Source of the DNA: Acidimicrobiia bacterium
GTDB lineage: Bacteria > Actinomycetota > Acidimicrobiia > IMCC26256 > DASPTH01
DNA: 35,008 nucleotides
Assembly: GCA_040880805.1 (NCBI GenBank)
Contig: JBBDHW010000020.1
Coordinates: 1 to 35,008, forward strand
Direction: 5' to 3'
Within the stretch, counting starts at the first letter, position 1; every line of letters starts with the position of its first letter. The translations under genes and the position numbers were made by a program. Below the pieces are notes generated by a model. That model saw only the letters and a program-made list of their open reading frames with translations, searched no databases and had not been told where the DNA came from. Positions 1-35,008 of this stretch are shown here, piece after piece.

Positions 1-128
1 CCACGTCCGAGCCGTCGTCGACGTCCCCGACGCTGCCCCCCGACACGACCACGACGACCACCACGCTCCCGACCACCACGACCACCACGCTGCCGACCAC
101 CACGAGCACCACGCTCCCGCCCCCCTAA
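1..128 (+). CDS. C-terminal tail of a Thr/Pro-rich protein (5' partial)
   Basis: The frame with codons starting at base 3 is open from the window edge to a TAA at 126-128. It reads as a low-complexity tail of Thr runs broken by Leu-Pro (TTTTTTLP-type units, about three of them) and ends in Pro-Pro-Pro. Such tails are common at the ends, or as linkers, of exported actinobacterial proteins. The catalytic or binding part lies outside the window, so no function is assigned. The ACC/ACG codon repetition also makes this a simple-sequence DNA repeat prone to length change. The next gene starts 6 bases after the stop, so the two may be co-transcribed. Confidence 0.55.
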   Translation, partial: TSEPSSTSPTLPPDTTTTTTTLPTTTTTTLPTTTSTTLPPP

Positions 129-134
129 CGGTCG

Positions 135-2102
135 ATGGACGACTCGTACTTCGCCCGTCCGTTCGTGGAACTCGACGAGTGGCGGGACGAGCCGGTGCGG
201 CACCGGCATGTGCACGGTGGTTTCGAGAACACCGAGACGGAGTTCTCCTTCTCCTTTCCGCCCGCCGAGGAGTACGAGGGCCGCTTCCTGCACCACATCG
301 AGGGCGGCGGCGGCGGAACACCGCGTGCACAACCGGGTGACATCGCGCTCGCGTGCGCGTACGGCGGCTATCTCGTGGTGTCGAACCAGGGCCACATGGG
401 TCCCGACGCGACGCATCTCGACCGCGAGATCCACCACTACGGCGCGAGCGTCGCGAGCGCGCGTCGCGCGCGAACGATCGCGGCGGAGATGTACGGCGAC
501 GAGCCACACCACGGATACATCTGGGGCGGGAGCGGCGGCGCCGGCCGCACGATCGCGATCCTCGAGCACGCGCCCGACCTCTACCAGGGTGCGGTGGTAT
601 ACATCCTCCCGCACGTCGCGCAGCAGGTGCTCTGCGCAGCGGTGGCCAACGCCGCGCGGGTGCTCGGTGACGCGCTCGAGCGCGTGATCGACGCCACCGC
701 GCCCGGCGGGAGCGGCGACCCGTTCGCCGGGCTCACCACCGAGCAACGCGAGGCACTGGGCGCGGTGTACAAGCTCGGATTCCCGCGCGGCGCGGAGGAC
801 CAGATCTACCCGGTGTCGATCGCGCTCAACGGCGTGGTGCCCGGACTCGTCGACTTCGACCCTGCGTACTTCGACGACTTCTGGACCGCGCCGGGCTACG
901 GCGGCACCACGGAGAGCGTGCGGAACGCGCGCATCCAGTCGACACATGCGGTCCGGCGCGTGCTGACCGCGGCCGAGGTCGTCGCGAGCCCAGCCGTCGA
1001 CGCGATGGATCCGTACCAGTACCTCGCGGTCGCAGGCATCGCGCGCATCACACCGGCGATGCCGATCGGCGTGGTCATCGAGGGGTTGCCGGCGCGCGAT
1101 GCGGCGGGCGCGTGGCTCACCGTGCAGAGCGGAGCCGCGAAGGACCGCGAGCTCATCAGCTTGGGTGGCGGCGGGGACGTGATCGTCGCCGCCGGTGGGC
1201 GCCGCAACATGAGCATCGGCTTCGAGGACGTCGCAGCCGGCGACGAGATCGCGTTCGACAACAGCAACTTCCTCGCCTACTCGCACTTCACCCGACACCA
1301 GCACGAGGACTACCCCGAGTTCGCGACGTTCACCGTGGACGGTTCGCCGATCTACCCCCAGCGCGAGAGCGCGACCGGCTCACCCGATCTCTATCTCGTC
1401 GCGCCGTACCACGGCGCGTTCGACGCCAAATGCATCGTGGTGCAGAACCTGCACGACGGTCAGTGCTGGCCGTGCGGCGCGGAGAACCTGCGCCGGCAGC
1501 TGGTCGAACGACGCGGAAGCGAACGCTACGTGCGCGTGTGGTTCACCGAGCACGCCATGCACCTGCCGTCGTCCGCGTTGCGACCCGGGCGCTCGCCCGT
1601 CGCGAGCACGCGCCTCATCGACTACGCAGGCCACGTGCAGCAGGCGATCCGCGACGTGATCGACTGGGTCGAGTTCTCCAAGGTTCCGCCGGCCGACACC
1701 GCGGTCGACCGCAGCGCCGACGGAGCGATCGTGCTGCCCGACGACGCGGCGCAGCGCCAGGGGATCCAGCCCGTCGTGCACGCGACTGCGAACGGTGCGG
1801 CGCGCGCGGACGTGCGCGTCGGCGAGGCCGTTCGGCTCCAAGCCGAGATCGCGTCGCCGCCCGGAGGAGGCCGGATCGTCGCGGTGGAGTGGGACTTCGA
1901 CGGTTCCGGCACATGGCCAGTCGTCGAAGAAGGTATCGACGGTAGTCAGAAGCAGATGGACGTGGACCGCCGCGCGACGTACGACACACCCGGGACCTAC
2001 TTCCCGTGCGTCCGGGTGACCGCGCATCGCGACGGCGACAGCGGCGCGACGCAGCGCCGACTCGTGAACCTCGGCCGCGTCCGGGTGGTAGTGACCGCGT
2101 AG
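135..2102 (+). CDS. Alpha/beta-hydrolase-like protein with C-terminal PKD-type domain
   Basis: This is a 655-residue protein. An alpha/beta-hydrolase arrangement is visible: a nucleophile elbow GGSGGAG with Ser133, a likely acid Asp441 in LHDGQCWP, and a likely base His473 in WFTEHAMH, in the order expected for the fold. The long stretch between elbow and acid suggests a large lid or inserted domain. Residues about 570-655 look like a PKD/Ig-like domain, with WDFDGSG followed by a YDTPGTY-type strand. No signal peptide is obvious at the chosen ATG, although PKD domains are usually extracellular, so an upstream or different start is possible. Tannase/feruloyl-esterase-like proteins are the nearest family I can suggest. 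The substrate is unknown. Confidence 0.75.
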   Translation: MDDSYFARPFVELDEWRDEPVRHRHVHGGFENTETEFSFSFPPAEEYEGRFLHHIEGGGGGTPRAQPGDIALACAYGGYLVVSNQGHMGPDATHLDREIHHYGASVASARRARTIAAEMYGDEPHHGYIWGGSGGAGRTIAILEHAPDLYQGAVVYILPHVAQQVLCAAVANAARVLGDALERVIDATAPGGSGDPFAGLTTEQREALGAVYKLGFPRGAEDQIYPVSIALNGVVPGLVDFDPAYFDDFWTAPGYGGTTESVRNARIQSTHAVRRVLTAAEVVASPAVDAMDPYQYLAVAGIARITPAMPIGVVIEGLPARDAAGAWLTVQSGAAKDRELISLGGGGDVIVAAGGRRNMSIGFEDVAAGDEIAFDNSNFLAYSHFTRHQHEDYPEFATFTVDGSPIYPQRESATGSPDLYLVAPYHGAFDAKCIVVQNLHDGQCWPCGAENLRRQLVERRGSERYVRVWFTEHAMHLPSSALRPGRSPVASTRLIDYAGHVQQAIRDVIDWVEFSKVPPADTAVDRSADGAIVLPDDAAQRQGIQPVVHATANGAARADVRVGEAVRLQAEIASPPGGGRIVAVEWDFDGSGTWPVVEEGIDGSQKQMDVDRRATYDTPGTYFPCVRVTAHRDGDSGATQRRLVNLGRVRVVVTA

Positions 2103-2234
2103 GCCGGTTTCGCGGGCGCGGGTACCGCACCCGCGCGTCGGGCACCTGGATCCGTGAGCCAACTTGTAACGGCTCGGCGATTTGGTAGACGATGACCGGA
2201 GCAACGATCGGACACATCGAGACGGGAGATCCGG

Positions 2235-2594
2235 ATGGCAAAGCTCGAGAAGAAGAGCATCGACTCGCCCGACGAGTCGAGGACCGTCGGCAAGGGCGAG
2301 ATGGCGCTGATCACGGTCGGCGGCGTGACCCTCGGACGCGGCACGTTCGAGCCGGGATGGCGCTGGTCCGAGCACGTGAAGCCGATCGTGGGCGGCGACA
2401 GCTGCCAGGTGCACCACAAGACCTTCGTGCTGTCGGGGCGCATGGGCGTGCGGATGAACGACGGCACCGAGCTCGAGATCGGGCCCGGCGAGCTCGCCGA
2501 GATCCCGCCCGGGCACGACGGCTGGGTGATCGGCAACGAAAACTGTGTCGCGATCGACGTCTCGGGCGATATCGCGCAGTACGCGAAGCCCTGA
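2235..2594 (+). CDS. Small cupin-domain protein
   Basis: This is a 119-residue single-domain cupin. A beta-barrel pattern is visible, with the metal-site-like stretch around HHKTFVLSGRMGV (residues about 60-72) and a second motif PGELAEIPPGHDGW (about 86-99) that supplies the usual PG...IPPGHD turn. Such short cupins bind small molecules or metals, and the ligand cannot be read from sequence. GGGAG lies about 7 bases before the ATG and fixes the start. A weak TTGTAA / TAGACG pair at 2164-2191 could be its promoter. The gene converges on the crotonase gene with only 5 bases between the stops. Confidence 0.85.
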   Translation: MAKLEKKSIDSPDESRTVGKGEMALITVGGVTLGRGTFEPGWRWSEHVKPIVGGDSCQVHHKTFVLSGRMGVRMNDGTELEIGPGELAEIPPGHDGWVIGNENCVAIDVSGDIAQYAKP

Positions 2595-2599
2595 CCCGA

Positions 2600-3409
2600 C
2601 TACGCCCCGCGGAAACGCGGCTCGCGCTTCTCGGCGAACGCGGCCTGCCCTTCGAGGTAGTCGTCGGAGCGGAAACACGCCTCCACCAGTTCGTCGACGA
2701 GCGCGCGGTCGCGTTCCGCGGGCGCGCGCAACGCCTCGCGGATCGCCACCTTGCACGCCCGCACCGTGAGCGGCGCGTTCGACGCGATCGCGTGCGCGAG
2801 GGCGCGTACCTCGGTCTCGAGCTCGTCGGCGGGGACGACGCGGTTCACGAGCCCGATGCGCAGCGCTTCGTGGGCTGAGAGCCGACGCGCCGAGAACAGG
2901 ATCTCGGCGGCCCATGACGGACCGACCAGCGCGACGAGCTCTTCGACGCCGCCGAACGCGTAGCCCAGGCCGAGGCGCGCCGCGGGCACGCCGAATTGGC
3001 TTCCCTCGGCGGCGATCCGGATGTCGGTGCGCAGCGCGGCGAGCAACCCGCCGCCGATGCAATAGCCGCGGATCATGGCGAGCGCGGGCTTGTCGAGCTC
3101 ACGCCACCCGCGCCACGCGTCGGCCATCGCGGTGTCGTACTCGGCGCGCGCGTCGACTGACGTGCGGCGCTCGCCGAACTCCGAGATATCGGCGCCCGAC
3201 ACGAACGCGCGGTCACCCGCGCCGGTGACGACGACGACACGGGCCTCCGGATCGTCGCGGAACGCGGCGAGGATACGCGGGACCGCGACCTGCATCTCGA
3301 TCGACATCGCGTTGTGGCGCTCGGGGTTGTTGTAGGTCATCCAGCCGATGCCGTCCTCGACCCGGGCGAGCATCTTCGGGGTTCCGGTGTCGATCTCGGT
3401 CACGCTCAC
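2600..3409 (-). CDS. Enoyl-CoA hydratase/isomerase (crotonase) family protein
   Basis: This is a 269-residue crotonase-fold protein. Both oxyanion-hole segments are present: DRAFVSGADISEF (about 66-78) and IRGYCIGGGLLAAL (about 113-126). By alignment to rat mitochondrial enoyl-CoA hydratase, the second catalytic Glu is kept (Glu169 in WAAEIL). The first is replaced by Ala143 in VPAARLG, where hydratases have QPE. It may therefore be an isomerase, thioesterase-like or decarboxylase-type crotonase rather than a true hydratase. The GTG start overlaps the CoA-transferase stop in a GTGA; an internal ATG at 3373 is an alternative. Cotranscription with the CoA-transferase implies action on an acyl-CoA made by that enzyme. 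Confidence 0.9.
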   Translation of the reverse strand: MSVTEIDTGTPKMLARVEDGIGWMTYNNPERHNAMSIEMQVAVPRILAAFRDDPEARVVVVTGAGDRAFVSGADISEFGERRTSVDARAEYDTAMADAWRGWRELDKPALAMIRGYCIGGGLLAALRTDIRIAAEGSQFGVPAARLGLGYAFGGVEELVALVGPSWAAEILFSARRLSAHEALRIGLVNRVVPADELETEVRALAHAIASNAPLTVRACKVAIREALRAPAERDRALVDELVEACFRSDDYLEGQAAFAEKREPRFRGA

Positions 3410-4584
3410 CTGCGTCGCGCCTCCGTGGCCACCGCGCCCGCCGTGAGCAGCGCGTCGATCTCGTCGGCGCCGTATCCGATCTCCTCGAGTACCTCCCGCG
3501 TGTGGGCACCCGCCAACGACGGGCCGCGCCGGATCGTCGCCGGCGTCTCGGAGAAGGTGAGCGGCGGCCGCAACACCTCGATCTCCTCGCCCGACAGGTT
3601 CACGACCGTGCGCGTCATCCCGAGGTGGTGTACCTGGGGATCGCGGAACACCTCGTCGATGCGCAGCACCGGGCCGCACGGCACTACCTCGGCGAGCAGT
3701 TCGACCCACTCGGCGGTCGGGCGCGCGCGGAAGGCCTCGCCGATCGCCGCTTCGAGCGCGTCGCGGTGCTCGAGGCGTGACGAGCCGTCGGCGAAGCGCG
3801 GGTCGTCGGCGATCTCGGGCGCGCCGATGAGCGAGCAGAACCCCGGGAAGTCGCCCATGGCGGACACGTTGACGTAGCCGTCGGCGGTGGGAAACGTACC
3901 CATCGGCACGACCGTCGGATGCTGGTTGCCGACCTGGCCGGGCACTTCGTGGTCGATGAGCCAGCGCGCGGCCTGGAAGTCCATGAAGCTGATCATCGAC
4001 TCGAGCAGCGAAGTGTGCACCCATTGACCACGACCGGTGCGTTCGCGCGCGATCAGTGCGGCCAGCACGCCTTGAGTGAGGATCGTGCCGGCTGCGGTGT
4101 CGGAGATCGCGATGCCGACGCGCGAGGGACCCGTGCCCGGCGGCCCGGTGACGCTCATCAGCCCGCCGAGGCCCTGCGCGATCTGGTCGACGCCCGGACG
4201 GTCGGCATACGGCCCGTCCTGACCGAACCCGGAGATGCTCGCGTAGACGAGCCGCGGGTTCACCACCCAGAGCGTGTCGGGATCGACGCGCAGCCGGTGC
4301 TTCACCGCGGGACGGAAGTTCTCGACGAGCACGTCGGCGTGCTCGACGAGGCGCAGCAGCACGGCATGGCCCTGCTCGGTGGCGAGATCGATGATCACCG
4401 AGCGCTTGTTGCGGTGGAGGTTCGCGCCGTCGGAACCGCCGGACGCGAACGACACCGTGCCGCTGGGGGGCTGTACCTGGACGACGTCGGCGCCGAAGTC
4501 GGCGAGCTGGCGCACGCACGTGGGTCCGGCCCGCGCCACCGCCAGGTCGACCACGCGGAGGCCGGTGAGCGGCCCGTCGTCCAC
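3406..4584 (-). CDS. CaiB/BaiF family (class III) CoA-transferase
   Basis: This 392-residue protein has the normal length for class III CoA-transferases, which move CoA between carboxylic acids through an aspartyl-CoA intermediate. The N-terminal LTGLRVVDL and ADFGADVVQVQPP segments, and YASISGFGQDGPYADRPGVD, are family signatures. The catalytic Asp is probably Asp162 in GIAISDTAAG. It starts at GTG, 4 bases after the stop of the small membrane protein gene, and its stop overlaps the crotonase start. The pair therefore looks like a two-enzyme acyl-CoA catabolic unit. The acid substrate is not predictable from sequence. Confidence 0.93.
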   Translation of the reverse strand: MDDGPLTGLRVVDLAVARAGPTCVRQLADFGADVVQVQPPSGTVSFASGGSDGANLHRNKRSVIIDLATEQGHAVLLRLVEHADVLVENFRPAVKHRLRVDPDTLWVVNPRLVYASISGFGQDGPYADRPGVDQIAQGLGGLMSVTGPPGTGPSRVGIAISDTAAGTILTQGVLAALIARERTGRGQWVHTSLLESMISFMDFQAARWLIDHEVPGQVGNQHPTVVPMGTFPTADGYVNVSAMGDFPGFCSLIGAPEIADDPRFADGSSRLEHRDALEAAIGEAFRARPTAEWVELLAEVVPCGPVLRIDEVFRDPQVHHLGMTRTVVNLSGEEIEVLRPPLTFSETPATIRRGPSLAGAHTREVLEEIGYGADEIDALLTAGAVATEARRR

Positions 4585-4588
4585 GCGG

Positions 4589-4861
4589 CTACGCGGTGAG
4601 CGAGGCGAGCCCCGCGACCATCACGAGAAAGCCGAGCACCATGTAGGTGACGGTGCGCGCGACCGGAGCTTGCGCGAGCTCGCGCTTCTGCGCCGGATTG
4701 GCCTGGCCGCGGACGGGACTACCGGGGCGGGCGCGGGCGACGGTGGTCGCGCTCACGCGGTCGGCGTCGTGGGGTCGGCGGACCAGGGCCCAGAGGTTGG
4801 CGATGAACAGCGCGGCGCCGACTGCGGTGATCAGCTCCCGAAGGATCTCGTCGTAGTCCAC
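4589..4861 (-). CDS. Small two-helix membrane protein
   Basis: This is a 90-residue protein starting at GTG 4861. Residues about 9-27 (ITAVGAALFIANLWALV) and about 70-88 (TVTYMVLGFLVMVAGLASL) are hydrophobic helices joined by a basic hydrophilic loop with Arg/Pro-rich sequence. I do not recognise the family. It lies 4 bases upstream of the CoA-transferase gene on the same strand and 76 bases from the divergent nucS gene. A longer frame continues upstream of the GTG, but it would run into the nucS promoter and looks non-coding there. Confidence 0.6.
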   Translation of the reverse strand: MDYDEILRELITAVGAALFIANLWALVRRPHDADRVSATTVARARPGSPVRGQANPAQKRELAQAPVARTVTYMVLGFLVMVAGLASLTA

Positions 4862-4923
4862 GCCAGCATCGTACGGCGCGCCGCGCGTGCGTCGCTCGTC
4901 GGGCTCGCAGCGAAGCGGCCCGG

Positions 4924-4929
4924 TAGCGT
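4924..4929 (+). promoter_or_regulatory. Candidate -10 element (TAGCGT) giving a leaderless nucS mRNA
   Basis: TAGCGT fits the actinobacterial TAnnnT -10 pattern and ends 8 bases before the nucS ATG. There is no Shine-Dalgarno sequence between them. Transcription starting 6-8 bases downstream would begin at or next to the ATG. No convincing -35 is visible. Confidence 0.4.
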
Positions 4930-4937
4930 GCGCCCGG

Positions 4938-5597
4938 ATGCGGGTGCTGGTCGCGGACTGCTCGGTGGAGTACGAAGGCCGCCTGGGTGCGCGTCTCCCG
5001 CGCGCGCTGCGCCTCATCCTGCTGAAGGCCGACGGTTCGATCGCGGTGCACGCCGACACGAAGGCCTACAAGCCGCTGAACTGGATGAGCCCGCCGTGCA
5101 CGATCCGCGAAGGTGACGGCACGATCGTCGCGGTCAACCCCGGTGGCGAACGGCTCACGATCGAGCTCCACGAGGTCGTACACGACTACGCCGTCGAGCT
5201 CGGCGACGACCCCGGTCTGGCGAAAGACGGCGTGGAGGCCGAGCTCCAGGAGCTCATCGCGCGACGCGTGGCCGCATTGCGCGACGGGTTGCGCCTCGTG
5301 CGTCGCGAGTACCCCACCGACATCGGCCCCGTCGACCTGTTGTGCCGCGACGACGACGGCTCGGCAATTGTGATCGAGGTGAAGCGCATCGGCGAGATCG
5401 CGGGTGTGGAACAGCTCCTGCGCTACCAGGAACGCCTCGACCTCGACCCGAGCCTCGCCCCCACGAAGGGGCTCTTCGTCGCCACGCGCATCAAGCCGCA
5501 GGCGCGCGTGTTCGCGCAAAGCCGCGGCGTCGAGTGCGTGGAGATCGACCTCGACGAGCTGCGCGCGGGCGCGCCGCTCGACCTGCGCCTGTTCTGA
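4938..5597 (+). CDS. nucS: Mismatch-specific endonuclease NucS/EndoMS
   Basis: This 219-residue protein cuts both strands at mismatches and performs mismatch repair in Actinobacteria that lack MutS/MutL. The N-terminal domain carries the family stretch KPLNWMSPP (about 45-53). The C-terminal nuclease domain has the Asp...Glu-x-Lys set Asp133, Glu147 and Lys149, in GPVDLLCRD and AIVIEVKR, with the same 14-residue spacing known from archaeal NucS. The last residues (LRLF) resemble the C-terminal clamp-binding tail described for actinobacterial NucS. The ATG at 4938 gives the canonical N-terminus. The gene converges on dnaB with 29 bases between the stops. Confidence 0.96.
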   Translation: MRVLVADCSVEYEGRLGARLPRALRLILLKADGSIAVHADTKAYKPLNWMSPPCTIREGDGTIVAVNPGGERLTIELHEVVHDYAVELGDDPGLAKDGVEAELQELIARRVAALRDGLRLVRREYPTDIGPVDLLCRDDDGSAIVIEVKRIGEIAGVEQLLRYQERLDLDPSLAPTKGLFVATRIKPQARVFAQSRGVECVEIDLDELRAGAPLDLRLF

Positions 5598-5626
5598 GCC
5601 GTGCGGGCGATGGGTCGCTCGCTCAG

Positions 5627-7018
5627 TTAGTCGCGGGCCATGTCTTCGAAGGCCGTGCGGTGCGGCAGGAAGGCGAGCTCGACCTTGCCGGTGCGCCCGT
5701 TCCGGTGCTTGGCCACGATGATCTCGGCCTTGCCGCGGTCCTCGGAGTCTTGGTTGTAGACCTCGTCGCGGTAGATGAAGGCCACGACGTCGGCGTCTTG
5801 TTCGAGCCCGCCCGACTCGCGGAGGTCGGCGAGCATCGGGCGCTTGTCTTGGCGGTACTCGACCTGCCGGTTGAGCTGTGAGAGCGCGACCACCGGGCAG
5901 TCGAGCTCGCGGGCAAGGATCTTGAGGCCGCGGGAGATCTCGGACACCTCCACCTGGCGGTTCTCCGCGCGGCGGGTGGAGCTCGGCGTCATGAGCTGCA
6001 CGTAGTCGACGACGACGAGCGCGAGATCGCCGTGGCGCGCATGCATACGCCGTGCCTTGGCGCGCATCTCCATGACCGTGCAGTGCGGGTTGTCGTCGAT
6101 GAAGAGCTTCGCTTCCGCGAGCCGGCCGACGGCGTGGCCGAGACGCGACCAATCGCCGTCGTCGAGGCGCGCGGTCCAGAGGCGGGACGTGTCGACGCGC
6201 GCTTCGGTAGCGAGCAGGCGCTTCGTGAGCTCGATGGTGCCCATCTCCATGGAGAAGAACATGACGGGCCGGCCCGTCACGGTGGCGACGTTACGGGCCA
6301 TGCCGAGTGCGAGGCTGGTCTTGCCCATGCCGGGCCGCGCCGCGACGATGATGAGGTTCGATTTCTGCAAGCCGAGGGTGATGGCGTCGAGGTCGCTGAA
6401 GCCGGTGGGCACGCCGACCAGCTCCGAGCTGTCGCCGTAGCGGCGCTCGAGGTCGTCGAGTGTTTCCTGGAGCGCGTCCTGGATGCCGATCATGGTCTCG
6501 GCGACGCGACGTTCGGCGACCTCGAACACGAGGGACTCGGCGCGGTCGAGTGTTTCGGTGACGTCGTCGGGCGAGTCGTAGCCCATCTCCGAGATGTCGC
6601 CGGCGACCGCGATGAGACGCCGCAGCAGCGCGAGCTCGTTGACGATGCGCGCGTAGTGGCCGGCGTTGGCGGACGCGGGCGTGGACGCCTGGATCTGCAG
6701 CAGCGCGGCGCGTCCACCGACGAACTCGAGCAGATCGGCGCGGCGCAACTCCTCGGCGACGGTGACCGGGTCGGCGGGTTCACCCTGCCCGTAGAGCGAC
6801 TGGACGGCGTCGTAGATGTGGCCGTGGGCCGGTTTGTAGAAGTCGGGGCCGTCGACGCGCGCCTCGACCGCGGCAGTGATCGCGTCGCGCGAGAGGAGCA
6901 TGGCCCCGAGGAGCGACTCCTCGGCCTCGAGGTTGTGCGGCGGCACTCGGCCGGTCTGCGGGCGCCGAACGGCGTCAATCGTCTGGACCACTGCCGACCC
7001 GGCCTCCCCCCCGCTCAT
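5627..7018 (-). CDS. dnaB: Replicative DNA helicase DnaB
   Basis: This is a 463-residue hexameric helicase that unwinds DNA at the replication fork. The N-terminal DnaB domain starts at VPPHNLEAEESLLGAML (about 25-41). The RecA-like ATPase has Walker A ARPGMGKTS (227-235), SMEM with the catalytic Glu at 258, Walker B VVVDYVQL (335-342) and the ALSQLNR sensor (about 378-384). There is no intein, although DnaB inteins are frequent in Actinobacteria. The ATG at 7018 is chosen because residues upstream of it do not look like DnaB. It is the last gene of the rpsF-ssb-rpsR-rplI-dnaB block and is separated from rplI by 203 bases containing two palindromes. Confidence 0.97.
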   Translation of the reverse strand: MSGGEAGSAVVQTIDAVRRPQTGRVPPHNLEAEESLLGAMLLSRDAITAAVEARVDGPDFYKPAHGHIYDAVQSLYGQGEPADPVTVAEELRRADLLEFVGGRAALLQIQASTPASANAGHYARIVNELALLRRLIAVAGDISEMGYDSPDDVTETLDRAESLVFEVAERRVAETMIGIQDALQETLDDLERRYGDSSELVGVPTGFSDLDAITLGLQKSNLIIVAARPGMGKTSLALGMARNVATVTGRPVMFFSMEMGTIELTKRLLATEARVDTSRLWTARLDDGDWSRLGHAVGRLAEAKLFIDDNPHCTVMEMRAKARRMHARHGDLALVVVDYVQLMTPSSTRRAENRQVEVSEISRGLKILARELDCPVVALSQLNRQVEYRQDKRPMLADLRESGGLEQDADVVAFIYRDEVYNQDSEDRGKAEIIVAKHRNGRTGKVELAFLPHRTAFEDMARD

Positions 7019-7070
7019 TGCGCGTGAGCCTCGGAGTGTGCGGCACTGCGCTTGTGGATCGCTAGCCCCA

Positions 7071-7123
7071 AAACCCGGGTTTCTCTTGGGGATCTTGGGC
7101 CTGGTTGTCCCCAGGCCTGGGGA
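7071..7123. promoter_or_regulatory. Two perfect palindromes between rplI and dnaB
   Basis: AAACCCGGGTTT (7071-7082) and TCCCCAGGCCTGGGGA (7108-7123) are perfect 12- and 16-base palindromes in the spacer between the rplI stop and the dnaB start. CCCCAA just before the first can also pair with TTGGGG at 7087-7092. They could form RNA hairpins that attenuate read-through from the ribosomal genes into dnaB, or they could be protein-binding sites. No U-tract typical of an intrinsic terminator follows. Confidence 0.4.
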
Positions 7124-7221
7124 GGACGGATCGGATGCACAGTCCCATCCGAGCACGGGGGTACGACATCTAACCCCCTGATCAGGGTCGATCCACCGAC
7201 TTGACGGCTCTCCCTCGCGCG

Positions 7222-7668
7222 CTACTGCGCGACGACGGCGACCACGAGCGGCACCACGACCTCGGGATGCAGGCGCACCGGCACCTCGACCTCGCCGAGC
7301 TCGCGGATCGGGTCGTCGAGCATCACGCTGCGCCGGTCGACCTCGATGCCCGTGCGGTCGAGCAGCGCGGCCACGATGTCGGCCGCGGTGACCGACCCGA
7401 AGAGCTTGCCGCCCTCACCCGCGCGCGCTTCGACGGTGAGCGGCCCGGTGTTGAGCCGCTCCGCCAGTTCCTCCGCCGCAGTGCGGTCGCGCACTTCGCG
7501 TGCCTCCCGGTTGCGCCGCATCGCCTCGGACTGGGCGACCGCGCCCTTCGTGGCCTTGATCGCGAGGCCACGTGGAACGAGGTAGTTGCGGCCGTAGCCG
7601 TCGGCGACATCGAGCAGGTCCCCTTTCCGGCCGAGGGTCTCGACGTCTTCGCGCAGCACGATCTTCAT
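7222..7668 (-). CDS. rplI: 50S ribosomal protein bL9
   Basis: This 148-residue protein has the normal bL9 length. The N-terminal RNA-binding domain is canonical ([17 protein letters not shown] followed by [13 protein letters not shown], residues 1-36). A charged connecting helix follows, and then the C-terminal domain with [11 protein letters not shown] and [15 protein letters not shown]. The ATG overlaps the rpsR stop in an ATGA, so translation is probably coupled to rpsR. Confidence 0.98.
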
Positions 7669-8228
7669 TCGTCATCCTCGGCGTCGGGCTCGACGTCGAC
7701 GTCGTCCTCGGCGTCGACCTCGGCGTCGATGACCTCGATGACCTCGGCATCACCGAAATCACGGGCTTGCCGTTCTGGTTCGTAGCCGGTGTCCGGACCG
7801 ATCGTGGCCAGCACCTCGGCCGTCGCGGGATCGGCTTCTTCGACCGCGAACGCGTCGGCATCGGCGTCGGGGGGCGGCACGAGGGACGTCATGTCTTCCC
7901 GCAACTCGCCGCGACCCTCACGGTCGCCGCGATCGCGACGGCCGCCCTTACGCTGAGTGGTGACTTGCCGCACGCTGTACGGCAGCAACGCCATCTCGCG
8001 TGCCACGCGGATCGCGCGCGCGACCGCTCGTTGCTGTTGCGCCGAGTTGCCGGTGACGCGGCGAGCGCGGATCTTGGCCCGCTCCGACATGAATCGCCGG
8101 AGCAGGTTGACGTCCTTGTAATCGATCCAACCGACACTCTCGGTGTTGAGGATCGAGATCTTCTTCTTCTGGGGCCGCCGTCGGTCGGCGGCCCCAGACT
8201 TGCCATTGGTGCGTCGGTCTCGTGCCAT
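7665..8228 (-). CDS. rpsR: 30S ribosomal protein bS18 with long acidic C-terminal extension
   Basis: This is a 187-residue protein; bS18 is usually about 75-90 residues. The core spans about 20-95, with [49 protein letters not shown] and a basic stretch. The CxxC zinc-site residues seen before IDYKD in some bS18 proteins are absent, so this is the cysteine-free form. After residue about 97 comes a roughly 90-residue tail very rich in Asp and Glu, ending [16 protein letters not shown]. The frame is continuous into the rplI overlap, so this is not a simple stop-codon artefact. The ATG overlaps the ssb stop by one base (TGATG). Confidence 0.95.
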
Positions 8229-8722
8229 CAGAACGGTTCCTCACCGGAGTCGTCGTCGGATTCGCTGCTCCCGCCACCGCCGCCACCGCCGCCACCGGCG
8301 CCACCGGCGTTGCCGCCACCGGCCGAGCCACCGGCTGAGCCGAAGCCGCTGTCGCCGCCCCGACGCTCGTTGCGGACGACCTTCGCGGTGGCCCAGCGCA
8401 GGCTCGGGCCCACTTCGTCGGCGACGATCTCGACGACGCTGCGCTTGTCGCCGTTCTCGGTTTCCCAGCTGCGCTGCTCGAGGCGGCCGGTGACCACGAC
8501 GCGCGAGCCCTTTCCGATGGACTCGGCGACGTTCTCGGCCATCTCACGCCAGCAGACGACGTTGAAGAAGCTCGTCTGCTCCTCCCACTCCTGGGACTGG
8601 CGGTTCTGCCACCGCCGGCTCACGGCGACGCCGAAGCTGGCCTTCGCCGCGCCTCCGGTGGTGTAACGGATCTCTGGATCGCGAGTGAGGTTCCCGACGA
8701 TCGTGACGGTGCTGTCTGCCAT
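8228..8722 (-). CDS. ssb: Single-stranded DNA-binding protein
   Basis: This is a 164-residue SSB. The N-terminal OB fold runs about 1-110 and includes [30 protein letters not shown] and [17 protein letters not shown] Gly-rich disordered linker follows (about 120-150, long Gly runs). The acidic tip ends in Glu-Glu-Pro-Phe, the usual docking site for SSB partner proteins. It lies between rpsF and rpsR, the standard actinobacterial arrangement, 11 bases after rpsF and overlapping rpsR by one base. Confidence 0.97.
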
Positions 8723-8733
8723 GGTCTTCCTCC

Positions 8734-9132
8734 CTATGCGTCCGTCACGCTGGCTTCCGCCTCCCGCTCAGGCTCGGGGCCTGCCGGTTCTCGCGCGGGG
8801 CGCGCCTGCCGCCCCGGCACCGCGCCGGCCAGCTTGCCGTAGACCTGTTCGGGGATGCGGAGGATCTTGTGACGGAGAACTTCGTCAGCCAGGGAGAGCA
8901 CCCGGTGCAGCTCTTCCATCGCCACGGGCTCGGCCTTGGCCTGGAGGACCACGTAGTAGCCCTCCCACCGGTGCTTGAGCTCGTAGGCGAACCGCCGCTT
9001 CCCCCAGAAGTCGATCGGGCCGGGCTCGGCGCCCTTCGATTCGATCAACTCGGAGTAGCGGGCGACGGCGGACCGGATCGTCTCCTCTTCCAGATCCGCG
9101 TCGAAGATGAACATGACCTCGTACGGCCGCAA
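8734..9132 (-). CDS. rpsF: 30S ribosomal protein bS6 (TTG start)
   Basis: This 132-residue protein begins LRPYEVMFIFDADLEE, where the first codon is TTG read as Met; family members begin MRPYE. The core includes WGKRRFAYELKHRWEGYYVV and ends near residue 97. A Pro/Glu/Arg-rich tail follows that is longer than in most bS6. An AAGGAGG sequence 8 bases upstream fixes the TTG as the start, although the frame stays open for another 31 codons. It is the first gene of the leftward rpsF-ssb-rpsR-rplI-dnaB operon. bS6 pairs with bS18 in the 30S platform. Confidence 0.95.
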   Translation of the reverse strand: MRPYEVMFIFDADLEEETIRSAVARYSELIESKGAEPGPIDFWGKRRFAYELKHRWEGYYVVLQAKAEPVAMEELHRVLSLADEVLRHKILRIPEQVYGKLAGAVPGRQARPAREPAGPEPEREAEASVTDA

Positions 9133-9147
9133 GGGCTGTACCTCCTT
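9130..9147 (-). promoter_or_regulatory. Strong ribosome binding site setting the rpsF TTG start
   Basis: On the minus strand AAGGAGG is followed by 8 bases and then TTG. This near-perfect anti-16S match decides the TTG start of rpsF over the longer open frame upstream. Confidence 0.85.
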
Positions 9148-9286
9148 CGGACCGCAGCAGCGCTGCCGGGCGACCGCATGACCGGCCGGTATACGGGCGC
9201 GGCTCCGGGCGCAGGATTTGAACAAGTCAGGCTAGCAGTACATCTTCGACGTGATCTATCGAGACGGAGCCTACTGCCGGGGTGTG

Positions 9287-9808
9287 TCAGTTACACCCGG
9301 AAAGTGCGCCCGACGGAAGCTTGCCCCTGAGCGTCTCGAGCGCGTCGGTGAACGGGGCACCCGCCTCGTAGAGCGGGCAGACCGGCTCGGCATCCGGGCA
9401 CGGCTTCATGTGACGCCGCGACACCGGGGTGCCGTCGGCGGCGTAGAAGCCGATGTCGAGGGGAACCGGCACCGCCGACATCGTGAAGCCGGTCACGGTG
9501 GGCCCATCGAAGACGAACAGCATGCCGTCGTAGGGGCCGAGCCCGCGACGTTGCCGGAGCCCCTGCACGCGCTCGGCCAGGTCGTCGGCAACCACGACCC
9601 GCAGGCACCGCCCGCCCACTGCCACCTGCGTCGCGGTGAGACCGACGAAGGGCGCGGACGCGGGTTTCGCTCCGATGACGAGCGACGACGACGACACCGG
9701 CGTGCTCGAACCGTCGCCATCGTCACGCGCGAACAGCACCACGGCGACAGCGATGCCGACCACGCCCGCGAACAGCAGCCCGATGGCTACGGCTCGGGTA
9801 CGCGTCAC
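9287..9808 (-). CDS. DUF192 family membrane-anchored protein
   Basis: This is a 173-residue protein starting at GTG 9808. An N-terminal hydrophobic helix (residues about 6-26) is followed by a Ser-rich linker. The DUF192 domain (about 58-170) has the family blocks LAERVQGLRQRRGLGPYDGMLFVF, VPLDIGFYAADG and a Cys-containing PCPDAEPVCPLYEAG region. The domain should face outside the membrane. Its function is not established in any family member I know. It lies 10 bases downstream of panB on the same strand and is probably co-transcribed with it. Confidence 0.85.
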   Translation of the reverse strand: MTRTRAVAIGLLFAGVVGIAVAVVLFARDDGDGSSTPVSSSSLVIGAKPASAPFVGLTATQVAVGGRCLRVVVADDLAERVQGLRQRRGLGPYDGMLFVFDGPTVTGFTMSAVPVPLDIGFYAADGTPVSRRHMKPCPDAEPVCPLYEAGAPFTDALETLRGKLPSGALSGCN

Positions 9809-9818
9809 GCTCGACGCG

Positions 9819-10694
9819 TCACGCGGAGGCGGTCTCGGTGGAGCTCGAGGTGTCGTTGATGCGCAGCGTCTCGGCGACGTCGTCGGCCGCGTGATAGGTC
9901 TCGTCGCTCGACGGGAAGCTCCCCACGCGCACGTCGTTGGCGAACCGCGCGACTGCTTCGACGGCGTCGTTGTGCAGGTTGGCGTAGCGCCGCACGAACT
10001 TCGGGCGCAGGTAGTCCTGGAGGCCGAGCAGGTCGTGATACACGAGCACCTGGCCGTCGCAGTGACGACCAGCACCGATTCCGATCGTTGGTACCGGGAT
10101 CGAATCGGTGACCAACCGCGCAACCGCGTCGGGAACGCACTCGAGCACCACCGCGAAGCAACCGGCCTCGGCGAGCGCGACCGCGTCGTCGACGATCTCG
10201 CGCGCGGCGTCGAGCGTCTTGCCCTGCACGCGGAAGCCGCCGAACGCATGGATGGATTGCGGCGTGAGGCCGACGTGGCCCATCACCGGGATCTCGGTGT
10301 CGAGGATGGCGCGCACGGAGTCGAGCCGCTTGCGCCCGCCTTCGAGCTTCACGGCACCCGCGCCCGCGCGCACGAGCGCCGCCGCGTTGCAGACGGTCTC
10401 CTTGCGCGACACGTGGTAGCTCATCCACGGAAGGTCGCCGACCACGAGGGCCTCGGGCTTCGTGCGCGCGACGGCACCGACATGGTGTGCCATGTCCTCG
10501 GTGGTGACGTGCAGCGTGTTGTCGTAGCCGAGCACCACCATCGCGAGCGTGTCGCCCACGAGGATGATGTCGACCCCCGCTTCGTCGACCACGCGCGCGG
10601 ACGGCGCGTCGTACGCGGTGACCATCACGAGCGGCGTGCCGGAGCCCTTGCGGGCGGCAACGTCGGGCGCGCTGGTCGGACGAGATCCGGCCAT
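9819..10694 (-). CDS. panB: 3-methyl-2-oxobutanoate hydroxymethyltransferase
   Basis: This 291-residue enzyme makes ketopantoate from 2-oxoisovalerate and methylene-tetrahydrofolate, the first step of pantothenate and CoA synthesis. The metal and substrate ligands Asp48 (LVGDTLAMV), Asp87 (VVGDLPWMSY) and Glu118 (VKLEGG) fit the spacing of E. coli PanB. GHVGLTPQSIHAFGGFRVQG is also typical. GGAGGTG lies 7 bases before the ATG at 10694 and decides the start. The C-terminus carries an extra Ser/Thr-rich tail. No other pantothenate gene is in the window. Confidence 0.97.
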   Translation of the reverse strand: MAGSRPTSAPDVAARKGSGTPLVMVTAYDAPSARVVDEAGVDIILVGDTLAMVVLGYDNTLHVTTEDMAHHVGAVARTKPEALVVGDLPWMSYHVSRKETVCNAAALVRAGAGAVKLEGGRKRLDSVRAILDTEIPVMGHVGLTPQSIHAFGGFRVQGKTLDAAREIVDDAVALAEAGCFAVVLECVPDAVARLVTDSIPVPTIGIGAGRHCDGQVLVYHDLLGLQDYLRPKFVRRYANLHNDAVEAVARFANDVRVGSFPSSDETYHAADDVAETLRINDTSSSTETASA

Positions 10695-10901
10695 CTCGGC
10701 ACCTCCACCGTCCAGGGCACCCACGGCTCCCGGCGGCAGACGCAGAGTAGCCCCGCGGCGGCCCGGGGAGCACACGGACGAAGCAGCCACCCGTACCGTG
10801 ACGGAACGGGAGCCCGTCGACTGGCGAAGTGCTAGCCCGTCGGGGCCCTGCCACCGACGACACACGGCGCGGGCTCGTCGAATCACCTCGGTGTTTCGGT
10901 T

Positions 10902-10950
10902 GTCGTCAAAACCTGTTGACAAGCCGGAACCGTCAAAGTATGCTGACGAC
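10902..10950 (+). promoter_or_regulatory. Promoter and repeat-rich operator for the HTH/Clp-N pair
   Basis: TTGACA (10916-10921) and TATGCT (10939-10944) are separated by exactly 17 bases, making this one of the best promoters in the window. The expected start point, 7 bases after the -10, is the GTG of the next gene, so the mRNA should be leaderless. Around it are GTCAA-N6-TTGAC (10905-10920), a repeat of CGTCAAA at 10904 and 10931, and an inverted pair GTCGTCA (10902-10908) and TGACGAC (10944-10950). These are candidate sites for a repressor, possibly the encoded HTH protein. Confidence 0.65.
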
Positions 10951-11181
10951 GTGGATCAGAAGCAGGTGGCGTCGCTCGGCCGAGAGGCCACGAACGCCGA
11001 TCCGGCCGTGGGGCTGCAGGCCGCTGCTGCACTGCGGCGGCTGGCGGAGCAACTCGAGCTCGAGCACGTGCGGCGCGCCCGTACGCTCGGGTGGTCGTGG
11101 CGTGAGATCGCTCTCCGCTTGAACCTCACCAAGCAGGCCGTGCATCACAAATACGCCGCACTCGTCGACGGGGGGTCCTGA
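10951..11181 (+). CDS. Small helix-turn-helix protein
   Basis: This is a 76-residue protein starting at GTG 10951, directly at the predicted transcription start. The C-terminal half contains a sigma-70 region-4-like or homeodomain-like helix-turn-helix, with WSWREIALRLNLTKQAVHHKYAALV at residues about 48-72. The N-terminal half is a helical segment rich in Ala, Leu and Glu. The stop overlaps the ATG of the Clp N-domain gene by one base. Actinobacteria often pair a small HTH protein with a stand-alone Clp N-domain protein, so it probably regulates this operon or Clp genes. The target is not shown by the sequence. Confidence 0.8.
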   Translation: MDQKQVASLGREATNADPAVGLQAAAALRRLAEQLELEHVRRARTLGWSWREIALRLNLTKQAVHHKYAALVDGGS

Positions 11182-11708
11182 TGTTCGAACGCTTCACTCC
11201 CGAGGCGCGCGCCGCCATCCAGTCGACGACCGGATACGCCATTGGGCTCGGACACAACTACATCGGTACCGAACACCTCTTGCTCGCGCTGATTGGCGCC
11301 GAGGAGGCCGCCGACGGCGGGCCACTGACCGAGCGAGGGGTGACGCGCGACGCGACCGAACGCGAGATTCGATCTCAGCTGGCCGTGCACCTCAACGACG
11401 CTGACGCCCTGCGTGCGGTCGGCGTCGACCCCCAAGCACTTCATGATCGCGCGGAGCAACTCGGCGTCGACGTGCACATCGGCGGGCTGACACCCTACGA
11501 GCCGGACCCGTCGGTGCCCGACGAGCTACGACGGGTCACGCAGCGCGCGAGGACCATCCTGCACCGGGCCGAGGACGCGGCTGTCGTCAAGGTCACCTGC
11601 GACGACCTGCTCGCCACGATGCTCGACGAGGACGGGGGACTCGGCGTGGTCGTGCTCGAGGAGCTCGGAGTGCGGCTCGCCGATCTGCGCGCCGAGCTCG
11701 CGAGCTGA
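11181..11708 (+). CDS. Stand-alone Clp N-terminal domain protein
   Basis: This 175-residue protein has two Clp repeat motifs like the ClpC/ClpA N-domain: MFERFTPEARAAI...LGHNYIGTEHLLLALI (1-40) and a second one near LRRVTQRARTILHRAE...VTCDDLLATMLDE (about 116-152). No AAA+ ATPase module follows, so it cannot unfold proteins itself. It more likely acts as an adaptor or competitor for ClpC substrates, which is inference. It ends immediately before the convergent DUF5318 stop, with no intervening base. Confidence 0.85.
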   Translation: MFERFTPEARAAIQSTTGYAIGLGHNYIGTEHLLLALIGAEEAADGGPLTERGVTRDATEREIRSQLAVHLNDADALRAVGVDPQALHDRAEQLGVDVHIGGLTPYEPDPSVPDELRRVTQRARTILHRAEDAAVVKVTCDDLLATMLDEDGGLGVVVLEELGVRLADLRAELAS

Positions 11709-12116
11709 CTAACTCCGAGCCGCGCGGCGCCGGTTCGACGCGCCCTCGGCCTCGTCGTTGTAGCGGCGGCCGTGGAGCTCGCGGCGCGAGAGGTGGTTCC
11801 AGCAGCAGTCGAGGCAGACCTCGACTACATAGCGGGCGAACTCGTCGTGCATGGTGCCGAGCTTTTCGAGCTCACCGTCGTAGGAGATGCACCGGCCGTT
11901 GGCCTGGCCGAGCTTTTCGCCGTAGACGTAGGACACGTACCGCACGTTGCCCTCGCCGCACACAGGGCAGTCGTACGGCGCTATTTCGCCGATGTTGCGG
12001 CCCGCACGCAGGAGCTCGGGGTGCGCGTCGCAGACGTCGAGGCGGGTGACGGCACCACGTTGCAGATCACGGAGCACGGCCCGTCGGGCCAGCGCGTAGT
12101 CGGTGTGCCGGCGCAC
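11709..12116 (-). CDS. DUF5318 family protein
   Basis: This is a 135-residue protein recognisable as the actinobacterial DUF5318 family by VCDAHPELLRAGRNIGE, YDCPVCGEGNVRYVSYVYG and YVVEVCLDCCWNHL. Two CxxC pairs (CPVC and CLDC) suggest one zinc ribbon. It starts at GTG 12116 on the minus strand. The function is unknown. It diverges from the PadR gene across a 126-base region holding the PadR-type palindromes, as in mycobacteria, where a homologue also neighbours ino1 and a PadR gene (from memory). The C-terminal 20 residues are basic and Arg-rich. Confidence 0.85.
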   Translation of the reverse strand: MRRHTDYALARRAVLRDLQRGAVTRLDVCDAHPELLRAGRNIGEIAPYDCPVCGEGNVRYVSYVYGEKLGQANGRCISYDGELEKLGTMHDEFARYVVEVCLDCCWNHLSRRELHGRRYNDEAEGASNRRRAARS

Positions 12117-12188
12117 GGCGGGCAGTGTACCGGTGCCACAACAGTGCTCGAACCCCCGGGTGTTCCTGATCCGACACCCGCGATAGAC

Positions 12189-12219
12189 TTGCCTCGATAT
12201 ATCGAATCGATATATCGAA
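12189..12219 (+). promoter_or_regulatory. Tandem TCGATATATCGA palindromes in the PadR-ino1 promoter
   Basis: Two copies of TCGATATATCGA (12194-12205 and 12207-12218) are each perfect 12-base palindromes, spaced with a 13-base period. They are an AT-rich island in otherwise GC-rich DNA. A possible -35 TTGCCT (12189-12194) and -10 TATATC (12211-12216) are overlapped by the palindromes, so a bound protein would block RNA polymerase. The likely ligand is the PadR protein encoded 25 bases downstream (autorepression), possibly also controlling divergent DUF5318. Confidence 0.7.
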
Positions 12220-12242
12220 TCACGGTGCATCGGAGTTGACCC

Positions 12243-12878
12243 GTGCTCGACCTCGCCATCCTCGGACTTCTGAAGGAACAGCCGCTCCACGGCTACGAGC
12301 TGCGCAAGCGGCTCGGGGAGAGCCTCGGCTCGATGTGGGGTATCTCGTACGGCTCGCTGTACCCGGCACTGCGCCGGCTCGAGCGCGAAGGCGCCATCGA
12401 GATCGTCGAACCGGGGTTGACGGCCACCCCGATCCCCGCCACCGGCTCGCTCGACGGCGACCGCGCGGCCGCGCGACAGCGGCACACCGGCAAGACCAGC
12501 CGTCGCACGCGCAAGGCGTACCGAATCATCGAACGCGGCAACGCGCGCCTCGACGAGCTCCTGCTCGCCGACGACGCGTCCGACGACGACCGCACCTTCG
12601 CGTTGAAGCTAGTGTTCTGCGGCCATCTCGAGCCCGTGGCGCGTGTTGCGCTGCTCGAGCGCCGCCGTGCCGAGCTCACCAGCCACCTCGCGCGCTCACG
12701 GCGATCGGGTTCCGCCCGAGGCGACCGCTACTCACGTTCTCTCTTCGAGCACCGGGCACAGTCCACCCAACGAGATCTGGAATGGATCGAGGCGCTCATC
12801 GCGGCTGAACTACGCGACGGCGCCGCCGACAACACCCGCGCGGCCAATGGCCGAACAAGAGGAGACACCGGATCATGA
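12243..12878 (+). CDS. PadR family transcriptional regulator
   Basis: This is a 211-residue regulator. The N-terminal winged helix (residues about 1-75) is typical of Pad[22 protein letters not shown] followed by [20 protein letters not shown] linker rich in Ala and Arg follows, then a C-terminal helical dimerisation region (about 105-190). It starts at GTG 12243 with CGGAG 7 bases upstream. The last four bases overlap the ino1 ATG (ATGA). The tandem palindromes upstream argue for autoregulation and for control of inositol synthesis. A PadR gene next to ino1 is also known from mycobacteria. Confidence 0.93.
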
Positions 12879-13951
12879 GTGGTCGAGTCCGTGTCGCGAT
12901 CGCCGGCGTCGGGAACTGCGCGAGCAGCCTGGTGCAAGGGGTCGACTATTACCGCAACGCCAACCCCGCCGACGACGTACCCGGCCTGATGCACGTCGTG
13001 CTCGGCGGCTACCACGTGGGCGACGTGGAGTTCGTCGCAGCCTTCGACGTCGACGCCGAGAAGGTCGGCCTCGACCTCGCCAAGGCGATCTACGCGGGCC
13101 AGAACAACACCATCAAGTTCGCTCACGTCGGCACACTCGGCATCGAGGTACACCGCGCCCCCACGCTCGACGGCCTCGGTCAGTACTACCGCGAGGTCAT
13201 CGAGGAATCGCCGGCGGCGGCGGTCGACGTCGCGCAGGTGCTGCGCGACACGCGCGCCGACGTCCTCGTGAGCTACCTGCCGGTCGGCTCCGAAGAGGCC
13301 CAGCGCTACTACGCGCAAGCATGCCTCGACGCCGGCGTCGGATTCGTCAATGCGATCCCGGTGTTCATCGTGAGCGATCCCGAGTGGGCGCAGCGCTTCA
13401 CCGACGCCGGAGTCCCCATCGTCGGCGACGACATCAAGAGCCAGGTTGGTGCCACCATCACGCACCGCGTTCTGGCTCGTCTGATGGAGGACCGCGGCAT
13501 GTCGATCGACCGCACGTACCAGCTCAACTTCGGCGGCAACATGGACTTCAAGAACATGCTCGAGCGCACGCGGCTCGAGTCGAAGAAGAAGTCGAAGACG
13601 CAATCGGTCACGAGCCAGATCGAGCAGGGCATCGAGTCTGACAACGTACACATCGGGCCGTCGGACCATGTGCCGTGGCTCGACGACCGCAAGTGGGCCT
13701 ACATCCGTCTCGAAGGCCGCAACTTCGGCGACGTGCCGCTCAACATCGAACTGAAGCTGGAAGTGTGGGACTCGCCGAACTCGGCGGGAGTGATCATCGA
13801 CGCCGTGCGCTGCTGCAAGGTGGCGCTCGACCGCGGCATCGGCGGCCCGCTCGCGGGCCCGTCGGCGTACTTCATGAAGTCGCCTGCGGTGCAATACCAC
13901 GACGAAGAGGCGCGAGAGATGGTCGAAGCCTTTATCCGCGGCGAGGGTTAG
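12875..13951 (+). CDS. ino1: Inositol-3-phosphate synthase
   Basis: This 358-residue enzyme converts glucose 6-phosphate to 1D-myo-inositol 3-phosphate, the precursor of phosphatidylinositol and, in many Actinobacteria, mycothiol. The NAD-binding [12 protein letters not shown] lies at residues 11-22. Catalytic-region segments include [16 protein letters not shown] (about 184-199), [12 protein letters not shown] (about 214-225) and the Lys-rich SKKKSKTQS. Its length matches the actinobacterial form. GAGGAG lies upstream of the ATG, which overlaps the PadR gene. It is the main enzyme of the operon. Confidence 0.97.
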
Positions 13952-13953
13952 CG

Positions 13954-14604
13954 GTGGCCGACCTGCTGTACGGACCCGACGGTCCCGCCGAGCGCGAGGT
14001 TCACCTCGTCGGCCACGTCGAGGGCAAGCGCGTCCTCGACCTCGGGTGTGGCGACGGCAGCGCCGCAATCACGCTCGCGCAGCAGGGCGCGGTGGTCATC
14101 GCGGTCGACTCGAACGAGGCGCGCCTCGCACAAGCTCGCCGCCGCGCCGAACAGGCAGAGGTGCGCGTCGAGTTCCGCGCCGAGGATCTCGCCGATCTTG
14201 CGTTTCTACGCGCTGATTCCGTCGATGTCGTGTTCAGCGCGTTCGCCGTCGACACCGTCGACGATACGGCGCGCGTGTTCCGCCAGGTGCAACGCGTGCT
14301 GAAGCCCAACGCACACTTCGTGTTCTCGCACGCGCATCCGTTCTCGCTGTGTCTCGCCGAGGGCAGAGTCACTCGCTCGTATCTCGACACCATGCCGGTC
14401 ACGGTAACGCGTTGGGGTGAATCCGTGACGGTGTACCCGCGCAGCCTGAGCGAGACGTTCACCGATCTCGCGCGCGCCGGGTTCCGGATCGAGACCCTGC
14501 TCGAGCCGACACCTGCCGGATACCGTCCTCTCACCGAGCGGGCTCCGGCGGAGGCCGCGGTACCGACGACGGTCGTGTGGCGCGCCCGCAAAGAAGGCAC
14601 CTGA
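13954..14604 (+). CDS. Class I SAM-dependent methyltransferase
   Basis: This is a 216-residue protein starting at GTG 13954, 2 bases after ino1. Motif I is VLDLGCGDGSAAI (about 27-39), the acidic end of strand 2 is AVDSNEARL (about 49-57), and motif II/post-II is DSVDVVFSAFAVDTV (about 89-103). A UbiE/COQ5-like methyltransferase fold is clear. The substrate is not. The spacing places it firmly in the PadR-ino1 operon, so a metabolite linked to inositol or polar lipids is possible but is only inference from position. Confidence 0.9.
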   Translation: MADLLYGPDGPAEREVHLVGHVEGKRVLDLGCGDGSAAITLAQQGAVVIAVDSNEARLAQARRRAEQAEVRVEFRAEDLADLAFLRADSVDVVFSAFAVDTVDDTARVFRQVQRVLKPNAHFVFSHAHPFSLCLAEGRVTRSYLDTMPVTVTRWGESVTVYPRSLSETFTDLARAGFRIETLLEPTPAGYRPLTERAPAEAAVPTTVVWRARKEGT

Positions 14605-14607
14605 TCA

Positions 14608-15630
14608 TTGGCTGAGCGACTCACGGGAAGCGTGGTCGTCGCGTACCCGTGGCAGGAGCGCGCAGACCTACTCGACCAACTCCGTTCGGTTGTGCCCGGC
14701 GTCGAAGTTCTCGCGCTGCCCTACGTCGGCCCGAAGTTCGGGCGGCACGTGCGCGATGCGGAGCGCCTCGACGAGCTCACCGACGAGCGCCGCGGGGTGT
14801 GGGCGAACGCAGAGGTCGTGATGGCACTCGACCTCCCGAAGGGGATCGACGAGCTTGCGCCGAACCTACGCTGGGTGCAGGCGATCGGTGCAGGGATCGA
14901 CCATCTGCGGGAGACCGGCCTCGCCGACCACGTGGTGCTCACGAACGCGGTCGGTGTCGCCGCCGTGCCGATTGCCGAGTTCGTCATTGCGCGCCTGTTG
15001 GGGGTGTGGAAGCGCTTCGCCGATCTCGACGAGCTCCAGCGCGCGCACAAGTGGCGGGCAACTTTCGGCCGCGTGTTCGACGCGTCGACGGTCGGTCTCG
15101 TCGGGCTCGGGGCTATCGGGGGCGCGGTCGCGGTGCGTGCGCGTGCGCTCGGCGCGCGCACGATCGGCATCCGGCGCAGCTACCGGCCGGGAGACGTGTC
15201 GCCCCTGTGCGACGAGCTGTTCGGCACCGACGATCTCCACGACGTCCTCGCGCGCTGCGACGCAGTGGTGCTCAGCGCGCCGGCCACGCCCGACACCGAG
15301 AACATGTTCGATGCCGCCGCGTTCGCGGCGATGCAGCCGGGCACGGTGTTCTGCAACGTCGCGCGCGGCTCTCTCGTCGACGAAGCCGCGCTGATCGACG
15401 CACTGGAGCGCGGCCATCTCGGCGCGGCGATCATCGACGTCGCGCGCGCCGAGCCGCTCCCGGCCGACGATCCGCTCTGGGATGCGCCGAACATCTACAT
15501 CTCACCGCACTCCTCGGCATCACAGGATCGTTACCTCGAAACTCTCTTCGATCTCTTCGCCGACAACCTCGGCCGGTACGCGCGCGGCGAGGACCTCCGA
15601 AACATCGTCGACCTGTCGGTCGGCTACTAG
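14608..15630 (+). CDS. D-2-hydroxyacid dehydrogenase (NAD-binding)
   Basis: This 340-residue protein starts at TTG 14608, 3 bases after the methyltransferase stop. The dinucleotide-binding motif is GLGAIGG (166-172). The catalytic set is Arg253 (VARGSLVDE), Glu282 (AEPLPADDPLW) and His301 (ISPHSSA). The substrate-binding N-terminal domain contains RWVQAIGAGIDHL (about 88-100). It reduces 2-keto acids or oxidises D-2-hydroxy acids with NAD(H), and the exact substrate is not predictable. The operon position between a methyltransferase and an amidohydrolase suggests a small catabolic or modification set. Confidence 0.92.
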   Translation: MAERLTGSVVVAYPWQERADLLDQLRSVVPGVEVLALPYVGPKFGRHVRDAERLDELTDERRGVWANAEVVMALDLPKGIDELAPNLRWVQAIGAGIDHLRETGLADHVVLTNAVGVAAVPIAEFVIARLLGVWKRFADLDELQRAHKWRATFGRVFDASTVGLVGLGAIGGAVAVRARALGARTIGIRRSYRPGDVSPLCDELFGTDDLHDVLARCDAVVLSAPATPDTENMFDAAAFAAMQPGTVFCNVARGSLVDEAALIDALERGHLGAAIIDVARAEPLPADDPLWDAPNIYISPHSSASQDRYLETLFDLFADNLGRYARGEDLRNIVDLSVGY

Positions 15631-15636
15631 GGCCCG

Positions 15637-16482
15637 GTGATCGTCGACACGCACACACACGTCATCGGGCTCGACGAAGCGCGCTATCCCCTGCGGCCGT
15701 CGGGCGTGGGCTCCCAGTGGTTCCGCGACGCTCCGTGCACCGCGGAAGAGCTCGCCACGCTCACCGCCGAAGCAGGCGTGGACGCGGCGGTCCTGGTGCA
15801 GGCATTCGGCGCGTACACCTTCGACAACTCGTACGTCGTCGACGCTGCAGCAGCGCGTCCGGACCGCTTCGTGAGCATCGCGATCGTCGACCCCGAAGAT
15901 CCGCTCTCACCGGCGCGGCTGCAAGAGCTGGCGCGGGAGCCTCGGTTCACCGGCGTCCGTCTGTTCTCGATCAGCGCGCTCGAACGCCCGCAGCCCACGT
16001 GGCTCGACGATCCGGTGACGTTCGCGGTGTGGGAGGCGTGCGCCGACCTCGGCTTGCGGGTCGTGGTCGCGTGCCTGCCCGAGCACCTTCCCCGCCTCGA
16101 GCGTGTGCTGCGGCACTTCCCGGAGCAGCCAGTGGTGCTGGACCATTGCGGCTTCGTGGCGCTCGACGGCGGTCCGCCCTACCCGGAGGCAGGCGAGCTG
16201 TTCCGCCTCTCCCCGCACGCCAACCTGCACTGCAAGATCACCTCGCATCTCCTCGAAGCTGCGGAGCAGTACGGCGGAGCCAGCGGGATCGTCGACCGGC
16301 TGGTCGCGGAGTTCGGCACCGAACGCCTCGTGTGGGGTTCGGACTTTCCTCAAACTCATGACCGTCCGTACACGGACCTCGTCGCCCTCGCTCGACGTGC
16401 ATGCGCCAACCTGTCGGAACGCGACCGCGACCTCGTGTTGGGGGGCACCGCGCTGCACCTCTGGCCGGAGCTGTCGCGATGA
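15637..16482 (+). CDS. Amidohydrolase-family (TIM-barrel) metal hydrolase/decarboxylase
   Basis: This is a 281-residue amidohydrolase-2-type protein. Metal ligands are visible: His6 and His8 in VDTHTH, His170 in VVLDHCGF and Asp236 in WGSDFPQTH. The family includes 2-pyrone-4,6-dicarboxylate lactonase-like hydrolases and decarboxylases, and the reaction here is unknown. It starts at GTG 15637, 6 bases after the dehydrogenase, and is the last gene of the PadR-ino1 operon. It ends 31 bases before the convergent epimerase stop. Confidence 0.9.
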   Translation: MIVDTHTHVIGLDEARYPLRPSGVGSQWFRDAPCTAEELATLTAEAGVDAAVLVQAFGAYTFDNSYVVDAAAARPDRFVSIAIVDPEDPLSPARLQELAREPRFTGVRLFSISALERPQPTWLDDPVTFAVWEACADLGLRVVVACLPEHLPRLERVLRHFPEQPVVLDHCGFVALDGGPPYPEAGELFRLSPHANLHCKITSHLLEAAEQYGGASGIVDRLVAEFGTERLVWGSDFPQTHDRPYTDLVALARRACANLSERDRDLVLGGTALHLWPELSR

Positions 16483-16513
16483 CCGCGTCCGGCTTGTTCG
16501 GTGTGTCGGGAGG

Positions 16514-17749
16514 CTAGGGCGCGTACGCGCCTGCGAACTTCACCAGCGCGCGTGCGTCGTGGTAGCTCGACTGCCAGTCGTGCGCTTTGCGCCGGAACAG
16601 GACCGTTCCGTCGGCGGCGACCGTGTCGAACCACACACCGTCGGACGGGTCGGCGAAGTGCGCGTGCACGAACTCGGCGGTCTTCAGGAGCGCGACGTCG
16701 TAGCCGCCGTCGGGACAACGCACTGAGGCGTCGGTGAGGGCCGCGATCATCTCGGCCTGCCCCCACCACTGCTTCTCCTCGTTGGTGGCCGGGCCGATGA
16801 CCGGTCCGCTCGTGTAGAGACCGCCCCGCTCGTGGTCGAAGCCGAAGCGCAGCGCGTGGTCGACGATCACGAAGAAGTAGTCCCACGAGGGTTCGCGACC
16901 GAGCACCTGCTCGGCGCGGATCGAAAGCCAGGCGTGCTCCACCGCGTGGCCGTAGGAGTGCATGAGCGCGTCGGGATCGTCGACGAACGACCAGTCGTTT
17001 TCCCGGAAGCCGACCCACTGGGATGGGTCGTCGGTGAGGAACCGAGTCCGCATGATGTCGACCGACTCGCCCAGCGACACGAGTACGCGGGGGTCGCCGG
17101 TGAGATCGCCGAGCTCGGCGAGCGCCTCCATCACATGGAGGTTGACGTTGGCGCTCTTCACCCCGATCCGATCGACCATCGGCCGTTCGTCGGCGTCGAC
17201 CGGCTGCCAGTCGCGTGAGAGGTTCTCCGTCCAGCCGCCGAACGTCTGGTCGCGAAAGCGTGACTCGATCAGATCGAAGGTCTCGTTGGCATAGCCGAGA
17301 GCACCGACATCACCGGTCGCGCGCACGTACTCGACGAGGGCCAGCAGCATCGCCACCTGCCCGCAGAGGCTCTTCCGTTCGTCGCGGGGCCCTCCGTCGC
17401 GAGCGGTCTCCGATCGCCAGCCGCCGTACTCCGCGTCCCAGAAGTGCTCCACGAGGAATTCGTAGCCGTTTCGCGCCGCATCGAGATCTGCACCCGACGG
17501 ATCCGTCCAGCCGGCGAGCTGGGCGTGCGAGAACACCCACACGAGGCGCGCGTGCGACATCACGTGCTTGGTCGCGCACCGGCGCGCCCGCCAACGGTGG
17601 AACCGCGCCCACCGGACCGCTCCGTAGTCGCGGAGCCGGTAGCCGCCGTAGCGCGGGTCGATGCCGGTGCGCCGCCAGTAGGGAAGCATGCCGTCGCGCA
17701 CCCACGGCCTGCACTTCGACGCGTACGACTCCAGCTCGGAGCGCGTCAC
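16514..17749 (-). CDS. AGE family epimerase/isomerase
   Basis: This is a 411-residue (alpha/alpha)6-barrel protein of the N-acylglucosamine 2-epimerase/cellobiose epimerase group. Recognisable parts are YGGYRLRDYG near residue 35, ANVNLHVMEALAEL in the middle, YGHAVEHAWLS with candidate catalytic His residues, EEKQWWGQAEMIAAL and SYHDARALVKFAGAY at the end. It probably isomerises a sugar, and the specific sugar is not predictable. The GTG at 17749 overlaps the upstream gene's TGA in a GTGA. An ATG at 17776 is an alternative that would add 9 residues and a larger overlap. Confidence 0.88.
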   Translation of the reverse strand: MTRSELESYASKCRPWVRDGMLPYWRRTGIDPRYGGYRLRDYGAVRWARFHRWRARRCATKHVMSHARLVWVFSHAQLAGWTDPSGADLDAARNGYEFLVEHFWDAEYGGWRSETARDGGPRDERKSLCGQVAMLLALVEYVRATGDVGALGYANETFDLIESRFRDQTFGGWTENLSRDWQPVDADERPMVDRIGVKSANVNLHVMEALAELGDLTGDPRVLVSLGESVDIMRTRFLTDDPSQWVGFRENDWSFVDDPDALMHSYGHAVEHAWLSIRAEQVLGREPSWDYFFVIVDHALRFGFDHERGGLYTSGPVIGPATNEEKQWWGQAEMIAALTDASVRCPDGGYDVALLKTAEFVHAHFADPSDGVWFDTVAADGTVLFRRKAHDWQSSYHDARALVKFAGAYAP

Positions 17750-19146
17750 CTCTTGATGCCGCGCGCGCGGGCCCATTCTGCGAGGCGCTCGTAGGCGTCG
17801 GTCTCGTCGATCGGTCCCTCGTCGAGCCGTACCTCCAGCAGGAAGTCGAGCGCCTCGCCCACGAGGCGTCCCGGCTCGATGCCGAGGATGTCCATGACCT
17901 GCCGGCCGTCGAGCGGCGGGCGGATCGAATCGAGCTCCTCCTGTTCACGGAGCTCGGCGATCCGCGCCTCGAGCTCGTCCATGCGCCGAGCGAGCGCGCG
18001 CGCCCGGTTCTTGTTGCGCGTTGTGCAGTCGCACCGTTGGAGGTGGTTGAGCTCGTCGAGCAGGTCACCGGCGTCGCGCACGTAGCGACGCACCGCCTTG
18101 TCGGTCCACCCCATCGCGTAGGTGTGGATACGAAGGTGCAGGTAGACGAGCTTGGCGACGTCCTCGACGATGTCGTTGGAATACTTCAGCGCGCGCAGGC
18201 GTTCCTCCGTCATGCGCGCGCCCACGACCTCATGATGGTGGAAGCTGACCACTCCGCCCGCAAACGACCGCGTCTTCGGCTTGCCGACGTCGTGGAACAG
18301 CGCCGCGAGGCGGACCCGCAACTCGGGCCGCGTGTTCCGCACCACCGCGATCGTGTGCGCGAGCACGTCCTTGTGCGTGTGCACCGGATCCTGTTCGAGT
18401 CGCATCGACCGAAGCTCGGGCAGGAACTCGTCGGACAGTCCGGTCTCGACGAGGAACCACAGGCCGGCGCTCGGGTCGTCGACGAGCAGCAGCTTCGACA
18501 GCTCGTCGCGGATGCGCTCGGCGCTCACGATCTCGAGGCGCCGCCGCAGCGCTTCCACGGCGCGCACCAACTCGGGATCCGGCACGAGCTCGAGACCCGC
18601 GATGAACCGCGCCGCTCGCAACATCCGCAGCGGGTCGTCGAGGAAGGAGATCTCGGGTTCGAGCGGCGTGCGGAGCCGACGCGCGGCGAGATCGGCGACG
18701 CCCCCGTAGGGGTCGACCAGTTCGGGTTCGGGCAGGCGGATGGCCATCGCGTTCACGGTGAAGTCGCGGCGCGCGAGGTCGGTCTCGACGTCGTCGGCGT
18801 AGGCGACCTCGGGCTTGCGGCTCTCGGGCCGGTAGACCTCGGCGCGGAAGGTGGTGATCTCCATGCGGACGCCTTCGCGCACGCAGCCGACCGTGCCGAA
18901 ACGCCGGCCCTGGAGCCACACGTGCTCGGCCCAACCACTCACGAGCGCCTCGACCGCTTCGGGGCGCGCGCTCGTGGCCAGGTCGACGTCGACGTGGACG
19001 AGATCGAGGAGCGCGTCGCGCACGCTGCCGCCGACGAGGAGGCACTCGTGACCCGCGTCGACCAGCCGGCGCGCGAGCTGCTGCACCGGCGATTCCGGTG
19101 CGAGCAGCGGCTGGAGGCGCGCGGGAACGGTGGTCATCGGAGCCAT
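17746..19146 (-). CDS. pcnA: tRNA nucleotidyltransferase / poly(A) polymerase family protein
   Basis: This is a 466-residue class II nucleotidyltransferase. The head domain has GGSVRD (39-44) and DVDLATSA with Asp53 and Asp55, the metal-binding DxD. RRDFTVNAMAIRL and DDPLRMLRAARFIAGL follow. A C-terminal HD domain (ALFHDVGKPKTRS, about residue 285) is present, as in actinobacterial homologues annotated pcnA or cca. It most likely adds or repairs CCA on tRNA. An ATG at 19137 is equally possible. It diverges from DUF3499 and is followed by the overlapping epimerase gene. Confidence 0.93.
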   Translation of the reverse strand: MAPMTTVPARLQPLLAPESPVQQLARRLVDAGHECLLVGGSVRDALLDLVHVDVDLATSARPEAVEALVSGWAEHVWLQGRRFGTVGCVREGVRMEITTFRAEVYRPESRKPEVAYADDVETDLARRDFTVNAMAIRLPEPELVDPYGGVADLAARRLRTPLEPEISFLDDPLRMLRAARFIAGLELVPDPELVRAVEALRRRLEIVSAERIRDELSKLLLVDDPSAGLWFLVETGLSDEFLPELRSMRLEQDPVHTHKDVLAHTIAVVRNTRPELRVRLAALFHDVGKPKTRSFAGGVVSFHHHEVVGARMTEERLRALKYSNDIVEDVAKLVYLHLRIHTYAMGWTDKAVRRYVRDAGDLLDELNHLQRCDCTTRNKNRARALARRMDELEARIAELREQEELDSIRPPLDGRQVMDILGIEPGRLVGEALDFLLEVRLDEGPIDETDAYERLAEWARARGIKR

Positions 19147-19218
19147 TCTCGTCGGTCGGCCGCGCACGCGCCGCGCACTTGTGACCCGCCTGTCCACGGG
19201 GCACGGCGATCCCTCCGC

Positions 19219-19224
19219 TACCGT
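19219..19224 (+). promoter_or_regulatory. Candidate -10 (TACCGT) for leaderless DUF3499 mRNA
   Basis: TACCGT fits TAnnnT and ends 7 bases before GTG 19232, with no ribosome binding site between. This matches the arrangement at nucS, at the HTH gene and at the GNAT gene. No clear -35 is seen. Confidence 0.4.
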
Positions 19225-19231
19225 CGGCGTC

Positions 19232-19687
19232 GTGGGGATGCCGTGCTCGCGGGTGGGTTGTGGTGGGTACGCGGTTGCGTTGTTCTGCTTCGACGGACGC
19301 GCCGCCCTCGTGTGGCTCGACCCGCTCGACCCCGATCGGGGAACCGGCGCCGGCGTGCTCTGCGCCCGCCACGCCGACGCCCTCACGCCCCCTCGGGGCT
19401 GGCACCTCCAGGACCGCCGAACACCCTCACCGCGCCTCTGGGACGATCGCCCACCGATGGTCATCCCGGCCGCGCCACCGACTTCGAACATGCGCTCACC
19501 CGCAGTTGCTCGGACCTTTCCCCCGCCGACCGACCCGTTGCCGTTCGACGACGAGCCGGCTCACCATTCAGGCACGGAGACGCGTCCGGTCGTCAACGTC
19601 GACGACTTGCTCGACGCGCACACACCATTGCTCGCACGCGCGTTCACGGCTGCCGGCTCCGTGCCCGAACGGGGAGTCGAGGTCTAA
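19232..19687 (+). CDS. DUF3499 family protein
   Basis: This is a 151-residue protein of the actinobacterial DUF3499 family, shown by MPCSRVGCGGYAVALFCFD near the N-terminus and VLCARHADALTPPRGWHL (about 49-66). CSRVGC plus the later Cys-x-x-His could bind one zinc. The function is unknown. The start is taken as GTG 19232 for a leaderless message; ATG 19238 is the alternative. The C-terminal half is low-complexity and contains two copies of the dispersed repeat, one read as HSGTETRP and one in the opposite orientation at the very end (GSVPERGVEV). Its stop overlaps the convergent PilT-like stop by 4 bases. Confidence 0.85.
   Translation: MGMPCSRVGCGGYAVALFCFDGRAALVWLDPLDPDRGTGAGVLCARHADALTPPRGWHLQDRRTPSPRLWDDRPPMVIPAAPPTSNMRSPAVARTFPPPTDPLPFDDEPAHHSGTETRPVVNVDDLLDAHTPLLARAFTAAGSVPERGVEV
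19564..19584 (+). repeat. Dispersed repeat copy 1 (divergent)
   Basis: CATTCAGGCACGGAG matches the repeat core with one change, then diverges. It lies inside DUF3499 and is read as His-Ser-Gly-Thr-Glu. Confidence 0.6.
19652..19676 (-). repeat. Dispersed repeat copy 2
   Basis: On the minus strand this has CTCC followed by CGTTCGGGCACGGAGCC. It is the only copy lying antisense to its host gene, where the C-terminus of DUF3499 reads GSVPERG. Confidence 0.75.
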
Positions 19688-20880
19688 CTCGCGCGCACGC
19701 GCTGCGGCAGCGGCGCACCCGGTTCGTGGTGTGCCTGCGGCGCCGGCTCGGTGCCTGAACGGAGAACGGGCTGCGGGGCCCCATCCTCGGGCGCGGGCGC
19801 ACCGCCACGTTCGAAGTCGGCACGGTCGAGCTCGAACCGCATCTCGCTCGGTTCGTCGGCATGCGCGAGCGCGTCCGCACGCGCCACGAGCCCACCTTGG
19901 TACAGATGCACGAGACTCTGGTCGAACGTCTGCATTCCGTACAGATCACCGTCGGCCATCTCGCGCGCGAGCTCTGTGAGCCGATCGGGCTGCGCGATCC
20001 GTTCGGCCACGCGGGAGTTCACGACGAGCACCTCTACCGCGGGGACGCGCCCACGCCCGCCCGCGCGCGGCAGCAGCCGCTGCGACACGATCCCGCGCAA
20101 CGCAAACGCGAGGGAAGCGCGCGCCTGGCGCTGCAGGTGAGGCTGGACCATGTCGATCAGTCGTTCGATGGTCTCGACCGCGCCGACCGTCGAAAGGCTC
20201 GACAGCACAAGGTGACCCGTCTCCGCGGCCTGCAGCGCTGCCCATGCCGACGCCGAGTCGCGAATCTGGCTCACCATGATCACGTCGGGGTCCTGCCGGA
20301 GCGCATGCACAAGGGCCGAGTGCGCGCTCGGCGTATCGGTCCCCACTTCGCGCTGATCGACCACCGCGTGCTTGTCCGCGTGCAATACCTCGACCGGATC
20401 TTCGATCGTGACGATGTGACACTCACGTGTGCTGTTCACGTGGTCGACCATGGCGGCGAGCGTCGCGGTCTTCCCCGAACCGGCGAGACCCGACACGAGC
20501 ACCAGACCGTGAGGTTGGTCGGCAAGTGCGGCGACCGAGGCGGGCAGCGACAACGCCTCGAATCCCGGGATGCCGGGCAGCACGCGGCGCAGCACGAGGC
20601 CGACCCAACCGCGCTGGCGGAACGCGCTCACGCGGAAGCGCCCGAGCCCGGTGATGTCATACATGAAGTCGGCCTCGCTGGTGGTACGGAACTCCGCCGC
20701 ACGCGCGTCGGGCATGATCGCGGCGGCGCACTCTTCGGCGTCGGTCGGTTCGACGGTGTCGAAGGGTGCCTCGCGCAGGCGACCGTCGACGCGCAGGCGC
20801 GGACGTGCACCCACTTTGACGTGCACGTCGGAGGCGCCCTGCTCGACGGCGAAGCGCAACAGTCGGTCGAGATCCAGCAT
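19684..20880 (-). CDS. PilT-like secretion/twitching ATPase with altered catalytic motifs
   Basis: This is a 398-residue protein of the PilT/PilU branch. The N-terminal PAS-like region has GASDVHVKVGARPRLRVDG (15-33). Walker A is GLAGSGKT (131-138), and the Asp box is HIVTIEDPVE (about 155-164). The Walker B region reads DVIMVSQIRD, with Gln205 where PilT has Glu. The His box reads SSLST, with Ser230 where PilT has His. LRGIVSQRLLPRAGGRGRVPAVEVLV is kept. The ATPase may therefore be weak or regulatory. The start ATG is at 20880. The C-terminal tail carries a dispersed-repeat copy (RSGTEPAP). No other pilus gene is in the window. Confidence 0.9.
   Translation of the reverse strand: MLDLDRLLRFAVEQGASDVHVKVGARPRLRVDGRLREAPFDTVEPTDAEECAAAIMPDARAAEFRTTSEADFMYDITGLGRFRVSAFRQRGWVGLVLRRVLPGIPGFEALSLPASVAALADQPHGLVLVSGLAGSGKTATLAAMVDHVNSTRECHIVTIEDPVEVLHADKHAVVDQREVGTDTPSAHSALVHALRQDPDVIMVSQIRDSASAWAALQAAETGHLVLSSLSTVGAVETIERLIDMVQPHLQRQARASLAFALRGIVSQRLLPRAGGRGRVPAVEVLVVNSRVAERIAQPDRLTELAREMADGDLYGMQTFDQSLVHLYQGGLVARADALAHADEPSEMRFELDRADFERGGAPAPEDGAPQPVLRSGTEPAPQAHHEPGAPLPQRVRAS
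19742..19767 (-). repeat. Dispersed repeat copy 3
   Basis: The minus strand reads CTCCGTTCAGGCACCGAGCC, in frame within the PilT-like tail as RSGTEPAP. It lies about 90 bases from copy 2 in the same orientation. Confidence 0.75.
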
Positions 20881-20931
20881 GTGACCGCGGTATCGACCGG
20901 TCGACGCGGCCCCTGAAGGGGGGCCTCCGGT

Positions 20932-20937
20932 TACCCT
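20932..20937 (+). promoter_or_regulatory. Candidate -10 (TACCCT) for leaderless GNAT mRNA
   Basis: TACCCT ends 5 bases before the GTG start of the GNAT gene at 20943. A G-run (AAGGGGGG) lies too far upstream to serve as a ribosome binding site. This would be the promoter of the long rightward run GNAT-DUF6049-murJ. Confidence 0.45.
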
Positions 20938-20942
20938 GGCAT

Positions 20943-21668
20943 GTGCCCGCGAGACAGCAGACCCTGCGCTTCGGGGACGCCTGGGCCCGGCTCGGTCCCT
21001 GGCGCGGCGGCGGTCGTGTCGCCCATCTGGTGGTAGCACCCGACGCGCCGCTGAGCGGGGAGGCGGTCCTCGCCTGCCTGAAGCGGGCACGGGCGGCCGG
21101 ATACGAGGAGGTGCTCACGAGCGCGATAGGACCGGCCGAAGAAGAGCGGTTCGTGGAAGCGCGTTTCACCGTGCGCGAGCGCTTGCATCTCCTGACCCAC
21201 GAGATCGATGAAGAGCCCCGACTGCCGGCTCGCCGTTCGGGCACGGAGCCGGCGCGGCCGGTGACCAGGGCCACGCGCCGCGACCGCGCGGCCGTGCTCG
21301 CGCTCGACGACGTCGCGTTCGACACGTTCTGGCGTCTCGCCGCGCTCGGTCTGCGCGACGCGCTCGACGCCACACCGGTACACCAGTTCCGCGCGACACG
21401 CTCCGAGGAGACGCTCACCGGCTACGCGATCACCGGACGCGCGGGCAGCCAGGGCTACCTCCAGCGCGTTGCCGTTCACCCCGACGCGCAACGCCAAGGG
21501 TGGGGAACCGCGTTGGTCGCCGACGCGATGCACTGGCTCTGGCGTCACGGTGCTGTGCGCGCCTTCGTGAACACACAGCTCGAGAACGACGCCGCGCTCT
21601 CGCTGTACGAGTCGTTTGGCTTCAGCGTGCTCCCCGCCGGCCTCGCGGTGTTGGGACGTTCACTGTGA
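20943..21668 (+). CDS. GNAT family N-acetyltransferase
   Basis: This is a 241-residue protein. The C-terminal half (about 105-241) is a GNAT domain: YLQRVAVHPDAQRQGWGTALV is the acetyl-CoA-binding motif A, and NTQLENDAALSLYESFGF is motif B, as in RimI-like enzymes. The N-terminal half has a weaker GNAT-like shape, so a tandem (MshD-like) architecture is possible. The acceptor is unknown. A dispersed-repeat copy (RRSGTEPARP, about 97-106) sits between the two halves. It starts at GTG 20943, and its stop overlaps the DUF6049 start in a GTGA. Confidence 0.85.
   Translation: MPARQQTLRFGDAWARLGPWRGGGRVAHLVVAPDAPLSGEAVLACLKRARAAGYEEVLTSAIGPAEEERFVEARFTVRERLHLLTHEIDEEPRLPARRSGTEPARPVTRATRRDRAAVLALDDVAFDTFWRLAALGLRDALDATPVHQFRATRSEETLTGYAITGRAGSQGYLQRVAVHPDAQRQGWGTALVADAMHWLWRHGAVRAFVNTQLENDAALSLYESFGFSVLPAGLAVLGRSL
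21231..21257 (+). repeat. Dispersed repeat copy 4
   Basis: CCGTTCGGGCACGGAGCCGG lies in frame in the GNAT protein, between its N-terminal half and the GNAT domain, read as RSGTEPA. Confidence 0.75.
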
Positions 21669-23665
21669 AGGCCAAGCTCGGGATCGCCGCGCTCACCGCC
21701 GCGCTCGTGGTCGGAAGCGCCGCGTTCGTCAGACCGGTGCACGCGCAGACCAGCGGCACGCCACCGTCGCTCACGCTCACGGGTCAGGATCCGTGGACTC
21801 CCGCCGGCGGCACGTTCACGATGCACCTCCAGACGAACGCCGTACCCGAAGGTCTGCGGCTCACGCTCACGGTGCACGACCGGTTGTTGTCGCGCAGCGC
21901 GTTCGACGCGACGATCACCGGCGACAACCCACCCCTGGGGCAGACGCTCACGCTGCTGCGGCTTCCACTCGACGACTATCTCGCGGACGCGAGCGGGGTG
22001 CGGGTCGTACCCGTCGACCTCAACCGGCTCAACGTCCGGCGATCGGGGAACGGCATCTACCCGATCGAGGTGCAACTCCGCGACAGCGACGATCACACGC
22101 TCGCCGGGTTCGTCACGCACGTCGTCGTCGCCGACCTCTCGGGAGCGGCACCGAAGCCCCTCGGCGTCGCGTGGGTGTGGCCGCTCGTCGCCGACCCCGC
22201 GCTCGGGTTCGACGGTAGCCCCGATCCCGCCGTCGTCGAGCAGCTCGGGGTCACCGGCCGGCTCGGCCGACAGGCCACGTTGATCGGGGCGGACGCCGAC
22301 GTTCCCCTCACGCTCGCACCGAGCCCCGAGACCCTCGACGCATGGTCGACGCTCGCGCAGGACGACGTCGGTCTCGCGGCGGGGGTGGCCGCGTTGACCT
22401 CCGCGGTGCCGCACCACCAGGTGCTCGCGGGCCCGTTCGTGCCACTCGACCTGCCGTCGATCTTCGACGGTGGACTCGGGGCAACGCTCGCCAACGAGCT
22501 CGACCGCGGCGGCGACGCGCTCCAGACCTTCTTCAGCTCCCACTTCGACCCGAGCACCGCGATGCCCGGTCCACTCGACACCACATCGCTCGATGCGCTC
22601 CGGAACGCGGCGAGGAGGCCGCGGCTCGTGGTCGACGGCGGCGCGCTCGAGCCGTACGACGGGCGGTTCACACCCTCCCGCCCCGCGCTCGTGGCTCGCG
22701 CGCCGGGCAACGCGGCCGACGCAGTGACCGTCGTCGCGACCGATCCCGGTCTCCAGCGCTTCCTCCAAGGTGACGAGGCTCCCGCGCTCCGCGCTGCACA
22801 CCTCCTGGCCGCCCTGGCGGTGATCGCGGGCGAGCAGCCGAGCCTCGCTCGCGGGGTGGCCTTCGCCAACCCGAACACCTGGGACGCGTCCGACGAGTTC
22901 GTGAACGCGGTGCTCACCGGGTTGCGCCAGAACCCGCTCCTGCGGCCCGTCACCGTCGATACCCTCCTCGCCGAGACCCCGACCGCGACGGTCGACGACG
23001 AGCCCGACGGCAACCCCGTGGTCCGCGTGCTCGCACCCGTGAGGGTGCGAAAGCCGCCGGTGACCGCGAGCCAGTACTACGACGCGCTCCAAGACCGCCA
23101 GGGGATCGCCGCTCTCTTCGGCGAATCGGACACGCGCGTCGCGCGCGCCGACCGGATGCTGCTCTCCTCGCTCTCGGCGAACTTGGAGAAGCCCGCGGGC
23201 CGTCGCCGGGCGCGCGACCGGCTACATGCCATCGGACAATCGGGCCGCGACTTCCTGTCGCTCATTCGGATACCACCGGGGCAGTCGACGGTCACCCTCA
23301 CCGCGAGCAAAGCGCAGATCCCGCTCACCTTCCGCAACGACGCCGACCGTGAGGTTCCGATCCATCTTTCCCTCGCGAGCGACAAGCTGCTGTTCCCCGA
23401 CGGCGCCGACCGCGACATCAGCCTCCAGCCCGGAAAGAACCAGACCGTCAGGATCGCAGTCGAGACGCGGAGCTCGGGCACCTTCCCACTGGTGATGACC
23501 GTGACCACCGCGGGCGGGCTGCCCATCCAGACCTCCGAGGTCACAGTTCGGTCCTCGTTCGTGAGCGGCGTCGGCGTGTTCCTCACCGTGGGCGCGGTGG
23601 TGTTCCTCGCACTCTGGTGGGGTTGGGACATCCGCCGTCGACGACGTCGCCGCCAGACGGCGTGA
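21665..23665 (+). CDS. DUF6049-type exported membrane protein
   Basis: This 666-residue protein has a signal peptide (KAKLGIAALTAALVVGSAAF, residues about 2-21, then HAQT). A large Thr/Val/Leu-rich extracellular region follows, then a C-terminal transmembrane helix (about 637-656) and an Arg-rich cytoplasmic end. The position between a GNAT gene and murJ, and the architecture, match mycobacterial Rv3909 (DUF6049), an uncharacterised envelope protein. The GTG start overlaps the GNAT stop and its own stop overlaps the murJ GTG, so the three genes are translationally linked. A late segment (about 540-630) resembles an Ig-like fold. Confidence 0.85.
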   Translation: MKAKLGIAALTAALVVGSAAFVRPVHAQTSGTPPSLTLTGQDPWTPAGGTFTMHLQTNAVPEGLRLTLTVHDRLLSRSAFDATITGDNPPLGQTLTLLRLPLDDYLADASGVRVVPVDLNRLNVRRSGNGIYPIEVQLRDSDDHTLAGFVTHVVVADLSGAAPKPLGVAWVWPLVADPALGFDGSPDPAVVEQLGVTGRLGRQATLIGADADVPLTLAPSPETLDAWSTLAQDDVGLAAGVAALTSAVPHHQVLAGPFVPLDLPSIFDGGLGATLANELDRGGDALQTFFSSHFDPSTAMPGPLDTTSLDALRNAARRPRLVVDGGALEPYDGRFTPSRPALVARAPGNAADAVTVVATDPGLQRFLQGDEAPALRAAHLLAALAVIAGEQPSLARGVAFANPNTWDASDEFVNAVLTGLRQNPLLRPVTVDTLLAETPTATVDDEPDGNPVVRVLAPVRVRKPPVTASQYYDALQDRQGIAALFGESDTRVARADRMLLSSLSANLEKPAGRRRARDRLHAIGQSGRDFLSLIRIPPGQSTVTLTASKAQIPLTFRNDADREVPIHLSLASDKLLFPDGADRDISLQPGKNQTVRIAVETRSSGTFPLVMTVTTAGGLPIQTSEVTVRSSFVSGVGVFLTVGAVVFLALWWGWDIRRRRRRRQTA

Positions 23666-25380
23666 ACGACGACCCGCGGGTCGACGAACCCCTGCTCGAC
23701 GACCCGCAGCTCGACGCTCCCCAATTCGAGTCGCCACAGTTCGACGCTCCCGGCTTCGACACGCGGCGCTTCGCGACCGCGGGCGACAGCGACACCTCGC
23801 GCGTCCTGCGCTCGAGCGCGGTGGTCGGGCTGGGCACCGCGCTCTCACGCCTCACGGGGTTCGTGCGCATCGCGGCGATGGCGTACGCGCTGGGCGTCAC
23901 CGCGCTCGCCGGGACGTACAGCTACGCGAACGAAACGCCCAACATCGTTTACGAGCTGCTCCTCGGAGGCGTGCTCACTGCCACGCTCGTGCCGCTCTTC
24001 GTGCGCCATTTCGAGTCGCGCGACGACGACGCTGCCGCTGCGGTGTTCACGGTCTCGATCCTCGTGCTCCTCGCGATCACCGTCATCGGTGTACTGCTCG
24101 CGCCCTGGATCGTCGACCTCTATACCTTGCGGGTAAACGGCCCGAATCGCGCGCAGCAACAGGAGCTCGCCACCGAACTCCTGCGTCTGTTCATGCCACA
24201 AATGCTCTTCTACGGGATCGCGACGCTCGCCACCGCGATGCTCAACGCGAAGCGGCGATTCGCGGCAGCGGCTTTTGCCCCCGCGCTCAACAACATCGTC
24301 GTCATCGCGGTGTTCCTCGCACTACCGCGTGTCGTCAGCGGGTCGCTGTCCGTCCACGGCGTGCTCGACGACGACGCTCTCGTGCTGCTCATGGGCCTCG
24401 GCACGACGGCAGGGATCGTCGTGATGGCGCTTGCACTGCTCCCTGCGCTGCACCGCGCGCACGTGCACCTGCGCTACCTGCCTGCCTTCCGGCATCCGGC
24501 CGTCGTCACACTCGTTCGCGTGTCGGGATGGACCGTCGGGTACGTGATCGCGAACCAGATCGCGCTCCTCGTTGTCACGATCCTCGGGAACGGCACCGCA
24601 GGTGGCCCGTTCGTCTACATCAGCGCGTACGCGTTCTTCCAACTCCCCCACGGTCTCCTGGCAGTATCACTCGCGACGACGTTCGCGCCGGAGCTCGCGA
24701 GCGTGGCCGCGCGCGGCGACCTCGACGCATTGCGCGCGCAGCTGTCGCGCGGCCTGCGGCTCACTGCACTGGTAATCGCGCCTGCGGTCGCGATGTACCT
24801 CGGCCTTGCGCGACCAATCGTCGTCGCGCTCCTGCAGCGCGGCGCGTTCACCGGCGGCGACGCGGTGCAGGTTGCCGACACACTCGCCGCGTTCGCGGTG
24901 GGGCTCTTGCCGTTCTCCCTCTATCTCTTCGCGCTGCGTGCGTTCACCTCGCGCCTCGACACGCGCACTCCCTTCTTGATCAACTGCGCCGAGAACGCGG
25001 TAAACGTCGCGTTGGCGTTCCCGCTCTACGCGTGGCTCGGTATCCCGGGCTTGGCCTTGGCGTTCTCTCTCGCGTACTTCGTCGGCGCGGGCATCGTGCT
25101 GGGCGTGCTTCACCGCGACCTCCATGGAATCGACGGACGCCGCCTCGCGTCCACGGGCGTGCGGGTGGTGGTCGCGGCACTCGCGGTCGCGGGCGTCACG
25201 TGGGCGATCGCCCACGGGATCGGCTCGTCCACGACCGGCGAGGCGATCCTGGCCACCGTGGCCGGAGCTGTCGCCGGTACCGCTCTGTACCTCGGCCTCT
25301 GCCGGGTGCTGAAGGTCGAGGAGCTCAAAGTGCTCGCGGCGCTGACCCCCCGACGCGCCCGCGCCGGCGCGCGCGTGTAA
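23662..25380 (+). CDS. murJ: MurJ/MviN lipid II flippase
   Basis: This 572-residue MOP-superfamily protein has about 14 membrane helices and moves lipid II across the membrane for peptidoglycan synthesis. Family parts are ALSRLTGFVRIAAMAYALG (about 65-83), ANETPNIVYELLLGGVLTATLVPLF, and FFQLPHGLLAVSLATTFAPELA in the middle. The N-terminal 45 residues are acidic and contain imperfect repeats (DDPQLDAPQFESPQFDAP), a cytoplasmic extension not needed for the fold. GTG 23662 overlaps the DUF6049 stop. Unlike mycobacterial Rv3910, no kinase-like domain is fused to its C-terminus. A separate kinase is encoded two genes downstream. Confidence 0.95.
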   Translation: MNDDPRVDEPLLDDPQLDAPQFESPQFDAPGFDTRRFATAGDSDTSRVLRSSAVVGLGTALSRLTGFVRIAAMAYALGVTALAGTYSYANETPNIVYELLLGGVLTATLVPLFVRHFESRDDDAAAAVFTVSILVLLAITVIGVLLAPWIVDLYTLRVNGPNRAQQQELATELLRLFMPQMLFYGIATLATAMLNAKRRFAAAAFAPALNNIVVIAVFLALPRVVSGSLSVHGVLDDDALVLLMGLGTTAGIVVMALALLPALHRAHVHLRYLPAFRHPAVVTLVRVSGWTVGYVIANQIALLVVTILGNGTAGGPFVYISAYAFFQLPHGLLAVSLATTFAPELASVAARGDLDALRAQLSRGLRLTALVIAPAVAMYLGLARPIVVALLQRGAFTGGDAVQVADTLAAFAVGLLPFSLYLFALRAFTSRLDTRTPFLINCAENAVNVALAFPLYAWLGIPGLALAFSLAYFVGAGIVLGVLHRDLHGIDGRRLASTGVRVVVAALAVAGVTWAIAHGIGSSTTGEAILATVAGAVAGTALYLGLCRVLKVEELKVLAALTPRRARAGARV

Positions 25381-25390
25381 CGATCGCGCC

Positions 25391-26227
25391 ATGGGTATTC
25401 GCGTGGTCACCGACAGCGCCTGCGACCTGCCGTCGCCACTCGTGGAGGCGCTCGGAATCGAGGTCGTCCCGCTCACGATCCGCTTCGGCGACGAGGAGTT
25501 CGTCGACCAGGTCGAGCTGAGCGCGGCCGACTTCTGGGACCGCGTCGAACACTTCGACGGGTTACCCGAGACGGCTGCTCCCTCGCCCGGCGCGTTCGAG
25601 CAGCACTACCGCCACCTCATGGAACGGGGTGCCACCGGCATCGTGTGCATCAACCTCTCGTCGCACCTCTCGGGCACCATGCAGTCGGCCCAGGTTGCCG
25701 CGGCCGCGGTCGGCGCCGAGTGTCCGGTGCAGGTGATCGACTCGCAGAGCGCGTCGATGGGGCAGGGCAACTTGTGCCTCACCGCTGCTCGCCGCGCGGC
25801 CGACGGCGATTCGCTGGAATCGATCGTCGCGGAGGTAGTCGATCGTCGCGACCGCACCAGGCTGTACGCGACGCTCGATACGCTCGAGCACATCCGCAAG
25901 AGCGGTCGGATCGGAAACGCGCGCGCGCTGCTCGGCTCGATGTTGTCGATCAAGCCCGTCATCGAGATCCGCGAGGGCATTGTGGAGGAGGTCCAGAAGG
26001 TGCGCACGCGCTCGAAGGCGCTCCGCGCGCTCGCAGCCAAAGCCGGCGAGGGCAAGATCGAGCACCTTGCCGTCCTCCACGGCAACGCGCCGGACCTCGA
26101 GGAGTTTCTCGACCTCCTCGATCCGATCTTCCCGCGTGACGAGATCATCACCGGCGTCGTCGGTCCGGTGATCGGCACGCATGCCGGCCCGCGAGTGATC
26201 GGCGTGAGCTTCCAGGTGGTGCTCTGA
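25391..26227 (+). CDS. DegV family fatty-acid-binding protein
   Basis: This 278-residue protein has the normal DegV length. The N-terminal VVTDSACDLP (5-14), the lipid-head-group loop NLSSHLSGT (about 87-95), IDSQSASMGQG (about 115-125) and TLEHIRKSGRIG (about 163-174) are characteristic. Such proteins hold a fatty acid and, in Firmicutes, feed fatty-acid kinase FakA; no FakA is in this window. The gene is inserted between murJ and the kinase relative to the mycobacterial order. ATG 25391 lies 10 bases after the murJ stop. Confidence 0.95.
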   Translation: MGIRVVTDSACDLPSPLVEALGIEVVPLTIRFGDEEFVDQVELSAADFWDRVEHFDGLPETAAPSPGAFEQHYRHLMERGATGIVCINLSSHLSGTMQSAQVAAAAVGAECPVQVIDSQSASMGQGNLCLTAARRAADGDSLESIVAEVVDRRDRTRLYATLDTLEHIRKSGRIGNARALLGSMLSIKPVIEIREGIVEEVQKVRTRSKALRALAAKAGEGKIEHLAVLHGNAPDLEEFLDLLDPIFPRDEIITGVVGPVIGTHAGPRVIGVSFQVVL

Positions 26228-26241
26228 CCACTCCGGGGCGA

Positions 26242-27369
26242 GTGCTCGGTGGGCGCTACCACCTCGTCGAGCCGCTCGCGCGCGGCGGCATGGCAGCGGT
26301 GTGGATCGCAGACGATCCGGTGTTGTCGCGTCGCGTCGCGGTGAAGATCCTGCGCGATGATCTCGCGGCGGACGAGGGCACGCGTGCGCGGTTCCGGCAC
26401 GAGGCGATCTCGGCGGCGCGCCTCAACCACCCTAATGTCGTCGCCACCTACGACACCGGTGACGACGGCGGCACCGCGTACATCGTGATGGAACTGATCG
26501 ACGGGCCCACCGTGCGACAACTGCTCCGCGAGCAGGGCCGGCTCCCGATCCGTGAAGCGATCCGCATCGGCGTGCAAGTGGCCGACGCGCTCGAAGCCGC
26601 TCACCGCGCCGGGATCGTGCACCGTGACGTCAAGCCTCCCAATGTGCTGGTGCCGCCGGCCGGGCCTGTGAAGGTTGCGGACTTCGGCATCGCCAAGGCG
26701 ACGGGCGCCGACGACCTCACGCGCACCGGCACCGTGATGGGCACCGCGCGCTACCTGGCGCCGGAGCAGGTGAACGGGAAGCCGACCGACGCGCGCACCG
26801 ACGTGTACGGCCTGGGCCTCCTGCTCTACGAGATGCTCTGCGGGCGTCCGCCCTTCGGCGGCGCCACCGACGTGGCCACTGCGATGGCACGGCTCACAAT
26901 GTCCGCGCCGTCGATCCGAGCGCAACGCTCCAACGTGCCCCAGTCGCTCGACGACGTCGTGCACCGGTGCCTCGCGCGCGATCCCGCGCGGCGCTTTGCC
27001 TCGGCCGGCGACGCTCGCGCCGCGCTCGCCGCGGTACGACCCGATCCGAGGCCCGCTCTCCGTTCAGGCACGGAGCCGGCACCACGACCGACTCCCCGCC
27101 CGCCGAGGGCGGTACCAACTCCCCGTTCAGGCACGAAGTCGGCCGCGAGGCGACGGAGCGGGGTCACCTGGGTCTGGGTTGTCATCGTGTTCCTCCTCGC
27201 GATCGCCATCGCCGTGACCGCGTTCCTCGTGCTGCGCGACGACGAGCGCGGCACGAGCTCGACCTCGCCCGCTCCCCGTTCAGGCACGGAGCCGGCGCCC
27301 CGTTCAGCCACGGAGCCGGCTTGGCACGTCGACATCACCGTCACCATCACCGGGGCGAAGCTTGCGTGA
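26242..27369 (+). CDS. Membrane Ser/Thr protein kinase with minimal external domain
   Basis: This is a 375-residue eukaryotic-like kinase. The kinase domain (1-265) has the P-loop ARGGMAAV, Lys35 (VAVKIL), Glu54, HRDVKPPN with Asp129 and Asn134, DFG at 147-149 and APEQ, so it should be active. A Pro/Arg linker with two dispersed-repeat copies follows. One transmembrane helix spans about 309-331. A tail of only about 45 residues outside carries two more copies (RSGTEPAP, RSATEPA) and no PASTA domain. A CTG at 26224 in the same frame would give the family-like start TTPGRVLGGRY. Nearby MurJ and CwlM are plausible substrates, because CwlM is a PknB target in mycobacteria. Confidence 0.93.
   Translation: MLGGRYHLVEPLARGGMAAVWIADDPVLSRRVAVKILRDDLAADEGTRARFRHEAISAARLNHPNVVATYDTGDDGGTAYIVMELIDGPTVRQLLREQGRLPIREAIRIGVQVADALEAAHRAGIVHRDVKPPNVLVPPAGPVKVADFGIAKATGADDLTRTGTVMGTARYLAPEQVNGKPTDARTDVYGLGLLLYEMLCGRPPFGGATDVATAMARLTMSAPSIRAQRSNVPQSLDDVVHRCLARDPARRFASAGDARAALAAVRPDPRPALRSGTEPAPRPTPRPPRAVPTPRSGTKSAARRRSGVTWVWVVIVFLLAIAIAVTAFLVLRDDERGTSSTSPAPRSGTEPAPRSATEPAWHVDITVTITGAKLA
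27056..27083 (+). repeat. Dispersed repeat copy 5
   Basis: CGTTCAGGCACGGAGCCGGC lies in the cytoplasmic linker of the kinase, read as RSGTEPA. Confidence 0.8.
27119..27144 (+). repeat. Dispersed repeat copy 6
   Basis: CTCCCCGTTCAGGCACGAAG is followed by TCGGCC. Two changes from the core give RSGTKSA, just before the kinase membrane helix. Confidence 0.75.
27272..27299 (+). repeat. Dispersed repeat copy 7
   Basis: This is a full-length consensus copy, CTCC-CCGTTCAGGCACGGAG-CCGGCGCC, in the external tail of the kinase. Confidence 0.8.
27298..27320 (+). repeat. Dispersed repeat copy 8 (tandem with copy 7)
   Basis: CGTTCAGCCACGGAGCCGGC lies 24 bases (8 codons) after copy 7, one base different, read as RSATEPA. 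This is direct tandem duplication of the unit. Confidence 0.8.
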
Positions 27370-27925
27370 CGACGATGCCGACCTTGCCGCGCGCGCTTCC
27401 CGTGGTGACCGCCGCGCATTGGAGACACTGCTCGACCGGCACGCCGATCGCGTGCACGCGCTGTGCCGACGCGTGCTCGCACACCCCGAGGACGCCCTCG
27501 ACGCAACGCAGGAAGCGATGATCGCGATCGCCCGGGGCATCACGCGTTTCGACGGACGCTCGGCGTTCACGACCTGGCTGTACCGCGTCGCGACGAACGC
27601 CGCTCTCGACGAGCTGCGGCGCAAACGACGCCGGCCGGACCCCGTCGACGTCAGCGCCCTGGATCACGCGGTGCCCGGGCCCGCGCTCGACAGCTCGGTG
27701 AGCGACCGGGTCGACGTCGACACCGCCCTCGCCACCATCCCCAGCGAGTTCCGGGTTGCGGTCGTGCTGCGCGACCTGTGCGACCTCGACTACGCGGAGA
27801 TCGCCGAGGCGCTCGGCATCCCACCGGGCACCGTGCGCTCGCGGATCGCGCGCGGCCGGACGCTGCTTGCCACCGCGCTCGGGAACCCCGAAGCCCCCTC
27901 CGGACGTCTGAGTACTGATGGCTGA
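27362..27925 (+). CDS. ECF sigma factor (SigM-like position)
   Basis: This is a 187-residue extracytoplasmic-function sigma factor. Region 2 spans about 18-85 and includes ATQEAMIAIARGITRFDG and FTTWLYRVATNAALDELRRK. Region 4 spans about 125-175 and includes LRDLCDLDYAEIAEALGIPPGTVRSRIARGR. TTG 27362 overlaps the kinase stop by 8 bases; no other in-frame start lies before region 2. Its 3' end overlaps the next gene by 8 bases. The order sigma, membrane protein, trxB, trxA, cwlM equals mycobacterial sigM-rsmA-trxB2-trxC-cwlM. The promoters it recognises are unknown. Confidence 0.93.
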   Translation: MRDDDADLAARASRGDRRALETLLDRHADRVHALCRRVLAHPEDALDATQEAMIAIARGITRFDGRSAFTTWLYRVATNAALDELRRKRRRPDPVDVSALDHAVPGPALDSSVSDRVDVDTALATIPSEFRVAVVLRDLCDLDYAEIAEALGIPPGTVRSRIARGRTLLATALGNPEAPSGRLSTDG

Positions 27926-28613
27926 CAACGGCGACGCGCGAGACGAGCGCCTCTCCGGGCTGCTCGAGGTCGAGCCGCTCGACGAGCTCACGCGCCGGCG
28001 GCTGGTAACCACCGCGGTGCGCGCGTCCGCGCCGCCAGCGCGTAGTAGTTCTCGTCGTCTGGTCGTCGCCGCCGCGATCGGCGGCGTGGTGATCGCGGCG
28101 GGCGTCGGCTATCTCGTGTCGCGCGACAGCGACAGCGCCACACCAACCGCGAGCCGCGAGAACGCAGACACTGCGAGTGGATCCGAGAAGGGAACGTCGA
28201 CCGCAACGCCGTCATCGGCGCCGGCTTCGCTCACTCCGCAATCCGAGCAGGGCGCGCTCGACGACGCCGCGCCTGCTCCCCGTTCAAGCACTGAGCCGAC
28301 GCCACGCGATGCGGGCGACTTCGGCGACCTCCGCGTCGTCGCCAACGTCGACCGGCTCCGCACCGCGCTCGCGCGATCTGATCGTGCCGCCGCCTCGCCA
28401 CGCGAACCACCGTCCGATCGGGTCACGTCGCTCCTGGCACAACTCCGCACACGGTCGTGTGCGAGTGAGCTGCCTGCCGGCACCGTCGTCGCCATCGCCG
28501 CCGGGCGCTTCGGCACACGCGATGCGATCGTGGTGCAGACCGAGCTCCCCGACGGCACTCGATCGATCGACGCCATCGTCGCCCACCCGTGCGAGGTCCG
28601 CCCGCTCGACTGA
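27918..28613 (+). CDS. Membrane protein, likely anti-sigma factor
   Basis: This is a 231-residue protein. The cytoplasmic N-terminus (1-47) contains a short helix DERLSGLLEVEPLDELTRRRLV. One transmembrane helix lies at about 49-67, and a Ser/Thr/Pro-rich external region includes one dispersed-repeat copy (RSSTEPTPRD). A folded C-terminal part (about 140-231) has two cysteines. The zinc-type anti-sigma motif (HxxxCxxC) is absent. The role is inferred from the 8-base overlap with the sigma gene and from the place of RsmA (Rv3912) in mycobacteria. Confidence 0.7.
   Translation: MADNGDARDERLSGLLEVEPLDELTRRRLVTTAVRASAPPARSSSRRLVVAAAIGGVVIAAGVGYLVSRDSDSATPTASRENADTASGSEKGTSTATPSSAPASLTPQSEQGALDDAAPAPRSSTEPTPRDAGDFGDLRVVANVDRLRTALARSDRAAASPREPPSDRVTSLLAQLRTRSCASELPAGTVVAIAAGRFGTRDAIVVQTELPDGTRSIDAIVAHPCEVRPLD
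28275..28303 (+). repeat. Dispersed repeat copy 9 (diverged)
   Basis: CTCCCCGTTCAAGCACTGAG is followed by CCGACGCC. Three changes from consensus, in frame in the anti-sigma-like protein as RSSTEPTP. Confidence 0.7.
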
Positions 28614-28641
28614 GGACTCGCGGGTACGCTCGGGCACCCGA

Positions 28642-28708
28642 AACGAGCCCGAATCGAACGAGCCCCGATTCGAACGAGCCCCATTCGAACGAGCCCCATT
28701 CGAACGAG
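28642..28708 (+). repeat. 15-base tandem repeat upstream of a membrane protein gene
   Basis: There are four units and a third, close to AACGAGCCCCATTCG: 28642-28656, 28657-28672 (16 bases), 28673-28687, 28688-28702 and partial 28703-28708. The last two full units are identical. The array fills the spacer between the anti-sigma-like gene and the ribosome binding site AAGGAG (28710-28715). TACGCT at 28625-28630 could be a -10, which would place the repeat in the 5' untranslated region. Confidence 0.85.
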
Positions 28709-28722
28709 CAAGGAGCACGGCC

Positions 28723-29016
28723 GTGGCCGACTGGACAACCGACGCGGTCGACGCGCTCGAGCACGCCGTCGGCCTGGTTCGCGACAAGACCGTCGTCCCC
28801 GCCCAGAAGGCGTCTCGTGCCGTCGTCTTCGGGTTCCTCGTCGCATTCTTCGTGCTGGTCGCGGTGTTCATGCTCGCGATAGCGCTATTCCGGGTGCTCG
28901 TGATCCTCACCGGCGAGGTCTGGCTCGCGTACCTCATCCTCGGCGGAATCTTCGTGATCGGCGGGATGTTCTGCTGGACACTGCGCACCAGCAAGGCGAA
29001 GGACACGAATGCCTGA
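28723..29016 (+). CDS. Small two-helix membrane protein, holin-X-like
   Basis: This is a 97-residue protein starting at GTG 28723, with AAGGAG 7 bases upstream. An amphipathic N-terminal helix (DAVDALEHAVGLVRDKTVVP) is followed by two membrane helices (about 33-58 and 62-87) and a short basic end. The layout resembles the Actinobacterial Holin-X superfamily (phage holin 3_6), which is widespread on chromosomes and not evidence of a phage. The stop overlaps trxB by 8 bases. The function is unknown. The tandem repeat upstream may affect its expression. Confidence 0.75.
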   Translation: MADWTTDAVDALEHAVGLVRDKTVVPAQKASRAVVFGFLVAFFVLVAVFMLAIALFRVLVILTGEVWLAYLILGGIFVIGGMFCWTLRTSKAKDTNA

Positions 29017-29947
29017 AACGCACGAACTCGTCATCGTCGGCTCGGGCCCGGCTGGTCTCACCGCGGCGGTCTACGCGGGCCGGGCGAATCTTGCGCCGAT
29101 CGTGATCGAGGGCATCGGCGCCGGCGGCCAGCTCATGCTCACCACCGACGTCGAGAACTACCCGGGGTTCCCCGACGGCATCCTCGGCCCCGAGCTCATG
29201 ATGAAGTTCCGCGAGCAGGCAGAACGCTTCGGCGCTGAGTTCGTCACCGCCGATGTCGACCGCGTCGACCTCTCGTCCGCACCGTTCGGCGTGTGGGTCG
29301 GCGAGCGCGAGTACCGCTCACGCGCGCTCATCGTCAGCAGCGGCGCGACCGCGCGCATGCTGGGGCTTCCCAACGAGCAACGCCTGTTGGGCCACGGCGT
29401 GTCCACGTGCGCGACGTGTGACGGCTTCTTCTTCCGAGAGAAGCCGATCGCGGTCGTGGGTGGCGGCGACTCGGCAATCGAAGAGGCGCTGTTCCTCACG
29501 AAGTTCGCCACGAAGGTCACCATCGTCCACCGGCGCGACGAGTTGCGCGCGTCGAAGATCATGCAAGACCGCGCGTTTGCGAACCCGAAGATCGAGTTCG
29601 CGTGGAACGCCGTCGTCGACGATGTTCTCGGGGACAGGTCGGTCGAGTCGTTGCGCATGCGCGACACCGTGACCGGCGCGCAGTCGGACCTCGACGTGCA
29701 AGGACTCTTTGTCGCGATCGGTCACGATCCCACGACCGCGCTCTTCCGCGGCCAACTCGATCTCGACGACGACGGGTACATCGTCACCGCGGCCGACTCC
29801 ACGCGCACGTCGGTCAAGGGTGTGTTCGCGTGCGGCGATGTGCAAGACCGCGTCTACCGGCAGGCGATCACCGCGGCCGGAAGCGGCTGCATGGCCGCAA
29901 TGGAGACGGAACGCTGGCTCGGCGAACACGCCCACGCGGCGCACTGA
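29009..29947 (+). CDS. trxB: Thioredoxin-disulfide reductase
   Basis: This 312-residue flavoenzyme passes electrons from NADPH to thioredoxin. The FAD motif is GSGPAGLTAAVYAGRA (11-26). The redox pair is Cys134 and Cys137 in STCATCDG. The NADPH motif is VVGGGDSAIEEALFL (about 149-163), and the C-terminal FAD motif is GVFACGDVQD. The ATG overlaps the small membrane protein gene. trxA follows after a 93-base spacer that holds its own promoter, so the two genes may be expressed differently under thiol stress. Confidence 0.97.
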   Translation: MPETHELVIVGSGPAGLTAAVYAGRANLAPIVIEGIGAGGQLMLTTDVENYPGFPDGILGPELMMKFREQAERFGAEFVTADVDRVDLSSAPFGVWVGEREYRSRALIVSSGATARMLGLPNEQRLLGHGVSTCATCDGFFFREKPIAVVGGGDSAIEEALFLTKFATKVTIVHRRDELRASKIMQDRAFANPKIEFAWNAVVDDVLGDRSVESLRMRDTVTGAQSDLDVQGLFVAIGHDPTTALFRGQLDLDDDGYIVTAADSTRTSVKGVFACGDVQDRVYRQAITAAGSGCMAAMETERWLGEHAHAAH

Positions 29948-29961
29948 CCCGCTCGCCTCGC

Positions 29962-29988
29962 GGGAATGTCCGGCAGGGCCGGGCCGTT
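29962..29988 (+). promoter_or_regulatory. SigR/SigH-type promoter before trxA
   Basis: GGGAAT (29962-29967), 18 bases, then GTT (29986-29988) preceded by C. This matches the GGGAAT-N18-GTT consensus of the thiol-stress sigma factors SigR (Streptomyces) and SigH (mycobacteria). Those sigma factors control thioredoxin genes, so the target gene fits. Whether the sigma factor encoded at 27362-27925 or another one uses it cannot be told. Confidence 0.7.
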
Positions 29989-30001
29989 CCCCTCACCGGA
30001 C

Positions 30002-30024
30002 CGGTCGGTAGACTCGACCGACCG
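30002..30024 (+). promoter_or_regulatory. Hairpin in the trxA leader
   Basis: CGGTCGGT and ACCGACCG form a perfect 8-base stem with a 7-base loop, ending 5 bases before the AAAGGA ribosome binding site. It may stabilise the leader or affect initiation. TAGACT within it (30009-30014) also fits a -10 element, so it could instead be an operator. Confidence 0.5.
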
Positions 30025-30040
30025 AATGAAAGGACCTTCC

Positions 30041-30370
30041 GTGGCCGAGGACATCGTCATTCTCTCCGATTCGACCTTCGACGAGACCGTCGGCGGCTCC
30101 GAGACGCCCGTTCTCGTCGACTTCTGGGCCGAATGGTGCGGACCGTGCAAGATGGTCGCTCCCACGCTCGTGGAGATCGCGGGTGAGCAGCGCGGGAAGC
30201 TCACGGTCGCCAAGCTCAACGTCGACGACAACCCCGATATCGCGCGCCGCTACGAGGTCATGAGCATCCCCACGTTGCTCGTCTTCAAGGACGGCCAGCC
30301 GGCGAAGCGCATCGTGGGCGCGAAGGGCAAAGGCGCGCTCCTTCAGGACCTCGCCGAGTTCATCGCTTGA
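30041..30370 (+). CDS. trxA: Thioredoxin
   Basis: This 109-residue classical thioredoxin has the active site WCGPC (Cys33 and Cys36) and the cis-Pro region SIPTLLVF. It reduces protein disulfides with electrons from TrxB. GTG 30041 is preferred over ATG 30026 because AAAGGA sits 6 bases before the GTG. The stop overlaps the TTG start of the CwlM-like gene (TTGA). Confidence 0.97.
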   Translation: MAEDIVILSDSTFDETVGGSETPVLVDFWAEWCGPCKMVAPTLVEIAGEQRGKLTVAKLNVDDNPDIARRYEVMSIPTLLVFKDGQPAKRIVGAKGKGALLQDLAEFIA

Positions 30371-31383
30371 GCGATCCGGCCGTGCTCCGGTCGGGCGGCA
30401 GCGGTGAGGCGGTCCGGGATCTTCAACGGCGCCTGCTCGCGCTCGGTCACCAGTTGCCACCCGAAGAGCTCGGGAGCTTCGGCCCCGCGACCGAGCGCGA
30501 GCTGCGCCGGTTCCAGGAGCGACGCTCGCTGCGGAGCGACGGCATCTGCGGACGTGAGACCTGGACTGCGCTCGTCGAGAGCGGGTTTCAACTCGGCGAT
30601 CGCATGCTCTACGTCCGGCGCCCGATGCTGCGCGGCGACGACGTCTCGGAACTCCAGCGGCGTCTCAACATGCTCGGCTTCGACGCCGGCAAGGAAGATG
30701 GGATCTTCGGGCCCGACACCGCCGGCGCGCTCACCGAGTTCCAGCGCAACGCCGGTCTGGGTTGTGACGGCATCTTCGGGCCCGACACCGCGCTGGCGCT
30801 CGGTCGCATCGGCGAGCTTCGCATCGGTACCCTCGCCGAGGGTTCGGTCGCGAGCGTCCGCGAGCGCGAAGCCCTGCGCCGCGGTCCGAACCGCATCGAG
30901 GGTCGGCGCGTCTTCCTCGCGGTCGCTCCGGGCCTCGATGCACTCGCCGACCGCGTGATGCGAGGCCTTCTCGAGGCGGGCGCCCTGGTGGTGCTCGACT
31001 CCTCCGGCAGCGACGACTCCGCGCTCGCTTCAGCTGCCAACCGCTACGGAGCCGACCTCTTCTTCGGGTTGAGACCTGGGGACGAGCCCGGCTGCCGCTG
31101 CTGTTTCTTCGAATCCGGGCAGTCCCGCTCGGAGGCCGGGTTCCATGTCGCGAAGGCGGTGAGCGACGAGCTCGGTGCCGTGCTCGCGACCACCGCTCAC
31201 GTGTGCGGGCGTCGCCACACCGCGCTCCGCGAGACGAACATGGCCGCCGTGCTGTGCGAACCGGCGGCGCACGCCGACGTCGACGGAACGCGGCGTCTCG
31301 TGACGGCCGGCGGTGACGTCGCCCGCGCCATCGTGGTGGGGATCCGTCGGGGAGTCGAGGAGCCAGCCGACCTCGACACCTGA
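30367..31383 (+). CDS. cwlM: CwlM-like protein: two peptidoglycan-binding domains and a degenerate amidase domain
   Basis: This is a 338-residue protein with a TTG start overlapping trxA. There is no signal peptide. Two PG_binding_1 repeats (about 8-72 and 88-148) each carry the FGPxT motif. The C-terminal part (about 180-330) follows the amidase_3 pattern, but zinc-ligand positions are lost: no DPGHGG motif (LAVAPGLDA instead), and the later conserved His is Arg in FFGLRPGD. In mycobacteria CwlM is a cytoplasmic pseudo-amidase that, when phosphorylated, activates MurA. The same role is likely here, fitting the nearby kinase and MurJ. Four cysteines at 243-280 are unusual. Confidence 0.88.
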   Translation: MSDPAVLRSGGSGEAVRDLQRRLLALGHQLPPEELGSFGPATERELRRFQERRSLRSDGICGRETWTALVESGFQLGDRMLYVRRPMLRGDDVSELQRRLNMLGFDAGKEDGIFGPDTAGALTEFQRNAGLGCDGIFGPDTALALGRIGELRIGTLAEGSVASVREREALRRGPNRIEGRRVFLAVAPGLDALADRVMRGLLEAGALVVLDSSGSDDSALASAANRYGADLFFGLRPGDEPGCRCCFFESGQSRSEAGFHVAKAVSDELGAVLATTAHVCGRRHTALRETNMAAVLCEPAAHADVDGTRRLVTAGGDVARAIVVGIRRGVEEPADLDT

Positions 31384-31399
31384 GCTGCCGAGAACCATC

Positions 31400-31417
31400 T
31401 AGTTGCAGGCGCAACTA
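31400..31417. terminator. Hairpin between convergent cwlM and parB
   Basis: TAGTTGC and GCAACTA form a perfect 7-base stem with a 4-base loop in the 31-base gap, reaching the parB stop codon. It reads the same on both strands and could end both transcripts, although no U-tract follows. Confidence 0.45.
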
Positions 31418-32326
31418 TGTGGTAGCCGGCGTGGTCGCTCCCTCGGTCATGAGCCGGTAGATCCGCTCGAGATCCTCGAGGGTCGAGAACTCCACGACCA
31501 CTTTGCCCCGCGCCGCACCCATGCTGATCGTCACGCGCGTCTCGAGGTGATCGCCGAGCAGCTCCTCGAGCTCGAGCAGGCCCGGTGGCCGCAGTGCCCC
31601 GCGCCGCGACTTCGGGGGCGCCCCGGCACCTGCAGTGACCGTCGAGGGTTGGCGGTCGTGGGATCGGATCGCGTCCTCGACCGCGCGGACCGAGAGGTCG
31701 TCCTGGACGACGCGCCGCGCGAGCTGCTCCTGGAACGCTCGATCAGGAGTCGCGAGGAGCGCCCGTGCCTGCCCCATGTTCAGCCGGCCTTCGTGCACGA
31801 GCTTCTGGATCGACGGAGGGAGCTGCAGGAGACGGAGCGAGTTGGTGACGCTCGTCCGGCTCTTCCCCACCTGCGAGGCGACCGCATCGTGGGTCAACCC
31901 GAAGTCCTCGATGAGTTGTTGATACGCCGCTGCTTCATCCAGTGGGTTGAGTCCGTCGCGGTGGAGGTTCTCGACCAGCGCATGCTGGAGGGACGTGGCG
32001 TCGTCGGTTTCGCGGACGAGCGCCGGCATCATCTGGAGCCCCACGCGCCGCGCCGCGCGCCACCGGCGCTCCCCGGCGATCAGCTCGTAGCCGTCGCCGA
32101 CCGGGCGAACAAGGACCGGCTGGAGTATCCCGACCTCTCGGATCGAATCGGCGAGCGCGCCGAGCGCTTCCTCGTCGAAGTGGTCACGGGGTTGGAAGCG
32201 GTTCGGCTGGATCGATGCCGTCGGCAGCTCTTCCAGGCCCACACCGGTGTCCGTATCGGCGTCGAGACTCGTCCCCGGAGGGATGAGCGCACCGAGTCCC
32301 TTACCCAGACCGCCGCGTCGCGCCAC
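31415..32326 (-). CDS. parB: Chromosome partitioning protein ParB
   Basis: This 303-residue CTP-dependent DNA clamp loads at parS and helps segregate origins. The N-terminal RRGGLGKGLGALIP (3-16) is the ParA-contact region. The CTP-binding motif is GERRWRAAR (85-93), ENLHRDGLNPLDEA (119-132) follows, and the parS-reading helix-turn-helix spans about 142-168 (THDAVASQVGKSRTSVTNSL). GTG 32326 lies within the parA 3' end (26-base overlap), with AGAGGTGAG just upstream. Two matching parS sites lie about 1.2 kb away. Confidence 0.97.
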   Translation of the reverse strand: MARRGGLGKGLGALIPPGTSLDADTDTGVGLEELPTASIQPNRFQPRDHFDEEALGALADSIREVGILQPVLVRPVGDGYELIAGERRWRAARRVGLQMMPALVRETDDATSLQHALVENLHRDGLNPLDEAAAYQQLIEDFGLTHDAVASQVGKSRTSVTNSLRLLQLPPSIQKLVHEGRLNMGQARALLATPDRAFQEQLARRVVQDDLSVRAVEDAIRSHDRQPSTVTAGAGAPPKSRRGALRPPGLLELEELLGDHLETRVTISMGAARGKVVVEFSTLEDLERIYRLMTEGATTPATT

Positions 32327-33485
32327 CGCTCACCTCTTTCGCCAGCTCTCGGTACGCCGTCGCTCCTCGCGACGACGGATCGAACACGATGATCGGTTGC
32401 CCGAACGACGGCGCCTCGGAGAGACGCACGGTCCTCGGGACGACCGTCTTGTACACCCTCGCGCCGAAGTGCTCCCGGACCTCGCTCTCGACCTGCTCGG
32501 CGAGCCTGGTTCGGGCGTCGTGCATCGTGAGCACGATGCCGCGGACGTCGAGGGTCGGGTTGAGGGATCGGATCATCGCCACGTTCTTCAGCAGCTGGCC
32601 GAGCCCCTCGAGAGCGTAGTACTCGCTCTGTACCGGGACGATCACGTCGTCGGCGGCGGCCAGCCCGTTCACCGTGAGGAGTCCGAGCGACGGCGGGCAG
32701 TCGATCAGGATCACGTCGTACTCGGAGCGCACGGAAGCGAGGGCCCGGCGGAGCTTGAGCTCACGGCTGAACGCCGAGACGAGCTCGATCTCGGCGCCCG
32801 CAAGGTCGATGGTGGCCGGGAGCACGAACAGGTTCTTGAGGCTGGTGGGCTCGACACAGTCGAGGGCCGGCGCGTCCATCATGAGCACGTCGTAGATCGA
32901 CGACTCGACGTCGCGGGGGTTGATCCCGAGCCCGGTCGAGGCGTTGCCCTGGGGGTCGAGGTCGACGACCAGCACGCGGAAGCCGATCTCGGCGAGTGCG
33001 GCGCCCAGGTTCACTGCGGTGGTCGTCTTGCCGACGCCACCCTTCTGGTTGGCGATCGCGATGACGCGAGGAAGCGGCAGCTCGCCGGCATGTGCATGAT
33101 CGGAGAGCGGGACGCTGGCAGGCTCGGGCTCCTCCACGATCTCCAGCTCCACGATCTCCAGCTCGACCTGCGCTGGCTCGACCTCCGCTGGCTCGACCTC
33201 GGGACCCGGTACAGGAGCCGCCCGGGCGGGTATGGGGTGGGGGTTGGCCGTGACCATCGCCTCCTCGTCCTCTCCAATTTCCGGTTCCTCGGCTTCCGGT
33301 GCGCGCTCACGTTCGCGCGGGAGGGCCGGGTCGACCTCGGGCGAGGAATTCGGCGATTCCGGTTCGGCCTCACCGTTCCCCGTGATCTGGGCATCCTCGA
33401 CGTCGGTCGTCTCTTCCAACGATTCGATGCGGCGACGCCCGAACAGCCGCCGCCTCGGTCGCTGGTCAATCGGTTCCTCTGCCAT
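32301..33485 (-). CDS. parA: Chromosome partitioning ATPase ParA with long acidic N-terminal extension
   Basis: This is a 394-residue protein. The ParA/Soj ATPase begins at PRVIAIANQKGGVGKTT (139-155), with the deviant Walker A Lys148 and Lys153. DLDPQGNASTGLG and DVILIDCPPSLGLLT (Walker B) follow. About 138 residues precede the ATPase, rich in Glu and Pro, with a pentapeptide repeat at 96-118 encoded by 15-base tandem repeats. The ATG at 33485 has only a weak ribosome binding site. An internal ATG at residue 77 would shorten the extension. ParA is coupled to parB by overlap. Confidence 0.95.
   Translation of the reverse strand: MAEEPIDQRPRRRLFGRRRIESLEETTDVEDAQITGNGEAEPESPNSSPEVDPALPRERERAPEAEEPEIGEDEEAMVTANPHPIPARAAPVPGPEVEPAEVEPAQVELEIVELEIVEEPEPASVPLSDHAHAGELPLPRVIAIANQKGGVGKTTTAVNLGAALAEIGFRVLVVDLDPQGNASTGLGINPRDVESSIYDVLMMDAPALDCVEPTSLKNLFVLPATIDLAGAEIELVSAFSRELKLRRALASVRSEYDVILIDCPPSLGLLTVNGLAAADDVIVPVQSEYYALEGLGQLLKNVAMIRSLNPTLDVRGIVLTMHDARTRLAEQVESEVREHFGARVYKTVVPRTVRLSEAPSFGQPIIVFDPSSRGATAYRELAKEVSGGATRRSG
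33132..33200 (-). repeat. 15-base tandem repeats inside parA
   Basis: CTCCACGATCTCCAG occurs twice (33132-33161), followed by two and a half copies of the related CTCGACCTCCGCTGG (33162-33200). They encode Val-Glu-Leu-Glu-Ile and Val-Glu-Pro-Ala-Glu units in the disordered N-terminus, where length changes would stay in frame. Confidence 0.85.
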
Positions 33486-33550
33486 CGACCGTCCAGGAGG
33501 TTGTGCCCGAGAACGCCAATCCTCGACTGCCCGGGGGCCGGGGTCAAGGA

Positions 33551-33566
33551 TGTTCCACGTGAAACA
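33551..33566. other. parS site 1
   Basis: TGTTCCACGTGAAACA is one mismatch from a perfect palindrome and matches the bacterial parS consensus. It lies upstream of parA on the rsmG side. Confidence 0.9.
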
Positions 33567-33601
33567 TCGCGGAACCCTCGATCAAGTGTTCCGGGTTTGG
33601 A

Positions 33602-33617
33602 TGTTCCACGTGGAACA
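33602..33617. other. parS site 2
   Basis: TGTTCCACGTGGAACA is a perfect 16-base palindrome and parS consensus, 51 bases from site 1 and just after the rsmG stop. Confidence 0.92.
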
Positions 33618-33630
33618 GTATCCGACGCGG

Positions 33631-34230
33631 CTACCAGCGCGGGGACTTCGCCGGCCGGCCATCTCGGCGAGGCCAGCGGTTATCGGGAGCCCCCTGCGCA
33701 ACCATGACGACCACCCCCGCGCTGCCCGCCCGCACCGGAACGGCCGGGCCGAGACCCAGCTCGCCGAGCCCCTCCTCGGGCCACCGTCCTCCCTGGTCGG
33801 CCGTGCCCTCAGGCGGTTCCGACACGACCAGCAGCCCACCCGCCCCGAGGAAACCGACCGCGCACTCCGCGGTCACGGCCGGGCGCCCAAAGGACCGCGC
33901 CACCACGAGATCCACCGCGCCCCGGAGCTCCGGGTCTCGCGCCAGGTGCTCCGCTCGCCCACATCGAACGCTGATCCGGGCCTGGAGACCCAGGCGAGCG
34001 ACTGCCGTCTCGAGGAACGCGCAACGCCGGCGCTGCGATTCGAGCAGGACCCCTCGAGCCAGAGTCCACTGCACCGCGAGCACGAGGCCGGGCACGCCAC
34101 CTCCGGATCCCAGATCGAGGAAGGTGCCGTCGAAAGTGCCGATGGCGTCAGCCAGGCTCGCGCTGTGGGCGAGATGGCGCTCGACCGGCTCAGGCCCGAG
34201 GTATCCCCGGGTCCGGGCGTCCTCCAGCAC
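33631..34230 (-). CDS. rsmG: 16S rRNA (guanine-N7) methyltransferase RsmG
   Basis: This is a 199-residue SAM-dependent methyltransferase that modifies G527 of 16S rRNA (E. coli numbering). The motif FLDLGSGGGVPGLVLA (about 37-52) and DLVVARSFGRPAVTAE are typical. It starts at GTG 34230. The frame continues about 12 sensible codons upstream (TERFDQEPVLVA) to a CTG overlapping jag, so the true start may be earlier. The C-terminal 30 residues are Arg/Pro/Ala-rich. It sits in the standard order parA-rsmG-jag. Confidence 0.93.
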   Translation of the reverse strand: MLEDARTRGYLGPEPVERHLAHSASLADAIGTFDGTFLDLGSGGGVPGLVLAVQWTLARGVLLESQRRRCAFLETAVARLGLQARISVRCGRAEHLARDPELRGAVDLVVARSFGRPAVTAECAVGFLGAGGLLVVSEPPEGTADQGGRWPEEGLGELGLGPAVPVRAGSAGVVVMVAQGAPDNRWPRRDGRPAKSPRW

Positions 34231-34261
34231 CGCGACCAGGACCGGCTCCTGGTCGAAGCGC

Positions 34262-35008
34262 TCAGTCAGGCTCGCCCCCGGCTGCCGCGGGGATCAGCAC
34301 GACCCGTCGCCTGGGCTCCTCGCCCTGCGACTCGGTCTCGACCCCCTCGATCTCTGCAGCAGTGTCGTGGACGACCTTGCGGTCGAGCGCCGACATGGGT
34401 TCGAGCGCCTGTGGGCGCCCAGTCTCGACCACCCGCTCCGCGATGCCTCGAGTGAACTGCTCGAGGGCTCCCCGGCGCTTCGCTCGGTACCCTGCGACGT
34501 CGACGTTGATCCGCACACCGTGCCCGTCCGTCTGGCGTTGGACGACGGTACGGACCAGTTCCTCGATCGCGTTGAGGGTTGCACCCCGCGGCCCGACGAG
34601 GAGCCCCAGGTCGTCGCCGGTGACGTCGACCACGATCCCCTCGTCGACGATCACGCTCCGCACGTCCGCCCCGAGAGCGAACGCGTCGACCAACCCCTGC
34701 GTGAACGCCTCCGCCGCCTCGGCCTGCTCCTCGATCGTCACTTCAGGCTCGGTTGATTCCACCGTGGTCCCCTTGTTCGTCTGGTTGCTCGTGTCGTCGG
34801 ATGCGCGAGCCGGACGTGCCACCGCCGGCCTTTCCGGCCCGCCTACCGGCCGCTGGCCATCCCCGCCGCCCTGGCGGCGCCGGCGCGGAGCACCCGAGCC
34901 CGGAGCGGACACCGTCGTCGTCGGCTTGCTCGATCGTCCCTCGCCGGAACCGCTGCGCCGGCTACGCCGCTGACGCTCCCCCGGCTTCTCGCGTGAGATC
35001 GGCTTCAC
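34262..35008 (-). CDS. jag: Jag/KhpB-type R3H and KH domain RNA-binding protein (5' end at window edge)
   Basis: The KH domain (VVDVTGDDLGLLVGPRGATLNAIEELVR) and R3H domain (a helix ending ALEPMSALDRKVVHDTAAE) are clear in the last 165 residues. KhpB proteins bind RNA and affect envelope growth. Upstream, a basic disordered stretch of about 82 residues continues in frame to the window edge. Three starts are possible. GTG 34762 has AAGGGG 6 bases before it and gives 166 residues, normal for Actinobacteria. GTG 35008 overlaps a TGA in another frame that may be the end of yidC. The frame may also continue beyond the window. The stop lies 31 bases before the GTG called for rsmG. Confidence 0.88.
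   Translation of the reverse strand: MKPISREKPGERQRRSRRSGSGEGRSSKPTTTVSAPGSGAPRRRRQGGGDGQRPVGGPERPAVARPARASDDTSNQTNKGTTVESTEPEVTIEEQAEAAEAFTQGLVDAFALGADVRSVIVDEGIVVDVTGDDLGLLVGPRGATLNAIEELVRTVVQRQTDGHGVRINVDVAGYRAKRRGALEQFTRGIAERVVETGRPQALEPMSALDRKVVHDTAAEIEGVETESQGEEPRRRVVLIPAAAGGEPD

Follow-up and report, generated by a model that had tools for sequence, protein, structure and literature searches.

SigR promoters, as described in the excerpts of the literature on which we draw here, read GGAAT-N18-19-GTT, with that of trxB serving as a reference (PMC9205884), and the trxBA genes are a SigR target (PMC3961337). In Streptomyces, sigR is autoregulated and the rsrA promoter sits inside sigR, which sets a precedent for a promoter within coding sequence (PMC5472188). 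SigH of Mycobacterium tuberculosis reads GGAAYR-N17-GTT with a purine preferred at the sixth position of the -35 element, and trxB2 is 67-fold SigH-dependent (PMC4803200). In the same species, trxC starts inside trxB2, so that there is no intergenic promoter there, and a separate start with a putative SigE promoter serves cwlM (PMC7527780). Deletion of rshA in Corynebacterium glutamicum was reported to raise trxB 3.53-fold, trxC 2.97-fold, and cwlM 2.33-fold (PMC3489674).

Here, we analyzed the trxB-trxA-cwlM locus in a 35,008-nt stretch of DNA from an Acidimicrobiia bacterium (hereafter, the window; its genome is denoted G000). Judging from sequence comparison, we consider it likely that this operon is served by two SigR-type (ECF) promoters, one located in upstream coding sequence and one intergenic, together with a downstream housekeeping -10 element. 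The features along the DNA are as follows:

27362-27925, + strand: ECF sigma factor gene, nearest SigM by profile scores and distinct from the SigR of this genome
28723-29016, + strand: holin-like membrane protein gene (PF07332, 30.4 bits, cut-off 28.4), overlapping the trxB start
28945-28970, + strand: second putative SigR-type promoter, GGAAT-N18-GTT, 64 nt before trxB and inside the holin-like coding sequence
29009-29947, + strand: trxB, thioredoxin reductase (TIGR01292, 408.4 bits, cut-off 343.45)
29962-29988, + strand: putative SigR-type promoter before trxA, GGGAAT-N18-GTT, with a predicted start at ~29993-29998
30002-30024, + strand: 8-bp hairpin around TAGACT, not common to relatives
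30009-30014, + strand: TAGACT, probable housekeeping -10 element, with a predicted start at ~30020-30022
30029-30034, + strand: AAAGGA, ribosome-binding site of trxA as read from the sequence
30041-30370, + strand: trxA, thioredoxin (TIGR01068, 125.9 bits, cut-off 96.8), with a GTG start at 30041
30367-31383, + strand: cwlM-like gene with two peptidoglycan-binding domains, overlapping trxA by 4 bp

The intergenic site before trxA

The site before trxA, GGGAATGTCCGGCAGGGCCGGGCCGTT, occupies positions 29962-29988, and we found it, the 8-bp hairpin, and the AAAGGA all at the places given by an earlier sequence-only reading of this DNA. It is the sole exact GGGAAT-N17..19-GTT in the window, but at least one such match also arose in 15 of 100 window shuffles (mean 0.18), and the window by itself thus proves little about the site. 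Its -35 element GGAAT (29963-29967) recurs at the second site, before trxB (28945-28949), and fits the GGAAY of SigR/SigH; the spacing to the -10 GTT is N18 at both sites, within the SigR range of 18-19, while the sixth -35 position is G before trxA and C before trxB. A scan of 27300-31500 returned neither consensus sigma-70 promoters nor terminators, and a near-identity plasmid search with 29700-30400 as the query came back empty.

When relatives are compared, the site exceeds chance. TrxB was searched for in the genome of the window, 57 others from its order, and three from its class (61 in all), and 59 of these matched. Nine of the matched genomes were set aside because their TrxB matches were only partial or distant; of the 50 loci used, 49 have trxA (all but L047). 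In 29 of these 49 loci, spread over 12 families (shared ancestry ignored), GGAAT-N17..19-GTT occurred in the 130 nt upstream of trxA, with a spacing of 18 in 24 loci, 19 in five, and 17 in none; when spacings of 10-29 were considered, the only others were one locus at 10 and one at 11. Dinucleotide shuffles of the same upstream regions (300 rounds) yielded a mean of 0.08 and a maximum of 2 of 49 loci, and among 90 letter permutations of the motif the runner-up, GAATG...GTT, which overlaps the true motif, reached 19 loci. The exact motif was lacking before trxA in 20 of the 49 loci: L040 carries a GGAAC form and some have little intergenic room, yet others (e.g., L006, L010, L018, and L022) have the room and no site. 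At one locus (L034, genome G005), trxA lies 1.2 kb away from trxB and a SigR-type motif is kept at both genes (N19 for trxA, N18 for trxB). Judged by this conservation, the trxA promoter appears to be real, and its assignment to the SigR type is well supported by comparison.

Downstream of this site, TAGACT probably constitutes a housekeeping -10 element: 28 of 49 loci carry TA[CG]A[CA]T in the 75 nt that precede trxA, versus a mean of 0.92 after shuffling, and no -35 element common to the loci was seen upstream of TAxxxT in 34 aligned loci. The hairpin around it (CGGTCGGT-AGACTCG-ACCGACCG) has eight perfect pairs and a loop of 7. None of 100 mononucleotide shuffles reached an 8-bp stem in the 48-nt leader; perfect hairpins of at least 8 bp with a loop of 3-9 occur at 18 places (25 listed calls) across the 35-kb window, and the folding of 29945-30043 was no better than that of shuffles (z -0.18). 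The hairpin had been put forward as a leader element, and a structure common to relatives did not emerge: among 30 loci with a GGAAY motif before trxA, the stem in the window is the longest, L004 has seven pairs elsewhere in the leader, and the rest have two to five. Moreover, in the 19 loci with both elements, the gap from GTT to TA[CG]A[CA]T is 8-14 nt in 18 and 20 nt in the window, which implies ~9 extra nt in the window that include part of one hairpin arm. A regulatory role of the hairpin is disfavored because relatives lack it, and its position beside the promoter looks incidental.

A site held by codon choice before trxB

The sequence-only reading had taken the promoter to be specific to trxA. 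This was not supported, as a second site precedes trxB at 28945-28970, with a -35 element that appears to be held by codon choice. Of 49 loci, 33 have GGAAY-N17..19-GTT in the 400 nt upstream of trxB and 31 have it in the last 160 nt (counts that leave out L049, where trxB is cut), and 20 loci carry sites before both trxB and trxA. Since the trxB site lies in Holin-X-like coding sequence (PF07332), protein conservation could explain it. We therefore examined the Gly codon over the -35 element after placing the loci by protein alignment only, which succeeded for 46 of 50. Opposite the GGA of the -35, 37 of the 46 have Gly and the other nine a different residue; 36 of these 37 Gly codons, in 17 families, are GGA (shared ancestry ignored), the exception being GGC in L022. 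For comparison, the preceding Gly is GGA in 5 of 34, and the GGA share among Gly codons in the same trxB genes is ~10%. Likewise, a third-position G before the TT of the -10 occurred in 32 of 34 loci versus 14.2 expected, with 2 of the 34 placed using the DNA motif. The codon test thus speaks against protein conservation as the explanation of the trxB site and points to a -35 element maintained at the level of codon choice. Separately, tandem near-copies of TTCGAACGAGCCCCA were seen by eye just before the holin-like gene, at 28650-28710.

A wider comparison covered the best 80 of 579 related places, and hence a nonrandom sample. Within these 80, the motif was present within 300 nt upstream of trxB in all 28 genus-named Actinomycetes isolates, and before trxA in 2 of the 26 such isolates with an adjoining trxA, both Nocardioides. 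Among the 17 Acidimicrobiia-titled loci of the same best 80, none had the motif before trxB, while 9 of the 16 with trxA next to it had it before trxA (two of these nine as GGAAC, and one at N19 and 180 nt away). Several of the 17 have different residues or Gly codons at that place in the holin-like gene, as in L138, where Gly-Val is written with GGC. These counts suggest that a part of the lineage has the trxB site within coding sequence, and that the trxA site is more widespread in the lineage.

The predicted regulator and its reach

Profile scores did not support the ECF gene 2 kb upstream, pointed out in the sequence-only reading, as the likely regulator. Its product scored 137.4 bits against the SigM model NF007225 (below the cut-off of 190) and 77.4 bits against the SigR/SigH model TIGR02947, whereas the SigR of the genome, encoded on another contig (G000:C8:24706-25245), scored 247.1 bits against the latter, just under its cut-off of 251.55. 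The window scan found no GGAAT-type site within 300 nt upstream of the SigM-like gene. The gene that follows it (27918-28613) encodes a 231-residue product without a Pfam or NCBIfam match; one hydrophobic stretch, seen by eye, suggests that this is perhaps a membrane anti-sigma factor. Directly downstream of the sigR gene lies a gene for RsrA (76.4 bits, cut-off 62.5) with the zinc motif H-x3-C-x2-C. The best solved relative of this SigR is M. tuberculosis SigH, with a nearly identical region-4 stretch; S. coelicolor SigR fragments also match it, and the match of the genome's RsrA to that of S. coelicolor is weak (E 2.2e-5). The idea of a SigR-type promoter before trxA thus gained support from the conserved motif and spacing and from a genome that encodes SigR and RsrA.

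Of the 61 genomes, 51 have a SigR-level match (194 bits or more); since some of the remaining 10 are incomplete or have a split gene (G007, G031, and G054), not all of them are true absences. GGGAAT-GTT at spacing 18 versus 14 occurred 508 to 324 times in the 51 genomes and 116 to 112 times in the 10, counts uncorrected for the base composition, which differs between the sets. The 44 genomes with a SigR match of at least 230 bits gave 398 to 210 (34 up, 9 down, and 1 equal), and the seven with weaker matches displayed no excess at spacing 18 (110 to 114). In the three genomes where the locus is present and RsrA had no match (G027, G033, and G038), both sites are absent, versus 4 of 47 other loci (Fisher p 0.0018, ancestry ignored); the locus of G033, L039, has kept the GGA codon and lost the -10. 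G003 and G012 have the sites and no SigR-level match, with only weaker ECF and RsrA-like pairs. No SigR-type site was found within 330 nt upstream of sigR in any of 30 loci (L051-L080, where L077 is the sigR of the window's genome). TAxxxT lies 5-20 nt before the sigR start codon in 28 of these 30 (a raw count). This suggests that sigR is transcribed without a leader from a housekeeping promoter and is not autoregulated. In the window's own genome, sigR lacks this element by eye.

In a genome-wide search, GGGAAT-N18-GTT matched at 22 places in the window's genome versus 7 for the wrong-spacing control of 14 (two-sided p 0.008); a reversed-pattern control (22 to 1) overstates the enrichment. 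Ten of the 22 precede plausible genes, which start 35-103 nt past the first base of the motif (start codons as read): lon, trxA, dnaK, and genes for an AhpC/TSA peroxiredoxin, a DUF4193 protein, a GyrI-like protein, two glyoxalase-family proteins, a zinc-ribbon protein, and a DUF427 protein. Six more fall within evident coding sequence and six are ambiguous, and the trxB site, CGGAAT, falls outside this search pattern. One match (L128, G000:C61:43449-43475, minus strand) is closely followed by an open frame of 81 codons that has an H-x3-C-x2-C anti-sigma-like motif and no Pfam match and is divergent from an ECF gene at C61:43556-44062.

As for cwlM, in 45 of 48 loci its start, as set by alignment, is no more than 62 nt from the stop codon of trxA, and none of the 48 showed a SigR-type site in the 160 nt upstream of cwlM. 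The CwlM-like protein has two PG_binding_1 domains and no amidase domain (Pfam, E up to 0.01). Since cwlM overlaps trxA by 4 bp, some thiol-stress input to it is expected, and the gene should follow the predicted trxA promoter. To ask, as had been done from the sequence, whether cwlM is tied to thiol stress is reasonable, but there is a precedent in C. glutamicum, where the co-induction of cwlM is weak (PMC3489674, as excerpted).

Four other explanations can be weighed against these data. A chance match as the origin of the trxA motif would sit well with the 15 shuffled windows that hold one and with the seven matches at spacing 14 in the same genome, but it is extremely improbable given that 29 of 49 loci carry the motif and shuffles average 0.08. 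We also think it very unlikely that the hairpin is a working leader element, such as an attenuator or an RNA-thermometer-like structure, that is specific to the SigR-driven trxA mRNA: although its eight perfect pairs in a 48-nt leader were never reached in 100 shuffles, just one other of the 30 motif loci has a comparable stem (seven pairs, at a different leader position), one arm sits in the ~9 extra nt between GTT and TAGACT, and there is no T-run.

The trxB site might instead have arisen from constraints on the holin-like protein or its translation, which would leave the trxA site as the only promoter. This site does lie within a conserved Gly-Gly-Ile stretch, and GGA is kept in L037 and L039 without the -10; yet we judge this explanation unlikely in view of GGA in 36 of 37 loci versus 5 of 34 at the neighboring Gly, of the Leu beside the -10 being written TTG in L002, L021, and L031, and of the motif upstream of trxB in 28 of 28 genus-named Actinomycetes isolates among the best 80 of 579. 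Finally, both sites might be read by another ECF factor, SigE- or SigM-like with a GGAAY/GTT preference, in which case the operon would answer envelope rather than thiol stress. The genome appears to have many ECF genes (TIGR02947 matches 20 places at E up to 0.001), the excerpted M. tuberculosis papers report overlapping SigE and SigH motifs (PMC4803200) and the putative SigE promoter of cwlM (PMC7527780), the trxB site reads GGAATC and not GGAATR, and the sites remain in G003 and G012. Against this stand a spacing and -10 that agree with SigR, the lack of both sites in the three genomes where RsrA had no match, and the SigM-like gene of the window, which has no such site in the 300 nt upstream, and we regard this possibility, too, as doubtful.

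A proposed circuit and its known counterparts

The reading that we prefer, a trxB-trxA-cwlM operon with two SigR-type promoters, builds on what was observed directly: the sites, their conservation, the codon-level constraint, and the presence of SigR and RsrA in the genome. Under reducing conditions, RsrA would hold SigR, as in known SigR-RsrA biology, and trxA-cwlM would be transcribed at a basal level from TAGACT. Upon thiol oxidation, RsrA would lose its zinc and release SigR, and SigR-RNA polymerase would start at both GGAAT-N18-GTT sites, such that TrxB and extra TrxA are made, after which reduced thioredoxin would reset RsrA. The internal promoter would raise TrxA relative to TrxB, and cwlM, which overlaps trxA, would share the response through it. 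With this arrangement, the two halves of the thioredoxin operon would both respond to one redox-sensing system. For the lineage as a whole, we lean modestly toward a scheme in which a non-autoregulated SigR enters the operon twice, once through a codon-held promoter in a small membrane-protein gene and once through a second promoter that would boost thioredoxin over the reductase and draw CwlM into the response to thiol stress. These findings predict from sequence how thiol stress is wired in an actinobacterial lineage that has been little cultured, and the trxB site provides a clear case of a stress promoter that appears to be kept by codon choice within another gene, where annotation would miss it. 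The proposed circuit also makes it testable whether peptidoglycan control via CwlM is linked to the cytoplasmic redox state.

Among known systems, the Streptomyces SigR-RsrA/trxBA system shares with the locus GGAAT-N18-19-GTT, SigR and RsrA, and thioredoxin targets (PMC9205884 and PMC5472188, as excerpted). The locus differs in the additional site between trxB and trxA, in a trxB site that lies inside coding sequence, and, unlike Streptomyces with its sigRp2, in sigR genes without a SigR-type site upstream (0 of 30 loci); autoregulation is a feature of the Streptomyces circuit and not of the promoter type. The gene order is that of trxB2-trxC-cwlM in M. tuberculosis, as given in the excerpted text. 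In the SigH-RshA system of C. glutamicum, all three genes of trxB-trxC-cwlM rise in the rshA deletion, and the excerpted text of PMC3489674 mentions no site between trxB and trxC. The literature searched, in excerpts and mostly from outside subscription journals, named no SigR promoter for the trxB-trxA interval of this lineage, which is weak evidence for novelty. A similar layout was found, by motif alone, in trxB-trxA loci of Nocardioides and Euzebyaceae (L188, L197, and L136), which, like the window, carry a SigR-type motif before both genes. As predicted from these comparisons, the locus is a new arrangement of a known promoter type, with two SigR-type entries, one of them inside a gene.
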